This document shows, piece by piece, positions 1 through 64,000 of a DNA stretch of 64,000 bases. This DNA is from Solobacterium sp. (GTDB lineage: Bacteria; Bacillota_I; Bacilli_A; Erysipelotrichales; Erysipelotrichaceae). The stretch spans positions 1 to 64,000 of the forward strand of contig JAILLA010000005.1 of NCBI GenBank assembly GCA_024693325.1, in the 5' to 3' direction. Within the stretch, counting starts at the first letter, position 1, and each line of letters opens with the position of its first letter. Under the pieces are notes generated by a model. That model made no database searches, was not told the DNA's origin, and worked only from the letters and a program-made list of their open reading frames with translations. A program made the translations under genes and the position numbers.

Positions 1-152
1 TTGATAATAAGCGCATTAACAACAGCTACATTGAAAGCCGTAATAATCAGATAGAGAAGCTGATACTGAACGCAAATGGCTTTACTAATTTCAAACGTAC
101 ACGTAATCGCATTCTGTACTGTCTTAACAAGAACGATACATTTAAAATTTAA
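1..152 (+). CDS. ISL3-type transposase, C-terminal fragment (5' end outside the window)
   Basis: The reading frame is open from base 3 to a TAA at 150-152. It encodes about 49 residues with the features INNSYIESRNNQIEKL and NANGFTNF followed by RNRILYCL, which resemble the C-terminal end of ISL3-family (DDE_Tnp_ISL3) transposases. This part of the family carries the last acidic catalytic region (the E of YIESR). The start of the gene lies before the window, so I cannot say whether the copy is intact. A strong hairpin terminator follows at once. Family assignment is by motif recognition, not alignment. Confidence 0.75.
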   Translation, partial: DNKRINNSYIESRNNQIEKLILNANGFTNFKRTRNRILYCLNKNDTFKI

Positions 153-164
153 ACAATATGAAAA

Positions 165-220
165 GTGGTTTATGGATGTTGGCAGAAACTGTATTGGTTT
201 CTGCTTTTTCTATAAACCAC
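165..220 (+). terminator. Nested hairpin terminator after the transposase
   Basis: An outer stem GTGGTTTAT (165-173) pairs with ATAAACCAC (212-220), and an inner stem GCAGAAAC (182-189) pairs with GTTTCTGC (196-203), followed by a short T tract inside the outer stem. The inner hairpin plus T tract is a typical rho-independent terminator. The outer stem could mark the end of the mobile element. Confidence 0.6.
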
Positions 221-225
221 CTTAA

Positions 226-310
226 TGTTATAGGTCTGGCACCCGTTGTTATAGCTTCACCACCATGTGTTAAAGCTTAGCCACCATTTGTTATAGCCGG
301 TGCCACCACG
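226..310. repeat. Four imperfect 21-bp tandem repeats
   Basis: The motif TGTTATAG or TGTTAAAG starts at 226, 247, 268 and 289, an exact 21-bp period, and each copy continues with a CACC-type tail (for example CTTCACCACCATG). A fifth partial copy (TGTTAG) begins at 313. Regular copies of a short site at an element end are what IS21-family termini and other transposase-binding arrays look like, but the element it belongs to is not identified. It sits between the transposase fragment and the first chromosomal gene. Confidence 0.6.
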
Positions 311-324
311 GATGTTAGAATCCC

Positions 325-367
325 CCAAAAAACACCCTGCAGGCTGTGCATTACAGCATGCAGAGTG
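325..367 (-). terminator. Terminator of the nptA-HAD operon
   Basis: On the minus strand CACTCTGCA (359-367) pairs with TGCAGGGTG (333-341), one pair being G-U, and a run of T follows (A run at 327-332 on the plus strand). It lies 15 bases after the stop codon of the HAD hydrolase. Confidence 0.7.
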
Positions 368-381
368 CTATGAATGTTCGT

Positions 382-1218
382 TTATCTGTTGAACCAGTTC
401 TTGAAGAGATATCTTCCTACACCGTCCTCGGTGACGCCATATTCCGTGACATCCTGAGCGATCGCCTTGACGGTATCCGCACCGTTGATCATGCAGACAC
501 CCCAGCCTGCTGTTTTCAGCAGATCGATGTCATTTTCCATGTCTCCGAACGCAATGAATTCTGACAGAGGAATGTTGTATTTCTCGCTGAACTGACGCAG
601 TGCCAATCCTTTATTGATATGCGGGTCGATAAATTCGATCGTAACGTGGTTCGGACCTTCAAATGTCTTGACACAGACATAATTCTCGGACGGATGTGCA
701 TTTACCACAGCCATGACCTCGGGCATATCCTCCGGCTTGACATGGACTTCTATTTTACCCGTATCGAACCGGCTGACATAATCGACATCCCCGATCGTTA
801 CAACAGAATTGTTTCGCTGCTGGGAATCGATCAGGAAAGCATCCATATGGAGTGCGGAAATATCATCATAGCCCTGGTTGTATACGATCACATTCAGGGG
901 AAGCGGTGCAAGGAAACTGACAATGTCATGAACATCCTCTTTTTTCAGCTGGTAGTATTTTTCGATCTCACCTTCATTTTTGTCGTAAAGTTCTCCGCCG
1001 TTCATGCCGATGACGTAATCGAAATCGAATCCGAGTTCCCATTCCTGGGCACGGTTGATGATCCGCTTATCCAGCGGTCTGCCGGAAGCCACACCGATCA
1101 GCACACCTTCTTTATGAAGACGCTGGAATGCCTTTCTTGTCTCAGGCATCAGGTTGCCGCCCTTCAGTGCAAGTGTACCGTCAATATCAGCCGCTAGAAC
1201 AGATATCTTTTCAATCAT
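382..1218 (-). CDS. Cof-type HAD-IIB family hydrolase (sugar phosphatase-like)
   Basis: A 278-residue protein with the HAD motif I DIDGT (residues 11-15, nucleophile D11), motif II in VASGRP near residue 45, and motif III/IV GDMENDIDLL near residue 225. This order and the large C2-type cap between motifs II and III are typical of the Cof/YidA branch, which dephosphorylates sugar phosphates and similar small molecules in the cytoplasm. The length fits the family. It follows the Na/Pi cotransporter gene by 34 bases on the same strand and shares its terminator, so the two are probably co-transcribed. A phosphatase beside a phosphate transporter is coherent, but the substrate cannot be read from sequence. 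Confidence 0.85.
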   Translation of the reverse strand: MIEKISVLAADIDGTLALKGGNLMPETRKAFQRLHKEGVLIGVASGRPLDKRIINRAQEWELGFDFDYVIGMNGGELYDKNEGEIEKYYQLKKEDVHDIVSFLAPLPLNVIVYNQGYDDISALHMDAFLIDSQQRNNSVVTIGDVDYVSRFDTGKIEVHVKPEDMPEVMAVVNAHPSENYVCVKTFEGPNHVTIEFIDPHINKGLALRQFSEKYNIPLSEFIAFGDMENDIDLLKTAGWGVCMINGADTVKAIAQDVTEYGVTEDGVGRYLFKNWFNR

Positions 1219-1252
1219 AAATCAGCCTCCTGTAAGTTGCTGTAAAAGAATA

Positions 1253-2920
1253 TTAAGCTGCTGCAGGTGCTGTAACTTCGTCGTCAGACAGGTCACTTGT
1301 CAGACCTGTAACGGAAGACTTCGCTGTATTGCAGCAATGGTCTGCCATACGTTCGATGGTGCTGAGAATATCGCAGTATACGGAAGATGCTACATGGGAT
1401 GTGCATTCGCCGTTGACCATACGTGTGTAATGATCCTGGCGGGCTGTTGCTTCCATCTCGTCCATCCTGTGCTCTTTTTCAAGAAGTTTTGCATAAAGTG
1501 CTTCATCATTTGAAACAAAGATCTCAGCGGTATCATCAAACATATCGATCAGCAGTTCCATCATCTGATTGACACTTGCTGCGCCTTCAACAGTCAGTTC
1601 TTCGTTGCGTTCAAAGATCTCATGGAAGAATTCCCAGAGATTTGCGGACAGGTCACCGATACGCTCGATATTCTTGACCGCATCCAGATATGCACGGCAG
1701 TCCTTCTTGTCCTGATCCGTCAGATTCGGACGGATGGATAGCTGGATCAGGTAGTCCGTGATCTGCTCATCAAAGTGGTTGATCGTAGCTTCTCTCTGTT
1801 CAAGTTTGCTGACATCTTCATCCGTTCCCTTTTCATTGATATATCTGGTCGTTTCAGACATATTGTAACGGACAACGTCGACCATCTTCAGAACAGCCTG
1901 CTGGATCGCGCTGATCGCAGCAGAAGGCAGGATCGTAGCAATGTTTCTGTCGAGTTCATCAATATTGACTTCGATGGATGTAGGTTCTTCACCCGGAACG
2001 ATCTTACGGACAAGTCCGACGATCTGATCTGTGAACGGAAGCATGATCAATGTTGTAACTGTTTTGAAGATAATGTTGGCGACCGCGATCTGCATCATCG
2101 GATTCATTCCCGAAGCGATCGACATGATGAATGAAGAATACGGTTTCAGGATCAGCATACCGACTACACAGCCCATCACGTTGATCAATGTATGAAGTGC
2201 TGCAGTACGTTTTCCGGAGATCGATCCGCCGATCGATGCCAGGATACCTGTCATCGTCGTACCGACATTGGCACCGAACATGAACGGAAGCGCTGCGGCA
2301 AACGTGATCGCTCCTGCCTGATAGAGTTTCTGGGCAACACCGATCGTTGCGGCAGAAGACTGAACGGCTGCTGTCAGACCGATACCTGTCAGCATCGCCG
2401 CGATCGGATTATCACTCATCTTGAGCGCGAAGCTTTCAAATGCCGGCATTGCCTTGAGTGCTGCGAGCGCATCACCCATAAAGGCCATTCCCATGAAGAT
2501 CATGGCAAATCCCAGAACGACGTTTCCTGAGAGAATGATCTTATGCTTCTTTGCGAAGCATATCAGCATTGCGCCGACGAATGCGATGTACATTGCATAT
2601 TTTTCAATGCTCAATGAGATCAGGAACGATGTGACCGTTGTACCGATCGCAGCACCGAGGATGATTCCCGATGCCTGTTCCAGTGTCATCAGTCCTGCTC
2701 TGACAAGACCGATCGAGATCGCTGAAGTAGCTGATGAAGACTGCAGAATAATCGTGATCACAATACCGATCAGAAGTGCAGAGATCTTGTTTGATGTGAA
2801 GCGGTTGATGTAGTCGCGCAGCTTATCACCGGCAACTGCCTTCAAGCCATCCCCCATAAACTTGATGCCAAACATGAACAGGCCGAAACCGCCAAGTATC
2901 ATGCCCCAATCCAAACCCAT
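1253..2920 (-). CDS. Na/Pi cotransporter family protein with C-terminal PhoU-like domain
   Basis: From the chosen start the protein has about 555 residues. The N-terminal two thirds is a membrane domain with the duplicated NptA/SLC34 signature: QSSSAT near residue 60 and QSSAAT near residue 187. The last 200 residues are soluble and helical with a PhoU-like pattern. Family members move phosphate with sodium, and several bacterial ones act in phosphate export or homeostasis. The ORF is open 25 codons further upstream, but the start MGLDWG at 2920 has an ideal GGAGGA ribosome site and is where the homologous domain begins. The upstream leader contains a riboswitch-like element (3004-3099), so expression may answer to a metal ion rather than to phosphate. 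It is followed by the HAD phosphatase. Confidence 0.88.
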   Translation of the reverse strand: MGLDWGMILGGFGLFMFGIKFMGDGLKAVAGDKLRDYINRFTSNKISALLIGIVITIILQSSSATSAISIGLVRAGLMTLEQASGIILGAAIGTTVTSFLISLSIEKYAMYIAFVGAMLICFAKKHKIILSGNVVLGFAMIFMGMAFMGDALAALKAMPAFESFALKMSDNPIAAMLTGIGLTAAVQSSAATIGVAQKLYQAGAITFAAALPFMFGANVGTTMTGILASIGGSISGKRTAALHTLINVMGCVVGMLILKPYSSFIMSIASGMNPMMQIAVANIIFKTVTTLIMLPFTDQIVGLVRKIVPGEEPTSIEVNIDELDRNIATILPSAAISAIQQAVLKMVDVVRYNMSETTRYINEKGTDEDVSKLEQREATINHFDEQITDYLIQLSIRPNLTDQDKKDCRAYLDAVKNIERIGDLSANLWEFFHEIFERNEELTVEGAASVNQMMELLIDMFDDTAEIFVSNDEALYAKLLEKEHRMDEMEATARQDHYTRMVNGECTSHVASSVYCDILSTIERMADHCCNTAKSSVTGLTSDLSDDEVTAPAAA

Positions 2921-3003
2921 ATTTTTTCCTCCTGTATAAAAACAGCCGATCCGGCCGCATAGTATCTTCTGATTCTTTCGAAGGAACTCATGCACCGGTA
3001 AAA

Positions 3004-3099
3004 AACCATTATGAGTCTCATCATTTCAAGGCAAACCGGGTATTCTCCGTGATGACGATCTGCCTGCGTAAAAACGCCGATTACTCCCTCATTATGGTT
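3004..3099 (-). promoter_or_regulatory. Candidate yybP-ykoY (Mn2+) riboswitch in the nptA leader
   Basis: Read on the minus strand, the closing stem AACCATAATGAG (3088-3099) pairs with CTCATAATGGTT (3004-3015) at 11 of 12 positions. It is followed by GGGAGTAAT, a GCGT/ACGC hairpin, then AGGCA..TCGTCA and CCGG..TGCC, and GAGAC just before the closing strand. This order matches what I remember of the yybP-ykoY fold: GGGGAGUAG loop, hairpin, UCGUCA and CCGG of the second arm, then AAGAC next to P1. The 3' strand of P1 runs straight into a T run (A run at 3000-3005 on the plus strand), so P1 could itself act in termination. Motif order and pairing are seen; metal identity and the on/off sense are inferred. 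Confidence 0.65.
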
Positions 3100-3273
3100 A
3101 TCATAACATAATTATCCGCAATACATTCAAAACGTTTCGTATTTGCCTTCCGCGATTTGCCGTATATATTTATGTTTTTTCTCACAAACAGGTGCATTAC
3201 CGCCTTTCTGCATATCCGGCATAATGAACAAAACAAAATTCCATCATCACTTATTTCGTTATACAATGTGGAT

Positions 3274-4608
3274 ATGGCAAAAGTACATCAAAAAATCAAA
3301 CTGTCATCGTTTCAGATCATTTTGGGAAGCTTTCTGCTGATCATCCTGGTAGGGACCGGCCTGCTGTGTCTGCCCTTCGCAACAGAGTCAGGACATAGTC
3401 CTCAGTTCCTTGAGGCGCTGTTTACAGCCACTTCAGCGACCTGTGTTACCGGTCTGATCGTTCAGGACACGGCGACCTTCTGGTCCGGATTCGGACAGAT
3501 CGTCATTATTGTACTGATCCAGATCGGAGGCATGGGCGTTGTCACGATGGCAATGGCGCTGGCTGTTATATCCGGCAAAAAGATCAGTCTGTTTGAGCGG
3601 AGCATTATGCAGGATTCGATCTCAGCCGACCAGGTCGGGGGCATCCTGAAACTGACGCGGTTCATCATACTGGGAAGCCTTATGTTCGAACTGCTTGGAG
3701 CTGTACTGCTGCTGCCGGTATTCCTGAAGACCTATGCGTTTACACCGGCGCTCGGACATTCCATGTTCCATGCCATCTCCGCATTCTGCAATGCAGGATT
3801 CGATCTGATGGGTGATGTTGAAAAATACAGTTCATTCACCGCCTATGCCGGCAATATCCATCTGAATACCGTTGTCATCCTGCTGATCGTGATCGGCGGC
3901 ATCGGTTTCAGGACATGGGATGATATCAGAACAAACAAAACAAATTTCCGCAGATACCGTCTGCAGTCAAAACTGATCCTCTGCACATCGCTGATCCTGA
4001 TCGTTCTTCCGGCGGTCTACTTCTTCTGTGCGGAATTCAGTGAACTTCCGTTCAAAGACAGGATCCTGTATTCACTGTTCCAGTCTGTCACGACCAGAAC
4101 AGCCGGATTCAATACCGCTGACCAGAATACGCTCAGCGGGGCAGGACTGATCCTGACGATCATGCTGATGCTGATCGGCGGATCACCCGGATCAACAGCC
4201 GGCGGTATGAAAACCACAACATTTGCGATCCTTTCCCTGTCCGCCCTGTCTGTATTCAGGCACCATGATGATGCCACGATATTCGGCAGAAGAATCCCCG
4301 CGGAAACTGTACGGAACGCAACAGCGATCTTCGTCCTGTATTTTGAACTGTTCTTAGGCGCAGCCTGCATCATCAGCAGAATCGAAGGAATTCCTATTCT
4401 GACCTGTATGTATGAAACTGCCTCAGCGATCGGAACGGTCGGTATGACAATGGGTATTACCCCTCAGCTTGGCACGGTATCACGCTGCATTATCATCTTC
4501 CTGATGATCTTCGGCCGTGTCGGGGGTCTTACAATGATCTATGCTACACTCCCTTCCAGCAGAAAGTTTGCCAGCAAGCTTCCGCAGGAATCGGTTAACG
4601 TCGGATAA
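3274..4608 (+). CDS. ktrB: TrkH/KtrB family potassium transporter, membrane subunit
   Basis: About 444 residues from the chosen ATG. The four pore loops of the superfamily of K+ transporters are visible: TSATCVTGL near residue 50, CNAGFD near 170, TRTAGFNT near 285 and AIGTVGMTMG near 395. Each carries the filter glycine, and the short N-terminus is typical of KtrB. It moves K+ across the membrane with the cytoplasmic regulator encoded next. The frame extends 39 codons upstream, but those residues are not family-like. The ATG at 3274 has almost no Shine-Dalgarno, and a TATACAAT box lies only about 10 bases before it, so the mRNA may be leaderless. ktrA follows after 20 bases. Confidence 0.92.
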   Translation: MAKVHQKIKLSSFQIILGSFLLIILVGTGLLCLPFATESGHSPQFLEALFTATSATCVTGLIVQDTATFWSGFGQIVIIVLIQIGGMGVVTMAMALAVISGKKISLFERSIMQDSISADQVGGILKLTRFIILGSLMFELLGAVLLLPVFLKTYAFTPALGHSMFHAISAFCNAGFDLMGDVEKYSSFTAYAGNIHLNTVVILLIVIGGIGFRTWDDIRTNKTNFRRYRLQSKLILCTSLILIVLPAVYFFCAEFSELPFKDRILYSLFQSVTTRTAGFNTADQNTLSGAGLILTIMLMLIGGSPGSTAGGMKTTTFAILSLSALSVFRHHDDATIFGRRIPAETVRNATAIFVLYFELFLGAACIISRIEGIPILTCMYETASAIGTVGMTMGITPQLGTVSRCIIIFLMIFGRVGGLTMIYATLPSSRKFASKLPQESVNVG

Positions 4609-4628
4609 GAGAGGAAACAGATATTTAC

Positions 4629-5276
4629 ATGAAAAATATATTATTGGTAGGTGCAGGAAAATTCGGCCAGCTGACGGCCAAACGCATGAATGAACTTGGA
4701 CATGACATCATGGCCATTGACAGCAATGAGGAACATATCAACGAGATCCTCCCTTATGTCACACATGCCCTGATCGGGGATGCAACAAAACGGGAATTCC
4801 TCGAAACGATCGGAGTTACCGATTTCGATGTTGCAATCGTTGCGATCGGGGATGACTTCCAGAGCTCTCTGGAAACAACTTCCCTGGTAAAGGAACTCGG
4901 TGCGCCGCTGGTAGTTGCCAGAGCATCAAGCGATGTCCATAAAAAATTCCTGCTGCGCAACGGGGCTGATGAGATCATCTACCCGGAACAGCAGCTGGCA
5001 GACTGGACAGCCATCCGCTACAGCTTCAACCACATCAAGGACTTTATCCCTCTGGAAGGTCCGTATTCCATCTTTGAAGTAGAGATCCCGGAAACATGGA
5101 TCGGCAAAACACTTGCCCAGCTGGATCTTCGCCGCAAATTCAGCGTTAACGTGATCGCTATCAGAAGAGATGAAGGTCTGATGGCAGACATGAACCCGGA
5201 TGATCCTTTCAGCAAAGGCGGGACAGTCCTGGTCATCGGCAAAGACGCTGATGTTCAGAAATGCTTCAAAATGTAA
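4629..5276 (+). CDS. ktrA: KtrA/TrkA potassium uptake regulator (RCK_N and RCK_C)
   Basis: A 215-residue soluble protein starting with the Rossmann motif GAGKFG (residues 7-12) and the acidic IDSNEEH end of the second strand, which together form the NAD(H)/ATP-binding RCK_N domain. Residues from about 140 form a TrkA_C/RCK_C domain (FEVEIPETWIGKTL), which in related KtrA proteins binds c-di-AMP. It forms the gating ring under KtrB. The gene is 20 bases after ktrB, and a bidirectional terminator follows it. Length is normal (about 220). Confidence 0.93.
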   Translation: MKNILLVGAGKFGQLTAKRMNELGHDIMAIDSNEEHINEILPYVTHALIGDATKREFLETIGVTDFDVAIVAIGDDFQSSLETTSLVKELGAPLVVARASSDVHKKFLLRNGADEIIYPEQQLADWTAIRYSFNHIKDFIPLEGPYSIFEVEIPETWIGKTLAQLDLRRKFSVNVIAIRRDEGLMADMNPDDPFSKGGTVLVIGKDADVQKCFKM

Positions 5277-5288
5277 AACAGGCATACT

Positions 5289-5322
5289 AAAAAGCTGATG
5301 GATCACAACCCACCAGCTTTTT
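5289..5322. terminator. Bidirectional terminator between ktrA and the MBL hydrolase
   Basis: AAAAAGCTG (5289-5297) pairs with CAGCTTTTT (5314-5322). The A and T runs at its two ends make it usable by the convergent genes on both strands. Confidence 0.8.
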
Positions 5323-5328
5323 GTGTGT

Positions 5329-6294
5329 TTATTTTTCGATCAGGCAGACACCAACATTTCCTTCGGCATCTTTGGTATATCCGTACCACACACCTGTTTC
5401 CGGTGTCAGGAATGTCGTTTCCTGTCCGGCTTCATCACAGTGCGCAGCAAACTGTTCAGCCATTCTGTCCAGTTCATCATAGGAGAAGTGCTGCTGATGT
5501 TCGGGAACAGCTGTCTTAGCGTGAACTTCCGCAATGAATCTGCCCATCGGACCGCAGTCCGGGTTCCTGCGGTTTCCGCCGAAGCTTGCGCCGGCAACCT
5601 GATACATGAACAGATCCGGCTTCGCATCACGGTAGAAGTACTTTCTTGTCTCAAAGCCTCTGCCGTCCGGCCCCATCTGGGAGTTCCAGAGCAGGATGGT
5701 AAAGCCTTCATCAGTCGTGATCTTGACGTTCATCAGTTCACGTTCATATACCCATTTCCAGAGCTTGAAGAAGTCAACATTGCCTTCTGCATCCTGGTAG
5801 AGCTTGCCGCTGGCACCTGCCAGAGGATTGACGGCTCTGCCGACGTTATGGTTGCTGCGGCATGTTTCGATGGTTACGCCATCAAACTCAAACTTATCAT
5901 GAGCTCCTGCCTCAGTGAAATAGTGTGAGAAGTAATCTACATTCTGATCAACGATCACGGAAGGGATCGTATGTTCAGGAATAATGATCTGTGCCAGCGG
6001 GTACTTTTCAAGTACTTCTGCAAGATTTCCTGTGTGATCAAAGTGTCCGTGAGTGAGCAGAATGACATCTGCTCCGTTGACCCATTCACCGGCAGGCAGA
6101 TCTGTCGGTGTATATTTATACTCATTGTGGGCATCATTGGGATCATCGAAATAAGGGTCCATGACGATCGTCTTGCCGTTAGGCAGTACAAATTCATAGA
6201 AGTTGACGCCGCTCCATCTGAGCTTAACAAGTACGCTGGGATCATTCCACTGTTTAACCGGTAATGTTTTTCTGTCGAATACTTTGGAACTCAT
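5329..6294 (-). CDS. Metallo-beta-lactamase-fold hydrolase
   Basis: A 321-residue protein with the metal site HGHFDH at residues 82-87 (HxHxDH motif) and a further histidine in SNHNVG near residue 150. It has no signal peptide, so it acts in the cytoplasm. The substrate-side sequence (FGGNRRNPDCGPMGR) is not one I can tie to a named subfamily. UlaG-like lactonases and RomA-type phospholipase-like members are possible relatives. It begins 34 bases after the SLC13-type transporter and both follow a LysR regulator, which suggests it hydrolyses whatever the transporter imports. The minus-strand terminator at 5289-5322 ends this unit. Confidence 0.8.
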   Translation of the reverse strand: MSSKVFDRKTLPVKQWNDPSVLVKLRWSGVNFYEFVLPNGKTIVMDPYFDDPNDAHNEYKYTPTDLPAGEWVNGADVILLTHGHFDHTGNLAEVLEKYPLAQIIIPEHTIPSVIVDQNVDYFSHYFTEAGAHDKFEFDGVTIETCRSNHNVGRAVNPLAGASGKLYQDAEGNVDFFKLWKWVYERELMNVKITTDEGFTILLWNSQMGPDGRGFETRKYFYRDAKPDLFMYQVAGASFGGNRRNPDCGPMGRFIAEVHAKTAVPEHQQHFSYDELDRMAEQFAAHCDEAGQETTFLTPETGVWYGYTKDAEGNVGVCLIEK

Positions 6295-6328
6295 GATAGT
6301 CTCCTTTTTTATTTTGTTAAATATCTAA

Positions 6329-7636
6329 TCAGAAGCAGGGAATCAGTGTCATCGTGATCGCAACGGAAGCGATGCAGATGATCAGTGAAGGCAGCCAGCC
6401 CATCTTCAGCAGGTCTTTCTGGTCATATCCGCCGAAGCCCATCATCAGAGGTACTGTAGCTGTAGCGGAAGGTGTCAGGAACGCTGTCAGTGAAGCAGCA
6501 CTCAGAAGGATCAGCGGTCCTACCGGGTTGGCACCAAGCGCCTTGCATGTCAGGATGATGATCGGAACGAAGATGTTTCCGACTGACTGGTTCTGCATCA
6601 CCTGTGTCAGCAGGAACGGGATGATGAAGAATGCAGCACCGATCACATAGCTGTTGTGTGTTCCGCCCAGTGCGTCCGCAAGCTTCGCACCGATCAGGTC
6701 GCCGAGTCCGCATTCGACCATTGCGCCGCCTACAGACAATGCCGCAATCAGCATCAGTACGATCATGAACGGAACAGCATTCGTAGCTTCTTTCGGTTTC
6801 AGTACACCTGTAACGACTTCCAGTGTTGCGCCTGTCATAGCTACCTGCCAGTTGGCAAGTCCGAGCTTGCTGGAGAAGATCAGTCCGAGTGTTGTCAGAG
6901 CGAACAGGAAGTAGCCAAGGAATTCTCTTGTCGGATCAAGCGGTTCCTGCTTGTTGGCACCTGTGTGCCTGGAAGAGGAAGCTGTGATCGGAACGGAAGG
7001 CTGATCCGGAGCGAACTTCGGAGCGATGAAGATCGCATATGCCAGGATGATGATGGCTGAGAGGATACGTCCCTTGAAGGGATCCAGCAGCTGCATCTGG
7101 TAATCAGTATAACCATAGGATTCCAGGTAGCCGTTCTGGGTAGCGAATGTCGTAGCGCCTGTACCGATCGGAAGGACGTTGCATGTACCGACAGCGACAA
7201 GACCCATTGAGAAGATCGCCTTGGAAGGACTGACGCCTGCTTCTTCACAGGTAGCGCTGAGCATCGGAGCCATGATCGTGAATACAGCTACAGGGCTGGG
7301 AATGAGATTGGAAAGCAGGAAGGTAACAGCCATATAGCCTGCCATCATGACAGTGAAGTTGCCGCCTGCGATCTTATAGACAGCGCTGGAAAGTTTATTG
7401 ACAGCCTGAGTGCGGTTGAAGCCTGCCGCAACGATGAACATGCCTGTAATGAGGAGGACGTTCTGGTTGGCGAAGTTGGCAAGGACATTCTTTGCAGGAA
7501 CAAGACCTGACCAGGCAGTGAGCATGATCGCGCAGAGAGCGACGACACCGTTGGTGGTGTGTAGCTTCTTGGCAAATACGTAGCCCCCGATCAGGAAGAC
7601 GAATAAGCCCAGACAGATGTACATTTGAGTTGTCAT
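6329..7636 (-). CDS. SLC13/DASS-type anion transporter (CitT/ArsB-NhaD superfamily)
   Basis: A 435-residue integral membrane protein with about eleven hydrophobic segments. The two half-domain signatures of the ion transporter superfamily are present: SNLIPSPVAVFTIMAP near residue 110 and FLTPSATATVPLMMG near residue 395, both of the SNT/SPT-like substrate loop type. Members use Na+ to import di- and tricarboxylates, sulfate or other anions. The loop around residues 210-235 is polar. The upstream 209 bases hold repeats that may be LysR sites, and the next gene encodes a hydrolase, so an imported organic anion or lactone is a reasonable guess. The exact substrate is unknown. Confidence 0.82.
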   Translation of the reverse strand: MTTQMYICLGLFVFLIGGYVFAKKLHTTNGVVALCAIMLTAWSGLVPAKNVLANFANQNVLLITGMFIVAAGFNRTQAVNKLSSAVYKIAGGNFTVMMAGYMAVTFLLSNLIPSPVAVFTIMAPMLSATCEEAGVSPSKAIFSMGLVAVGTCNVLPIGTGATTFATQNGYLESYGYTDYQMQLLDPFKGRILSAIIILAYAIFIAPKFAPDQPSVPITASSSRHTGANKQEPLDPTREFLGYFLFALTTLGLIFSSKLGLANWQVAMTGATLEVVTGVLKPKEATNAVPFMIVLMLIAALSVGGAMVECGLGDLIGAKLADALGGTHNSYVIGAAFFIIPFLLTQVMQNQSVGNIFVPIIILTCKALGANPVGPLILLSAASLTAFLTPSATATVPLMMGFGGYDQKDLLKMGWLPSLIICIASVAITMTLIPCF

Positions 7637-7661
7637 ATTGTTCTCCCTTCTTCAAATATGT

Positions 7662-7744
7662 TATAAGTTCTGACAAATTTTCCGCCTTGTGAAATACGAT
7701 TTCCCCTTTCGTATCTTAGGTTTTTTATAAGAAGTTCAGAACTT
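7662..7744 (-). promoter_or_regulatory. Candidate LysR operator region before the SLC13 gene
   Basis: The interrupted palindrome AAGTTCAGAACTT (7732-7744, 6-bp arms) and a second AAGTTCTGA half-site (7665-7673), each next to an ATAAG stretch, lie between the end of lysR and the start of the transporter gene. A leader hairpin ATACGA/TCGTAT is centred near 7704. LysR regulators commonly bind such spaced sites next to the genes they control. No -10/-35 pair could be picked with confidence. Confidence 0.4.
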
Positions 7745-7796
7745 GTATCCGCTTACAATATAACAACTCTGTTTGTCTATGACTAATACCGCAAAA

Positions 7797-7832
7797 CAGC
7801 CAAACTTATACAGTTTTGTTATAAGTCCGGCT
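7797..7832 (-). terminator. Terminator of the lysR gene
   Basis: On the minus strand a 14-bp stem of CAGCCGGACTTATA with TATAAGTTTGGCTG (two G-U pairs) is followed by TTTT. It lies 14 bases after the lysR stop codon and separates lysR from the downstream transporter operon. Confidence 0.65.
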
Positions 7833-7845
7833 GCTTATCATCTTT

Positions 7846-8763
7846 TCAGTCCTTCCTCAGGCACTTCAGCAGTGCTTTAAACTTTTCGGTTTCTTCGAAC
7901 CCCCTGCGGCAGACAAGATATCTCCATCTTTCCTGGTCCTGTGCAGGATCAAGGATCGCCCTTCTTGATTCATCAGCCATCCACCATGATGTCTTTTCAG
8001 AGTCACCATCCATCACCAGAACATATGTACCGATCCCGTCATCTGACAGTTTCAGTCTCTGATACATATTTTCTTCTTCAATGATGCGTACATTAAGTCC
8101 GTAAGTTTCTACCAGACGATCAAACTGTGCACGGCTGGCAGAGCCTTTTTTATTAACGGCAAACCTTTCTCCATTCAGGTCTTCCACTCTCAGCATGGGA
8201 TTCTTCTGGTCATCCCTTTTAAATGCTTTTTGACTTAATGCCGAACCTTTGGCGATATAGAAACATGTATTCATTTTTGTTTCTTTTTCATAATGAAGTT
8301 CATCGTAAAACTCTGAGACATTGATGAGCGCAGCATCGATCTCTCCGTAAAGAACAGACTGATGAAGCTGCCTGCTGCTGGCAGTCATCGTTTCGATCTG
8401 GAATTCCGGTGCATTCAGATAAAACCACCTCATCATCTCTCCGGTCAGATTGACTGCCTGCTGCGGGGCGACACCAAACAGTATGCGGTTTGTACTCTTT
8501 TTCTTATGCCGTTCGATCTGCAGGACAAGATTCTCATTCACCAGCATGATCTCTTTTGCGGCCTGGTAAAACATCTCACCCTCTTCAGTCAGTCTGATCT
8601 TCTTTCCCTGTGTCCGGTCAAACAGAGTGATCCCGTATTCTTCCTCCACTTTCTGAACACATCTGCTCAGTGCAGGCTGCGCAATGTACAGTTTTTCTGC
8701 CGCTTTATTCATACTTCCGGTATCCACCACCGTGATGATCTTCCTGATATCATCTATTGTCAT
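7846..8763 (-). CDS. LysR family transcriptional regulator
   Basis: A 305-residue protein with an N-terminal winged helix-turn-helix (residues 1-60: VVDTGSMNKAAEKLYIAQPALSR, then EEYGITLFDR), the hallmark LysR DNA-binding domain. It is followed by a linker helix and a periplasmic-binding-protein-like effector domain from about residue 90. Length is standard. It precedes the SLC13 transporter and MBL hydrolase on the same strand with its own terminator between, so it probably controls that pair and senses the substrate or a product. LysR genes are more often divergent from their targets, so the same-strand order is slightly unusual. Confidence 0.88.
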   Translation of the reverse strand: MTIDDIRKIITVVDTGSMNKAAEKLYIAQPALSRCVQKVEEEYGITLFDRTQGKKIRLTEEGEMFYQAAKEIMLVNENLVLQIERHKKKSTNRILFGVAPQQAVNLTGEMMRWFYLNAPEFQIETMTASSRQLHQSVLYGEIDAALINVSEFYDELHYEKETKMNTCFYIAKGSALSQKAFKRDDQKNPMLRVEDLNGERFAVNKKGSASRAQFDRLVETYGLNVRIIEEENMYQRLKLSDDGIGTYVLVMDGDSEKTSWWMADESRRAILDPAQDQERWRYLVCRRGFEETEKFKALLKCLRKD

Positions 8764-8832
8764 AACTGAAATCCTCCCGGGATCCTTCTGTTTCCATCAT
8801 ACGATGAATCCGCAAAAGTATCCAATCGGCTT

Positions 8833-8857
8833 TAAAAAAAGCACGGACAAGCCGTGC
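8833..8857 (-). terminator. Terminator of the alpha/beta hydrolase gene
   Basis: GCACGG (8841-8846) pairs with CCGTGC (8852-8857), with a seven-base A run before it on the plus strand, which is a T run on the minus strand. It lies 10 bases after the hydrolase stop codon. Confidence 0.8.
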
Positions 8858-8866
8858 CTCCGGATA

Positions 8867-9793
8867 TTAATGACAGTAATCAATGAATTCAATGATGCCT
8901 TCTTCAACATCCTCTTTGATATCAGCGTAGTTATGGATCTCATGACGGTATCCCGTATAGAGTACCGTAGTGACCTCATTGCCGTTGTCTGCCAGCCAGT
9001 TAGCTGTCTGATACACGCCTGTGCCATACTGACCTACAGGGTCCTGATCACCGGCAATATTGTAGACCGGCAGTTTGGCAGGAACCTTTGCGGCCCATTC
9101 TTTTCCTGTGATGCTCTTCATCATCTGCATGAAATAGAGCCATGCGAGATTGCTTGTAGGTTTTGTGAATGCGTCAAACGGATCCTGGGCATGGTCATTC
9201 TGAACGTACGGGTCATCGCAGATCCATTCATTTCCGAGCTTCACGCCCTCTTTGCACCTGCCGAACATCCATCCCATCAGCATACCGCCCAGTGAAGGAT
9301 CGGATTCCGCACCTTTTCCTTCATCGACCAGTTTCTGTACGGCAGCGATGCCTTCATCCAGATTCGGCCATACGCCTGTTGTACCGCAGATCACAGCTCC
9401 GCTCAGATCATCACCGTATTTTGCCATGTACTGTCTTGTAATGAAGGAGCCCATGCTGTGACCGAACATGAAGTACGGAAGATCAGGATACTTCTCAACA
9501 GTGAGGTCATGCAGTTTCTTCTCATCTTCCATCATTGTTTCGGGACCTTTGGTTCCCCAGTCACCCCAGGTGTCATTTTCCAGTGCCGTTTTTCCGTGTC
9601 CGACATGATCATCAGCAGCTACGATATAGCCAGCTTCCATAAAGCTCGTGATCATATGCAGATAACGTCTTGAATGTTCACCGAATCCATGGACCAACTG
9701 GATGATCCCTTCCGGTCTGCATGCCGGGACATAGATCCAGCCATAGACCTGGTCCCTTTCGTTGAATGATAAAAACTTTACTTCGTGCAGCAT
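8867..9793 (-). CDS. Alpha/beta hydrolase, monoacylglycerol lipase/lysophospholipase-like
   Basis: About 308 residues from the ATG at 9793 (MLHEVKF), which has a GGAAAGGAAA ribosome site; 27 further upstream codons are open but not family-like. The fold signatures are HGFGEHSRRY (oxyanion-hole region, near residue 35), DHVGHGKT (near residue 62) and the nucleophile elbow GHSMG (serine near residue 113). The acid is probably in AGDQDPVG and the histidine in YRHEIHN close to the C-terminus. Such serine hydrolases (Hydrolase_4, PldB/MGL group) cleave monoacylglycerols or lysophospholipids. No signal peptide is present. It has its own terminator and no operon partner. Confidence 0.87.
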   Translation of the reverse strand: MLHEVKFLSFNERDQVYGWIYVPACRPEGIIQLVHGFGEHSRRYLHMITSFMEAGYIVAADDHVGHGKTALENDTWGDWGTKGPETMMEDEKKLHDLTVEKYPDLPYFMFGHSMGSFITRQYMAKYGDDLSGAVICGTTGVWPNLDEGIAAVQKLVDEGKGAESDPSLGGMLMGWMFGRCKEGVKLGNEWICDDPYVQNDHAQDPFDAFTKPTSNLAWLYFMQMMKSITGKEWAAKVPAKLPVYNIAGDQDPVGQYGTGVYQTANWLADNGNEVTTVLYTGYRHEIHNYADIKEDVEEGIIEFIDYCH

Positions 9794-10084
9794 TATATAT
9801 TTTCCTTTCCGGCAAATTGCCTGTCTGTTAATTCCATTGTAGCAGTGAAGAGAGAGAAAAGCATAAAATCCCATCGGATTTATGATGCTTTAGGCTGAAT
9901 TCTGCAGATAACTGTATACTATGGAAAATCAGGCATTGATCGCATTTCGCAGAGAGCTCATTGTAAAGACGGTACAGGCAAAATGAAAGCTTCATCGATA
10001 TATAAACCGTACTGCGGAATACATAGCCTCAAGACTTTCACGAAAAAATGTTCACGAAAAAGCGATAATTTGTGTAAAAATTTC
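9794..10084. other. Intergenic region before tRNA-Asn
   Basis: About 290 bases without a supported gene. A good hairpin (AGCAT AAATCC / GGATTT ATGCT, 9860-9889) lies upstream of the lipase gene. A 21-codon ORF at 9921-9986 follows a TATACT box directly, without a ribosome site, and looks like chance. Nothing else is recognisable. Confidence 0.4.
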
Positions 10085-10113
10085 TTGCATCAATCTGATG
10101 AAGAGAGTATATT
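10085..10113 (+). promoter_or_regulatory. Promoter of tRNA-Asn
   Basis: TTGCAT (10085-10090), a 17-bp spacer and TATATT (10108-10113) form a sigma-A type promoter. The predicted start near 10120 is only a few bases before the mature tRNA 5' end. Confidence 0.7.
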
Positions 10114-10123
10114 ATAGGAGCAC

Positions 10124-10199
10124 GCCTCAATAGCTCAGTCGGTAGAGCACTTGGCTGTTAACCAGGGTGTCACAGGTTCGAGTCCTGTTTGAGGCGCCA
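10124..10199 (+). tRNA. tRNA-Asn (anticodon GTT)
   Basis: A full cloverleaf: acceptor GCCTCAA pairs with TTGAGGC, D arm GCTC/GAGC, anticodon stem CTTGG/CCAGG around loop CTGTTAA with anticodon GTT, a five-base variable region, and T arm ACAGG/CCTGT with TTCGAGT loop. The discriminator base is G and the CCA end is encoded. It stands alone between its own promoter and terminator. Confidence 0.97.
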
Positions 10200-10210
10200 T
10201 ATATGAAAAG

Positions 10211-10238
10211 ACCGGTATTCGATGGAGTATCGGTTTTT
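10211..10238 (+). terminator. Terminator after tRNA-Asn
   Basis: ACCGGTAT-type arm (10211-10218) pairs with GTATCGGT (10227-10234 region, with G-U pairs), followed by six T. Confidence 0.7.
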
Positions 10239-10302
10239 TCGTTAATGGCGGATTTTTCGTACATGCATATCAGCAATAATATAGTCGAAGGAAGGTGCGG
10301 GA

Positions 10303-11136
10303 ATGATGATCAATCGAACATATCAATATACAGTTAATTATGTAGTAGCCGAATTAAAGCAGCTTCTGAAAGAAGATATCCCGCAGGAATACAAAGATTG
10401 GGCAAGGGATGGAATTACCTATGTTGAAAGGAATCCGGACGCGGATGTTCTTGATTTTCCGAACAACATATTTGCGTATATGAGAAAAGATCCGATGCCG
10501 CCGATGGTAAGAGAACTTGTTGAAGGGATCTACCTGCAGGGGATCAGTAAAGGCAGCGGCATCGCTGCCTGCAATCTTGGAGCACTGTATTACACAGGAC
10601 AGATCGGAGAACAGTCCTATCAGAAAGCCATGGATCTGTATGAGATCGCAGCGGATACGGGGGATATACAGGCGATCGAAAACCTTGGCTACTGTTATTA
10701 CTATGGACGGAACTGCGAAGTCGATTATCAGAAAGCTTATGAGTGCTTTGCGAAAGGCGCTTTCCGGGGCAGGATCATATCCTTATATAAGATCGGTGAT
10801 ATGTACAAGAACGGTTATTATGCTGAAAAAGATCCGGCACAGGCATACAGTATTTATTCCCGCTGTATTGACATGATCAACAATGATCCGGAATCCACAA
10901 AAGACGGTGATGCAGATGTTTATATCAGATACGCAGAATGTTATTTAAATGGTATCGGCTGTGAACCGGATATATTAAAAGCATTATTCTGGGCACAGCG
11001 GGCAGAGTATGAATTCAGAGTCAGGGAATCTGCCGGCCAGCCTTTCGCAAGGCATGGTATCGAATGGGCAGTCAAGCTGATCGCGGAATGCCGTCATATC
11101 TTGGACAGGGTAGTCAATATTCAACAGCCAAGCTGA
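10303..11136 (+). CDS. Sel1-repeat (TPR-like) protein
   Basis: A 277-residue soluble protein with no signal peptide. From about residue 85 it shows tandem Sel1-like repeats, each with the A-x-x-NLG-x-x-Y-x-G core: AACNLGALYYTGQ, AIENLGYCYYYGR, SLYKIGDMYKNGYYAEKD and YIRYAECYLNGIGCEPD. These repeats form helical solenoids that scaffold protein-protein contacts. The first 80 residues are unlike the repeats and I do not recognise them. The two adjacent ATG codons at 10303 and 10306 share one GAAGG-type ribosome site. No obvious partner is encoded nearby, so its role is unknown. Confidence 0.8.
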   Translation: MMINRTYQYTVNYVVAELKQLLKEDIPQEYKDWARDGITYVERNPDADVLDFPNNIFAYMRKDPMPPMVRELVEGIYLQGISKGSGIAACNLGALYYTGQIGEQSYQKAMDLYEIAADTGDIQAIENLGYCYYYGRNCEVDYQKAYECFAKGAFRGRIISLYKIGDMYKNGYYAEKDPAQAYSIYSRCIDMINNDPESTKDGDADVYIRYAECYLNGIGCEPDILKALFWAQRAEYEFRVRESAGQPFARHGIEWAVKLIAECRHILDRVVNIQQPS

Positions 11137-11165
11137 AAAAAAGAATAACACCTGCGTAGGTGTTA
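11135..11165 (-). terminator. Terminator of the TIGR04076/aldo-keto reductase unit
   Basis: A perfect hairpin TAACACCT/AGGTGTTA (11146-11165) with a minus-strand T tract just beyond it (A run at 11136-11142). A second hairpin, AGTCCTGA/TCAGGACT at 11186-11207, overlaps the reductase stop codon. Confidence 0.75.
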
Positions 11166-11199
11166 CTCTGTCATGAATTCACCGCAGTCCTGACTCAGT

Positions 11200-12264
11200 T
11201 CAGGACTGTTCTTCTTCATTGATGTTCATATGCATGATACTGCGGTATTTTGATCCCGGTGTGCGTTCCAGCTCAAACGGCTCCCCTTCCGGTGTCGGGT
11301 AGGAATCGATCAGAGAGCGTATCATCTGCTTTTCATCTTCATTCAATCTGAATGAGAAGATCCTGTCGTTATCCTTTACATGAGCAGAAGAGCGGATACC
11401 GATGATCGCAGCCGCAACGTCTTCCTGTTCAAGAATATATCTTGTGGCGACCTGGGATACCGAAACACCATGTACATCAGCGATCGAATGCAGCAGCTGC
11501 AGGAGTTTCTGGTAGCCGTCCCATCCCAATGAATCATCGATGATCTGCAGGTATTTCACCTGTGACCTTGTTTCAGGCACAACACTTTCACGTGTTCGTC
11601 CCATATATCTGTCGGCCAGGAAGCCGCCTGCCAGCGTTCCGTAACAGACCAGTCTGATCCCATGTTCACTGCAGTATTTCTGCAGTGTTTTTTCCGTTCT
11701 CCTGTCAAACAAGGAATACTGCGTCTGGCATGAGACGACAGGAATACCTGCATCCACCAGCATGGCCAGATGTTCCGTATCAAAATTCGTCACCGCTACA
11801 TTACGGATTTTCCCCTTTTCTTTCAATGCTTTGAGGTGACCTGCTGTTTCGATCATTCCAGGTACTTCATAATCCCACCAGTGGAACTGAACGACGTCCA
11901 GGATCTCCTTGTTCAATCGCATTAAGGAACGGTCAATAATGCTTTCCGTAAACGCGAAATCGACTTTGGAAAGGTATTCCAGGTCAGGCACATATTTGGT
12001 ATGTACCTGGATATCGCCTTCATGGTAATCACCTGTTTGTTTCAGTTCACTGATAAAGGAACCGATAAACTCTTCTGCACCGGTATAAATATCAGCGCAG
12101 TCAAACGTCGTAAAGCCAAGCTCCTTTAACTCATAAAATGCTTTCCGGATATCACTGAAATCAAGCTCCCTGTCCAGGCTGTGCCCCTGGGAAAGCTGCC
12201 AGCATCCGTTCAGCACCCTGCTGATCCGGTAACCGGGTGATAATTCGTATTTTTCAGCTGTCAT
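11200..12264 (-). CDS. Aldo/keto reductase
   Basis: About 354 residues from the ATG at 12264 (MTAEKYEL), which has a GGAGGAAC ribosome site. The TIM-barrel AKR features are FDCADIYTGAEEFIG (catalytic Asp and Tyr, near residue 50), HTKYVP (Lys), QFHWW (His) and a C-terminal cofactor-binding segment AAIIGIRSSAHVKDN. Such enzymes reduce carbonyls with NADPH in the cytosol. The start overlaps the end of the preceding small gene by 11 bases, so the two are translationally coupled. The substrate is not predictable. Confidence 0.88.
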   Translation of the reverse strand: MTAEKYELSPGYRISRVLNGCWQLSQGHSLDRELDFSDIRKAFYELKELGFTTFDCADIYTGAEEFIGSFISELKQTGDYHEGDIQVHTKYVPDLEYLSKVDFAFTESIIDRSLMRLNKEILDVVQFHWWDYEVPGMIETAGHLKALKEKGKIRNVAVTNFDTEHLAMLVDAGIPVVSCQTQYSLFDRRTEKTLQKYCSEHGIRLVCYGTLAGGFLADRYMGRTRESVVPETRSQVKYLQIIDDSLGWDGYQKLLQLLHSIADVHGVSVSQVATRYILEQEDVAAAIIGIRSSAHVKDNDRIFSFRLNEDEKQMIRSLIDSYPTPEGEPFELERTPGSKYRSIMHMNINEEEQS

Positions 12265-12607
12265 GATGTTCCTCCTGTCCTTCAAGCGGTACAACTGTTA
12301 CTTCACTGTGATGAAAGATCCTTTTCCCTGTACGTGTAATATGGAACCTGGCTCCGCAGTTGGGATCAGGACACGCAATATATGCATCTGTCGTCATCCA
12401 GTCATTCGGATCAGTAACCCTCTGTTTTGCCGGAAGAAGCGGCAGGATGGCACTGAGCGCATACATGGAAAACGTATTCGTTTCGGGAAAGATCAGGTTC
12501 TCACCCTGTACCAGGAAATAATCTCCTGCATGATGTGAACAGACAAATGGTCTGTCTGTCTCCACAGTTTCTACCTTGAGATCATATAATTCAAATGCAT
12601 CATTCAT
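12254..12607 (-). CDS. TIGR04076-like small protein
   Basis: A 117-residue protein with a cysteine/histidine patch VCSHHAGDYF near residue 22 and ACPDPNCGARFHITR near residue 80, the order seen in TIGR04076-family proteins (a short all-beta-looking family of unknown function). It could bind a metal through these cysteines. It overlaps the aldo/keto reductase start by 11 bases, so the pair forms one unit and may act together in redox metabolism. Family placement is from memory of the motif pattern. Confidence 0.6.
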   Translation of the reverse strand: MNDAFELYDLKVETVETDRPFVCSHHAGDYFLVQGENLIFPETNTFSMYALSAILPLLPAKQRVTDPNDWMTTDAYIACPDPNCGARFHITRTGKRIFHHSEVTVVPLEGQEEHHDS

Positions 12608-12651
12608 AAAAGTGCCTCATCGATATTCACATTATAATTTACAATGAAGGT

Positions 12652-13227
12652 ATGAATACAATATTATGCATCGGTGACAGTATCACCGCCGGCTGGCCGT
12701 ACGGAGCGGACTGTGCGTACAGCGGATATCTGAAAAATGATCATACGACCGTCAACAGAGGCGTTCCCGGGGAAACAACACGACGGATCATGCTGAGGTT
12801 TGAACGGGAATTGATTTTATCCGGTGCAGACATTGTGCTGATCATGGCAGGCACCAATGACGCAATGTCCCCCGGAAGTCGGGTACAGGATACATTGGAA
12901 TGCATGAAGCGTATGATACAGACGGCACGACAGAACCATGCTGAACCTGTCGTACTGACATGTCTGATCCCGGACGAACAGGCAGTTCCTGAATGGTTTG
13001 TTGATATCGAACCGGTCAGGAATTTCCTGAATGAATACAACCGTCGGCTCATGGAATACTGCGGTAATGAACATGTCAGCGTGATCTGTACACATACTGT
13101 ATCACCCGGCTACATTGACGGCGTTCATCCGGACAAAAACGGATACCGGACGCTGGGAGAATATATCAGCAGAGAATTCAGAAATCTGTTATCTTTACAG
13201 CAGGACAGAACGGAGGAAACACAATGA
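12652..13227 (+). CDS. SGNH/GDSL-family hydrolase
   Basis: A 191-residue protein with block I GDSITAG (residues 8-14, nucleophile Ser10), block III GTNDAMS near residue 66, and block V DGVHPDKNGY near residue 159 with the catalytic Asp and His. These are the hallmarks of SGNH esterases, which cleave acyl or acetyl esters. There is no signal peptide, so it is probably cytoplasmic. Its stop codon overlaps the start of the HAD gene (ATGA), indicating a two-gene operon. Confidence 0.85.
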   Translation: MNTILCIGDSITAGWPYGADCAYSGYLKNDHTTVNRGVPGETTRRIMLRFERELILSGADIVLIMAGTNDAMSPGSRVQDTLECMKRMIQTARQNHAEPVVLTCLIPDEQAVPEWFVDIEPVRNFLNEYNRRLMEYCGNEHVSVICTHTVSPGYIDGVHPDKNGYRTLGEYISREFRNLLSLQQDRTEETQ

Positions 13228-13862
13228 AAACAGATGCCATCATCTTTGATATCGACGGAACGCTGACAGACAGTACTGACGCTGTTATCAGAGCGTGGAA
13301 CAGAAAACTGGGAGAGCAGGATCTTCCGTATGTTCCGCTGAACAGAGAGCTCGCTTCCTCACTGATGGGAAAGACTATGGATGACTGGGCACTGGCTGTC
13401 ATGCCGGAAGTCCCTCTGACTGTATCCAGAGAGGTCTTAGGACATCTGGAAGCTGAAGAGAATCATGAGATCCGGACAAACGGGACGAACCTCTATCCCG
13501 ATGTCAGGGAAACCTTTGAACTGCTTAGCAGGGATTATGACCTGTACATCCTTTCCAACTGCGGACAGGGATATATTGAAGCTGTTATGGCATACGGCGG
13601 ACTTGATCCTTACGTCAAAGGACACCTCTGCTTCGGAGACAACGGTCTGGACAAACAGGACAATCTCAGAAAGATGGTAACTGATTACCATATGCAGAAT
13701 CCTGTATATGTCGGTGATACACAGAAGGACGCAGACTGCTGTGCGATCGCGGATGTTCCGTTCATCTTTGTATCATACGGATTCGGCAGTGTACCCGATG
13801 CGCTGTACAGGGCAGATTCCATGAAAGAACTGCCTGATGTGATCAGGGCAATGCCGGAATAA
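13224..13862 (+). CDS. HAD family phosphatase (phosphoglycolate/beta-phosphoglucomutase-like)
   Basis: A 212-residue protein with motif I DIDGTLTDS (residues 9-17), a helical C1 cap, motif II LSNCGQGY near residue 109, a lysine in GLDKQDN and motif IV VGDTQKDADC near residue 160. This is the haloacid dehalogenase subfamily I pattern shared by phosphoglycolate phosphatase and beta-phosphoglucomutase. It is translationally coupled to the SGNH esterase, and a terminator follows. The substrate is probably a small phospho-metabolite, not resolvable here. Confidence 0.85.
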   Translation: MKTDAIIFDIDGTLTDSTDAVIRAWNRKLGEQDLPYVPLNRELASSLMGKTMDDWALAVMPEVPLTVSREVLGHLEAEENHEIRTNGTNLYPDVRETFELLSRDYDLYILSNCGQGYIEAVMAYGGLDPYVKGHLCFGDNGLDKQDNLRKMVTDYHMQNPVYVGDTQKDADCCAIADVPFIFVSYGFGSVPDALYRADSMKELPDVIRAMPE

Positions 13863-13879
13863 AACAGAAAATACAGCTT

Positions 13880-13922
13880 CGGTCTTCACTCTGGTTCGAC
13901 CTCAGAAAGAAGACCGTTTTTC
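13880..13922 (+). terminator. Terminator of the SGNH-HAD operon
   Basis: CGGTCTTC (13880-13887) pairs with GAAGACCG (13909-13916), followed by TTTTT. Confidence 0.85.
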
Positions 13923-13986
13923 ATAATACCAATACAGCATATGTTTGCTGTTCTCACAACATTAAGAAACAGAGAGCCCCCTGAAT

Positions 13987-14015
13987 CTGACAGCAGGCTC
14001 AAAACAGGCTATAAT
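13987..14015 (+). promoter_or_regulatory. Sigma-A promoter of the rhodanese/thioredoxin lipoprotein
   Basis: CTGACA (13987-13992), a 17-bp spacer and a perfect TATAAT (14010-14015). The GGAGG ribosome site and ATG at 14047 follow about 25 bases after the predicted start. Confidence 0.75.
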
Positions 14016-14046
14016 AGTGGCAATGTATGATTTCGGAGGCATAAAT

Positions 14047-15201
14047 ATGAAATTGAACAGATTATTACTGATGGCAGTGACAGCCTCACTGATCACCGGC
14101 TGCCAGGCACCTGCGAAAACAGAAAAAGAACTCCCCCTTCCGGAACTTGAATCCGGCATGAGAGGAGAGCTCGGGATCGATAAGAACATCAATGAAGCCA
14201 CGATCGATGAATACCTGTCACGTGACAACAGCGTATACCGTGATGTTCGCATGCTGAAAGACGAAGCGAATTATGAAGCGATCGGAGGAGACAGCTATCT
14301 CTCAGGATATGTAGACGGATTCGAAGTCGTTCCGTATCCGTATTTGTGCAATGTCGTTGGTCTTCCTGAAGAAGTCGGTGAATCCTATACCGGAAAGACA
14401 CTGTTCACATTAGGGAAAGAAGGAAGTCTTTGGGAAAACTACGAAGAATCCATGGATATCCTGGAATACTATTTCCCGAAAGACAAAACGATCTTTCTGA
14501 TGTGCGGAGGCGGCGGATACGCAGGCATGACAAAGCACCTGCTCGTGTCTCTTGGCTGGGATGAAAACAAGATCTACAACACCGGCGGGTACTGGTATTA
14601 CGAAGGAAAAAACAACGTGGAGATCAAACGGGAGGAAAACGGAAAAGTCTATTATGACTTTTACAAGGTCCCCTATCACTACATTGATTTCGATTCCCTG
14701 CATCCGCTGCGTGAAGAGGAGCCTTCACCCGAGCCGACAGAAGAAGCTTCTGCTGAAGTGGTACCGGAGTCAGACTATCTGACAACTGTGGCTGACGGCA
14801 AAGAACTGAACAGCCTGATCGATGCGGGAAAACGTTTCGTCCTGTATGTCTATCTGCCCGGATGCACGAGCTGTGCTTCATTCAAACCGATCTTTGAGGC
14901 TGTTGCCAGGACCGGTCAGGCAGATTTCCGTCAGGTATCATATACAGATCTGAAGGATACTGAAACTCCTGTGACAAGCATCGTTGAATACACCCCTTCC
15001 GTATTTGTATTTGAAGGCGGTGAAGTCAAAGCATATCTGAACCCTGTATCTGATGAGGATCTCCCCTATTACAAGACTACCCAGGCATTCTCCGAATGGC
15101 TCTCACAGTATATGGACATTGATGTGGTCACATCTGATATGGTCAACGGAAATACAGAATGTGATGACTCCTGCAGCGTGGAAATGACATTTGACAACTG
15201 A
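14047..15201 (+). CDS. Lipoprotein with rhodanese-like and thioredoxin-like domains
   Basis: From MKLNRLLL (GGAGG site) the protein has 384 residues. A signal peptide ends in the lipobox LITGC near residue 18, so it is anchored outside the membrane. The middle part (about 100-190) looks like a rhodanese domain, with the active-loop candidate LMCGGGGYAGM followed by a helix as in sulfurtransferases. An acidic PEPTEE linker leads to a thioredoxin-like domain (about 240-340) with the redox motif CTSC and a TPSVFVF cis-proline strand. The lipidated fusion suggests extracytoplasmic thiol or sulfane-sulfur chemistry. The next gene starts 10 bases after its stop. Family assignments are by motif, and the combination is uncommon to me. 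Confidence 0.7.
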   Translation: MKLNRLLLMAVTASLITGCQAPAKTEKELPLPELESGMRGELGIDKNINEATIDEYLSRDNSVYRDVRMLKDEANYEAIGGDSYLSGYVDGFEVVPYPYLCNVVGLPEEVGESYTGKTLFTLGKEGSLWENYEESMDILEYYFPKDKTIFLMCGGGGYAGMTKHLLVSLGWDENKIYNTGGYWYYEGKNNVEIKREENGKVYYDFYKVPYHYIDFDSLHPLREEEPSPEPTEEASAEVVPESDYLTTVADGKELNSLIDAGKRFVLYVYLPGCTSCASFKPIFEAVARTGQADFRQVSYTDLKDTETPVTSIVEYTPSVFVFEGGEVKAYLNPVSDEDLPYYKTTQAFSEWLSQYMDIDVVTSDMVNGNTECDDSCSVEMTFDN

Positions 15202-15211
15202 TGAGGTCCAA

Positions 15212-16129
15212 ATGATGGCGGAGCATGCATATTATCTGCTGGGCATTGACGGAGGCGGTACAAAAACAAGATTCAAGCTGACCGGCAATGCAGGAAACAC
15301 AGTCCGTGAAACAGTGCTGGGTCCTTCCAATCCGAATGATATCGGTGTGGAAAGAACGAACGAAACACTGCGCAGCGGGATCAGAACAGTTCTCGATGAT
15401 ATCCCTGCAGAAACAGTATATGCATATGCCGGTATTGCGGGTGCCGCATCCGGAAGGAACCGTGATGCTGTATGTGCCTGCATGCAGGAGTTTGGATTTG
15501 CCGAATCAGATGCAGGCGGGGATGTTGAAAACATCCTATCTGCCGGATTGAACGGTCATGACGGCATGATCCTGATCCTTGGCACAGGTATCTGCGCATT
15601 CTCTGTAAAGGATGGCATAAGATACCGTACAGGAGGCTGGGGATATCTGCTTGATAAGGGAGGCAGCGGCTATAACTACGGCTGTGATGTGCTGAACGCT
15701 TACTACTCAGCCATTGACCACACCGGCAGTGATACACTTCTGTCAGATCTGGTTGAACGGAAAACAGATATGAACAGTTCTCAGCTGCTGACAAAGATCT
15801 ATGAGCTCGGAAAGCCATATATTGCGTCATTTGCGCCGCTTGCCTTTGAAGCAGCGGAACTGGGCGACCGGACAGCCCGTGGTATCATCTCCGGAAATAT
15901 TCAGGCGACCGTCCGGATCATTGAAACAGGTCTGAGGCCGTTTGCCGGAAAACCGGTTCCCGTCGTTCTTTCAGGAGGACTGACAGAAAACAGGAAACTG
16001 ATCGGAATGATACGTGAACAGCTGCCGGCTGAAACAGATGAAATGGTCAGGATACTCTCTGTTCCACCTGTTGACGGAGCATTGCTGAATGCGGAAAAAC
16101 TTGTCCATGACCGTTTGAAAAACAAATAA
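15212..16129 (+). CDS. BadF/BadG/BcrA/BcrD-family ATPase (N-acetylglucosamine kinase-like)
   Basis: About 305 residues with the ASKHA phosphate-1 motif LGIDGGGTKT near residue 12, a second glycine-rich site ILGTGICAF near residue 125, GGWGYLLDKGGSG near residue 145 and the adenosine-site glycines VLSGGL near residue 258. This resembles the bacterial GlcNAc-kinase branch of the BadF family rather than the radical-linked activases, because the [4Fe-4S] cysteine pair is not seen. It would phosphorylate an amino sugar in the cytosol. The start at 15212 was chosen for its GAGGT site; codons from 15191 overlap the previous gene. Confidence 0.82.
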   Translation: MMAEHAYYLLGIDGGGTKTRFKLTGNAGNTVRETVLGPSNPNDIGVERTNETLRSGIRTVLDDIPAETVYAYAGIAGAASGRNRDAVCACMQEFGFAESDAGGDVENILSAGLNGHDGMILILGTGICAFSVKDGIRYRTGGWGYLLDKGGSGYNYGCDVLNAYYSAIDHTGSDTLLSDLVERKTDMNSSQLLTKIYELGKPYIASFAPLAFEAAELGDRTARGIISGNIQATVRIIETGLRPFAGKPVPVVLSGGLTENRKLIGMIREQLPAETDEMVRILSVPPVDGALLNAEKLVHDRLKNK

Positions 16130-16142
16130 AAGACTTGCAGAA

Positions 16143-16166
16143 ATTGCCGCGGACAGCGGCAATTTT
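16143..16166 (+). terminator. Terminator after the kinase gene
   Basis: ATTGCCGC (16143-16150) pairs perfectly with GCGGCAAT (16156-16163), followed by TTT. Confidence 0.8.
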
Positions 16167-16189
16167 AAATATTGGCATTGTGTTTTCTG

Positions 16190-16218
16190 TTGAACCGTTA
16201 TTATTTCTTATATAATAT
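16190..16218 (+). promoter_or_regulatory. Promoter of the ydjI-ydjG-ydjH-like cluster
   Basis: TTGAAC (16190-16195) and TAATAT (16213-16218) are spaced by 17 bp; an overlapping TATAAT lies at 16211-16216. The AAAGGAG ribosome site and the ATG at 16253 follow. Confidence 0.65.
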
Positions 16219-16252
16219 TAGTTAAGGAAACAAGCAAAGGAGAAATATAAAT

Positions 16253-17461
16253 ATGGGTTTAATTCAGGCAGCGCTGAGCGCAGCAACAAGCACACTGGGC
16301 GATCAGTGGAAAGAGTATTTCTATTGCGAAGCAATACCCAACAACATCATTGCTGTCAAAGGACATAAACGCACAAGCGGTTTTTCCAGCAATCGCGGCA
16401 ATGACAATATCATTACTGACGGCTCCGTGATCGCAGTGGCAGATGGCCAGTGCATGATCATTGTTGAACAGGGCAAAGTAGTTGATATCTGCTCCGAACC
16501 GGGTGAATACAAATATGATTCAGCTACAGAACCTTCCATCTTTACAAGCACACTGTCCGATGGCGTTAAGAACACATTCGCACAGATCGGCAAGAGATTC
16601 ATGTATGGCGGACAGCCGGCTGAGGATCAGAGGATCTACTACTTCAACATGAAGGAACTGGTTGGCCAGAAATACGGCACAGCTTCCCCGATCCCTTTCA
16701 GAGTTCTTGATGAAAGAGCCGGTATCGATATCGACATTTCCCTGAAATGCTTCGGTGAATACAGTCTGAAAGTAACAGACCCGATCCTGTTCTATACAAA
16801 CGTATGCGGCAACTTCAAAGATACATATCCTGTATCCAATATTGAAAGCATGCTGAAGAGCGAACTGCTCACAGCACTGCAGCCTGCATTCGCAAAGATC
16901 GGTGCTTCCGGTGTCAGATATTCCGCACTGCTGGCTCATACAACTGATCTGTGCAACATCCTGAACGATGAACTCTCAGAGAAATGGGCAAAAACAAGAG
17001 GCATCGAGATCGAAAGCTTCGGCATCAACAGCATCAAGGCTGACGAAGCTGATGAAGCTCTGCTGAAGAAGATGCAGGCACAGGCTGCTTATACGAACCA
17101 GGCTCTTGGAACAGCTGCTTATGTCAATGCTGTTACACAGTCCATGGTCGATGCAGCGAACAACCCGAACGGCGCAGCTATGGGATTTGTTGGTCTGAAC
17201 GCAGCTCAGAACGCAGGCGCAGCAGCTAATATCGGTGCTCTGTATCAGAACCAGGCACCCGCTCAGCCGGTACCTGCACAGGCAGCTATGAATCCTGCAG
17301 CAGGCAGCTGGACATGCCCGACTTGCGGTCAGGTCGGTACAGGCAACTTCTGCACGAACTGCGGTACCAAGAGACCGGCTCTTGAATGGACATGCCCGAC
17401 TTGCGGTCAGGTCCAGACAGGCAACTTCTGCACAAACTGCGGAACTAAGAGACCCCAGTAA
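16253..17461 (+). CDS. SPFH-domain protein with two C-terminal zinc ribbons (YdjI-like)
   Basis: A 402-residue protein. Residues 1-290 form an SPFH/band-7-like (virion core protein-type) domain, beginning with the amphipathic stretch MGLIQAALSAATSTLGDQWKEYF. An Ala/Asn-rich linker (about 290-350) follows. Two nearly identical 26-residue zinc ribbons close the protein, each with CPTC..CTNC. B. subtilis YdjI has this architecture and works with YdjG, YdjH and PspA on membrane stress. Here the next two genes are YdjG- and YdjH-like but no pspA is seen. A terminator-like hairpin between this gene and the next may make this the most abundant product. Confidence 0.85.
   Translation: MGLIQAALSAATSTLGDQWKEYFYCEAIPNNIIAVKGHKRTSGFSSNRGNDNIITDGSVIAVADGQCMIIVEQGKVVDICSEPGEYKYDSATEPSIFTSTLSDGVKNTFAQIGKRFMYGGQPAEDQRIYYFNMKELVGQKYGTASPIPFRVLDERAGIDIDISLKCFGEYSLKVTDPILFYTNVCGNFKDTYPVSNIESMLKSELLTALQPAFAKIGASGVRYSALLAHTTDLCNILNDELSEKWAKTRGIEIESFGINSIKADEADEALLKKMQAQAAYTNQALGTAAYVNAVTQSMVDAANNPNGAAMGFVGLNAAQNAGAAANIGALYQNQAPAQPVPAQAAMNPAAGSWTCPTCGQVGTGNFCTNCGTKRPALEWTCPTCGQVQTGNFCTNCGTKRPQ
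17309..17457 (+). repeat. 78-bp tandem duplication encoding the twin zinc ribbons
   Basis: Two copies beginning with TGGACATGCCCGACTTGCGG at 17309 and 17387 are almost identical, giving two WTCPTCGQV-TGNFCTNCGTKRP units with a 26-codon period. The nucleotide identity suggests a recent duplication or gene conversion. Confidence 0.85.
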
Positions 17462-17477
17462 AAAAAACATTCTCAGT

Positions 17478-17511
17478 GACGCCGTCTCTTAACGGGCACG
17501 GCGTCATTTTT
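17478..17511 (+). terminator. Intercistronic terminator/attenuator between ydjI and ydjG homologues
   Basis: GACGCCGT (17478-17485) pairs with ACGGCGTC (17498-17505), followed by ATTTTT. The next gene starts 23 bases later without an obvious promoter, so partial read-through is likely. Confidence 0.75.
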
Positions 17512-17533
17512 CATCATAGGAGGAGGTTGACTC

Positions 17534-18613
17534 ATGGCTGAACAGGTCACTAATTACCAATGTCCTAACTGCGGCGGTCCGCTCCACTTTGATTCTGCTA
17601 CACAGCAGCTAAAATGCGATTACTGTGATTCATTGTTTACTCCTCAGGAAGTTGAGGATTATTACAGTGAAGCAAACCAGCAGGCTTTAAGTGTTGAATC
17701 AAACAACTGGGAAAGTGAAACCGGACAGTGGACAGAGGAGGAAGCTGCCAATCTCGCTGCATATAACTGCCCTTCCTGCGGTGCCAGACTGATCTGTGAC
17801 TCGCATACAGGTGCTTCCAGCTGTCCTTACTGTGGCAATCCGACGATCGTTCCGATGCAGTTTGACGGTGCTCTGAAGCCCAGATATGTGCTTCCTTTCC
17901 AGCTTGAAAAGGAAGAAGCAGTCAGAAGGCTCCAGCAGTTCTATAAAGGAAAGCCCTTTGTACCGAAGGCATTTACCGAAACCAATCATATCGAAGAGAT
18001 CAAAGGCGTTTATGTTCCCTTCTGGCTGTATGATGCGACTGTTGAGGCCAGAATGACATACCATGCGACCAGGGCAACGACACACAGAGAGGGAGACTAC
18101 TCTGTTACGACCACATCCCACTTCCAGGTCGCAAGAAACGGTATCCTGACATTTGAAAAAGTGCCTGCGGATGCCAGTTCCAAGATGCCTGACGAATACA
18201 TGGATGCTGTTGAACCGTTTGATTACAGCAGACTGGTACCGTTCCAGATGTCATATCTTGCCGGATATATGGCTGACAGATACGACATCGATAAAGATGA
18301 AGATGAGAAACGTACGAATGAACGGATGTACAACAGTACTATATCCGCAATGAACCGTACTGTTTCCGGATATTCCACAGCTGTCCCTCAGAGACAGGAT
18401 ATCCGCTTCATTTCCGGAAACGCATCCTATGCCTTCCTGCCTGTATGGGTATTGAGTACAAGATGGAACGGAAAACCGTATCTGTTTGTCATGAACGGAC
18501 AGAGCGGAAAGATGATCGGTGACCTGCCTGTGGACAACGGGAAGTTCCTGCTCTATTTCCTGGTGATCGCAGCATTGCTGTTCGCGGCGATCTTCGGGAT
18601 CCTGTCAATGTAG
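17534..18613 (+). CDS. Zinc-ribbon membrane protein (YdjG-like)
   Basis: A 359-residue protein with two N-terminal zinc ribbons (CPNC..CDYC at residues 10-33 and CPSC..CPYC at about 78-100), a beta-rich central region with KGVYVPFWLYDA near residue 160, and one C-terminal membrane helix (about 340-357, FLLYFLVIAALLFAAIFGIL). This is the layout of B. subtilis YdjG (TFIIB-type zinc ribbon-containing protein). It is placed between the SPFH and TPM partners and starts with a GGAGGAGG ribosome site. It probably links a cytosolic SPFH assembly to the membrane. Function is inferred from the homologous operon. Confidence 0.82.
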   Translation: MAEQVTNYQCPNCGGPLHFDSATQQLKCDYCDSLFTPQEVEDYYSEANQQALSVESNNWESETGQWTEEEAANLAAYNCPSCGARLICDSHTGASSCPYCGNPTIVPMQFDGALKPRYVLPFQLEKEEAVRRLQQFYKGKPFVPKAFTETNHIEEIKGVYVPFWLYDATVEARMTYHATRATTHREGDYSVTTTSHFQVARNGILTFEKVPADASSKMPDEYMDAVEPFDYSRLVPFQMSYLAGYMADRYDIDKDEDEKRTNERMYNSTISAMNRTVSGYSTAVPQRQDIRFISGNASYAFLPVWVLSTRWNGKPYLFVMNGQSGKMIGDLPVDNGKFLLYFLVIAALLFAAIFGILSM

Positions 18614-18623
18614 GTGGTGCCGT

Positions 18624-19457
18624 ATGAACATGAAGAAAATAGTGCTCGGCACGCTCTGCGCAGGATGCGCAGCGATCTTCCTGACAGCCGATATCAAAGC
18701 TGACAGTGAGGAATTTGTCAGAGATGAATACGGTCTTCTGAGTACAGATGAAGTACAGGAACTGAACAGCTACGGTGCTGAACTGTACGAAAACAGACAG
18801 TGCGGTGTATATCTGCGTGTCACGAATGATCTGGCAGGTTATACCTACGCAGATGATTACGTCGAAAACGTATATGTTGTAGAAGAACTTGGCTATGGTG
18901 ATGACCATTCAGGTATCCTTCTGCTCGTCTCCATGGAGGAACATGATTATGCGATCACCGTTTACGGTTCCGCATATGACGTGTTCACCGATCCTGTTGT
19001 GGATGATATAGAGGAAGATCTTGTAAGGTATCTTTCCAGCGGAAACTGGTATCGTGCATTCCGGACATATTATGAAGAATGCGACAGGATCCTGGAAAAC
19101 TACACATATCATGAGATCGAATACGATACGGATGACTTTATCGTCATTGACGGTCCCGGTTCGGAGCCGGAGCCTGAACACCGGGGCGTTGATCCGCTTC
19201 CCGTAGGGATCGGATCCCTGGTCACATCGCTGATGATCTGTCTGGGCCTGCGTTCCAAGAATAAAACGACCGGTGTCAAACATTCTGCAGGTTCGTATCT
19301 TGAAGATGTACGCCTGACAAAGAAACTGGATATCTTCACACATAATACTGTCTCACGTGTGAAGGTAGCTGATTCCAGCGATCATAACCGTCCCTCAGGA
19401 GGTGTTACCACTTCCTATCACAGCAGCGGATTCCATACTCACAGCGGAAAATTCTGA
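18624..19457 (+). CDS. TPM-domain membrane protein (YdjH-like)
   Basis: A 277-residue protein with a signal-anchor at residues 3-26, a TPM_phosphatase domain at about 30-155 (VRDEYGLLSTDEVQELNSYG, DDHSGILLLVSMEEHDYAI and ITVYGSAYD), a negatively charged linker with SEPEPEH, one membrane helix at about 195-212 and a basic, His/Ser-rich tail. TPM domains lie outside the membrane in this family. It starts 10 bases after the ydjG homologue. Together with the two genes before it this reproduces the B. subtilis ydjGHI set without ydjF/pspA. Confidence 0.78.
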   Translation: MNMKKIVLGTLCAGCAAIFLTADIKADSEEFVRDEYGLLSTDEVQELNSYGAELYENRQCGVYLRVTNDLAGYTYADDYVENVYVVEELGYGDDHSGILLLVSMEEHDYAITVYGSAYDVFTDPVVDDIEEDLVRYLSSGNWYRAFRTYYEECDRILENYTYHEIEYDTDDFIVIDGPGSEPEPEHRGVDPLPVGIGSLVTSLMICLGLRSKNKTTGVKHSAGSYLEDVRLTKKLDIFTHNTVSRVKVADSSDHNRPSGGVTTSYHSSGFHTHSGKF

Positions 19458-19459
19458 TA

Positions 19460-19495
19460 AAAAGGACCTGGGTCATCATGTGACTCAGGTCTTTC
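19460..19495. terminator. Bidirectional terminator
   Basis: GACCTGGGTCA (19465-19475) pairs with TGACTCAGGTC (19481-19491), one mismatch. TTT follows on the plus strand, and an AAAAAG run precedes it (T run on the minus strand). It ends both the ydj-like cluster and the convergent O-methyltransferase operon. Confidence 0.75.
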
Positions 19496-19515
19496 ATTTA
19501 CAGCAGGGCATTGCC

Positions 19516-20100
19516 TTATTTCCTGACAGCGACAGCAATCCCGTCTCCTTTGTCAGGATAATAGATCGAATCGAATCGTTCATCCTTCAGCAGGTCATTG
19601 CGGAACTTCAGGATTTTATGAGCCATCTGGACCGTGCTCCGGTTCTGTGACAGTTCATTGTTGTCAACGATCCCATGGAATGCCAGGTTATCGAATATGA
19701 ATACAGTCCCTTCATGAGAATTATCCATATAGTGTTCCAGATATCTTCCGTACTGTGATTTAGCGGCATCGATGAATATCAGATCGTAGACAGCCATCGT
19801 GACGTAATCAGCGCCGTCACATTGATGAACATAGATCCTGTCGGACAGATGCTGGTCAGAAATGTTCTGAATCGCTGCTGTTACACATGCAGGATCGATC
19901 TCAACGGTATCTATGACGATATCTTCCCTGACAGAGGCCATCTGGATCGCAGAATAGCCGATAGCTGTCCCGATCTCCAGTATTTTCTGGATCTCAGGAT
20001 GTTCTTTTATATACTGTTTCAGGAATTCGATCCCGTCATCCTTCATGATGGGGATCCCGTCCGCACGGGCTGCATCATGGATATCTTTCAAACTCTTCAT
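19516..20100 (-). CDS. Class I SAM-dependent O-methyltransferase (TrmR/YrrM-like)
   Basis: A 194-residue protein with SAM motif I LEIGTAIGYSAI near residue 42, the acidic strand-2 end VEIDP, the metal/SAM motif FIDAAKSQY near residue 110 and FDNLAFHG near residue 136. This is the CCoAOMT-like fold that includes TrmR (5-hydroxyuridine tRNA methyltransferase) of Firmicutes. I cannot separate a tRNA-modifying from a small-molecule role by eye. Its ATG shares one base with the stop of the UPF0210 gene (TGATG), so it is the last gene of a coupled operon. Confidence 0.82.
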   Translation of the reverse strand: MKSLKDIHDAARADGIPIMKDDGIEFLKQYIKEHPEIQKILEIGTAIGYSAIQMASVREDIVIDTVEIDPACVTAAIQNISDQHLSDRIYVHQCDGADYVTMAVYDLIFIDAAKSQYGRYLEHYMDNSHEGTVFIFDNLAFHGIVDNNELSQNRSTVQMAHKILKFRNDLLKDERFDSIYYPDKGDGIAVAVRK

Positions 20101-21464
20101 CAGTTCTTAAGGCTGTGCATCGGTGCCGGGATCCTGCCGCCGCGGTCAACCATGACCTTCGGGCTGACATTTCTCACAGGCATAACCGGTCCGTAACCAA
20201 GCAGTCCTCCGAATTCAAGCGTATCACCGGCCTGTTTGCCGATCGCAGGGATCAGTCTGCAGGCTGTTGTCTTGTTGTTGATCATTCCGATCGCTGCTTC
20301 ATCCGCAATGATCGCTGAGATCGTCTCAGCAGATGTATCATCCGGCAGAACGATCATATCCAGACCTACTGAGCATACAGCTGTCATCGCTTCCAGTTTT
20401 TCCAGGCAAAGCGTACCGTTTGCGGCCGCATCGATCATGCCCTGGTCTTCGGACACCGGTATGAATGCGCCGGAAAGTCCGCCCACGCTTGAGCTTGCCA
20501 TGACGCCGCCCTTTTTCACGGCATCATTCAGCATAGCCAGGCAGGCAGTTGTGCCGGGGCCTCCGACCTGTTCGAGACCGATCTCTTCCAGGATCCGGGC
20601 GACTGAGTCGCCGACTGCCGGGGTCGGTGCCAGAGAAAGGTCAACGATACCGAAGGGAATACCGAGTCTGCGGCTGGCTTCTGTGCCGACCAGCTGACCC
20701 ATACGGGTGATCTTGAATGCTGTTTTCTTGATGATCTCTGCGATCTCATTCATGGATGCCTTTGGACCTGCCTGTCTGACAGCCTCCCGGACAACTCCGG
20801 GACCGGAAACACCGACGTTCAATACACAGTCAGGTTCCGATATACCATGGAATGCTCCGGCCATAAACGGATTGTCTTCGACCGCATTGCAGAAAACGAC
20901 CAGTTTTGCGGCACCGAAACAGTTATTGTCCTTTGTCAGTTCTGCCGCTTCACGTACGATCCTGCCCATTGTCTTGACCGCATCCATATTGATGCCGGCT
21001 TTGGTGCTTCCGATATTGACGGAAGAACATACAAGATCCGTACAGGCAAGTGCTTCCGGAATGGAATTCATCAGAAGCTCATCACCGGGCGTGGTACCCT
21101 TTTGGACAAGTGCGGAATATCCGCCGATGAAGTTGACACCTGTTTCCTTAGCTGCCTCATCCAGCGCGATCGCGTATTTCTTGCAGTCTCCCCCGGAAAC
21201 GGATGCCAGCAGGGCGATCGGTGTAACGGAGATCCTGCAGTTGACGATCGGGATGCCGTATTCCTTGGAAATATCACGGCATGTCTTTACCAGGTCTTTC
21301 GCTTTGTTTCTGATCTTCTCCTTGATCTTCCGGCACGATACATCGATATCAGTATCTGCACAATCCAGCAGGGAAATACCCATGGTGACCGTACGGATAT
21401 CCAGACACTCTTCATCGATCATCCGGATCGTTTCAAGAATGTTGTTCTCTCTGATCACTGCCAT
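20100..21464 (-). CDS. UPF0210/PFL-family protein (DUF711)
   Basis: A 454-residue protein without membrane segments, of the size and type of the UPF0210 family. Landmarks are [20 protein letters not shown] at the N-terminus, [13 protein letters not shown] near residue 135, [12 protein letters not shown] near residue 228 and [15 protein letters not shown] near residue 290. The fold resembles pyruvate formate-lyase in sequence profile, but no glycyl-radical loop is evident. Function is unknown. It is almost always next to an ACT-domain protein, as here (3-base gap), suggesting that the ACT protein regulates it by binding an amino acid. Confidence 0.85.
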
Positions 21465-21467
21465 ATG

Positions 21468-21737
21468 TTATACCGTATGCATTGCATCGAAGATCTCTTC
21501 GTGCATGACATGTATCTGCAGTCCTTCCTGTTTTCCGGCATTTTCGATCTCTGTGATGACTTCACTGAAATCACCGATATCATCGGGGATCTCAACGATC
21601 ATAATCATCGTAAACAGATCCTGAAGAACCTTTTGTGTAACATCAACGATATTGATATTCTTTTCCGCACAGCGTGTTGCGACAAAAGCCAGAATACCCG
21701 GCCGGTCTTTTCCGACTGTCGATATAACTGCTCTCAT
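21468..21737 (-). CDS. ACT-domain protein, UPF0237 family
   Basis: An 89-residue single ACT domain: VISTVGKDRPGILAFVATRCAEKN at the N-terminus is the ligand-binding turn, followed by VDVTQKVLQDLFTMIMIVEI. Such stand-alone ACT proteins are small-molecule sensors, often for amino acids. It is 2 bases after the lipoprotein stop and 3 bases before the UPF0210 gene, so it is tightly coupled to both. Confidence 0.9.
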   Translation of the reverse strand: MRAVISTVGKDRPGILAFVATRCAEKNINIVDVTQKVLQDLFTMIMIVEIPDDIGDFSEVITEIENAGKQEGLQIHVMHEEIFDAMHTV

Positions 21738-21739
21738 TT

Positions 21740-22954
21740 TCAGTTTCCTCCTGTATATGAAGTCAGATCATCTATGGATAATCCGCAGTAATATAATTCC
21801 ATTTTCAGGAAATCACGCACATTGCGGATCATTTCGATCGTTTCTTCCGTACATGTACTGCTTCCTGTATCAGATGCAAAGTCATAATTGCAGGTGCTGC
21901 CGAATCCGCCTGCATCACCGCGCCAGCTGTAAACATAGCTGCTTGTGTGATTCAGATAAATGAATAGACTGTTGTTAAAGTCAAACCGGTATGATTCACC
22001 ATCGTTGTACTCTGCAAGATATGTACCATCTGTCTGTTCTGTATAACCAAGCCTGTAGACCAGCCTCTTTTTCAGCGTTTCTATCAGATCGGTCCCGGCG
22101 GAGTCGGCTTCCGTGTCATAGTCTGATATTTCGTCAACGTCGATCTCGGAATAATGCAGATATTCTCCTGTTACAGCCATGGCCTGCTCTGTCAGACCGA
22201 TATTTGTTGACCCGACCGAAGAATAAATACAGGAGCTGTCATAAAGAACATCTACATCCATCCCCTGGACTTTAATTGCGGATATGAATTCCGCCGCTTC
22301 GGAGATAATATCTCCCGACGGGCTGAATGTCTGGGTAATGATTCCCTGTTTCACATCAAATCCCTCGGCATCTTTGACACCGTAGAAGTCATAATGTCCC
22401 GTAAACCATTTTTCCGCAGCTTGATCTGTCAGGATCACCTTATATAACGTATTAGTGCCGTCCATTTCCCGGGAAATGGAACCGATATCCTTCTCAGGTA
22501 TATCTGCCGGTTCCAGCGGTATGAGCATCAGGTCCTCTACATCATTGATGCGCATGTCATCATAATAGTTCACATTGTTGTATGTGATGTACAGGCGGTC
22601 ATTATAAAACCATCCGGACAGCGATGAATCCATGCCATCAGAGCTGTAGTTCTGCCTGAGGTGTGCCTTCGGATCCTGTTTCAGATCCTGTACTGCTATG
22701 ATGCCGTCCATATAATAATGGCTGACCGAGGTGTTTTCATGACTCATGTCATATGTACACCTTACTTCTGCCGTCCATGAATCAGCATCCTTCAGGCTTC
22801 CGGATACGTTGTTATATTCACTTGTGATCTCACTGGTCTCAGCAGACGGTGTTTCCGCCTCAGCGGTACTTCCAGCAGTATTCTGCGGACCATTGGCCGG
22901 TGAAGCACACCCGGCAAGACACAATGCCAATAAGAGTGATATTTTTCTTTTCAT
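21740..22954 (-). CDS. Lipoprotein of unknown function
   Basis: A 404-residue protein whose signal peptide ends in the lipobox CLAGC near residue 15, followed by a Ser/Thr/Glu-rich spacer to about residue 45. The mature region is rich in Asp and Tyr, with a mixed beta pattern, and resembles no family I can name; the general layout recalls large LppX/LolA-like Firmicute lipoproteins (residues 60-200). It lies between a cation diffusion facilitator gene and the ACT/UPF0210 pair in the same operon. Surface location is supported, function is not. Confidence 0.7.
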   Translation of the reverse strand: MKRKISLLLALCLAGCASPANGPQNTAGSTAEAETPSAETSEITSEYNNVSGSLKDADSWTAEVRCTYDMSHENTSVSHYYMDGIIAVQDLKQDPKAHLRQNYSSDGMDSSLSGWFYNDRLYITYNNVNYYDDMRINDVEDLMLIPLEPADIPEKDIGSISREMDGTNTLYKVILTDQAAEKWFTGHYDFYGVKDAEGFDVKQGIITQTFSPSGDIISEAAEFISAIKVQGMDVDVLYDSSCIYSSVGSTNIGLTEQAMAVTGEYLHYSEIDVDEISDYDTEADSAGTDLIETLKKRLVYRLGYTEQTDGTYLAEYNDGESYRFDFNNSLFIYLNHTSSYVYSWRGDAGGFGSTCNYDFASDTGSSTCTEETIEMIRNVRDFLKMELYYCGLSIDDLTSYTGGN

Positions 22955-22979
22955 TTCTGTATTCTGTTCAGATCATATT

Positions 22980-24110
22980 TCAGTCGCTGATATCATCATC
23001 CAGGACGATCACCGTATCCCATTCCGGGTAACGGTCAGCGATCTCTGCCTGTATATCATGCAGGACAGCCATTCTGTCTGCCGCAAAATCGATCACGATA
23101 TCAAATGTCATATGTTTCGGGTCCGTCTTTGCGCGGAATCCGTGGATCTGCAGTACCTCGTCATGTGATGTGACGATCCTGGTTATATTCGTCCTCAGTT
23201 CAGCGATCTCATCATTTGTCGTATTAACGGAGTAGATACCGATCGCTGTCATAATGACACCATGTTTTTTCAGTACATTCTGCTGGATCCTGCGGGACAT
23301 CGCGTCGATCTGATCCGCATTGACTGTATCATTTACTTCTACATGGACAGAGCCCTGCAGGTTATCCGGTCCATAGCTGTTTAAAAACAGATCATAGGCT
23401 CCGAGTGCGAGCGGGTCTTCACTGATCGTCTGCTTCAGTTCACGTGACAGGTCTCCGGAAATACGCTGTCCGAGAATGTCATCCACAGTATCCATCAGAA
23501 GCTCAATGCCTGATTTGATGATCATAACAGCGATCACCAGTCCGACATATGCCTCGAGAGAGATATGCGCAAACATATAGATCAAAGCTGTACCAAGTAC
23601 CGATAATGACAGAACAGCATCGTTCCTTGCATCTTCGCCTGATGCGATCAGCGAACCGCTGTTGACCTTTTCACCTGTATGCTTGACATAATTACCAAGC
23701 ACCAGTTTCACAAGTACGGATGCGGCGAGTATGATCAGGGTAACTGTTGTATAATCAGCTGTTTCAGGATGAATGATCTTCTTGACTGATTCCACAAAAG
23801 AAGTAATGCCGGCATAAAGTACGATCGCCGATATGATGGCAGCACTGATATATTCGATTCTCCCGTAACCATACGGATGTTTTTTATCAGGCTTCTTGGA
23901 AGCCAGTTTTGTTCCGACGATCGTGATCACCGAAGATAACGCGTCACTCAGATTGTTGACCGCATCCAGAACGACAGCGATCGAACCGGCCGCAAGTCCT
24001 ACCATTGCTTTAAATCCTGCCAGGATGATATTTGCGGCAATTCCGATCAGACTGGTTCTGACGATCACCTGATCACGCTGACCGGTAATTTCATTTTCTA
24101 TATGAGCCAT
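22980..24110 (-). CDS. Cation diffusion facilitator transporter (possibly Mn2+ type)
   Basis: A 376-residue protein with six predicted membrane segments in the first 220 residues and a cytosolic ferredoxin-like domain after that. The metal sites are of DxxxD type: DAVNNLSDA in TM2 (near residue 50) and DARNDAVLS in TM5 (near residue 165). Zinc-type CDF proteins have HxxxD instead, so Mn2+ or Fe2+ export is favoured, as in MntE-like proteins. It is the first gene after the ribosomal operon terminator and only about 17 bases separate the hairpin from its AUG, so its transcription may come from read-through or from a promoter inside rplQ. Confidence 0.85.
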   Translation of the reverse strand: MAHIENEITGQRDQVIVRTSLIGIAANIILAGFKAMVGLAAGSIAVVLDAVNNLSDALSSVITIVGTKLASKKPDKKHPYGYGRIEYISAAIISAIVLYAGITSFVESVKKIIHPETADYTTVTLIILAASVLVKLVLGNYVKHTGEKVNSGSLIASGEDARNDAVLSLSVLGTALIYMFAHISLEAYVGLVIAVMIIKSGIELLMDTVDDILGQRISGDLSRELKQTISEDPLALGAYDLFLNSYGPDNLQGSVHVEVNDTVNADQIDAMSRRIQQNVLKKHGVIMTAIGIYSVNTTNDEIAELRTNITRIVTSHDEVLQIHGFRAKTDPKHMTFDIVIDFAADRMAVLHDIQAEIADRYPEWDTVIVLDDDISD

Positions 24111-24126
24111 GATCCTTTCTCCTAAA

Positions 24127-24165
24127 TTAAAACCGGTTTACCAATCTTCTCAGTAAACCGGTCAT
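24127..24165 (-). terminator. Terminator at the end of the S10-spc-alpha operon
   Basis: ACCGGTTTAC (24132-24141) pairs perfectly with GTAAACCGGT (24153-24162). On the minus strand TTTTAATTT follows. It lies 9 bases after the rplQ stop. Confidence 0.85.
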
Positions 24166-24170
24166 TTTAA

Positions 24171-24533
24171 TTAAACCAGTTCGATGAATGCCATCGGAGC
24201 AGAGTCACCGTGGCGGAAACCTGTCTTAACAACACGTGTATATCCACCATTGCGATCCTTATACTTCGGAGCTACTTCATCAAAGAGCTTCTGCAGCACT
24301 GTCTGCTGTGTCTTTTCATCTGCTACTACATTTCTGATGTAAGCTGCAGCCTGACGACGGGCAGCCAGATCACCTTTTTTACCGAGAGTGATCAATTCAT
24401 CTACAACAGAACGCATATCCTTAGCTTTTGCTTCTGTTGTCTCTACGCGGCCGTAGAGAATTACTGATGTAGCCAGATTGCGCATCATTGCTTTACGATG
24501 ATCCGCAGTTCTTCCGAATTTACGGTTCCACAT
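24171..24533 (-). CDS. rplQ: 50S ribosomal protein L17
   Basis: A 120-residue basic protein starting [20 protein letters not shown], the conserved L17 N-terminus. It sits near the polypeptide exit of the large subunit. Last gene of the operon, 15 bases after rpoA, followed by a strong hairpin. The usual neighbours ecfA/truA of other Firmicutes do not follow. Confidence 0.98.
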
Positions 24534-24548
24534 AGTTCATTCCTCCTG

Positions 24549-25508
24549 TTAGTCGAAGGACTTGAAGCCCATACCGAGTTCGGAGAGCTTGTCCTTAACC
24601 TCTTTTAACGATTTCTTTCCGAGGTTGCGAACTCTCATCATCTCATCCTCGGTCTTCTGTGTCAGTTCATCAACAGTCTGAATGCCAGCGCGCTTCAGGC
24701 AGTTGTAAGAACGGACGGACAGATCCAGATCTTCGATCATTAACTGACGTCCCTTGTTAGGCGCTTCAGTTCCGCCTTCATTGATAACGTCTTCCATGCC
24801 AAGTACTTCATCATTGATTCCCGCAACAATATCGAGATGATCAATCAGGATCTTGGCAGACATAGCAATTGCTTTCTGCGGATTGATCGAGCCATCTGTC
24901 CAGACTTCAATAGTCAGAGCATCATACTTTGCGTCCTGTCCGACACGTGTCGGTTCAACGTTATAGGATACTCTCTGTACAGGTGTGTAGATAGAATCTG
25001 TAAACACAGTTCCGATTCCCTGGGAATTACCCTGATTGGCCTGTTTATTCACATCACTTCCGACGTAGCCGCGGCCATTCTTAGCCTTCAGCTCCATTTC
25101 AAGTGTTGCATCTTTTTCAAGGTGCGCAATCTCAAGATCCTTGTTCAGGATCTCTACCTGGGCAGGACAGATGATATCACTGGCTGTCACCGTGCAGGGT
25201 CCCTTTGCGGAGATCTGCAGGGTATAGATTTCATCATCCTCAATCTTCATGATCAGCTGCTTCAGCTGCAGGATGATCATTGATACATCTTCACGGACGC
25301 CCGGAATCGTTGTGAACTCGTGATATACACCATCGACTTTAATGGAGAATACCGCGGCTCCCGGCAGGGAGGACAGCAGGACTCTGCGGAGCGCATTCCC
25401 GATTGTAGTTCCGAAACCTCTCTCCAGCGGGGAAAGTTCGAATTTTCCGTAGTTATCTGATTCCACGTACTCTTTGACTTCAAAATCGGCGCGTTCAAAT
25501 TTCTGCAT
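24549..25508 (-). CDS. rpoA: DNA-directed RNA polymerase subunit alpha
   Basis: A 319-residue protein with the N-terminal assembly domain (ERGFGTTIGNALRRVLLSSLPGAA near residue 28) and a C-terminal alpha-CTD (VRSYNCLKRAGIQTVDELTQK near residue 257, then MMRVRNLGKKSLKE), which binds UP elements and activators. Length and order are standard. It is 24 bases after rpsK and 15 bases before rplQ. Confidence 0.98.
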   Translation of the reverse strand: MQKFERADFEVKEYVESDNYGKFELSPLERGFGTTIGNALRRVLLSSLPGAAVFSIKVDGVYHEFTTIPGVREDVSMIILQLKQLIMKIEDDEIYTLQISAKGPCTVTASDIICPAQVEILNKDLEIAHLEKDATLEMELKAKNGRGYVGSDVNKQANQGNSQGIGTVFTDSIYTPVQRVSYNVEPTRVGQDAKYDALTIEVWTDGSINPQKAIAMSAKILIDHLDIVAGINDEVLGMEDVINEGGTEAPNKGRQLMIEDLDLSVRSYNCLKRAGIQTVDELTQKTEDEMMRVRNLGKKSLKEVKDKLSELGMGFKSFD

Positions 25509-25532
25509 GCATCAATCCTCCTCTTCTCTCGA

Positions 25533-25931
25533 TTAACCGCGCGGTCTCTTCGGCGGACGGCATCCGTTATGAGGGATAGGTGTTACATCATTAATAGCTG
25601 TAATCTCAAGTCCAGCTGTCTGCAGTGAACGGACTGCAGCTTCACGGCCGGGACCGGGTCCCTTAACATTAACTTCTACTGTCTTCAAGCCCTGCATGAC
25701 TGCGGCTTTAGCAGCTGCTTCAGCACAAAGCTGAGCAACATACGGTGTTGACTTACGGGAACCTTTGTAACCCAGTGCACCAGCGGAGCTCCAGGAAATA
25801 ACATTACCCGCTTCATCAGCGATCGTAACGATCGTGTTATTGAATGTCGAATGGATGTGAGCGACACCCTTGACTATATTGCGCTTAACTTTCTTTTTAC
25901 GCACAACAGTTTTCTTTGTGTTCTTAGCCAT
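25533..25931 (-). CDS. rpsK: 30S ribosomal protein S11
   Basis: A 132-residue protein with the signature [15 protein letters not shown] near residue 27 and the C-terminal [18 protein letters not shown]. It contacts mRNA at the platform of the small subunit. It has the normal alpha-operon position, 15 bases after rpsM. Confidence 0.98.
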
Positions 25932-25946
25932 TTAAATGTCCCTCCA

Positions 25947-26312
25947 TTACTTCTTCTTGTTCGCTACAGTACGACGAGGTCCCTTACGTGTACGGGCATT
26001 TGTACGTGTACGCTGTCCGCGTACAGGGAGTCCTCTTCTGTGGCGAAGTCCACGATAGCATCCGATTTCCATCAGACGCTTAACATTCAGCGCGCGCTCA
26101 CGACGCAGGTCGCCTTCTGTCTTGATGAGATCGACCTTCTGACGGATCGCATTTTCCTGCGCGTCTGTCAGATCTTTTGTTCTGATATCTTCGCTGATTC
26201 CGCATTCTTTCAGAATCTGCTTAGCTGTTGTCGGTCCAATACCATAAATATAGGTTAAGGATACAACGATACGTTTATTGTTCGGAATATCCACACCAGC
26301 AATACGTGCCAT
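25947..26312 (-). CDS. rpsM: 30S ribosomal protein S13
   Basis: A 121-residue protein starting [21 protein letters not shown], with the C-terminal [21 protein letters not shown] tail that reaches the tRNA sites. It follows rpmJ by 19 bases with a GGAGGAAG site. Confidence 0.98.
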
Positions 26313-26331
26313 AGTTTAATCTTCCTCCTGA

Positions 26332-26445
26332 TTAACCCTGTCTCTGCTTATGCTTAGGGTTTTCGCAGATTACCATTACAACGCCTCTGCGTCTGATAAT
26401 TCTGCATTTGTCGCAAATAGGTTTTACTGACGGTCTTACCTTCAT
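26332..26445 (-). CDS. rpmJ: 50S ribosomal protein L36 (zinc-binding type)
   Basis: A 37-residue [23 protein letters not shown] onward, ending [11 protein letters not shown]. The zinc ligands Cys11, Cys14, Cys27 and His32 are present. The ribosome site is GGGAGG, 7 bases before the ATG at 26445. It lies at the usual place upstream of rpsM, directly downstream of the infA remnant. Confidence 0.96.
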
Positions 26446-26490
26446 TTTGTCTGCCTCCCGGACTTACACTGTCCTCAGGTATTCTTTTTG

Positions 26491-26673
26491 CTTGTTCCTG
26501 TAGGTTTAAGCCCACGTGTTCGTTCAAGACGGAATTATCACAGAGATCCTATGGCCTGGTAAAATGCGGATGTAGAGCATCCGGATTTTACCAGCAACGT
26601 GAGCATGAATCTCATGTCCGTTCCGTAATTCCGACTGCACAGCACAGTGCCATGTTGGCTGCCCAGACCCATT
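26491..26673 (-). pseudogene. infA: infA remnant (translation initiation factor IF-1), frameshifted
   Basis: Between adk and rpmJ, where infA is expected, the minus strand encodes an IF-1-like core in one frame (stop at 26524-26526): [13 protein letters not shown] then [19 protein letters not shown]. Against the usual [27 protein letters not shown] this is clearly homologous. The family's C-terminal TRG appears in the next frame (26511-26519), and TYRNK in yet another (26491-26505), so at least two indels broke the 3' end. Upstream, an in-frame TGA (26674-26676) and no recognisable N-terminal 20 residues remove the start. No frame gives a full 72-residue IF-1. Homology is directly seen; the inference is that a functional infA lies elsewhere. 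Confidence 0.8.
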
Positions 26674-26731
26674 TCATGCATGAGTCCCTAACATGGGGAT
26701 AGGTGCGAGCACTCACTATTGTACTCGCACC
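26530..26731 (-). ncRNA. Structured leader-like RNA overlapping the infA remnant
   Basis: Four helices can be drawn in 200 bases: GGTGCGAG/CTCGCACC (26702-26709 with 26724-26731), CCATGTT/AACATGG (26650-26656 with 26690-26696), an 8-bp closing helix CGGAATTA/TAATTCCG (26530-26537 with 26626-26633), and inside it a 14-bp hairpin GGTAAAAT-CGGATG/CATCCG-ATTTTACC (26558-26592) with one mismatch. Three are perfect. This would form the 5' leader of rpmJ-rpsM-rpsK-rpoA-rplQ or a processing site between adk and rpmJ. The hairpin coincides with the GKIRM..YIRILP codons, so part of the symmetry is inherited from coding sequence. No Rfam family is recognised. Confidence 0.45.
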
Positions 26732-26739
26732 ACCCTACA

Positions 26740-27390
26740 TTATGCAACCTTTGATAAAGCTTTTTTTACATCTTCGAAGACTTCTGCCGCAGGTTTTCCT
26801 GCATCGATTCTTTCTACAACACCCAGCTTGTCAAAATAGTCAATGACAGGCTTTGTGCTGTTCTCATATTCATCCATGCGCTGGCGGAGTTTTTCAACTG
26901 TGTCGTCTTTACGCTGCTGCAGTTCGCCGCCGCATTCGTCACAGATTCCTTCAACCTTGCTCGGATGACCTTTGATGTGATAGATCGCTCCGCAGTTCGG
27001 GCAGATACGTCTTCCTGTGATACGGTCAACCAGAATGTCGAATCCTACTTCAAGAGCGATTACGCATTCAACCGGTTTTCCGATCTTAGCGGCTATTTCG
27101 CCGAATGCCTCAGCCTGTACAAGAGTACGAGGGAAGCCATCCAGGAGATAGCCCTTCTGACAATCAGGTTCGAGCAGTCTCTTTTCAACCATTGCATTGA
27201 TGACTCCGTCGGGTACAAGCTTGCCGGCATCCATATAGGACTTGGCTTCTTTACCGAGTTCTGTGCCATTGCGAACGTTTTCTCTTAACATGTCGCCGGT
27301 AGAGATGTGCGGAATGTCGTATTCTTTGACGATACGTTCCGACATTGTTCCTTTACCCGCTCCTGCGGGTCCCATGATCAGAATGTTCAT
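26740..27390 (-). CDS. adk: Adenylate kinase (zinc-lid type)
   Basis: A 216-residue enzyme converting ATP + AMP to 2 ADP. The P-loop GPAGAGKGT is at residues 7-15, the AMP-binding GDMLRENVRNGTELG near 32, DGFPRT near 84 and the LID contains a four-cysteine zinc site CPNC..CDEC (about 130-153), as in Gram-positive enzymes. It follows secY by 25 bases. map and an intact infA, which usually come next, are missing. Confidence 0.98.
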   Translation of the reverse strand: MNILIMGPAGAGKGTMSERIVKEYDIPHISTGDMLRENVRNGTELGKEAKSYMDAGKLVPDGVINAMVEKRLLEPDCQKGYLLDGFPRTLVQAEAFGEIAAKIGKPVECVIALEVGFDILVDRITGRRICPNCGAIYHIKGHPSKVEGICDECGGELQQRKDDTVEKLRQRMDEYENSTKPVIDYFDKLGVVERIDAGKPAAEVFEDVKKALSKVA

Positions 27391-27415
27391 GACTGCTCCT
27401 CCATAATTATCATTT

Positions 27416-28696
27416 TTATTTTCTGAATCCGTGATACTGTTTCTGAGTCATCTGACCCTTCAGCTGGGAGATGGTTTCCATCGCTACACCGACAACGATG
27501 ATGATACCGGTGCCTCCTACCGAAACGGAAGTGGAGAGCGGTGTAAACATCGGCAGCAGGTAAGGGATAACAGCAATGATGACCAATGCTGTGGCGCCCA
27601 GAACAGTGATTCGGTTGATGACTTTTTTCAGGTACGTTTTTGTTTCAGTACCCGGACGGATACCCGGAATATAAGCTCCGGATTTTCCGAGGTTTTCCGC
27701 AACCTTCTCCGGATCGATCTGCAGATCCGTGTAGAAGAATGTAAACAGGAAGATCAGGACTGCATAGAGAATGAGTCCGAACGGCTTCTGGAGGCTGAGG
27801 ATATTGCTCAGCTTCTGATAAGCACTGTAGTTTACAAAGCTCAGGATGATCTGCGGTGCGGTTATGATCGAAGAAGCGAAGATAACCGGGATTACAGATG
27901 CGGAATTGATCCTGAACGGAAGATATGTGATGTCATTCGCGCCGCGGTTCGAGCTTCCGGTATACTGGATCGGAATCTTTCTGACCGCCAGCTGCATGAT
28001 CACCACGCCGACGATGACAACCAGATAGAGCAATACATACAGTGCGAACATAAGGACACCGTTGAATACGGCACTCTGTGATGTTCCGGCAACCATAATG
28101 TTGAACACCTGGCTGAAGTTAGCCGGCATATTGGATACGATACCTGCGAAGATAATGATCGAAATACCGTTTCCGATACCTTTCATACTGATCCTGTCAC
28201 CGATCCAGAGCAGGAACATCGTACCTGCTGTCAGGATCGTTGCAGTGAACAGATATGTTGAGAATCTTGAGTTCTCCAGAATCGCATACTGCTTGTCAAA
28301 GCCGTATGTCATCGAGAAGGACTGTACAAGTGCCAGCACGCAGCCAAGATATCTAGTGATCCTGTCCATCTGCTGTCTTCCCTGCTGACCGGATTTTGTC
28401 ATCTCAGTCAGCGCGGGAATTACATCCATGCTTAACAGCTGGATAATAATGCTGGCAGTAATGTACGGTGATACGCCGAGAGCGAATACCGACATTCTTT
28501 CGAAAGCTCCGCCTCCGAGCATATTCATCATAGCCAGAATGGAGTTGTCGGAAATCTGTGCCGACAGCTTTGCAGCGTCAACACCTGGAACCGGAATCGC
28601 CGCACCGATGCGATAGATCAGCAGCATGAGCAGTGTAAAGAGGATCTTGTTGCGGATCTCTTTATTCTTGAACATGCCGGCGAACATGCGCATCAT
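27416..28696 (-). CDS. secY: Protein translocase subunit SecY
   Basis: A 426-residue membrane protein with ten predicted helices, forming the Sec channel. Landmarks are IPVPGVDAAKL near residue 35, the plug region GGGAFERMSVFALGVSPYITASIIIQLL near 62, and TEMTKSGQQGRQQ near 95. It starts one base after the rplO stop; ATG codons at 28696 and 28693 are both possible. Confidence 0.98.
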   Translation of the reverse strand: MMRMFAGMFKNKEIRNKILFTLLMLLIYRIGAAIPVPGVDAAKLSAQISDNSILAMMNMLGGGAFERMSVFALGVSPYITASIIIQLLSMDVIPALTEMTKSGQQGRQQMDRITRYLGCVLALVQSFSMTYGFDKQYAILENSRFSTYLFTATILTAGTMFLLWIGDRISMKGIGNGISIIIFAGIVSNMPANFSQVFNIMVAGTSQSAVFNGVLMFALYVLLYLVVIVGVVIMQLAVRKIPIQYTGSSNRGANDITYLPFRINSASVIPVIFASSIITAPQIILSFVNYSAYQKLSNILSLQKPFGLILYAVLIFLFTFFYTDLQIDPEKVAENLGKSGAYIPGIRPGTETKTYLKKVINRITVLGATALVIIAVIPYLLPMFTPLSTSVSVGGTGIIIVVGVAMETISQLKGQMTQKQYHGFRK

Positions 28697-28697
28697 A

Positions 28698-29138
28698 TTA
28701 CAGCACCTCGGCTGTTCCGCCTGCTTCTTCGATTGCTTTCAGTGCAGATTTAGAAAACTTTGCAGCCTTAACAGTCAGTTTCTTTTCCAAACCGCCTTCT
28801 CCGAGGATCTTGACACCGTCAAGTTCCTTTTTCACAAGGCCGGCAGCCTTGAGTGCTTCTGTATCAACAGTAACACCATCCTCAAAACGGTTCAGATCTT
28901 TGACGTTGACGATTGCATATTCCTTACGTGTGAAGTTTGTGAATCCACGTTTCGGGAATCTCTTATATGCAGGTGTCTGGCCGCCTTCAAATCCGATGGA
29001 AACACCGCCGCCGCTGCGGGCATTCTGGCCTTTATGACCTTTTCCGGCAGTTTTACCCTGACCGGAGCCCTGGCCTCTGCCGATACGCTTTGATACAAAA
29101 CGTGCGCCGTCAGCTGCCTTCATTTCATTCAGCTTCAT
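28698..29138 (-). CDS. rplO: 50S ribosomal protein L15
   Basis: A 146-residue protein with the glycine-rich loop [22 protein letters not shown] near residue 20 and [20 protein letters not shown]. It follows rpsE by only 12 bases, leaving no room for rpmD (L30), which many Firmicutes carry here. Confidence 0.98.
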
Positions 29139-29150
29139 TGATTAGCCTCC

Positions 29151-29672
29151 TTATCGAACTTCTGCGACCTTCAGATCGCGCAGTTTAGCAACATCGTTTA
29201 CAGTACGCATGCTCTTGAGAGCGTCCAGTGTAGCGTAAACTACATTGACTGCTGTACGGCTTCCGATAACCTTGGAGAGAACATCGCTGATGCCTGCCAG
29301 TTCGAGAATGGAACGGACAGCACCGCCGGCGATAACTCCGGTACCGGGAGCAGCAGGCTTCAGAAGAACTGAGCTTGCTCCATGTTTGCCGATTGCTGTA
29401 TGCGGTACAGTACGGTTGTTTTCAACCAGCTGTACGCGGAATACGTTTTTATTTGCAGCTTCTGTTGCTTTTCTGATTGCATCAGGTACTTCAGCTGCTT
29501 TTCCCATACCGAATCCGACTCTGCCCTTATGGTCGCCGATAACAACCAGAGCAGCGAAACGCATTCTGCGTCCGCCCTTTACAGTCTTGCTGACACGGTT
29601 AATGGATACTACCACATCATCGAACTCTTTGGGTTCGCGAGGTCTCCTGAATGCTTTACGTTCGTTTGCCAT
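29151..29672 (-). CDS. rpsE: 30S ribosomal protein S5
   Basis: A 173-residue protein with the double-stranded RNA-binding-like region [21 protein letters not shown] near residue 25 and [19 protein letters not shown] near residue 108. It guards decoding fidelity together with S4 and S12. It is 16 bases after rplR. Confidence 0.98.
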
Positions 29673-29688
29673 TATGATCTGTTCCCCC

Positions 29689-30045
29689 TTAGAATTTCAG
29701 TCCTGCTTCTCTTGCAGCATCTGCAAGAGCCTGGACTCTTCCGTGATAGACGTAACCGCCACGGTCGAAACGTACGGATTCGATATTAGCAGCGAGGCAC
29801 TTCTTAGCGATGTCTTCGCCGACCTTCTTGGCAGCTTCAACATTTCCGCCGTTTTCCAGCTTCAGCACGAGGCTGCTGGAAGACAGGAGTGTTTTCCCTG
29901 TTGTATCATCAATAATCTGAGCATAAATCTGCTTGTTGGAACGGAACACGTTCAGCCTAGGGCTCTCGGGAGTTCCGCTGACAACTCTGCGGACACGAGC
30001 GTGTCTGCGGAGACGTTCTTCATTTTTCTTAGTTCTTTTCAGCAT
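29689..30045 (-). CDS. rplR: 50S ribosomal protein L18
   Basis: A 118-residue 5S rRNA-binding protein: [35 protein letters not shown] at the N-terminal half and the C-terminal [23 protein letters not shown]. Normal spc-operon order after rplF. Confidence 0.98.
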
Positions 30046-30063
30046 CTTACTCTCTCCTTCCCA

Positions 30064-30609
30064 TTACTTCTTAGCAGCTGTCTTGCCTTCCTTACGGCGT
30101 ACATGTTCATCCTTATAACGGACACCCTTTCCACCATACGGTTCAGGCTTCTTAGCTGATCTGACGACTGCTGCGAACTGTCCGACACGCTGCTTATCGA
30201 TACCAGTAATGGTAATTGTAGTAGCATCCGGTACAGTAACCTTGAGATCCTCAGGAACCGTGAATTCAACCGGGTGGGAATAGCCGAGGTTTAATGTCAG
30301 CTTATTGCCTGCCAGAGCTGCACGGTAACCGATACCAACGATCTGCAGTGTCTTTGTGTATTCCTTGTCACAGCCTTCGATCATGGTAGCGAGCAGAGCT
30401 CTTGTTGTACCATGGAGCTGTTTTGTAACTTTCTCTTCATTCGGACGGCTGACTGTCAGTGTTGTGCCATCGATAGAGATGTTCATCAGCGGTGAGAACT
30501 TCCGTGTCAGAGTTCCTTTGGAACCCTTGACCGTCACCTCATTGCCTTCAGCGACAGTCACTTCGACGCCGGAAGGAATGGTAATCGCTTTATTTCCGAT
30601 ACGTGACAT
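30064..30609 (-). CDS. rplF: 50S ribosomal protein L6
   Basis: A 181-residue protein with the duplicated L6 domain, SRIGNKAITIPSGVEVTV at the start and PEPYGGKGVRYKDEHVRRKEGKTAAKK at the end. It binds near the sarcin-ricin loop. It follows rpsH by 20 bases. Confidence 0.98.
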   Translation of the reverse strand: MSRIGNKAITIPSGVEVTVAEGNEVTVKGSKGTLTRKFSPLMNISIDGTTLTVSRPNEEKVTKQLHGTTRALLATMIEGCDKEYTKTLQIVGIGYRAALAGNKLTLNLGYSHPVEFTVPEDLKVTVPDATTITITGIDKQRVGQFAAVVRSAKKPEPYGGKGVRYKDEHVRRKEGKTAAKK

Positions 30610-30629
30610 TTCGTTTTCCTTTCTCTAAA

Positions 30630-31031
30630 TTACCACACGTAAGCGATAACTTCGCCGCCCGTGTGCTTTTTGCGTGCATCTCTGTCAGTCATCATGCCAT
30701 CACTTGTGGAGATGATTGCAATTCCCAGGCCGTTCAGTACGGAAGGAACTTCATTGTTCTTTGCGTAAACGCGCAGACCGGGTTTGGAGATACGTTTGAT
30801 TCCTGAAATAACGGACTTCTTTTCGCCTGTGTATTTCAGTGTAACTGTCATCTTTTTATCAATGCCTTCACCTGTTACAGCATAGTTTTCAATGTAGCCT
30901 TCAGCCTTCAGAATTCTGGCGATTTCTACCTTGACCTTTGAAACGGGAGTAACTTCAACTGTATCCATGTGTGCCTGAACGCCGTTGCGGATTCTTGTGA
31001 GCATATCGGCGATAGGATCTGTCATATTCAT
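30630..31031 (-). CDS. rpsH: 30S ribosomal protein S8
   Basis: A 133-residue 16S rRNA-binding protein: [23 protein letters not shown] at the start and ALGIA-type core [22 protein letters not shown] near residue 98. It starts 21 bases after the S14 stop, in the usual order. Confidence 0.98.
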
Positions 31032-31052
31032 AGTCTTTGTTCCTCCTTATTC

Positions 31053-31238
31053 TTACCAGCTGGCCTTCTTGACACCGGGGATCTGTCCCTGGTAAGCCAG
31101 TTCACGGAAACAGATACGGCAAAGCTTATACTTTCTTAATACTGAATGCGGGCGTCCGCAGCGTTCGCAGCGCGTATATTCTCTTGTGGAGAACTTTGCA
31201 GGACGGCTCTGCTTAACTTTTAATGATGTTTTTGCCAT
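31053..31238 (-). CDS. rpsZ: 30S ribosomal protein S14 (zinc-binding type)
   Basis: A 61-residue protein with a full zinc site CERC..CRIC (Cys24, 27, 40, 43). This is the short zinc-containing (C+) form of S14, which is replaced by zinc-independent paralogues under zinc limitation in some Firmicutes. It follows rplE by 13 bases. Confidence 0.98.
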
Positions 31239-31251
31239 TTTTCAGCCCTCC

Positions 31252-31791
31252 TTATTTAGCAAACGGCATGCCCAGCTTTTCCAGCAGTGCATATGCTTCC
31301 TGGTTTGTCTGTGCTGTAGTAACGATAACGATATCGAGACCACGAACCTTGTTGACCTTGTCGAAGTTGATTTCCGGGAAGATCAGCTGTTCTTTAACGC
31401 CCAGCGTATAGTTGCCGCGGCCGTCAAATGCTGTTGTGCTGACACCGCGGAAGTCACGAACACGCGGCAGGGAAATGTTGAACAGCTTGTCAAGGAATTC
31501 ATACATACGCTCGCCGCGCAGCGTGACCTTGCAGCCGATGGACATTCCTTCACGCAGCTTGAAGTTCGCGATGGACTTCTTAGCCTTTGTGATGACCGGC
31601 TTCTGACCGGAGATCTGTGTCATTTCAGCTACTGCATCTTCAAGAAGCTTCGGGTTAGCGATAGCATCGCCAACACCCATGTTGAGGACGACTTTTTCAA
31701 GTCTCGGAGCCTGCATCGGTGTTGTGTAGTTGAACTGTTTGATCAGGGCAGGTTTGACTGTCTCTCTGTATTTTTCTTCAAGACGATTCAT
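31252..31791 (-). CDS. rplE: 50S ribosomal protein L5
   Basis: A 179-residue protein that binds 5S rRNA and contacts P-site tRNA. Landmarks are [21 protein letters not shown] near residue 34, [19 protein letters not shown] loop ([16 protein letters not shown]) and [21 protein letters not shown] near residue 112. It shares one base with the rplX stop, so the pair is coupled. Confidence 0.98.
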
Positions 31792-32111
31792 TACTTCTTA
31801 TCCTCCTTGATCTCATTTCCGGTCTTCTTGTTATAACGGACCTTGTCTTTGCCTGTTCCTTTATAACCAACACGGCCAGCCTGCTTCGCCTTTGTATCAT
31901 AGATCATGACATTGCTGACATGGATCGGCGCTTCAGTCTCAACGATGCCGCCTTCAGGATTTTCCTGAGTCGGCTTCAGAGCCTTCTTGACCATATTTAC
32001 GCCTTCGACGATGACACGGTTGCTTCTGGGAGAAACAGCTGTGACTTCACCGATTGTTCCTTTGTAATGGCCGCTGATGACCATTACTGTATCACCTGTT
32101 TTAATTTTCAT
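31791..32111 (-). CDS. rplX: 50S ribosomal protein L24
   Basis: A 106-residue protein with a KOW motif: [22 protein letters not shown] at the start, followed by [21 protein letters not shown]. It initiates 50S assembly. It overlaps rplE by one base. Confidence 0.98.
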
Positions 32112-32127
32112 ATGTCCGGCTCCTTTC

Positions 32128-32496
32128 TTACAGAACTTCCGGAGCCAGTGACACGATCTTCATATATCCTTTGTCACGAAGCTCTCTTGCAACAGGGCCG
32201 AAAATACGTGTTCCGACCGGTGTCAAGTCCTCTTTAATGATAACTGCAGCATTATCATCGAATTTGATATAACTGCCATTGTCACGGCGCAGACCGTAAG
32301 CTGTACGTACGATAACGCACTTAACGACCTGACCCTGCTTGACGCTTCCGTTCGGAAGTGCCTTCTTTACTGAGCAGACGACAACATCACCAATGGTAGC
32401 GCTCTTTCTGCGGCTGCCGCCCAGGCAGCGGATTACGAGCAGTTCTTTCGCACCGGTATTGTCAGCGACTCTCAATCTGGTTTCATTCTGAATCAT
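32128..32496 (-). CDS. rplN: 50S ribosomal protein L14
   Basis: A 122-residue protein from [20 protein letters not shown], the conserved L14 start, with CAGGAGGAG as ribosome site; the frame is open 14 codons further but those overlap rpsQ. RAYG-type core [27 protein letters not shown] is present. Confidence 0.97.
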
Positions 32497-32515
32497 TGCT
32501 TTCTCCTCCTGGTGT

Positions 32516-32779
32516 TTAAAGAACAACTGCCTTTTCAACGATACGGACGAGGCGGAAATGCTTGTCCTTGCTGAGAGGTCTTGTTTCCATGATCTCTACT
32601 GTATCGCCTACATGTGCTTCATTGTTTTCGTCATGTACCTTGAATTTGTTGGAATATTTTACCTGTCTGCCATATAAAGGATGGCTCATTTTGGTATCGA
32701 TTCTAACGACAACTGTCTTGTCCATTTTGTCGGACACGACTACGCCGCGCAATACCTTACGGTTATTTCTTTCTTCCAT
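32516..32779 (-). CDS. rpsQ: 30S ribosomal protein S17
   Basis: An 87-residue protein, [20 protein letters not shown] onward, with an OB-fold core [18 protein letters not shown]. Of the two ATG codons (32785 and 32779), the second has the better spacing (8 bases) from the AAAGGAGG site. The stop lies 19 bases before rplN. Confidence 0.96.
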
Positions 32780-32793
32780 ATCCATGCCCTCCT

Positions 32794-32997
32794 TTATTTA
32801 GCCTCTTTGGCCATCTCACGTTCTGTGAGGACAGTCTTGATTCTTGCGATCGTCTTACGAACGTCCTTCATGCGTGCCGGATTCTCAAGAGAACCGGTAG
32901 CCTGTGCAAAGCGGAGTCCGTAGAGTTCTTCAGTCAGACTTGTGATCTGCTTGTTGAGCTCATCATTGCTCATATCTCTGATTTCTTTAACGTTCAT
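32794..32997 (-). CDS. rpmC: 50S ribosomal protein L29
   Basis: A 67-residue two-helix protein, [21 protein letters not shown], then [20 protein letters not shown] and the C-terminal [16 protein letters not shown]. It lies near the tunnel exit, where trigger factor and SRP dock. It is 3 bases after rplP. Confidence 0.98.
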
Positions 32998-33000
32998 AGC

Positions 33001-33417
33001 TTACTTTACCTGCTCTCTCTTGATAAAGCGTGTTTTGACGCAAAGCTTGTTCGCTGCAAGTCTTAAAGCTTCGCGAGCTACTTCTTCGCTAACACCACCG
33101 ATTTCAAACATGATGCGGCCTGCCTGAACAACTGCTACCCAGTGATCAGGAGCACCTTTACCGGAACCCATACGTACTTCGAGAGGTTTCTTGGTCTTTG
33201 CCAGATGCGGGAAGATCTTGATCCAGACTTTACCGCCACGGTCCATATAACGTGTCATGGCGACACGGGCAGCCTCGATCTGAGCGCTGCTTACATATCC
33301 GCCCTCGTCTGCTACGATACCGTAATCGCCGAATGCGAGTTCACGGCCAGCCTTAGCTCTGCCTTCGTAGCTGATACGATGAGGTCTTCTGTATTTTGTT
33401 CTGTTAGGCATCAACAT
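33001..33417 (-). CDS. rplP: 50S ribosomal protein L16
   Basis: A 138-residue protein: [19 protein letters not shown] at the start and [30 protein letters not shown] in the middle. It shapes the A-site finger region. The ribosome site AGGAGGT lies inside the last codons of rpsC, 11 bases before the ATG. Confidence 0.98.
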
Positions 33418-33419
33418 AA

Positions 33420-34235
33420 TTACTCGTTACCTCCTTCTGCAGCAGGTGCCGGAGCAGCAGGACGCTGCTGTGCATTTGCTGCATTGCGGCGGTCGCCACG
33501 GGAGTTGTTTCTTCTGTCACGGTTGCCGCGGCCGTTTCTGCGGTCGCCTCTTGCCGGACGGGAAGGAGCCTCAGGTTCTTTGACCATCTGTCCCGGGAGA
33601 ACTTCGCCACGGCAGATCCAGACTTTGACGCCGATCTTGCCGTATGTTGTATGTGCTTCAGCATGCGCATAGTCGATATCACTGCGCAGTGTATGAAGAG
33701 GAACGACACCCTGTGAATATCCCTCGTCACGAGCGATTTCTGCTCCGCCCAGACGGCCGGATGCCAGAGTCTTGATTCCCTTTGCGCCGGAACGCATTGT
33801 CTGCTGAATTGCTTTCTTCTGAGCAATACGGAAGGACTGACGAGCTTCCAGCTGTTCGCAGATCTTACGTGCAACCAGAGTTGCATCGAGATCAGGATTA
33901 GCTACAGGAAGAACTTCGATCTTGATCGCCTTGCCGTCTGTCAGTTTTGTCAGGTCAGCCTTCAGGCTTTCCATCTTATCTTTTCCGGCAGCGTCTTTTC
34001 CTACCATTGCACCCGGACGTGCGCAGCGAACCAGGATCTTAGCATCCTGCTTGCCTGTACGTTCGATTTCAAAGCGGGAAACATACGCATCCTTCAGCTT
34101 TTCGCCGAGGAACTTACGGATTTTGACATCTTCGTTCAGAAGATCTCCAAAATCAGCTTTTTCTGCATACCATCTGGACTCCCAGTCACGGATGACACCA
34201 ACACGCAGACCAATCGGGCTAACTTTCTGTCCCAT
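33420..34235 (-). CDS. rpsC: 30S ribosomal protein S3 with long arginine-rich C-terminal tail
   Basis: A 271-residue protein, longer than the usual 210-220. The KH domain and C-terminal S3 domain are normal ([21 protein letters not shown] at the start, [30 protein letters not shown] near residue 160). Residues from about 220 form a low-complexity tail, rich in Arg, Asn, Gly and Pro ([19 protein letters not shown], later [14 protein letters not shown]). S3 lines the mRNA entry channel, so the tail could touch mRNA. Some Firmicutes and Actinobacteria carry comparable tails. Confidence 0.97.
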
Positions 34236-34252
34236 ATTTCGATCTTCCTCCC

Positions 34253-34588
34253 TTATCTCTCGTCAGAAACCACTACAGTGATGTGGCTCGTTCTCTTAAG
34301 AATCTGTGAAGCACTTCCCTTTGCACGGGGCATGAAACGCTTCAGTGTGATACCCTCGTCTGCATAGCATGCCTTGACATACAGTGCATCGTGATCGAGG
34401 TTGAAGTTGTGCGTTGCATTTGCTGCAGCGGATTTTACGACTTTTGCAATCGCGTTGGATGCATGGTTCGGTGTGAACTGCAGGATCGCAAGAGCTTCGT
34501 CAACATTCTTGCCGCGGATCGTATCCAGTACAAGACGTACTTTACGGGGAGTGTAACGAACTGTTTTTGCTGTTGCTTTAACGTCCAT
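34253..34588 (-). CDS. rplV: 50S ribosomal protein L22
   Basis: A 111-residue protein with the tunnel-lining beta-hairpin region: [22 protein letters not shown] near residue 11 and [29 protein letters not shown] near the end. Macrolide-resistance changes map to this loop in other species. Normal order between rpsS and rpsC. Confidence 0.98.
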
Positions 34589-34602
34589 CTTTGTTCTCCT
34601 CC

Positions 34603-34881
34603 TTATCCCTTACGATCGGTCTTGTTGTCACCGTGACCGCCGTATTTACGTGTCGGTGCAAATTCACCGAGTTTATGTCCGACCATATCTTCTGTTACAT
34701 AGACCGGAATGTGTTCCTTGCCGTTGTAAACAGCGAATGTGTGCTCCACGAAGTTCGGGAAGATCACTGAACGGCGGGACCATGTCTTGATGACTTCTTT
34801 CTTGTTGGACGCATTCAGTGCTTCTACCTTTTTCATCAGGTGTTCATCACAGAACGGGCCTTTTTTAATGCTTCTTGACAT
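34603..34881 (-). CDS. rpsS: 30S ribosomal protein S19
   Basis: A 92-residue protein: [20 protein letters not shown] at the start and the C-terminal [21 protein letters not shown]. It contacts the A-site tRNA region of the 30S head. It follows rplB by 19 bases. Confidence 0.98.
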
Positions 34882-34900
34882 TTTTCATCTCTCCTTTCAG

Positions 34901-35734
34901 TTACTTGCTCTTCCTTCTCGTCATGATAAGAGCGTCGGATGCCTTCTTGTGCTTACGTGTCTTAACACCCATAGCCTTTTTGCCCCAAGGTGTCATAGGA
35001 GACTTACGTCCGATAGGAGTACGTCCCTCACCGCCGCCATGAGGATGGTCAACAGGGTTCATCGCGGAGCCGCGGACTGTCGGGCGGATGCCCATCCATC
35101 TTGTACGGCCTGCTTTACCGATGCTGATCAGGTTATAGTCTTCGTTGCCGACAACACCGATCGTTGCACGGCAGTTATTGCGGACCTTGCGGACTTCACC
35201 GGAGCTCAGACGCAGTGTTGCGTACGGGCCGTCGAAGCCGAGGATCTGTGCGGAGCAGCCGGCAGCTCTTGCCATCTGTCCACCCTTGCCAGGTACCAGC
35301 TCAACGTTGTGAACGAATGTACCTTCAGGGATGCTCTTGAGTTCCATAGCATTTCCGACCTTGATGTCAACTGCAGGTCCGGAAACGATTCTCTGTCCGA
35401 CATTCAGCTGCTGCGGGCAGATGATGTAACGCTTTTCACCATCCAGATAGTTGATCAGAGCGATGTTTGCATTACGGTTAGGATCGTACTCGATCGCCGC
35501 AACGATTCCTTCAACACCGTCCTTGTTTCTCTTGAAATCGATGATTCTGTACTTCTGTTTGGCACCGCCACCCTGATGTCTTGTTGTGATGCGGCCTGTA
35601 TTGCCGCGTCCGCCATGCTTTTTCTTGGGTTCCAGCAGGCTCTTTTCAGGAGTGGACTTTGTGATCCGATCGTTTGCCAGGGTGCTCATGTTGCGGCGCC
35701 CGTTGGTCGTCGGCTTATATTTTTTAATTGCCAT
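34901..35734 (-). CDS. rplB: 50S ribosomal protein L2
   Basis: A 277-residue protein required for subunit association and peptidyl transfer. Landmarks are [22 protein letters not shown] near residue 42 and the highly conserved [21 protein letters not shown] near residue 221 (with the histidine implicated in the peptidyl-transferase centre). It starts 64 bases after rplW, the longest gap in this operon; I see no gene in that gap. Confidence 0.98.
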
Positions 35735-35798
35735 TTTCCTTTACTTTCCTTTCGCATTTATCCGGAGATAGCGAGTTCCTCCGATAGTTGATTCTTTT

Positions 35799-36086
35799 TT
35801 ATACTTCAGGGTACAGGTTGATTTCCTGTCCTTCAGGGAGCGTTACAATAGCCTTGCGTACTGTATTTGTCTTGCCGACATAGCGTCCCATTCTCTTTGT
35901 CTTTGCATGAACATTGACGATGTTCACCTTGACCGGTGTAATGCCGTAGATTTCTTTGATCGCGATAGCAACTGCTGTCTTGTTTGTTCCTTTAGCGACC
36001 TCGAATGTTACCTTATTACCGTTCTCTGCCAGTTCGTTTGTTTTTTCTGTAACGATCGGGCGGATAATGATCTCACGTGCGTTCAT
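35799..36086 (-). CDS. rplW: 50S ribosomal protein L23
   Basis: A 95-residue protein: IIIRPIVTEKTNELAENGNKVTFEVAKGTNKTAVA, the typical L23 N-terminal half, then VNIVNVHAKTKRMGRYVG. It is the docking site for trigger factor and SRP. Its ATG shares one base with the rplD stop. Confidence 0.98.
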   Translation of the reverse strand: MNAREIIIRPIVTEKTNELAENGNKVTFEVAKGTNKTAVAIAIKEIYGITPVKVNIVNVHAKTKRMGRYVGKTNTVRKAIVTLPEGQEINLYPEV

Positions 36087-36715
36087 CAGGCAAATACCTC
36101 CCCTGCTCTAGCAGCGGCAGCTTCTGTCATAACCAGTCTGTCTGCATTGACGATGTCATATACATTCAGTTCAGCGACGGAAACGACCAGTGCGTTCGGA
36201 ATGTTGCGCATGGAGATGAATGCGTTGTCATAATCTTCGGAAGCGTCCGCAACGAACAGTGTCTTGCGGTCGAAGCCGAATGCATTCAGGAGCGCAACTG
36301 CTTTCTTTGTTTTCATTTCAGCGAAGCTCAGGTTTTCGATAACTGTCAGTTCGCTGTTTGCAAGCTTTTCACTCAGTGCGGAACGGAGTGCAAGTCTTCT
36401 TACCTTACGGTTGAGCTTGATTCCGTACTTGCGGGGATGCGGACCGAATGCGATCGCGCCGCCTCTCCACTGTGTAGCTCTCGTGGAACCCTGACGTGCA
36501 CGGCCTGTGCCCTTCTGGCGGAACGGCTTTTTACCTGTGCCGGAAACGAAAGCTCTTGTCTTTGTGGAGTGAGTGCCCTGTCTCAGACCTGCCTGGTAAG
36601 CCAGGATCGTGTCATAGATAGCCTGCTGATTCGGAGTGATTCCGAATACTGCATCATTCAGTTCGATTGATTTAACAACCGCAGCTTCCTGATTAAATAC
36701 ATCAATCTTGGACAT
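36086..36715 (-). CDS. rplD: 50S ribosomal protein L4
   Basis: A 209-residue protein with the long tunnel loop KKPFRQKGTGRARQGSTRATQWRGG near residue 62. In E. coli L4 also represses the S10 operon, but that control is not established for Firmicutes. It overlaps rplC and rplW by one base each. Confidence 0.98.
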   Translation of the reverse strand: MSKIDVFNQEAAVVKSIELNDAVFGITPNQQAIYDTILAYQAGLRQGTHSTKTRAFVSGTGKKPFRQKGTGRARQGSTRATQWRGGAIAFGPHPRKYGIKLNRKVRRLALRSALSEKLANSELTVIENLSFAEMKTKKAVALLNAFGFDRKTLFVADASEDYDNAFISMRNIPNALVVSVAELNVYDIVNADRLVMTEAAAARAGEVFA

Positions 36716-37407
36716 TATTCACCCTCCTCTGCTGCAGGCGCGTAGGAGATCAGTTCAACTGCCGGAACGGATTTGACCGGTTTAACAGTTGTTTTGATCT
36801 CAACCAGACCCTTGCGGGGACCCGGAACGTTGCCTTTGATCAGGATATATCCTTCTTCAGCATTTACTTTGATCACTGTCAGATTCTGATTTGTTGTTGT
36901 GAATCCACCTTCCTGACCAGGCATCGGTGTATTCTTTTCGATTCTGCCGTTGTTACGGCCTGTTGTAGCAAGGGAACCAACGTGTCTGATGTTCTTGGAA
37001 CCACCATGACTCTTAGGTCCCATATGTCCGTTGTTGCGGACGATTACACCATTGTAACCTTTACCTTTGCTCGTTCCTGTAACATCGACGATGTCACCTG
37101 CCGCAAAGATGTCTGCTTTTACTTCAGCACCAACTTCCAGTCCGTAGAGTTCATCAGCTTTGAATTCGCGGATGTAGTGCTTCGGAGCTGTGTTAGCTTT
37201 TTCGCAATGTCCGATAGCTGCTTTTGCAGCGCGGGATGCTTTGACATCTTCATAGCCGAGCTGGACAGCTTCATAGCCATCGTTTTCTTTTGTCTTCTTC
37301 TGCAGCACAACGTTCGGTTCTACTTCAATGACTGTAACCGGAATCAGTTTTCCGTCTACTGTGAAGACCTGTGTCATGCCGAGCTTACGTCCTAAGATAC
37401 CTTTCAT
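36715..37407 (-). CDS. rplC: 50S ribosomal protein L3
   Basis: A 230-residue protein: MKGILGRKLGMTQVFTVDGK at the start and GKGYNGVIVRNNGHMGPKSHGGSKNIRHVGS in the loop that reaches the peptidyl-transferase centre. A short acidic tail (APAAEEGE) ends it. It follows rpsJ by 23 bases. Confidence 0.98.
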   Translation of the reverse strand: MKGILGRKLGMTQVFTVDGKLIPVTVIEVEPNVVLQKKTKENDGYEAVQLGYEDVKASRAAKAAIGHCEKANTAPKHYIREFKADELYGLEVGAEVKADIFAAGDIVDVTGTSKGKGYNGVIVRNNGHMGPKSHGGSKNIRHVGSLATTGRNNGRIEKNTPMPGQEGGFTTTNQNLTVIKVNAEEGYILIKGNVPGPRKGLVEIKTTVKPVKSVPAVELISYAPAAEEGE

Positions 37408-37430
37408 CTGTATTCACCCGGTTCCTTTCC

Positions 37431-37742
37431 TTACAGCTTAATCTCGATGTCAACACCGCTGGGCAGATCCAGTCTGCTCAGAGCGTCGATTGTTTCAGCG
37501 CTCGGGCCGATAATCTCAATTAATCTCTTGTGTGTGCGGATCTCGAACTGTTCGCGGGAATCCTTGTACTTATGAACAGCACGCAGGACTGTAACGACTT
37601 CTCTTTCAGTCGGCAGCGGAACAGGTCCGGTGATCTTCTTTGCACCGTGGCTGGCTGCTGTTTCAACGATCTTCTTGCTTGCAGCATCCAGACTTCTGTT
37701 CTCGTAAGCTTTCAAACGAATTCTTACTGAGTTCTTTGCCAT
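37431..37742 (-). CDS. rpsJ: 30S ribosomal protein S10 (NusE)
   Basis: A 103-residue protein: [23 protein letters not shown], then [31 protein letters not shown]. It acts both in the ribosome and in NusB-dependent antitermination. First gene of the 24-gene operon that ends with rplQ. The ribosome site is AAGGAGG. Confidence 0.98.
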
Positions 37743-37875
37743 GAATTTTTCCTCCTTATATTCACTCCGTCTTTGCTTTTCAAGACGGATCGCTCCGCGG
37801 AAATTCCCCGGTTTTCACGTTGTCCGTAGCAACGGCTTCCAGCGTGCCGGCAACCTCCCGCCTCTACGCGAGTGC
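37743..37875 (-). promoter_or_regulatory. Leader of the S10-spc-alpha operon
   Basis: About 130 bases from the predicted start to rpsJ. Two hairpins are clear: TCCGTCTT/AAGACGGA (37766-37789) just before the ribosome site and CGTTG/CAACG (37818-37834). G/C-rich segments in between could form further stems. No T run follows them, so control by translation or stability is more likely than termination. I do not recognise a known ribosomal-protein binding fold. Confidence 0.5.
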
Positions 37876-37881
37876 CCCAAT

Positions 37882-37910
37882 ATAGTAACACCCATTAATA
37901 CCTAAATCAA
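37882..37910 (-). promoter_or_regulatory. Promoter of the S10-spc-alpha operon
   Basis: On the minus strand TTGATT (37905-37910), a 17-bp spacer ending in TGT, and TACTAT (37882-37887); the TGT gives an extended -10. The transcription start is predicted near 37875. An A-rich minus-strand stretch (37911-37920 region) just upstream could act as an UP element. Confidence 0.8.
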
Positions 37911-37986
37911 CCTTTTTTTATCGGTTTTTTTGCACTTTTTTCAAATTTGAACCCTGCCCCGTCAAAGGTGCTGTTTCTGCCTTTTT

Positions 37987-38001
37987 TACAAGCGCTTACA
38001 T
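37987..38001. promoter_or_regulatory. Candidate cre (CcpA) site
   Basis: On the minus strand ATGTAAGCGCTTGTA matches the cre consensus WTGNAANCGNWNNCW at all but one defined position and is nearly palindromic. It lies about 110 bases upstream of the pfkB-like promoter and about 80 bases upstream of the S10 promoter, so it could serve either. An inverted repeat TTCCGTCA/TGACGGAA (38049-38056 with 38083-38090) lies closer to the kinase promoter. Confidence 0.45.
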
Positions 38002-38100
38002 GCCTGAAATGTTCCGAAAAACCGAAATTTTTGGCATTTTTGTAGTGTTTCCGTCAGGTTTCGCGGTATATTCCGGCCGGTATGACGGAAAAACAGTCAA

Positions 38101-38129
38101 TTGAACGCACGTCTGTAAATCGGTATCAT
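38101..38129 (+). promoter_or_regulatory. Promoter of the pfkB-like operon
   Basis: TTGAAC (38101-38106), a 17-bp spacer and TATCAT (38124-38129). A GTACCC/GGGTAC hairpin (38140-38156) lies in the short leader. Confidence 0.7.
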
Positions 38130-38178
38130 TAAATTGACCGTACCCTTTCCGGGTACATTGGAAAGAAGGCTGAGTCAC

Positions 38179-39081
38179 ATGATCTATACCGTTACACTGA
38201 ACCCCGCACTCGACTATGTCGTTCAGACACCGCATTTTAAAACAGGTCAGATCAACCGCAATACTAGTGAGCATATCTATTTCGGAGGCAAAGGCATCAA
38301 TGTCTCCTGTATTCTGAAGGAACTCGGAGTGGAGAGCACTGCGGTCGGTTTTATTGCAGGCTTTACCGGAAAAGCTCTCAGGGATGGTTTGTCAGCCATG
38401 CAGATCCGTACTGATCTTGTTGAAGTGTCCGAAGGTATGACCAGGATCAATGTAAAGGTCAGGTCGGCGGACGATGAGACAGAGATCAACGGAATGGGTC
38501 CTGTGATCACGGATGCCGATCTCCGGATATTGACGGAGCGTCTGAAAAAAGCAGGTCCCGGAGATACGCTTGTCATTTCCGGCAGTATTCCCTCCTGTTT
38601 GAGCAGCCGGACATATGAAGAGATCCTGGAAGAGATTGAGCCGGGCGTCAGACTGGTCGTGGATGCGGAAAAAGGACTGCTGCTGAATATCCTCAGATTC
38701 CGCCCGTTCCTGATCAAGCCCAACAGCATTGAACTGGGACAGATGTTCGATACCATCCTGAACACAAAAGAAGAGATCATTACATATGCCCGAAAGCTTC
38801 AGGAACTGGGTGCCCGCAATGTTCTGGTATCCATGGCTGCGGAAGGCGCCCTGCTGCTGGATGAGAACGGGGATGTCCACGAACAGAGAGCAGCCAGGGG
38901 AACCGTTGTCAATTCTGTCGGCGCAGGCGATTCCATGGTTGCCGGATTTCTGGCAGGTTTTCTTGAAACCGGGTCATATGATCATGCGCTGAAGCTCGGT
39001 ACAGCATGCGGCGGCGCGACCGCATTTCATTCCGGCCTTGCGTCAAAAGAACAGATCGATGAGATCATGGAGATATTATGA
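38179..39081 (+). CDS. PfkB-family 1-phosphofructokinase/tagatose-6-phosphate kinase-like
   Basis: About 300 residues from MIYTVTLNPALDYVV, the typical FruK/LacC start, with an AGAAGG ribosome site; 15 upstream codons are open but not family-like. The PfkB signature 1 region GGKGINVSCILKELG lies near residue 36 and signature 2 TVVNSVGAGDSMVAGF near residue 244, with catalytic Asp in GAGDS. It phosphorylates a hexose monophosphate such as fructose 1-phosphate with ATP. No PTS or repressor gene adjoins, so the exact sugar is open. The stop overlaps the next start (ATGA). Confidence 0.87.
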   Translation: MIYTVTLNPALDYVVQTPHFKTGQINRNTSEHIYFGGKGINVSCILKELGVESTAVGFIAGFTGKALRDGLSAMQIRTDLVEVSEGMTRINVKVRSADDETEINGMGPVITDADLRILTERLKKAGPGDTLVISGSIPSCLSSRTYEEILEEIEPGVRLVVDAEKGLLLNILRFRPFLIKPNSIELGQMFDTILNTKEEIITYARKLQELGARNVLVSMAAEGALLLDENGDVHEQRAARGTVVNSVGAGDSMVAGFLAGFLETGSYDHALKLGTACGGATAFHSGLASKEQIDEIMEIL

Positions 39082-39725
39082 GATATACGATCCTGTGCTA
39101 CGGTGATTCCAATACCTATGGTTATATCCCGGCTGGTGAAGGAAAGCGGTATGACGAAGATACGCGCTGGACATGCCGTCTGCAGAAGCAGCTTGGAAAC
39201 GAATTTTATGTGATCGAAGAAGGATGCAGCGGAAGGACGACCGATGTTGATGACCCTGATGCGCCGTGGAAAAACGGCATGAGCGGTCTGCTCATCTCCC
39301 TGCATACGCATAAACCGATCGATCTGATCATTTTGATGCTGGGGACGAATGACCTGAAAACCAGCTTTCACAGAGATGCGGAAACGATCGCTGCCGCAGC
39401 AGCATCCATTGGCAGAAAGGCTCTCAGCTACCTGAGCGTCAAACAGGAATCTGTCCCAAAGATCCTGTTCCTCTGTCCGCCCCATCTGTATGAACATGTC
39501 GGAGATGGTGTATTCGGGGAAGAATTCTCCCATGAATCTTATCTTGTCTCCCTGCAGCTGCCTGAATATTACCGGAAACAGGCAGAACTGAACGGATTTA
39601 TCTTTATGGATACTTCCCGTTTCCTGACCTCTTCCGAAACTGACGGCGTCCATCTTACACCCGAAGCACATGCAAGACTGGCTGATGAACTGTCTGCTCT
39701 CATCAAAGCAAGGAGGTTCTTATGA
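39078..39725 (+). CDS. SGNH/GDSL-family hydrolase
   Basis: A 215-residue protein with block I CYGDSNTYGY (Ser11 nucleophile), block III MLGTNDLK near residue 94 and DGVHLTPEAH near residue 194. These features, and the DxR-rich start ERRYDEDTRW-type segment (KRYDEDTRW), resemble the TesA-like or arylesterase branch. It is cytoplasmic by sequence. It is coupled to the kinase by an ATGA overlap and to the VOC gene by another, so the three are one operon. Confidence 0.85.
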   Translation: MRYTILCYGDSNTYGYIPAGEGKRYDEDTRWTCRLQKQLGNEFYVIEEGCSGRTTDVDDPDAPWKNGMSGLLISLHTHKPIDLIILMLGTNDLKTSFHRDAETIAAAAASIGRKALSYLSVKQESVPKILFLCPPHLYEHVGDGVFGEEFSHESYLVSLQLPEYYRKQAELNGFIFMDTSRFLTSSETDGVHLTPEAHARLADELSALIKARRFL

Positions 39726-40123
39726 TCAGAGGCGTACACCACATTTCCATGAACTGTTCCGAGGAACAGCTTCCGGAAGCGAAACATTTCTACAGCGATC
39801 TGCTCGGACTTCAGATCGTCCGTGAATGGCCGAAAGGCATAATGATCGAAGCCGGAAACTGCTGGATCGAGATCATGATCGGTGATGCAAACCGTCTGAA
39901 AGGAGCTGTCCGTCATTTTGCATTCTATGTAGATGATACTGATGAAACAGCTGCCCGTCTTTCGGAAGCAGGCTATGAACTGTTCGACGGGCCAAGAGAT
40001 ATCTGTATTGCCAGCGAACCGCCTGTACCTGCCCGCATTGCATTTGTACGCGGTCCGTTAGGTGAAGAAGTCGAACTGTTTAACGACAGATCTGTCAATG
40101 CCGGGAGGTTCATAAACAACTGA
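39722..40123 (+). CDS. VOC superfamily (glyoxalase/dioxygenase-fold) protein
   Basis: A 133-residue protein with the paired beta-alpha-beta-beta-beta units: GVHHISMNCSEEQ (metal-type His) at the start, DLLGLQIVREWP, then RHFAFYVDDTDETAARL in the second unit and RGPLGEEVELFN at the end with the acidic ligand. Possible roles are glyoxalase, isomerase or antibiotic binding; I cannot choose. Last gene of the pfkB-SGNH-VOC operon. Confidence 0.82.
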   Translation: MIRGVHHISMNCSEEQLPEAKHFYSDLLGLQIVREWPKGIMIEAGNCWIEIMIGDANRLKGAVRHFAFYVDDTDETAARLSEAGYELFDGPRDICIASEPPVPARIAFVRGPLGEEVELFNDRSVNAGRFINN

Positions 40124-40141
40124 AACATTCCAGCCGGAAAC

Positions 40142-40192
40142 AAAAAAGCCGTGAGTATTACTGATGATTGATCAATCAGTACTCACGGTTTT
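40142..40192. terminator. Bidirectional terminator
   Basis: GCCGTGAGTA (40148-40157) pairs with TACTCACGG (40180-40188), with inner pairing of ACTGAT/ATCAGT type; TTTTC follows on the plus strand and an A run precedes (T run on minus). It ends the VOC operon and the convergent barnase-barstar operon. Confidence 0.85.
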
Positions 40193-40196
40193 CATT

Positions 40197-40475
40197 TCAG
40201 CGTTTCAGACGGAATTTCAGATACGGATTTTCAAGTGCTGTGTCAAACATGACTGTCAGGATCCTGTAGGAATAGCTTCCCTCAGCCATCATGACCAGTG
40301 TTTTCTGGTCCAGGCAGATCTCAGTCTCATGATGTATCTCGCTCAGGCAGTCATGCAGCGCATCAAGATTTTTGCCATAGTAATCTGCGAACGAGAAGAC
40401 TTCCTGCAGATAAGCATGAGCTGTCTCTTTATCCTGGCACAGTCTTGTACCGTCCAGCTCGATCGTCCATTTCAT
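40197..40475 (-). CDS. Barstar-family ribonuclease inhibitor
   Basis: A 92-residue protein from MKWTIELDG, one base after the barnase stop and with the ribosome site GGGGAGG inside the end of the barnase gene. The barstar core YYGKNLDALHDCL near residue 37 keeps the two aspartates equivalent to Asp35 and Asp39 of B. amyloliquefaciens barstar, which block the nuclease active site. No signal peptide, so it stays in the cytosol and protects the cell from its own nuclease. Upstream in-frame codons are ignored because they overlap barnase. Confidence 0.9.
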   Translation of the reverse strand: MKWTIELDGTRLCQDKETAHAYLQEVFSFADYYGKNLDALHDCLSEIHHETEICLDQKTLVMMAEGSYSYRILTVMFDTALENPYLKFRLKR

Positions 40476-40476
40476 G

Positions 40477-41040
40477 TTATGGTTCCTCCCCATACAGAAG
40501 TTCAAATGTCTCATAATGATCAGGCGTATACCAGATCAGTCCGTCATTTGAATAAATGATGCGTTCCGCTCCCCTGCTCCGTTCGTGCAGGGTATTGATA
40601 TCGCACTCATAGTAGATCCGCCCATCAACATCAGGCAGATTGCCTTCATAATTGCTGTAAACATCGCCGCCGATGCATTTCCCTTTGATCTTCCTGTTCA
40701 GCGCGCCGGAAGTCCATCCTTTTCTGCGGGCCTGTTTCTTGGTCATGAAGTTTGAAGGAAGCTTTCCGTACTGATAAAGATACAGCGCAACTTCTTCCTT
40801 ACTGTCATATGTTCCGTTCTCATCAAGCAGTTTCTCTGTCGGGGTCGGAACCGGATCAGGGGCAATCGACGGATCAGGATCCGATGTCACCTGGATCACC
40901 GGCAGATCTGTTGATACGGGCTCTGCTGTCACAGTCACCGGAGCAGCTGTCGGCTCAGGCGCAGGATGTGTGCAGGCGGACAGAACCAGACTGAACACAG
41001 CCATAAACAGCAGTACAAACGTCCTCAGCTGTTTCTTCAT
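40477..41040 (-). CDS. Lipoprotein barnase (guanyl-specific ribonuclease, N1/T1 family)
   Basis: A 187-residue protein. A signal peptide ends in the lipobox VLSAC (Cys23), then a Pro/Thr-rich linker runs to about residue 70. The barnase domain has KLP (Lys93, like Lys27), ECDIN (Glu145, the general base Glu73), RGAER (Arg156 and Arg160, like Arg83 and Arg87) and DHYETF (His175, like His102), so it should be an active RNase. The guanine-loop SNREG of barnase is SNYEG here, with Tyr in place of Arg59. Lipid anchoring is unusual, since classical barnase is freely secreted. It lies just upstream of its inhibitor. Confidence 0.9.
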   Translation of the reverse strand: MKKQLRTFVLLFMAVFSLVLSACTHPAPEPTAAPVTVTAEPVSTDLPVIQVTSDPDPSIAPDPVPTPTEKLLDENGTYDSKEEVALYLYQYGKLPSNFMTKKQARRKGWTSGALNRKIKGKCIGGDVYSNYEGNLPDVDGRIYYECDINTLHERSRGAERIIYSNDGLIWYTPDHYETFELLYGEEP

Positions 41041-41082
41041 ACGCCACCTCCTTGTTATAAGCAGATTATACAGGAACGAGCG

Positions 41083-41110
41083 TAAAAAAAAGATACCCCG
41101 GAGGATATCT
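41083..41110 (-). terminator. Terminator of the str operon
   Basis: On the minus strand AGATATCC pairs with GGGTATCT (41091-41110) and an eight-base T run follows. It lies 18 bases after the tuf stop. Confidence 0.85.
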
Positions 41111-41128
41111 TTCTTTAAGTTCAGTCGA

Positions 41129-42322
41129 TTACTGTTCGATTTCTGTGATGGAACCGGAACCTACTGTACGTCCACCTTCACGGATGGAGAACTTTGTTCC
41201 CTGTTCAACAGCGATCGGAGCCAGAAGTTCAACTTCCATGACAACGTTGTCGCCAGGCATGCACATTTCTGTGCCTTCAGGAAGTCTGATAACGCCTGTA
41301 ACGTCTGTTGTACGGAAATAGAACTGAGGACGATAGTTGGAAACGAACGGTGTATGACGTCCGCCTTCTTCCTTAGTCAGAACGTAAACCTGAGCCTTGA
41401 ACTTTGTATGAGGTGTAACGGAACCCGGCTTAGCGAGAACCTGTCCACGCTCAACTTCGTCACGGTTAACACCACGGAGCAGAGCACCGATGTTGTCACC
41501 AGCCTGAGCAAAGTCAAGAGTCTTACGGAACATTTCGATACCTGTAACGACAGTTGTTCTTGTCTCTTTGAGACCAACGATTTCAACCTGGTCGTTGAGG
41601 TTCAGCTTACCACGTTCTACACGGCCTGTAGCAACAGTACCACGGCCTGTGATCGTGAAGACGTCTTCAACAGCCATCAGGAACGGCTTGTCGAATTCGT
41701 GTGCAGGTGTCGGGATCCATTCATCAACAGCGTCGAGGAGTTCCTGGATCGGAGCGAGCCAGTCAGGATCACCTTCGAGAGCCTTCAGAGCGGAACCACG
41801 AATGATCGGTGTATCATCGCCTTCGAATCCATATTCGGAAAGAAGGTCACGAACTTCCATTTCAACGAGGTCGATCAGTTCAGGATCGTCAACCATGTCG
41901 CACTTGTTCAGGAATACGACCATCTTAGGTACGCCTACCTGACGGGACAGCAGGATGTGCTCACGTGTCTGAGGCATCGGTCCGTCTGTAGCAGCAACTA
42001 CGAGGATAGCGCCGTCCATCTGAGCAGCACCAGTGATCATGTTCTTGACATAGTCAGCATGACCTGGGCAGTCTACGTGTGCATAGTGACGTGTTTTTGT
42101 TGAGTACTCAACGTGAGCAGTATTGATCGTGATACCACGAGCTTTTTCTTCCGGTGCGCCGTCGATCTGATCATAAGCTTCGAACTTAGCGGAACCAGCT
42201 TCAGGGTGCTCAGCGAGATACTTGGTGATTGCGGCCGTCAGCGTTGTTTTGCCATGGTCGACATGACCGATCGTACCGATATTTACATGATCGAGTGAGC
42301 GGTCAAACTTTTGCTTTGCCAT
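41129..42322 (-). CDS. tuf: Elongation factor Tu
   Basis: A 397-residue GTPase from [20 protein letters not shown] (GGAGGAAAACCC ribosome site; nine extra upstream codons are not family-like). GTP motifs: [10 protein letters not shown] near residue 18, DCPGHADY near residue 81 and NKCDMVDD near residue 136. It delivers aminoacyl-tRNA to the ribosome. Last gene of the str operon, 74 bases after fusA. Confidence 0.98.
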
Positions 42323-42396
42323 AATGGGTTTTCCTCCTGATTTAATCAATTTATGTGCGTAATCATTTTATGATAAACACATTCCATTTGCAATAA

Positions 42397-44469
42397 TTAC
42401 TTAGTACTGTTCTTTTCGATGATTTCCTTAGCGATGCTCTTAGGTACTTCCTCGTAGTGATCTGTCTGCATAATGTAAGTGCCGCGTCCCTGTGTAATGG
42501 AACGGAGATCTGTTACATAGCCGAACATTTCGCTCAGAGGTACATAACTGGAAATCTTGATTGCGTTGCCGGTCTCTTCCTGCATACGGATCTGACCTCT
42601 TCTCTTTACGATGTCTCCCATGACGGAGCCAAGGTAATCAGACGGTGCAGTTACGTCTACACGCATGATCGGTTCGAGAATGACAGGGTTGCACTTCTTT
42701 GCGGCTTCCTTCAGAGCGAGGGATGCTGCAATCTTGTACGCCTGTTCAGATGAGTCGACATCATGATAGGAACCGTCGAACAGTACCGCTTTGATGTCTA
42801 CGACCGGATAGCCTGCGATGAGGCCGTTTCCGAGCGCATCTTCCAGACCCTGCTGTGTCGGTTTGATGTATTCCTTCGGAACACTTCCGCCGACTGTTTC
42901 ATCCGCGAATTCAAAGCCTTTGCCTTCATTCGGGCTGAAACGGATCCATACATGACCATACTGACCATGACCGCCGGACTGACGAACGAATTTACCTTCG
43001 CACTCAGCTTCGCTGCGGATCGTTTCACGGTAAGCAACCTGAGGAGCACCGGCAGTAGCTTCTACCTTAAACTCTCTCTTCATACGGTCCATGATGATAT
43101 CCAGCTGCAGTTCACCGACACCGGCGATGATCGTCTGTCCTGTTTCTTCATCGGTATATGTACGGAATGTCGGGTCTTCTTCAGCCAGCTTAGCCAGGGC
43201 GTTGTCCATCTTCTGGGCATCAGCCTTTGTCTTGGGCTCAACTGACATCTGGATGACCGGCTCCGGGAATACCATGGATTCCAGGATGATCGGGCTGTCT
43301 TCAGCACACAGCGTATCACCGGTTGTGGTGTTCTTGAGACCTACCGCACCAGCGATGTCGCCGGCAAATACTTCCGTGATATCTGTACGGTGGTTAGCGT
43401 GCATACGGACGATACGTCCCAGACGCTCTCTCTTGTTCTTTGTAGCATTCAGCACATAGCTGCCGGCTGTGATCGTACCGGAGTATACACGGAAATATGT
43501 CAGTCTTCCGACGAATGGATCGGTAGCGACCTTAAATGCAAGGGCGCTGAACGGCTGTTTGTCATCCGGAATACGTTCTGCTTCTTCTCCGTCTGTCAGA
43601 TGTCCCTTGATTGCAGGGATGTCTGTCGGAGCAGGCAGATAATCAACAACTGCGTCAAGCAGGAGCTGAACACCTTTATTCTTATAGGCGGAACCGCACA
43701 TTACAGGGAAGAATTCGGAAGTCAGCACGCCCTTACGGATCGCACCCTTGATCTCTTCTACTGTAGGATCTTCGCCTTCAAGAACCTTCATCATCAGATC
43801 ATCGTCATAGTCAGCAAGTGCTTCCAGCATAGCCATACGCATTTCCTGAGCCTGATCCTGATACTGTTCTTCGACCTCTGTGATCTGAATGTCTGTTCCC
43901 AGGTCATTCATATACATTTCCTGTTTCATGGTAACGAGGTCGATAATTCCGCGGAAGCTGCTTTCAGCGCCGATCGGCATCTGGATAGCTGCAGCCTTGG
44001 CACCAAGACGGTCGCCGATGGATTTGACGCTCATATAGAAGTCAGCACCTGTAGCGTCCATCTTATTGGAGAATACGATACGCGGAACTCTGTATTCTGT
44101 TGCCTGTCTCCAGACTGTTTCAGTCTGAGGTTCAACACCGGCCTTGGAGTCCAGGACAGTAACAGCACCGTCCAGTACTCGCAGGGAACGTTCAACTTCA
44201 GCAGTGAAGTCTACGTGGCCTGGTGTATCGATAATATTGATCTGGCAGTCTTTCCACTGACATGTGGTAGCTGCAGAAGTGATCGTGATACCGCGTTCCT
44301 GTTCCTGTGCCATCCAGTCCATCTGGGAAGCACCGTCATGCGTCTCACCGATCTTGTAGATTTTACCTGTGTAATACAGAATACGCTCAGTCGTTGTCGT
44401 TTTGCCGGCATCGATGTGCGCCATGATTCCAATATTACGGACTTTGTTTAACGGGAACTCTCTGGGCAT
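42397..44469 (-). CDS. fusA: Elongation factor G
   Basis: A 690-residue GTPase with [19 protein letters not shown] near residue 16, DTPGHVDF near residue 82 and [10 protein letters not shown] near residue 136, then domains II-V (domain [15 protein letters not shown] region). It drives translocation. Length is normal. It follows rpsG by 37 bases. Confidence 0.98.
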
Positions 44470-44506
44470 AAATCGCTCCTTTCAATATGGAAGTTCAAGT
44501 TCATTA

Positions 44507-44983
<477 letters not shown>

Positions 44984-44992
44984 TCACCTCAC

Positions 44993-45412
44993 TTATTTCT
45001 TTGCCTTGGGCTTCTTAGCGCCATAGCGGGAACGGGCCTGGTTACGATCGTTTACACCAGCGCAGTCCAGTGTACCGCGGATGATATGATAACGAACACC
45101 AGGGAGATCCTTAACACGGCCGCCGCGGATCATAACGACGGAGTGTTCCTGGAGGTTGTGTCCGACACCCGGAATATATGCTGTAACTTCCATGCCGTTG
45201 GAAAGACGTACACGGGCATACTTACGAAGCGCGGAGTTCGGCTTTTTAGGAGTCATTGTACCAACACGGGTGCAGACGCCTCTCTTCTGCGGACTGCTGA
45301 TCCTTGTCGGCTTTTTCTGCAGACTGTTGAAGCCCCTGTTCAGTGCCGGGGATTTTGACTTGTAGACTTTATCGGTACGACCTTTGCGTACCAGCTGATT
45401 AATTGTAGGCAT
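44993..45412 (-). CDS. rpsL: 30S ribosomal protein S12
   Basis: A 139-residue protein from [20 protein letters not shown] (ribosome site GGAAGGAG). The frame is open 43 codons upstream, but that stretch contains the leader hairpin and most of the promoter. [20 protein letters not shown] near residue 55 includes the lysine whose changes give streptomycin resistance (KKPNSA). First gene of the str operon. Confidence 0.98.
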
Positions 45413-45470
45413 TACTACTCCTTCCTTTGTGCACACATTTCCAAGCGTGCCATTTCTCAGCCTTATGATA

Positions 45471-45491
45471 GGCTTTGCACACAGCAAAGCC
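45471..45491. terminator. Leader hairpin of rpsL; terminator-like for antisense transcription
   Basis: GGCTTTGC (45471-45478) pairs perfectly with GCAAAGCC (45484-45491). On the plus strand seven T follow directly, so it has terminator form only against antisense RNA; on the minus strand it is a 5' leader hairpin about 20 bases after the predicted start. Confidence 0.5.
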
Positions 45492-45512
45492 TTTTTTTCG
45501 CCAAGCAGATAG

Positions 45513-45541
45513 ATAATACACTCGGTATAACTGAAAGTCAA
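45513..45541 (-). promoter_or_regulatory. Promoter of the str operon
   Basis: TTGACT (45536-45541), a 17-bp spacer and TATTAT (45513-45518) on the minus strand, one of the best sigma-A matches in the window. The leader to rpsL is about 95 bases. The divergent Gfo/Idh/MocA gene starts 66 bases away. Confidence 0.85.
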
Positions 45542-45607
45542 CGCTTTTTTTCAAAATCATCACGTACTGCCTATTCCGTGGTATCATATTGATAATAGAG
45601 GTACAAA

Positions 45608-46552
45608 ATGGAGCAGATCAGAATCGCAGTACTCGGACCGGGACGGATCAGTCACCGTTTTCTGAAGGGTATGCGCTGCGTTGATGATGCAGCGGTTACA
45701 GCATTCGCGTCCAGACATCCGGACAATGTTGCTGAGTACGCCCGTGAAGAAGGGATCAGCAGGATCCTTTCGTATGAGGATATGTACCGTGACAGTGATA
45801 TTGACGCGGTATACATTTCGACCCCGAACTATGTCCATGCGCAGCAGATCGAAGCGTGTCTTCTGAACGGCAAGCATGTCATCTGCGAAAAGCCTGCCTT
45901 TATCACCGCGGCTGATGCGGAACGTCTCTATAAACTGGCACAGGAAAAGCATCTGGTACTGATGGAAGCACAGAAAGGCATGTTCAATCCATGTCTGGCA
46001 AAGATCAAAGAATGGATCGGCGCCGGCAGGATCGGCGAAGTGAAAGCAGCGGAAGCCTCATACTGTGCCGCCTCCTATCCAAACACCGATCACTGGGTCA
46101 TGACCACTCCCGGAGCAGGCTGCGCATTTGATCTTGGCGGTTACCCTCTCAGCGCGCTGCTCGCATTGTTTCCGCAGGAATTCAAAACAATGCACCGGAC
46201 AGATGTCACTGAGAACGGCTGCCCTGTAACGGTATCCTGGCAGATGCTGAATACCGATGATATACTTTTGACAGCATGGTGTTCATTCCGCTACCGCGGG
46301 GACAACACGCTGCGCATCCACGGATCCCAAGGATCCATCGAATGCCGTGATTTCTGGAAAGCTCACCGTGCCGTGCTGCACACAAAAGACGGTGACGAAG
46401 AATTCACAGCTGATTTTGAAAGTGAGTTCACTTTCCAGCAGAAACATTTTATCGAACTGATCCGGAACAAAGCTCCGTACAGCCCGGTCATCCATCCGGA
46501 ACTGTCAGTCAGATTAACAAGGCTGCTCGAGGAAACGCCTGAGGCGAAATAG
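45608..46552 (+). CDS. Gfo/Idh/MocA-family oxidoreductase
   Basis: A 314-residue protein with an N-terminal Rossmann fold (VLGPGRISHRFLKGM, glycine motif near residue 9), YISTPNYVHAQQIEACLLNGKHVICEKP near residue 78 (the EKP motif supplies the catalytic/NAD lysine) and a C-terminal beta-sheet domain. The second glycine is replaced by proline (GPG), a common variant. Such enzymes oxidise sugars, inositols or related compounds with NAD(P). It begins with a GAGGT ribosome site and is divergent from the str operon. A DUF4428-type gene follows after 13 bases. Confidence 0.88.
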   Translation: MEQIRIAVLGPGRISHRFLKGMRCVDDAAVTAFASRHPDNVAEYAREEGISRILSYEDMYRDSDIDAVYISTPNYVHAQQIEACLLNGKHVICEKPAFITAADAERLYKLAQEKHLVLMEAQKGMFNPCLAKIKEWIGAGRIGEVKAAEASYCAASYPNTDHWVMTTPGAGCAFDLGGYPLSALLALFPQEFKTMHRTDVTENGCPVTVSWQMLNTDDILLTAWCSFRYRGDNTLRIHGSQGSIECRDFWKAHRAVLHTKDGDEEFTADFESEFTFQQKHFIELIRNKAPYSPVIHPELSVRLTRLLEETPEAK

Positions 46553-46565
46553 AAAGAAGGTACAT

Positions 46566-47471
46566 ATGCCTGCAAACAAAGTATGTGATTTCTGCCTGTC
46601 AGAATCAAAAGGTCTCTTCAGCAAATACGAGACCCTGCCCGACGGACATATGATCTGCAGAAACTGCAAACAGAAGATCCGCAGATACAATCTCCCTGTT
46701 GAGTATGACCTGTTTCAGCTGCTTGTCGTATCAGACCCGTATATGCGGGAAATGATCATGGGCAACTACCTGGAACAGCATACCGCAGATGAAACGATCG
46801 TAAAATTCTTTCCGCAGCCTCCCTATCAGCTGCATAAAGGCGAACACCTGATCAATGAGACCGACGCTTCCATCAAAGTTTCAAAGGCCGGTATACCTTA
46901 TACAGTAGCCGTTGATGTCATCGGAAACATCACCGGACACATGATCAACGATATCCCCGACGCGCCTGCCGGAGTAGAAGCGGAAGTGGTCAAAGGAAAG
47001 CTCTATGAAACAGATATTGCGCTGTACTTCATTTCCGAGCATTTCATCAACTGCCACAGGCTGAGCGATATGGTAAGGACCGGTGATGATCCGGCAGCCA
47101 TTCATGTCCTGGAAAAGAAGCTGACATTCACATACAGCACGGAGAACACAGACATGTTCTTCATGAGGGATACGCTGTATCACAAGATCGTTGCTGCACA
47201 GGCAAACAAAAAGCAGAATCTGATCTACATCAACAGTGAAAACACCATGACGCTGACACCCGGCATCTATTCCGTTCCGAGAAACATCAGAGCAGGAACG
47301 TATTACATTTCAGCGCTCAATGACCTCGGACTGAACCTGAGGGATGTCAACGGACATCTGCACGATATCAGCAATCTTGAACGCGTTATGCTGAATGAAG
47401 GCACACTGCTTGAATGCACAGGTGAATATCAGCTGCGCATCAACCCCAAGAAAACCACGCCTGAAGAATAA
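46566..47471 (+). CDS. Protein with N-terminal DUF4428-like zinc finger
   Basis: A 301-residue cytosolic protein. The first 40 residues hold a treble-cleft-like zinc motif CDFC...CRNC (Cys8, Cys11, Cys35, Cys38) as in DUF4428 proteins. The middle of the protein I do not recognise. The last 90 residues (MTLTPGIYSVPRNIRAGTYYISALND) look like a beta-sandwich repeat seen in Gram-positive proteins of unknown function. It shares an operon with the Gfo/Idh/MocA oxidoreductase (13-base gap) and has its own terminator after it. Confidence 0.65.
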   Translation: MPANKVCDFCLSESKGLFSKYETLPDGHMICRNCKQKIRRYNLPVEYDLFQLLVVSDPYMREMIMGNYLEQHTADETIVKFFPQPPYQLHKGEHLINETDASIKVSKAGIPYTVAVDVIGNITGHMINDIPDAPAGVEAEVVKGKLYETDIALYFISEHFINCHRLSDMVRTGDDPAAIHVLEKKLTFTYSTENTDMFFMRDTLYHKIVAAQANKKQNLIYINSENTMTLTPGIYSVPRNIRAGTYYISALNDLGLNLRDVNGHLHDISNLERVMLNEGTLLECTGEYQLRINPKKTTPEE

Positions 47472-47478
47472 ACAAGGA

Positions 47479-47510
47479 GCTTCTGAAAATCTAATTCAGA
47501 AGCGCTTTTT
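47479..47510 (+). terminator. Terminator of the oxidoreductase-DUF4428 operon
   Basis: GCTTCTGAA (47479-47487) pairs perfectly with TTCAGAAGC (47495-47503), followed by a T-rich stretch GCTTTTTATTTT. Confidence 0.8.
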
Positions 47511-47516
47511 ATTTTA

Positions 47517-47552
47517 TAAAAATACAGCACGGCAGTCATGCTGTGCTGTATT
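47517..47552 (-). terminator. Terminator of the beta-helix lipoprotein gene
   Basis: AATACAGCAC..GCA (47521-47534) pairs with TGC..GTGCTGTATT (47539-47552), with one internal mismatch pair. On the minus strand TTTTT follows. Confidence 0.8.
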
Positions 47553-47560
47553 CGTTCTGA

Positions 47561-49291
47561 TCATTTCAGTATTGTTCCGTCTGCCAGTGTGATCGTATAA
47601 CCGTTATAGCTGATCGTTCCGCTGTTGTCCAGAGTACTGATGACACAGTCCCCTGTCAGCGTCCATACACTGTCTTTTTCAACAGTCACATGCACCCCCG
47701 CGTCCGGAGAAGATCCTCCTTCTTCATTATCGGTGATGACAATGGAACCGCTGAACGAAGAACTGCCGGCAAGTGTCAGGTCCAGACCTGATATCGTATC
47801 CACAACGATATCTCCTTCCAGCACCTGATCCTCTGCTGTCATTTCAACATGCGCACCGTTTGCGCCGGCTGTTCCCCATCCGTGGGAAGCGTTGTTGCCT
47901 GTTATGGTCATGAGATTTCCGGAGCTGTTTGTCTGTTTCACATTGCTGAGATACACAACTGCAGATGTATTTGTAATGAAGAACATATCACCGCTGCCCG
48001 ATACCAGTGAACCGCCGGTCATAGAGAAGGAAGAAGTACCGACATCCGCATCACCTGACATGGACTGATAGATCATGACGTTATGAATATTGATGTCTGA
48101 ACTGGCTCCCTGTGTGCTCATATTGCCGCTGACATCACAGTTTTCAAGCCGGATGGAATTCTTTCCTTCAATGACCAGCGCTTCCGAATTAACTGCCGTC
48201 AGTTCCGCATTCCTGACTGTAATATCAGCCGTTGAATAAACAGCAGGTGAATTGAGGCCGCTGCTGGTATATGTACCGCCGTCAACAATGACCGTACCGC
48301 CGCCTCTGTCTGAACGGATCGCTGCGGATGAATTTCCCTCAGTTTCCACTGTCAGGCGTGATGCGATCGTTGTGCCTCCGCCTGTTGTCTGGATCCCTCC
48401 GGAATTATCCGCTTTCGTCCTGATCGTACTGTCACTGATCGTGACGGTCGTACCGCCGCCATAACTGAACACACCGTTTCCATTCCGCGCATCCGATGAT
48501 ATATCAGCATTCACGATCGTCACATCTGCTCCGTTCGTCGCAAGGAGCGCTGCATTGACTCCGTAAAAATCTCCGTTTTCGGCATTGGATGAAGAACCTG
48601 CATCCTTACGGACAGTGATCCCGTTCAATGTCACTTCTGCTCCGTCCACCCTCAAGGCATTCTCATCATCGCCCGTGGACACATATATTTCTGAGGAATA
48701 TGATCCGTCTTCAATGATCGTATTGGCAGAAGTTCCCTGAGTCACCTCAGAACTTCCTCCACCGGGTCTGCCTGCAGTATGAACACCGGCCGGACTGATG
48801 CTTTCAACGCTGCCGTCCGCCGCAAATACGATCTCTACATAATCTCCTGCTGACAGTTCGGTATCTGTCTCGACCGTGATCGCGTCGCCTGTTGCAACAA
48901 AGATACCTTCGGGCATATTACCCGGGAAATCATCACCACCAGGTTTTTCCGGAGGCTGTCCATCAGGTTTGTCCTGACCGTTTTTGCCCGGCATGCCTCC
49001 CGCAGGTCCTGATTGTGAATTACCACCTGGCATTCCGCTGCCTGGCATGTCTGTTTCCATATTTCCGCTGATCGTTCCGCTGTCATATACCATCTGGCCG
49101 GGTATAATCTCTGCTGTATTGCCGGAAACTGCAGTTACCTGACCGGTAACCGTCTTTCCCGCATATTCATTCCTGCTGTCTGTTTCTTTTGTCTCCTCAG
49201 TTTCTGTTATCTCATCGGCCTGTACTGCATTCTCTGAACACCCGCTCAGCAGGATCAGTGCTGCCAGAAATGTCATTGCTGTCTTATTCAT
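47561..49291 (-). CDS. Lipoprotein with collagen-like linker and beta-helix repeats
   Basis: A 576-residue protein from MNKTAMTFLAALILLSGCSE (lipobox LLSGC), so anchored to the outer face of the membrane. Residues about 75-130 are a Gly/Pro-rich linker (PGSGMPGGNSQSGPAGGMPG, then PEKPGGDDFPGNMPEG) that sets the body away from the cell. From about 190 to the end, many short strand repeats of the SxxxxVTISDSTIRTxAxNSGG type form a right-handed parallel beta-helix, with Ser/Thr/Asn-rich turns. This resembles Firmicute surface proteins, often of unknown ligand. Codons upstream of 49291 are not used. It is a single-gene unit. Confidence 0.8.
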   Translation of the reverse strand: MNKTAMTFLAALILLSGCSENAVQADEITETEETKETDSRNEYAGKTVTGQVTAVSGNTAEIIPGQMVYDSGTISGNMETDMPGSGMPGGNSQSGPAGGMPGKNGQDKPDGQPPEKPGGDDFPGNMPEGIFVATGDAITVETDTELSAGDYVEIVFAADGSVESISPAGVHTAGRPGGGSSEVTQGTSANTIIEDGSYSSEIYVSTGDDENALRVDGAEVTLNGITVRKDAGSSSNAENGDFYGVNAALLATNGADVTIVNADISSDARNGNGVFSYGGGTTVTISDSTIRTKADNSGGIQTTGGGTTIASRLTVETEGNSSAAIRSDRGGGTVIVDGGTYTSSGLNSPAVYSTADITVRNAELTAVNSEALVIEGKNSIRLENCDVSGNMSTQGASSDINIHNVMIYQSMSGDADVGTSSFSMTGGSLVSGSGDMFFITNTSAVVYLSNVKQTNSSGNLMTITGNNASHGWGTAGANGAHVEMTAEDQVLEGDIVVDTISGLDLTLAGSSSFSGSIVITDNEEGGSSPDAGVHVTVEKDSVWTLTGDCVISTLDNSGTISYNGYTITLADGTILK

Positions 49292-49375
49292 AAAGGATAC
49301 CTTCCTTTCACGGTTATTAATGTAATCCCGTAATTTCAATTTCATCGGAACACTGTGTGAAGTTTTGGTGAATCC

Positions 49376-49418
49376 TTAAAAAACACCGGATCGTGTACAG
49401 AGTCACATCATCCGGTGT
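49376..49418 (-). terminator. Terminator of the aldo/keto reductase gene
   Basis: On the minus strand ACACCGGAT (49410-49418) pairs with ATCCGGTGT (49383-49391), followed by six T. It lies about 22 bases after the reductase stop. Confidence 0.8.
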
Positions 49419-49440
49419 ATCTTTCATGTTTATTTCAGGA

Positions 49441-50292
49441 TCATTCCATATCCAGCGGTACTTTCCTGTCCGGTTTCGGGAATTCACGGTCCAGCAGATC
49501 ACATTCCTCCTGTGTCAGGATGATCTCTGCCGCATCCCGGTTTGCGCTAGTATGAGCGACCGAGGATGCCTTGGGGATCGGGATCACGTCATCTCTCAGC
49601 AGTGTGAATGCCAGCAGGATCTGCATCACCGTCCTGCCCTTGGCTTCGGCTATTTCCTGCAGAACCCGGCTGCTCAGAAGCTTCTGCTTCAGACGTCCGG
49701 CCTGTGCCAGAGGACAATAAGCCATCATCGGAATGCCGTGTTCATTCATAAACGGAAGCAGATCATACTCAACACCTCTGCTGCCAAGATGATAAAGCAC
49801 CTGGTTTACCTGGCACTGGTCCCCGTTTCTGACATCAAGCAGTTCCTTCATATCCGCGGTATCAAAATTGGAAACTCCCCAGCGAAGGATCTTTCCCTGC
49901 TGTTTGAGTTCTTCCATACACTCTACAGTTTCCGCCAGCGGTACACTTCCGCGCCAATGCAGCAGGTACAGGTCCAGATGATCCGTTCCCATCCGCTCCA
50001 GTGAATCTTCACAGCTTCTGAAGATATTCTTTCTGCCTGCATTCCAGGGATATACTTTGGACACCAGAAACAGATCATTTCGGTTATAGGGCCTGATCGC
50101 ATCCCCGACCAGTTCTTCTGCCGCACCGTCCCCGTACATCTCGGCAGTATCGATCAGTGTCATTCCATGATCGATCCCCCAGCGGAGTGCTTCCACTTCG
50201 CTATCATATATGGCTGTCGATTCCCCCATGTTCCAGGTACCCTGGCCAAGCTGTGGGATCAATGTCGTGTCATGCAGCTTTACTGTTCTCAT
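49441..50292 (-). CDS. Aldo/keto reductase (second copy in the window)
   Basis: A 283-residue protein of the DkgA/YtbE-type AKR group. The tetrad is clear: DTAEMYGDG (Asp48, Tyr53 region), KVYPWN (Lys) and LLHWRG (His). The cofactor-binding end is VIPIPKASSVAHTSANRDA near residue 240. It reduces small aldehydes or ketones with NADPH. It is shorter than, and not closely similar to, the reductase at 11200-12264. It stands alone with its own terminator. Confidence 0.9.
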   Translation of the reverse strand: MRTVKLHDTTLIPQLGQGTWNMGESTAIYDSEVEALRWGIDHGMTLIDTAEMYGDGAAEELVGDAIRPYNRNDLFLVSKVYPWNAGRKNIFRSCEDSLERMGTDHLDLYLLHWRGSVPLAETVECMEELKQQGKILRWGVSNFDTADMKELLDVRNGDQCQVNQVLYHLGSRGVEYDLLPFMNEHGIPMMAYCPLAQAGRLKQKLLSSRVLQEIAEAKGRTVMQILLAFTLLRDDVIPIPKASSVAHTSANRDAAEIILTQEECDLLDREFPKPDRKVPLDME

Positions 50293-50440
50293 TTCTGTTA
50301 TCCTCTATTCAATATGGTATACGGGCCGGAACTGTTTCTGCACAGCTCCTCAGAATACCGCACAGGCAGGTGTCCGCTTATGGTTCACATTATACGGGTT
50401 ATCTTCATGAAATGTGTGTTTAATGCTTTCCGGGCAGTTT

Positions 50441-50468
50441 AAAAACCGGATGCGTATGAGCATCCGGT
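50441..50468 (-). terminator. Terminator of the pgk-tpiA-eno operon
   Basis: ACCGGATGC (50445-50453) pairs perfectly with GCATCCGGT (50460-50468). On the minus strand TTTTTAAA follows. Confidence 0.85.
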
Positions 50469-50492
50469 CTCTGAGCTGAGATTTAAGAATGA

Positions 50493-51917
<1,425 letters not shown>

Positions 51918-51953
51918 TCAATATTCCCGGAGATCATTTCTCCGAAAGAACCT

Positions 51954-52706
51954 TTATTTTGTTGCGTCAATGATTTCCTTGAAGGAATCAACCTTCAGTG
52001 ATGCTCCGCCGATCAGCGCGCCGTCGATGTCAGGGCAAGCCATATATTCTTTGATGTTTGTGGGCTTGACACTTCCGCCATACTGTACGCGTACTGCTTC
52101 AGCTGTTGCTTCGTCATAGAGAGCCTTGACATTGTCGCGGACGCACTTGCAGCAGTCTTCAGCGATCTCTTTTGTCGCGCTCTTGCCTGTGCCGATCGCC
52201 CAGATGGGTTCATATGCGATGACCATCTTGGCAACTTCTTCACCGGTCAGTCCTGCCAGGGATCCTTCCAGCTGGGATTTGATGACGTTAGCTGTTTCAC
52301 CTGCATCATACTGTGCCTCGGTTTCACCGATGCAGAGGATCGGGATGATGTTGTCAGCCAGCAGTCTCTTTGCCTTGGCAGCGCATGCAGCGTCTGTTTC
52401 AGCATAGTATGTTCTTCTCTCGGAGTGGCCGATAATGCAGTAAGTAATACCTACTTCCTTCAGCATCGGAACGGATACTTCACCCGTATAAGCGCCGCTG
52501 TCCTTTTCATTGCAGTTTTCAGCTGCGATGATCAGGTTCTTGGCGTTTCTGACGCATACATCCAGGTCAACATACGGAGCGCCGATACCGTAATCAGCTG
52601 CTTCTGTTCCTGTGAGAACTTCTTCGATACCCTTCATGAAGACTTCTGCTTCTGAAGGAGTTTTGTTCATCTTCCAGTTACCGACAATAATGGGTTTTCT
52701 TGCCAT
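51954..52706 (-). CDS. tpiA: Triose-phosphate isomerase
   Basis: A 250-residue TIM-barrel enzyme with GNWKMNKTPSE at the start (Lys), HSERR near residue 96 (catalytic His), AYEPIWAIGTGK near residue 167 (catalytic Glu) and GGSVKP near residue 212. It interconverts glyceraldehyde 3-phosphate and dihydroxyacetone phosphate. It starts 6 bases after pgk. Confidence 0.98.
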   Translation of the reverse strand: MARKPIIVGNWKMNKTPSEAEVFMKGIEEVLTGTEAADYGIGAPYVDLDVCVRNAKNLIIAAENCNEKDSGAYTGEVSVPMLKEVGITYCIIGHSERRTYYAETDAACAAKAKRLLADNIIPILCIGETEAQYDAGETANVIKSQLEGSLAGLTGEEVAKMVIAYEPIWAIGTGKSATKEIAEDCCKCVRDNVKALYDEATAEAVRVQYGGSVKPTNIKEYMACPDIDGALIGGASLKVDSFKEIIDATK

Positions 52707-52712
52707 ATTTAA

Positions 52713-53891
52713 TTATTTCTCGGGAATAATAGCTACGCCCGGGAGCTCCTTTCCTTCCATGTATTCGAGGGAAGCGCCGCCGCCTGTGGAGATGTGGGAG
52801 AACTTCTCTGCGAATCCGAGGTTCTTAGCTGCGGATGCGGAATCGCCGCCGCCGATGATCGTTGTAGCGCCTTCAAGCTCAGCAAGAGTCTTGCAGACTT
52901 CGACTGTACCTACAGCGAAACGAGGATCTTCGAATACACCCATCGGTCCGTTCCAGAATACTGTCTTAGCACCTTCGAGTTCCTTCTTGAAGAGTTCGAT
53001 CGTTTCAGGACCAATGTCGAGACCCATGAATCCTTCAGGAATTTCACCGGCTTTGACAGTCTTGATCTCTGTCGGGTTGGAGAAGTCGTTGGCAACGACT
53101 GTGTCGATCGGAAGGATCAGTTTGCCTTCGCCCTTTGCGAGGAATTCTTTAGCCAGATCGATCTTGTCTGCTTCAAGCAGGGATGTACCGATCTCGCCGC
53201 CCATTGCCTTGGAGAATGTATAGGACATGCCGCCGCCGATGATGACTTTATCAGCGATCTTCAGCAGGTTTTCGATGACGCCGATCTTGTCGGATACTTT
53301 AGCGCCGCCGAGAATTGCAACGAACGGTCTCTGAGGATCATTCAGTGCGCCGCCGAGAACGTTCAGTTCCTTTTCAACAAGGAAGCCTACTGCGCCGGGC
53401 AGATGTGTCGGGATACCGACTGTGGAAGCGTGTGCTCTGTGTACGGAACCGAATGCATCGCATACGAACAGATCGCCCAGGGATGCCCAATAAGCACCGA
53501 GTTCGGGATCGTTCTTGGATTCACCCTTTTCATAACGTGTGTTCTGCATCAGAACGATCTCGCCTTCTTTCAGCTCAGCTACTGCTGCTTCGAGTTCAGG
53601 ACCGCGTGTTGCGTTTACAAAACGAACCGGTGCGCTCTGCAGTTTAGCCAGGCAGTCAGCAACGATGCTCATATCGTTCTTAGCCTTATCTTCATCAGTT
53701 TTTACCTTGCCCAGATGGCTCAGAAGAATGACCTTTGCGCCGTTTTCTGTCAGATAGTTGATTGTAGGGAGGGCAGCGCGGACACGATTATCATCCGTGA
53801 TTACCCCGTTCTTGTGAGGGACATTAAAGTCAACGCGAACGATAACGCGCTTGCCTTTAACATCCAGATCTTTGACTGTTACTTTTGCCAT
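52713..53891 (-). CDS. pgk: Phosphoglycerate kinase
   Basis: A 392-residue two-domain kinase: [29 protein letters not shown] near residue 18, LLSHLGK near residue 56, and [12 protein letters not shown] with [14 protein letters not shown] in the C-terminal nucleotide-binding part. It makes ATP from 1,3-bisphosphoglycerate. First gene of a pgk-tpiA-eno operon. gap and gpm, often included, are not present here. Confidence 0.98.
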
Positions 53892-53916
53892 GAAGAATCC
53901 TCCTTTTTGCGTAACA

Positions 53917-53946
53917 ATTATATCATCCGCTTAATATTCCAGTAAA
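53917..53946 (-). promoter_or_regulatory. Promoter of the pgk-tpiA-eno operon
   Basis: On the minus strand TTTACT (53941-53946), an 18-bp spacer and a perfect TATAAT (53917-53922). The GGAGG ribosome site of pgk follows. Confidence 0.7.
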
Positions 53947-54014
53947 CGGAGACAGCCAAATTTGTGTAACTGTTCACATAAAATTTCTACACCGGATCAA
54001 CGATTGTAAACCCA

Positions 54015-54254
54015 TTATGATACCCGCCTCAGGATCAGCAGGATCATTGCACAGCCAAGCAGTCCGGACAGGACTGCCATGACCGTATTTCCCTCTTTTA
54101 TATATTTTAACACCTGCCGCACTGTCATAAATACCCAAACAGCACCAAGTATATAAAGCAGTATCTTTGTATCGACGATTCCAAGCATATACAGCGCCAG
54201 GATCACCAGCGCGATCGCGCTCATGATCATTCTGTATGTTTTGTCCTGTTCCAT
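54015..54254 (-). CDS. Small membrane protein of unknown function
   Basis: A 79-residue protein with three hydrophobic segments (about 9-27, 31-48 and 57-75) and basic ends, MEQDKTYRMIM at the start and LRRVS at the end. It resembles many short YoaI/DUF-like Gram-positive membrane proteins but matches none I can name. It follows the C39-like lipoprotein gene by 19 bases, so the two are probably made together. Confidence 0.6.
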   Translation of the reverse strand: MEQDKTYRMIMSAIALVILALYMLGIVDTKILLYILGAVWVFMTVRQVLKYIKEGNTVMAVLSGLLGCAMILLILRRVS

Positions 54255-54273
54255 ATTCTATCTTTCCGTCCTG

Positions 54274-55326
54274 TCACCAGATCTCTACAGCTCCGGGATA
54301 TACTGTCCAGACATTCTGGAACGTTTTGTATGATACCCAGTAAAGACCGTCATTTCTTCCTGTCGGATCTGCCACAAGGAAGCTGTTGTTTCCTTCATCA
54401 TAGCCGTACAGAGTCATGACGCAGACATTTGTTTTATAAGCACCCCAGGGATAATTGACAGACTGTGTCGCCTGGAACGCATTGGTCAGCCATACAACAA
54501 CGGGATGTCCTTCCAGGATGCAGCTGATCAGGTCTTCCATCTCGCAGCCGCTGATATTTTTCGCTGAGCCGTAGTTGTTTGCCCATGTTTCAAGTGCTTC
54601 CGGAAGAATGCCGTCGATCTGCTCGGTATCGGTCCAGAGATCTCCCGCAAAGCCGGTGACCGGCGTTCCGTCAGTGGAATACGGGATGTTCTTGATAAAG
54701 GACGCAAAGTTATAATCCAGTGCATGTCCTGCCGACTGCAGTGCCATCAGCAGTGAAGCCGCTTCCGTTCCGTTCACCAGACCGAGATCCTTCTGATTGA
54801 TCAGGTTCATGACCTTGATCTCCGCATAAGTCAGTTCCTTCCATTCGGCATAGAAGGTCACATCCTCCGTGACATCAAAAGATCCGGAATACGGGTTGGT
54901 AAAATTACGGTCATAGAACCAGCCCTGGAAACCGTATCCTTCCCTGGAGATCGTCAGGGACGGCATGGAAAAAGACTCACCGTATTTCAGTGTGATGGGT
55001 TCGATCGGTTCGGCACCGTTTGTTTCAAATGAGATCGTTCTTGTCTGTTTGGACCAGGATGCGTACAGTACGAGGTCTTCCGTCACCTTGTCATTCTTAT
55101 CCCATTTCGCGGAAAGATCGGGACTGGAATACCAGCCTTCAAACGTATATCCTTCACGCACCGGGTCTTCCACTTCGACCGGATGATTCTTATCTACCAT
55201 GACGGGCATGATCTGTTCCCCGCCGCGGGTGTCAAATGATACGGAATATTGTACACTCTGCTTCGTTGAACATCCTGCAGAGATCATTAATACGAAAATC
55301 AGAAAAAGTCTGCACCAGCGTTTCAT
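54274..55326 (-). CDS. Lipoprotein with InlB-type B-repeats and an inactivated C39-like domain
   Basis: A 350-residue protein. The lipobox ISAGC (Cys19) anchors it outside the membrane. Two Listeria-Bacteroides (Flg_new/InlB B) repeats follow (about 28-92 and 96-163, each with GYTFEGWY or GYGFQGWF). The last 180 residues resemble a C39_2 papain-like peptidase: NGTEAASLLMAL (185-196), EGHPVVVWLTNAF (272-284) and VCVMTLYGYDEGNNSFLVADP (301-321). In active members the first motif is NGCExxSLxM and a histidine stands six residues before GYD; here Thr187 and Cys302 take these places. So it is probably a binding or scaffold domain. Confidence 0.78.
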   Translation of the reverse strand: MKRWCRLFLIFVLMISAGCSTKQSVQYSVSFDTRGGEQIMPVMVDKNHPVEVEDPVREGYTFEGWYSSPDLSAKWDKNDKVTEDLVLYASWSKQTRTISFETNGAEPIEPITLKYGESFSMPSLTISREGYGFQGWFYDRNFTNPYSGSFDVTEDVTFYAEWKELTYAEIKVMNLINQKDLGLVNGTEAASLLMALQSAGHALDYNFASFIKNIPYSTDGTPVTGFAGDLWTDTEQIDGILPEALETWANNYGSAKNISGCEMEDLISCILEGHPVVVWLTNAFQATQSVNYPWGAYKTNVCVMTLYGYDEGNNSFLVADPTGRNDGLYWVSYKTFQNVWTVYPGAVEIW

Positions 55327-55408
55327 TCAGGCCGTCTCCCTTTTTGCCGCATGCATGGACACATGCATTCCTTTCTGTATTTTACACCAAATACATATCA
55401 TTCGCATC

Positions 55409-55444
55409 AAAAAAGAGAGACCGCACACACGGTACAGTCTCCCT
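55409..55444 (-). terminator. Terminator of the glgC-glgD-glgA operon
   Basis: On the minus strand GGAGACTG pairs with CGGTCTCT-type sequence (imperfect, 55414-55444), followed by TTTTTT. It lies about 10 bases after the glgA stop. Confidence 0.65.
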
Positions 55445-55454
55445 GTTCTTCTGA

Positions 55455-56906
55455 TTAATCAGGCCAGTTGCAGATCTGATAATAGAGTTCTTCGTAGATA
55501 GCAGCAGATTTATCCCAGGATACATCTGTTGTCATCGCGCTCTTGATCAGGCCCTTCCAGCCGGGTTTGTTGTTGTAGAACTGTTCTACAGCATAACGGA
55601 TGGTGTAAACCATATCGTCGGCATTTGCAGCCCAGAAGCTGAATCCATTGCCTTCGCCTGTGTACTGGTTGAACGGCTGTACGGTATCCTTAAGTCCGCC
55701 TGTTTCACGAACCAGCGGCAGAGTACCGTAATGCATTGCGTTCAGCTGACCGATTCCGCAAGGTTCATAGAGTGAAGGCATCAGGAAGATATCAGCGCCT
55801 GCATAGATGCGGTGTGCCAGTTCTTCGTTGTATCCGTTGTAGAATACAGCCTTGCCCTTGAACGAATTTTCCATCCAGCGGAATGCGTTCTCGGCATTTG
55901 TTTCACCGGAACCCAGTACGGCAAACTGGATATCCATGCCCATGATCTCATGGAGACGGTCTGTGATCAGATAGATACCCTTCTGATTTGTCAGTCTGGA
56001 TACCAGACCGATCAGCGGTACATCATCTCTGACTTCAAGTCCGAGTTCTTCCTGCAGGGCATTCTTGTTTGCCTTCTTGCCGGAAACATAGCTTCTCAGA
56101 TCATAGTTCTTTACCAGATGCGGGTCGGTCTTCGGGTTCCATGTATCTGTATCGATACCGTTGACGATGCCCCAGAGGTCATCTCTTCTGTAGCGCAGGA
56201 TGGAATCCATTCTCTCACCGAATGCTTCAGTCAGGATCTCGTTGGCATATGTCGGCGAAACGGTCGTGATCTTGTCCGCATATACGATACCGGCTTTCAT
56301 GAAGCTGATACCTGTATCGAACTTGATCGATCCGTTGTCAAAGTAGTAGTAATCAAGGCCCAGGCATGTCGGCAGCATATCTACGCCGAAGTTGCCCTGG
56401 AATGCCAGATTGTGGATCGTATAGACATGCTTGATCTGCTGGTATCTCTGATCATCCGCATAGCATGCATGGCAGATCAGCGGGATCATACCCGTCTGCC
56501 AGTCGTTGCTGTGGATGACATTCGGCCACCAGTTGATGAAATAGATCATGTCCAGTACAGCTCTCTGGAAGAAAGCGAAGCGTTCACCGTCATCATCATA
56601 GCCGTACAGCGCAGGTCTCTCGAAATATCCCTGGTGTTCAATGAAGTAATAAACAACATTGTCTACCGTGCAGGAATAGTATGTTGCCGGCTGGTCGATC
56701 CATCCTGAATGGACACGGATCGTTCCCAGACGGATCAGCTTGTCATAATGCTTCTCAATGACTTTGCTGTAAAGCGGAAGAACGACACGGACATCGTGGC
56801 CGCGCTGAGCAAGTGCCTTCGGCAGCGCGCCGATGACATCCGCAAGGCCGCCGGTCTTGATAAACGGCAGACCTTCACCCGCAACAAACAGAATTGATCT
56901 TGACAT
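55455..56906 (-). CDS. glgA: Glycogen synthase (ADP-glucose type, GT5)
   Basis: A 483-residue glycosyltransferase. The N-terminal KTGGLADVIGALPKAL (residues 17-32) is the ADP-glucose-binding motif, HSNDWQTGMIPL near residue 134 and TVSPTYANEI near residue 217 belong to the GT5 pattern, and SLYEPCGIGQLNAMHYG near residue 378 includes the catalytic E-x7-E site. It extends alpha-1,4-glucan chains with ADP-glucose. It follows glgD by 13 bases. Confidence 0.97.
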   Translation of the reverse strand: MSRSILFVAGEGLPFIKTGGLADVIGALPKALAQRGHDVRVVLPLYSKVIEKHYDKLIRLGTIRVHSGWIDQPATYYSCTVDNVVYYFIEHQGYFERPALYGYDDDGERFAFFQRAVLDMIYFINWWPNVIHSNDWQTGMIPLICHACYADDQRYQQIKHVYTIHNLAFQGNFGVDMLPTCLGLDYYYFDNGSIKFDTGISFMKAGIVYADKITTVSPTYANEILTEAFGERMDSILRYRRDDLWGIVNGIDTDTWNPKTDPHLVKNYDLRSYVSGKKANKNALQEELGLEVRDDVPLIGLVSRLTNQKGIYLITDRLHEIMGMDIQFAVLGSGETNAENAFRWMENSFKGKAVFYNGYNEELAHRIYAGADIFLMPSLYEPCGIGQLNAMHYGTLPLVRETGGLKDTVQPFNQYTGEGNGFSFWAANADDMVYTIRYAVEQFYNNKPGWKGLIKSAMTTDVSWDKSAAIYEELYYQICNWPD

Positions 56907-56919
56907 AAACGGTCTCCTC

Positions 56920-58032
56920 CTAGATGCGGTCTCTGCGTTTTACGTATACAGGGTTCTCGTCAGTGCCTTCCAGCTTCTTGACATGATGCACGATCGCGTA
57001 CTTGTCAACGATGACATGATCAAGCTTAGCTTTTTCACCGATATATGCGCCCGGAAGAATGATGGAGTCTTTTACTTCTGCACCCTTGCGGATCGTTACG
57101 TTTCTGCTGATGACAGAACCTTCAACCTTGCCTTCGATGACACAGCCGTTGGCGATGAGTGAGTCGGTTACTTCAGCAGTTTCTGTATAGCGTGTCGGGC
57201 AGGAATCGTTTGTATGTGTGTAGATCGGCCATTCAGGCTTGACCAGTGAAACGGATTCATCACGGTCACGGAGTTCCATGCTTGTGCGATAGTATTCAGG
57301 CAGAGAATTCAGGCAGGATACATAACCCTTGACGCCGTATCCGCGGATATCCAGTGTACCGGCCTGTTCAGCCAGAATATCCTTGAACCAGTACAGAGAA
57401 GATGTCTTGGCTGCTTTTTCAACCAGTTCAATGAACAGCTTCTTTGTCATGACATAAGCTTCGAGGGAGACATTTCTTGTCTTGTAGTTGCCGCGGTTCT
57501 TTGCGAACTCTGTGACTTTCTTTTCTTTGTCAAGCATCAGTACGTCGCAGCCGAGGAATCTGTTCTTTGCTTCGGTCGTAGCCTTGTAAAGAACTGTTAC
57601 GTCAGCCTTGGAATCGATATGTGCTTTCAGAACAGGGTTGAAGTCGAGTGAGTATACAAAGTAGCTGGGTGCTACGATGACATACGGATTCGGATCTTCT
57701 TCAATGTACTGCATATTCAGGATGAAGTTTGCAATATCATGATTGTAAACCGGTGAGGAGAATGACTTCTCGCCGAAGAGAATACGCAGCTTTCCACGCT
57801 TGGAATTGATGTTGTAAAGTGTTCCGTCACCCAGGTGATCGAACAGGTTACGCGGTTTTTCCTTGCAGTAAACATGAACGTTGCTGATGCCGGAATTGGT
57901 CATGTTGCTGAGGATGAAGTCAATAACACGATAACGTCCCAGGAACGCGATTGCAGGAACGGGTCTGAATTCACCAAGTCCTTCAATGTTCGCTGTATCG
58001 TCTTCAAAATTGATAATACCTAATGCACGCAT
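56920..58032 (-). CDS. glgD: GlgD, glucose-1-phosphate adenylyltransferase-like subunit
   Basis: A 370-residue homologue of GlgC: nucleotidyltransferase-like N-terminus (MRALGIINFEDDTANIEGLG, which lacks the GGRGTRL loop) and a left-handed beta-helix C-terminus (EVTDSLIANGCVIEGKVEGSV). GlgD lacks most catalytic residues and acts as the regulatory partner of GlgC in Firmicutes. It sits between glgC and glgA, 11 bases after glgC. Confidence 0.95.
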   Translation of the reverse strand: MRALGIINFEDDTANIEGLGEFRPVPAIAFLGRYRVIDFILSNMTNSGISNVHVYCKEKPRNLFDHLGDGTLYNINSKRGKLRILFGEKSFSSPVYNHDIANFILNMQYIEEDPNPYVIVAPSYFVYSLDFNPVLKAHIDSKADVTVLYKATTEAKNRFLGCDVLMLDKEKKVTEFAKNRGNYKTRNVSLEAYVMTKKLFIELVEKAAKTSSLYWFKDILAEQAGTLDIRGYGVKGYVSCLNSLPEYYRTSMELRDRDESVSLVKPEWPIYTHTNDSCPTRYTETAEVTDSLIANGCVIEGKVEGSVISRNVTIRKGAEVKDSIILPGAYIGEKAKLDHVIVDKYAIVHHVKKLEGTDENPVYVKRRDRI

Positions 58033-58043
58033 GATCTATCCTC

Positions 58044-59174
58044 CTACTCTGATTCCTTTGCAACAAGCTGGATGTGTTCGCTGTCAGCACTGCCGAGTAC
58101 AGCTCCTGCCGGGACAACAACATCATCCGCAATGATGCAGCGGGTAACTTTAGCACCTTCGCCTACAACAGCGCCCGGCATAATGACGGAGTCAAGGACC
58201 TTTGCGCGTTCTTCGACTGTGCAGTTCGTACCCAGTACGGAATTCTTGACGTCACCAAGGACAACGCTTCCCTGTGTGACATAACTGTTTTCCACATGCG
58301 CATCAGCGCCGATATACTGCGGAAGTGAATTGACGTCTTCTGTGTAGATCTTCCATGTAGCGTCACCCAGATCAAGCTCTGAATTTGCATTCAGCAGATC
58401 CATGTTTGCTTCCCACAGGGAATCGATCGTTCCTACATCCTTCCAGTAGCCCTTGAATCTGTAAGCGACGAGCTTTTTCTTGTCGTTCAGATAAGCCGGA
58501 ATGATGTCCTTACCGAAGTCGTGATTGGATTTCTCATTCTTCAGGTCTTCCAGCAGATACTTTCTCAGTGTCTGATAGGAGAAGATGTAGATACCCATGG
58601 ATGCCAGATTGCTCTTCGGTTTCTTCGGTTTTTCTTCGAATTCAACGATTGTGTCCTGCGCGTCGCAGTTCATGATACCGAAACGGGAAGCCTCTTTCAG
58701 AGGTACTTCAAGAACAGCGATCGTAGCATCTGCTTTCTTTTCCTTGTGATAAGTAAGCATCTTATCGTAGTTCATCTTGTAAATGTGGTCGCCGGAAAGA
58801 ATCAGGACATACTCGGGATCAACAGAATCAAGGAAATCGATATTCTGTGTGATCGCATCAGCTGTTCCGAGATATACCTGGAAATTCGCCTGATCACGTT
58901 CACGCGGTGTCAGAACAAAAACACCGCCATCGTTTGTGTCTAATCCCCAATTATGATCTTTTGCAACGTAGGAGTTCAACAATACTGATTCATATTGCGT
59001 CAGTACTCCTACAGTGCTGATTGATGAATTAGCACAGTTGCTGAGCGGGAAATCAATAATACGGTACTTCCCGCCGAAATGTACCGCCGGTTTTGCCACT
59101 TTCTTAGTCAGTTCAAAAAGACGTGTCCCTCTTCCTCCTGCAAGAATCATGGCCACCATACTGTTTGCTCGCAT
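58044..59174 (-). CDS. glgC: Glucose-1-phosphate adenylyltransferase (ADP-glucose pyrophosphorylase)
   Basis: A 376-residue enzyme from [19 protein letters not shown] (AGGAGGT ribosome site; 18 upstream codons excluded). The active-site glycine loop [35 protein letters not shown] is complete, and a beta-helix domain ends the protein. It makes ADP-glucose from glucose 1-phosphate and ATP, the first step of glycogen synthesis. First gene of the operon, with a palindrome overlapping its promoter. Confidence 0.97.
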
Positions 59175-59207
59175 AATTACCTCCTGCACAAACATGTTAC
59201 CGCTTTC

Positions 59208-59234
59208 ATTATAATACCATGAACTCACTCATGG
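59208..59234 (-). promoter_or_regulatory. Promoter and candidate operator of glgC-glgD-glgA
   Basis: A TATAAT box (59208-59213 on the minus strand) lies next to the perfect palindrome CCATGAACTCACTCATGG (59217-59234, 6-bp arms), which fills the spacer where sigma factor must bind. No good -35 hexamer is found, which is typical of promoters that need or are blocked by a regulator. The protein binding there is unknown. Confidence 0.45.
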
Positions 59235-59277
59235 CTAACAGTTTCCGTTTCATTTAAAAATAAATTACCCGTTTCAG

Positions 59278-59308
59278 CAAAAAGAACCGGATCGTCTGTT
59301 CCGGTTCT
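59278..59308 (-). terminator. Terminator of the DUF885-ung-folC operon
   Basis: AGAACCGGA (59283-59291) pairs perfectly with TCCGGTTCT (59300-59308); on the minus strand TTTTT follows. Confidence 0.85.
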
Positions 59309-59321
59309 GATATGAAAGTAT

Positions 59322-60536
59322 TTATTCCGATTCTGTCATCAGGTATTCCCTGACAACACTGATAAAGTAAAGCGAACCGGTAATGACTGCCGTTCCGTCT
59401 TTCCCGGCATATTCCCTGGCTTTGGCAACGGCTTCTTTCCAGTCCGTGACCAGTTCCGCACCGTCGACCAGATATGTCTGAGCATGGTCTGCCCTGTACA
59501 TATCAAACTCCGTTACGAGCAGCCTGTCGCATGACCTAGCCAGCATTTCCGCCATCATGACGCCGCGTTTGTCACGCAGTGCGGCAAATACGCATACCAG
59601 CGGCCGCTGTACTGTCTGCAGTGATTCGGTCAGCGCCGCAATGCCATGTGTATTGTGTGCACCGTCCAGGATCACTCTCGGGTGTTCTCCGACCGTTTCA
59701 AATCTTCCCTTCCACATGCTTGTCTTTATGGCATTCTTCACTTCCGGAGAGGAAATATCGATATCCAGCAGCCTTGCTGCAGTCAGCGCAAGCACTGCGT
59801 TTTCCCGCTGGTACAGCGCGTCCGTAGACATCTCATATACCTCACCCGAAATGATGATGCTGTTGTTTTCTCCCGGCAGGTAATCCAGCGGTCTGTACAG
59901 TTTTGTGTGATGGTTTTCCGCTTCCTGCTCGATGACCGCCATTGCTTCATCAGGAATGTTTCCGGCCAGTACACGGGAATCATCATGGATGATACCTGCC
60001 TTCTGCCAGGCGATCTTTCCAAGCGTATCTCCCAGGCGTTCCATATGATCAAACCCGACTGTCGTGATCACCGACAGTTCCGGCTCATCCAGTACGTTCG
60101 TGCTGTCGTATCTTCCGCCCAGTCCGCATTCGATCACCGCAATGTCGACCTGTTCATCCCTGAACCAGCTGAAGGCGATCAGGACATCGATCTCAAACAT
60201 GGAAAGATCCTGTTCATTGATCAGGTCATAGTACCTGTTCAGGTATCCCATGAATGTTTCACCGGGGATCCACTGTCCGTTGATCCGGATCCTGTCCAGA
60301 TGCGAGATCAGGTGAGGTGAAGTAAACATGCCCGTCTTTTTTCCCTGTGATATCAGGATATCACTCAGATAATTGACGAACGATCCCTTACCGTTGGTAC
60401 CGGCAGTATGCACAGTCCCGAATGTATTCTGCGGACTGCCGATCGATGCAAGGAACTTTTTCATATCTTCCGGATCATGGGAATGTCCATGTCTGGACAT
60501 CACCCATTCCAGTGCTTTCTCAACTTCCGTGAACAT
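59322..60536 (-). CDS. folC: Folylpolyglutamate synthase/dihydrofolate synthase
   Basis: About 404 residues from MFTEVEKALEWV, the usual FolC start; the ung gene overlaps it by 17 bases. The Mur-ligase-type P-loop is AGTNGKGSFVNYL near residue 45, the metal site ECGLGGRYDSTN near residue 133, and the ADP-binding GRFETVGEHPRVILDGAHN near residue 277. It adds glutamate to folates. It has a weak ribosome site, so coupling to ung translation is likely. Confidence 0.94.
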   Translation of the reverse strand: MFTEVEKALEWVMSRHGHSHDPEDMKKFLASIGSPQNTFGTVHTAGTNGKGSFVNYLSDILISQGKKTGMFTSPHLISHLDRIRINGQWIPGETFMGYLNRYYDLINEQDLSMFEIDVLIAFSWFRDEQVDIAVIECGLGGRYDSTNVLDEPELSVITTVGFDHMERLGDTLGKIAWQKAGIIHDDSRVLAGNIPDEAMAVIEQEAENHHTKLYRPLDYLPGENNSIIISGEVYEMSTDALYQRENAVLALTAARLLDIDISSPEVKNAIKTSMWKGRFETVGEHPRVILDGAHNTHGIAALTESLQTVQRPLVCVFAALRDKRGVMMAEMLARSCDRLLVTEFDMYRADHAQTYLVDGAELVTDWKEAVAKAREYAGKDGTAVITGSLYFISVVREYLMTESE

Positions 60537-61203
60537 AAAGATTCGGGATCTGCCAGCTGACAGCTTCCTTTCCATGTCCGGTCAGGAAGGCGTTTGCCTT
60601 TGAGAAATGTCTGCATCCGAAGAAGCCGTTGTACGCCGAAAGCGGCGATGGATGGGCGGCTTCAAGTACAAGATGCTTCGAACGGTCGATCATCTGTGCC
60701 TTTGCGCGTGCGGGTCTTCCCCACAGCATGAACACAACAGGATCTTCTTTTGCGTTGATGCGCTCGATCGCATGATCCGTGAATGTCTCCCAGCCCTGCC
60801 GCGCATGCGACATCGGTCTGGAATCCGCTACGGTCAGGATCGTATTGAGCAGGAATACTCCCTGCTGTGCCCAGGGCATCAGATAACCGTTGTCGGGAAT
60901 ATAGCATCCAAGATCCGTGTTCAGTTCCTGAAATATATTCTGCAGGCTGGGCGGGATGCGCACGCCCGGATTGACGGAGAAGCACATACCATGTGCCTGT
61001 CCTTTCTGGTGATACGGGTCCTGTCCGAGTATGACCACCCTGATATCAGGCAGATCAGCCGTTTCAAAGGCTGAGAACACCTGGACTTTCGGGGGATATA
61101 CCGGTCCGTTTTCATAGGCTTCATGAACAAACGCAGCCAGAGGCTTGAAATACGGCTGCTGGAATTCGTTCTGAAGCCATGGATACCATTCGTTATGCTT
61201 CAT
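60520..61203 (-). CDS. ung: Uracil-DNA glycosylase
   Basis: A 227-residue family 1 enzyme with the catalytic GQDPYHQKGQAHGMCFSV near residue 60 (Asp of GQDPYH activates water) and the leucine-loop HPSPLSAYNGFFGCRHFSKAN near residue 183. It removes uracil from DNA. It starts 8 bases after the DUF885 gene and overlaps folC, so all three form one transcript. Confidence 0.97.
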   Translation of the reverse strand: MKHNEWYPWLQNEFQQPYFKPLAAFVHEAYENGPVYPPKVQVFSAFETADLPDIRVVILGQDPYHQKGQAHGMCFSVNPGVRIPPSLQNIFQELNTDLGCYIPDNGYLMPWAQQGVFLLNTILTVADSRPMSHARQGWETFTDHAIERINAKEDPVVFMLWGRPARAKAQMIDRSKHLVLEAAHPSPLSAYNGFFGCRHFSKANAFLTGHGKEAVSWQIPNLYVHGS

Positions 61204-61211
61204 AGATCACC

Positions 61212-63101
61212 TCATGCAGTGAAAGGATTCTTTTTCTTTGTCCTGATAATGAACCAGAGCACCAGCGCAGCTGCGATGGCAAACCCGCCGATCGCAAAGA
61301 TTCCGTATTTCATGTTGTTTTCCCTGGATTCTTCCATTCCGCCGATCGCGATATACGGTACCAGGTTCGCTGATTCAGTATTGAGCGTCTGCCCGTTTGT
61401 CAGTCTGCTGACCCATTCGTTCAGGTCTGATTCAACAACTTCAAAATCACGGTCACCGTATGTCAGAAGCACGCGGTTGAATTCAACAGGATCAAAATCA
61501 TCTCCGAGTGTTTCTTCGGCACGGTATCTCAGGGCCAGGAACTGCGCCAGACCGCATCCGTAATTCAGCAGTCTGCCCGGCGTATCGACAGCTTCGTTGT
61601 AAAGATCCTGCGCGATCTCACTGTTCAGATACATTTTGTCCAGTTCATTCGCGACATCGGACAGGCTCCAGCCCAATACGTTGACGCCGATATCGATGAC
61701 ACACGGTGCCATGTATCCGATGATGGTCATACTCTTGAGGTATTCCCTCTGCGTGCGTGAAAGACCGCTGTAATCAAGCTGGTTTACTTCCGTATACATT
61801 GCCCAGCCTTCCGTATAGCCGCCATGGCTCAGGACACTGCGCACCGGGTTGGGATGCGTGTTCAGGAACCAGGTGATCTGATACTGGTGTCCGGGAAAGC
61901 CTTCATGTGAAAGCGTCATGTAAAGATCATTCGTATCATCGATGGCACTGTCATTGACTCGGATCACATTCACATCCGTCGCGTCAATGCACGGTGTCAG
62001 ATAATATGCCACGATGTTGGGGTTTGTAATGGAAGGATCCAGATAGGAAACGGTGAATTCCGTATTGGCTCCTTCAGGATAATCCTGCAGTCTGCCTGCC
62101 AGATAGTTCAGTGTCTCTTCGGCATCGCTTGTTTTGACCTGCTCGCCGGTATCATCGTATCTCTGGCTCATGAGCTTGTAGATCTCGTTGATGACCATCG
62201 TCCTGCAGAGATCCATCAGTTCTTCCGGTGATTTGGAAGAGCTTGTTTCCGTGGCGAGGAATACACGGTAATAATCAGCACCATCTTCGTATTCACAGAG
62301 TCCTCCGGAAACGGAACGTGATCCTCTCAGCTTTTCCAGTTCATCCGATACGTGCTGATATGCGGGGATGTAATGATTCAGGATCAGGTCTTCATTCCGC
62401 TTGATGTAATCCTGTTTCTCCTGTGCACTCAGTTCATCCATCGCATTGATATCCGTCGCAAAGTCGACTACCAGCGGGTTGTTTTCTGTTTCAGCAGTGA
62501 ATTTGGCAATGTTTTCCTGCAGCTGGTCGAGTGCATTGATTGTCAGGAAGTGACCGCGTGAAGCCTGCTCACGGGTTACTTCCAGTGCCTTTTCCAGATA
62601 TTCCGGGGTTTCCTCGATCAGTGTCAGGTAATCGTCTACATCCTGCTTGGAGTAGAAAATAAACTCTGTGAAGTTCGTGATCAGGGCTTCGCTTACCCCG
62701 TCTACCGGGCTGAACAGCTCGGTGTAGTCTTCCGCGTATTTTTCGGATTCAATGCTGAGTTCCAGGTCTCTTTCAAGGATGATGTAGTCATGCTGCTGGG
62801 TCTTGGACAGCTTGTCATAGTCAAATGAATGCAGTTCATCCAGATATTCCTGCAGCTCCTCGGTCTCACCGAATTCGATCTCTCCGATCGTTGCTTCCGG
62901 ACGAGCCAGTCCCATGGATCCATAGTCCTTTACGGTATAATGCATCGACAGGAAATCGGATTCTACCGTCTCCGCAAAAATATCCGTCAGGAATTCATCA
63001 AACTCCTTGTCCCCTTCTTCTTCCGCCTTTGTATGAATGCCGGGGAACATCAATATAAATGCCATTGCGATGGCTGTTATTTTCCTTGCCTGATATTTCA
63101 T
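61212..63101 (-). CDS. DUF885-family putative metallopeptidase, membrane-anchored
   Basis: A 629-residue protein with a signal peptide (residues 1-26, IAMAFILMFPGIHTKA) and a C-terminal membrane helix (about 600-620, YGIFAIGGFAIAAALVLWFI) followed by basic residues, so the body lies outside the cell. The DUF885 zinc motif is HEGFPGH near residue 396 (HExxxxH variant), with a candidate third ligand in TEGWAMYTE about 35 residues on. Family members are considered metallopeptidases. It leads the DUF885-ung-folC operon, which is an unexpected mix of extracellular and housekeeping genes. Confidence 0.85.
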   Translation of the reverse strand: MKYQARKITAIAMAFILMFPGIHTKAEEEGDKEFDEFLTDIFAETVESDFLSMHYTVKDYGSMGLARPEATIGEIEFGETEELQEYLDELHSFDYDKLSKTQQHDYIILERDLELSIESEKYAEDYTELFSPVDGVSEALITNFTEFIFYSKQDVDDYLTLIEETPEYLEKALEVTREQASRGHFLTINALDQLQENIAKFTAETENNPLVVDFATDINAMDELSAQEKQDYIKRNEDLILNHYIPAYQHVSDELEKLRGSRSVSGGLCEYEDGADYYRVFLATETSSSKSPEELMDLCRTMVINEIYKLMSQRYDDTGEQVKTSDAEETLNYLAGRLQDYPEGANTEFTVSYLDPSITNPNIVAYYLTPCIDATDVNVIRVNDSAIDDTNDLYMTLSHEGFPGHQYQITWFLNTHPNPVRSVLSHGGYTEGWAMYTEVNQLDYSGLSRTQREYLKSMTIIGYMAPCVIDIGVNVLGWSLSDVANELDKMYLNSEIAQDLYNEAVDTPGRLLNYGCGLAQFLALRYRAEETLGDDFDPVEFNRVLLTYGDRDFEVVESDLNEWVSRLTNGQTLNTESANLVPYIAIGGMEESRENNMKYGIFAIGGFAIAAALVLWFIIRTKKKNPFTA

Positions 63102-63209
63102 CTTCGCACCTCCTGAAGATCTTACCTACATGATAACAAATCGCGATTAAAAAGTGGATTGCAGTATCCAATAGTTAAAAATTGACATTTCCCGGAATAA
63201 CCGGGAACA

Positions 63210-63248
63210 GAAAAAGGAAGTGTTCCGTGTTTCTCCGGCGCACTTCCT
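63210..63248 (-). terminator. Terminator of the pullulanase gene
   Basis: AGGAAGTG (63215-63222) pairs with CACTTCCT (63241-63248); on the minus strand TTTTT follows. It lies 10 bases after the pullulanase stop. Confidence 0.75.
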
Positions 63249-63257
63249 GTTATTCGT

Positions 63258-64000
63258 TCAGATCAGAAGCGCTGCTACGACACTGCATGCTTCGATATGT
63301 ATTTCATTCTTTGTCTCAGCATGTGCTCCGCCGTTTTCATCAAAGATGATCCTGTACGACATATCGTTATAGTAGTACGTATATGCCTGCATGCTGGGGT
63401 TGATCAGGACCCTGATGCCTCTGCCTGAAGCACCGGGTTCCGCATAGTTGATGTCGTACTGCAGCACGCCGTTGTCAAGGACATATGTCTTTACGAACCG
63501 CTTGACATCATCTCCCGTAGCCAGACGGAATGCCGGATAAAACTGTCTTGTCCGGATCGCCGCGCGTGTATATTCCACTACATCATAGTTGAACAGCATT
63601 CTTTCCCAGTTCATGCCGTTGACCGCGTCTCCGGCATTATAAGAGTTGGAGTTGTCCTGCTTGGTACCGCAGAATTCAATGCCCGAATGCAGGAACGGAA
63701 CGCCCTGTGCGAACAGTGTGCATGCGATCATCATCTTCTGGCGTTTCTTTCGGAGTTCACGCGGTTCTTCGCTGCAGCATGCGTGCATCTTGTCCCACAG
63801 CGTCGCGTTGTCATGCGTCTCAATGGCATTGATGCTCTTGACGGGATGGTCAAAGCGCATGAAGTACGGAGCTCCCATCGTATTGCCGCTCAATACGCCG
63901 CAGGCTTCATAGATCAGTCCGGAGTTGCCTGTCAGATAACCCTTTGCGCTCTTCTGGTTGTCGCTTGTGCTTCCTTTGAGCACATCACGGAATGTATCGT
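63258..64000 (-). CDS. pulA: Type I pullulanase, C-terminal part (5' end outside the window)
   Basis: About 247 residues with the frame open to the window edge; the GTG that could be read as a start is internal, because TFRDVLKGSTSDNQ is continuous with upstream codons. The GH13 landmarks are AIETHDNATLWDK near residue 55 of the fragment (region IV, catalytic-site histidine/aspartate), GVPFLHSGIEFCGTKQDNSNSYNAGDAVNGMNW, and a C-terminal beta-domain. It debranches alpha-1,6 links in glycogen or starch. It is near, but not in, the glg operon and has its own terminator. Confidence 0.88.
   Translation of the reverse strand, partial: DTFRDVLKGSTSDNQKSAKGYLTGNSGLIYEACGVLSGNTMGAPYFMRFDHPVKSINAIETHDNATLWDKMHACCSEEPRELRKKRQKMMIACTLFAQGVPFLHSGIEFCGTKQDNSNSYNAGDAVNGMNWERMLFNYDVVEYTRAAIRTRQFYPAFRLATGDDVKRFVKTYVLDNGVLQYDINYAEPGASGRGIRVLINPSMQAYTYYYNDMSYRIIFDENGGAHAETKNEIHIEACSVVAALLI

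Follow-up and report, generated by a model that had tools for sequence, protein, structure and literature searches.

The leader of a Na/Pi cotransporter gene, about 180 bases on the minus strand of the 64,000-nucleotide stretch analysed here (hereafter the window), very probably is a riboswitch that responds to a divalent metal, a three-way-junction member of the yybP-ykoY family that would control this NptA-type transporter through the switch proposed below. The structure is conserved among related leaders, the element is kin to the leaders of manganese exporter genes, and it recurs in front of phosphate transporter genes. The element adds to a known riboswitch class, in a structural form already described, and its target is both unexpected and recurrent.

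Genetic context of the leader

The host genome belongs to the Erysipelotrichaceae; among named homologues, the nearest (96-97% protein identity) come from ruminant-gut MAGs that carry the label Solobacterium sp. Two genes lie downstream of the leader:

1253..2920, minus strand: Na/Pi cotransporter with C-terminal PhoU domains (NptA type), 555 aa; PF02690 197.6 bits, PF01895 74.5 bits, NCBIfam NF037997 213.6 bits
382..1218, minus strand: HAD-type phosphatase gene, 34 bases downstream of the Na/Pi gene; PF08282 155.1 bits

The product of the first gene, which starts with the ATG at 2920, combines Na_Pi_cotrans domains with C-terminal PhoU domains, as expected of the NptA type. To judge by the spacing, the HAD-type phosphatase gene is possibly its operon partner. 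The genes for potassium uptake TrkH and TrkA (window 3157-5276, plus strand) are divergent and have the intergenic region in common with the riboswitch.

A conserved aptamer of the yybP-ykoY type

A blastn search with the leader among 60 relatives returned 26 places in 17 genomes (three of them in the own genome); one of 24 bases (L024), with no match to the model R1 described below, was dropped. From these places and from homologous Na/Pi loci, 30 distinct leaders (alignment A1) were picked by a pattern requiring GGGAGTA and GA[GC]AC, and leaders missed by this pattern were later recovered with R1. GGGAGTA, GAGAC and several L3 and P3 positions are invariant in A1; the first two are partly built in by the picking, the helices are not. 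The structure formed by P1.1, P1.2, P2, P3 and P3.1 is paired in 90.5% of 621 cells, and in at most 53.7% when it is slid by 1-3 columns. Double-sided changes occur at 17 of the 21 pairs, a figure equalled by none of 500 shuffles (shuffled mean 8.4 pairs), and the double-change cells number 77 against 23.0 ± 4.7 in the shuffles. The lone fold of the leader has ordinary stability (z -0.74).

RNAalifold gave a structure without P2, and the structure of R1, whose training rows include the window leader, was named by hand; hence R1 is not blind to expectation. We therefore trained a second covariance model, R2, on the leaders of 45 MntP and P-type ATPase genes from outside the window's genus, their alignment having been made with R1. 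R2 has a single match in the 64-kb window, at 3001-3100 on the minus strand (83.2 bits, E 9.6e-18); a model derived from Mn exporter gene leaders of other genera thus recognises the window leader, and the sequence-only reading, which had placed an aptamer of the yybP-ykoY type before a Na/Pi cotransporter gene, is supported on both counts. R2 finds the same five places in the own genome as R1. Its alignment A3, which was fitted to R1's structure, holds 250 double-change cells against 64.8 ± 9.7 in shuffles, and it finds all 32 phosphate-gene leaders supplied, 31 of which had been pre-picked by R1, the window's own being among R1's training rows. Because of the invariant positions and the covariation in A1, together with the sole R2 match in 64 kb, the leader is more than a product of chance; a chance resemblance to the motif was considered and rejected in view of the shuffles, the slid alignments and the R2 match. 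The elements are as follows:

3100..3105, minus strand: putative -10 box TATGAT immediately before the aptamer, read from the sequence
3001..3100, minus strand: aptamer region, full-length match to R1 (103.6 bits, E 1.7e-22) and to R2, three-way-junction yybP-ykoY type
3088..3091, minus strand: P1.1 5' strand (TGAG), pairs with CTCA 3015-3012; A1 columns 10-13, 98.3% of cells paired
3082..3087, minus strand: loop L1 5' side GGAGTA, the preceding G closing P1.1 (GGGAGTA = 3088-3082); same in 30/30 leaders and in 32/32 phosphate-gene leaders
3079..3081, minus strand: P1.2 5' strand, partner 3022-3020; A1 columns 20-22, 98.9% paired, double changes at all three pairs
3066..3077, minus strand: P2 hairpin; A1 columns 24-27 with 38-41, 82.3% paired
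3057..3064, minus strand: P3 5' strand, partner 3037-3030; A1 columns 44-51 with 82-89, 87.4% paired
3049..3056, minus strand: loop L3 5' side GTCATCAC; C3054 and A3053 invariant in 30/30 leaders
3039..3048, minus strand: P3.1, tip of the P3 arm (GG/CC); A1 columns 60-61 with 79-80, 90% paired
3023..3029, minus strand: junction strand from P3 to P1.2, 7 nt, no P4 helix; 5-8 nt in 217 and 13-18 nt in 14 of 235 distinct leaders of relatives, a set without the window leader
3012..3019, minus strand: GAGA (L1 3' side, 3019-3016) and P1.1 3' strand (3015-3012); GAGAC (3019-3015) in 30/30 leaders

Taken together, these comparisons strongly indicate that 3001-3100 (minus strand) is a yybP-ykoY (Mn2+ riboswitch) aptamer in the three-way-junction form that has no P4. 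All the elements named by the earlier reading are present in the order given on the minus strand: P1 (TGAG/CTCA), GGGAGTA, the hairpin P2, TCGTCA (3058-3053), CCGG (3039-3036) and GAGAC. The arrangement P1.1 - L1 (GGGAGUA opposite GAGA) - P1.2 of yybP-ykoY is found in 30/30 leaders, and the P3 arm is interrupted by L3, with its invariant CA and a single base opposite, which is C in 32/32 phosphate-gene leaders. Conservation of the loops in homologous leaders, on which the earlier proposal had been staked, was therefore found, partly by way of the picking for GGGAGTA and GAGAC. By homology, A3053 would match in position the L3 adenosine that contacts the metal in the L. lactis and X. oryzae yybP-ykoY riboswitches (PMC6754395). 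The window leader does not form a four-way junction with P4; this helix is not defining, and a three-way form of the class exists. In other families, leaders that precede genes for P-type ATPases and Na/Ca exchangers (L153, L159, L163, L167-L175) seem to keep a P4 hairpin and to have a short or lost P2, the reverse of the window.

A long P1 had also been claimed, and this stands for the window itself, where six of the seven outer positions are paired, a count unmatched by the other leaders in a set of 44 distinct genus-level ones; it does not stand for the class, since only the four pairs of P1.1 are conserved and the seven outer positions pair at chance level over the 44 leaders (0.36 vs 0.37 shuffled). 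Part of the outer 5' strand of P1 may even be left untranscribed, because the putative -10 box (3105-3100) is so close. In a relative (L019/L075) the corresponding position carries TTGACA-16-TATGAT; a consensus scan listed no minus-strand promoter in 2800-3400.

Distribution and downstream genes

R1 finds five copies in the own genome and 97 places in 70 of the 392 genomes of a phylum sample; it matches at least 61 of the 70 genus genomes, where the matches listed give as many as eight copies per genome, and at least 187 of 272 genomes of the family. Downstream genes were assigned by a longest-ORF rule and blastp to ten, later eleven, seeds, with Pfam checks on the seeds only; at individual loci, the labels PiT and flotillin depend on a single Pfam-checked example of each and on reading of the letters. 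For 94 of the 97 phylum-sample places a next gene was assessed: P-type ATPase (41), MntP (25) and Na/Ca exchanger (17) together make up 83, the others being Na/Pi (two, one of them the window), SPFH (one), ABC (one) and unassigned (seven, two of which resemble flotillin). The 88 places outside the genus are similarly distributed (P-type ATPase 41, MntP 24 and Na/Ca exchanger 16, together 81; Na/Pi 1; unassigned 6). Relatives of the leader are thus found ahead of genes of Mn2+ homeostasis, MntP or P-type ATPase following 66 of the 94 places; genes for MntP and for cation ATPases are usual targets of Mn2+ riboswitches (PMC6754395, PMC9495176, PMC11434433).

From the better-scoring places, 109 were fetched for the genus and 33 for the family, the 109 partly repeating the blastn places. 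The next genes at the 109 are Na/Ca exchanger (26), Na/Pi (21), an unnamed membrane protein (12), HflK-like (10), ABC ATPase (10), flotillin-like (8), MntP (8), citrate/SLC13-like (7), P-type ATPase (1) and others or none (6). The membrane protein, which has no Pfam match (477 aa in L015), also follows the riboswitch in L023 and further genus loci. SPFH genes, flotillin-like or HflK-like, repeatedly occupy this position (L202, L263, L087, L156, L298, L318 and others), the flotillin-like ones also outside the genus. The four further copies in the own genome lie at G000:C70:24453-24555, G000:C100:14024-14120, G000:C6:1853-1952 and G000:C5:25372-25473, and the genes after them encode an HflK-like SPFH protein, an ABC ATPase, a Na/Ca exchanger and a small zinc-ribbon-like ORF. 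This genome does have an mntP gene, but that gene is not among its five R1 places, a point that speaks against the reading.

Matches to Rfam models

The earlier reading had expected a match to the Rfam model RF00080 well above its threshold. There is none, either at the gathering score over the 64-kb window or at E up to 10 over 2850-3300 (451 bases), and the whole-window Rfam scan and the 451-base leader scan gave nothing beyond one tRNA and a sub-threshold match to RF02617 (SSRC10). However, this test is weak and uninformative here, because the E. coli K-12 mntP leader (L288:3462-3558), at 41.6 bits, also fails the cut-off of 45, a database threshold that carries no biological definition. 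Over the 392 phylum-sample genomes (stricter filters) RF00080 passes its cut-off in none and reaches E <= 0.01 in ten; four of ten sub-threshold places coincide with R1 places. In 14 control genomes it has matches at E up to 10 in nine and passes the cut-off in two. L011, a relative of the window leader, scores 23.2 bits (E 1.2e-4 in 351 bases). A match of 10.1 bits elsewhere in the own genome was discarded as noise. RF00080 (Rfam 15) appears to have a large blind spot, the current model missing a whole branch of the class.

SSRC10 ('Streptococcus sRNA 10'), the only Rfam model that the element matches, does so over its full length (19.7 bits, E 0.21 in 451 bases) at a score below the gathering score of 56, and its name suggests that the conserved element could be an independent small RNA. 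SSRC10 comes from S. pyogenes, where Northern blotting showed it to be a short RNA that has a terminator (PMC3675131); a terminated riboswitch leader would likewise yield a short RNA, and SSRC10 itself precedes a gene for a 'putative calcium transporter' (PMC3675131). Furthermore, SSRC10 matches in this class (31-51 bits, below 56) coincide with R1 places whose next gene encodes a P-type ATPase or MntP at five of 20 loci searched (L079, L080, L081, L092 and L096, around locus position 1480-1616). A yybP-ykoY leader stands ahead of a putative Ca2+ or Mg2+ ATPase in S. agalactiae (PMC4448216). Because of this calcium-transporter/ATPase setting and the coincidence with R1 places, SSRC10 is most likely the streptococcal yybP-ykoY metal riboswitch leader. 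An independent small RNA is thus extremely improbable, and a trans-acting one was rejected, as the SSRC10 matches track transporter leaders. A T-box leader was matched at L004:1049-1246 (82.4 bits against a cut-off of 93), beside an apparent tryptophanyl-tRNA synthetase gene named from the letters.

Two L3 types and metal preference

The L3 tetramer, defined as the four bases after the P3 closing pair, was compared in 235 distinct aligned leaders (A2, A5, A6 and A7; window not included), two strings ('CGTC' and 'ACAT') that are probably misaligned rows being kept in the counts. MntP leaders have AACA in 39 of 43 cases and GUCA in none, whereas GUCA is found in 26/27 Na/Pi, 4/5 PiT, 36/43 Na/Ca exchanger and 25/50 P-type ATPase leaders. 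The same split appears in the genus-level set (MntP 10/10 AACA, Na/Pi 22/23 GUCA; Fisher 1.2e-7, ignoring relatedness). The first L3 base covaries with the single base opposite: GUCA goes with C (134), AACA with U (58) and UACA with A (7).

The split by gene may be due to gene-bound descent or to a difference in metal preference. It is conceivable, though doubtful, that GUCA-type leaders, the window's included, are a variant with another metal preference (Ca2+, or Ca2+ and Mn2+ alike) that serves Na/Ca exchangers, Ca-type ATPases and phosphate transporters, and that leaders of the AACA type sense Mn2+ for mntP. In S. pneumoniae, the mgtA riboswitch responds to both Ca2+ and Mn2+ (PMC9495176, PMC11434433), and a review suspects that metal specificity is altered in some yybP RNAs (PMC7266159). 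SSRC10, a likely relative of the mgtA riboswitch, has a GUCA-type consensus, and the division by downstream gene in the 235 leaders, repeated within the genus, points the same way. However, gene-bound descent of two old leader lineages would produce the same split with the same ligand. The crystallised Mn2+-sensing aptamer of L. lactis is itself of the GUCA type, which counts against a Ca2+ variant, as does the presence of both types among P-type ATPase leaders (25 GUCA and 15 AACA of 50). We would advance only tentatively the idea that the GUCA-type three-way branch of yybP-ykoY has Ca2+ (or Ca2+ and Mn2+ together) as its ligand instead of Mn2+ alone, and that its target genes make up a divalent-metal/phosphate regulon of the Erysipelotrichaceae comprising Na/Ca exchangers, Na/Pi, PiT and SPFH genes. 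If true, this would be a riboswitch branch that commonly controls phosphate transport.

A proposed expression platform

Between the aptamer and the start codon, folding predicts alternative helices next to the ribosome-binding site:

2987..3015, minus strand: predicted competing (sequestering) hairpin, P1.1 3' strand with 2991-2987, T-run in its loop; -6.2 kcal/mol
2951..2999, minus strand: predicted antiterminator helix, 2999-2987 with 2962-2951; -18.2 kcal/mol, also in the MFE of the whole leader
2938..2958, minus strand: predicted intrinsic terminator, stem 2958-2942 (7 pairs), U-run to 2938; -9.2 kcal/mol
2928..2933, minus strand: Shine-Dalgarno AGGAGG, the terminator hairpin standing just before it

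These elements, together with the antitermination used by the L. lactis Mn2+ riboswitch (PMC11087558), make metal-ON antitermination the likely mode of switching. The metal (Mn2+ most likely, Ca2+ possible) would bind between L1 and L3, whose docking would stabilise the short helix P1.1. P1.1 would then occupy its own 3' strand (CTCAT), leaving 2999-2987 free to pair with 2962-2951 as the antiterminator, and RNA polymerase would read into the transporter gene. In the metal-free state the P1.1 3' strand would pair with 2991-2987, the antiterminator strand would be sequestered, and the terminator (2958-2942 and its U-run) would form. We infer the ON direction and these steps from predicted folds and from the L. 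lactis precedent, and their physiological sense from the transporter: high metal would lead to more phosphate transport, that is, to export of Pi or metal-phosphate, or to import of metal-complexing Pi.

Calculations are consistent with this scheme to a varying degree. When the window leader is folded down to the start codon, the antiterminator forms without CTCAT, and the sequestering hairpin and the terminator form with it; the two folds of the remainder are nearly equal in energy (-23.0 and -23.9). The terminator at 2958-2938 is the only terminator-like site in 2800-3400, where shuffles give 0.5 ± 0.8. Terminator pairing in 38 genus-level leaders averages 0.68 when the P1.1 3' strand is included, 0.28 when it is left out, and an intermediate 0.49 when the first 14 bases are shuffled; the difference exceeds 0.2 in 20 of the 38, and the other 18 lack the difference predicted. 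The window is not among the 20: in a short-segment equilibrium calculation its terminator is unfavoured in both states (0.04 and 0.06), so that a switch there would have to act during transcription, by folding order.

Control of translation, in which pairing around 2962-2928 would hide or free the Shine-Dalgarno sequence and the terminator-like hairpin would be incidental, agrees with the weakness of that hairpin in the window (7 pairs, -9.2 kcal/mol), with the antiterminator being favoured there at equilibrium, and with the search in 43 distinct genus-level leaders, five of which gave no terminator. It is nevertheless unlikely, since some hairpin and U-run lies within 130 nt of the aptamer end in 45 of 48 genus-level rows (duplicates included, and counted without a shuffle control; at least one of these, in L069, falls inside the gene) and the L. 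lactis riboswitch acts on transcription. The earlier suggestion that P1, followed by the T-run at 3006-3001, is itself the terminator fares worse. In the window the outer P1 pairs do extend to GGTTTTTT, and pairing at six of seven outer positions is the most among the 44 leaders, but across these leaders the outer positions pair at chance level, and a run of five T after P1 is present in 16 and missing in 28. A better terminator with its U-run adjoins the ribosome-binding site, hairpins of this kind stand near the aptamer end in nearly all genus-level rows, and the putative start site would cut away part of the outer 5' strand. We thus consider termination by P1 very improbable; the T-run is probably the loop of the predicted competing hairpin. 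Metal-ON antitermination remains the reading that we prefer.

Association with phosphate transporters

Among 46 homologous Na/Pi loci the leader (R1) is present in 21; three have no upstream DNA, and R1 has no match in the remaining 22 of the 43 that do. Fifteen of these 22 were read and have ordinary leaders, one with a possible remnant. L044 may retain the riboswitch in decayed form, about 100 bases upstream of the homologous Na/Pi start. Outside the genus, Na/Pi proteins of 28-37% identity follow the leader in two genera (g22 and g186; L098, L307 and L316; L290 and L292), and five PiT phosphate transporters do so in three genera (g186, g185 and g19; L289, L295 and L312; L297; L291), that of L289 with 280.9 bits to PF01384; at four of these five PiT loci, leader and gene are separated by a possible short ORF. 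The link between metal and phosphate raised by the earlier reading thus gains ground, the pairing recurring in related genera and with a second family of phosphate transporters. Because related bacteria repeat it, the pairing suggests that the metal level controls phosphate transport. Both export and import are plausible, since NptA relatives import phosphate (PMC13170248, PMC4913102), YjbB exports it and PitA carries metal-phosphate complexes (PMC11389368).

Literature searches, within the portions of text available, returned no report pairing a yybP-ykoY or manganese riboswitch with a cotransporter, a phosphate transporter or NptA. A 2022 review states that no riboswitch class commonly associated with phosphate transporters had yet been found; of all that its list of classes shows, it singles out as most remarkable that no ligand relates to phosphorus homeostasis (PMC9971707). 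Here a known metal riboswitch class does associate with phosphate transporters, of two families (Na/Pi and PiT) and in several genera of one bacterial family. The pairing permits a direct test of how cells tie metal to phosphate levels, for instance through metal-phosphate complexes.

Comparison with known systems

The window protein shares the order of Na_Pi_cotrans and PhoU domains with the NptA/YjbB cotransporters. The S. aureus nptA gene is under control of PhoPR by phosphate, with no riboswitch mentioned in the available part of the source (PMC13170248), whereas the window gene has a probable riboswitch leader. Fluoride and Na+-I riboswitches have an occasional link to phosphate-related genes (PMC9971707), but their aptamers and ligands differ from those of the window.

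The E. coli mntP leader, for which translational and Rho control are described in the literature, is weakly matched by both models (R2 15.8 bits, E 0.0022; R1 12.9 bits, E 0.0046; 551 bases, filters off) and has GGGGAGUAGC and GCGAGACC in common with the window; unlike the window, it has an insertion (hairpin) at the P4 position and an AACA-type L3. The four-way yybP-ykoY aptamers of L. lactis and X. oryzae, known from crystal structures (PMC6754395), resemble the window leader in carrying L1 and L3 on two helical legs, in the metal-contacting adenosine of L3 and in P1.1 as the switch helix, but they have P4, while the window leader is without it and is missed by RF00080.

The mgtA riboswitch of S. 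pneumoniae is a three-way-junction yybP-ykoY form with an Mn/Ca response (PMC9495176, PMC11434433). Like the window element, the Streptococcus mgtA riboswitch has a three-way junction and is a leader ahead of a metal-linked transporter, and if SSRC10 is that leader, as we would suppose, the L1 and L3 elements are the same (consensus GGGAGuagC, cCGUCa and gaGaC). The predicted expression platform of the window has an extra sequestering hairpin, unlike the Streptococcus mgtA riboswitch, and the latter controls a P-type ATPase, whereas the gene in the window encodes a phosphate transporter.
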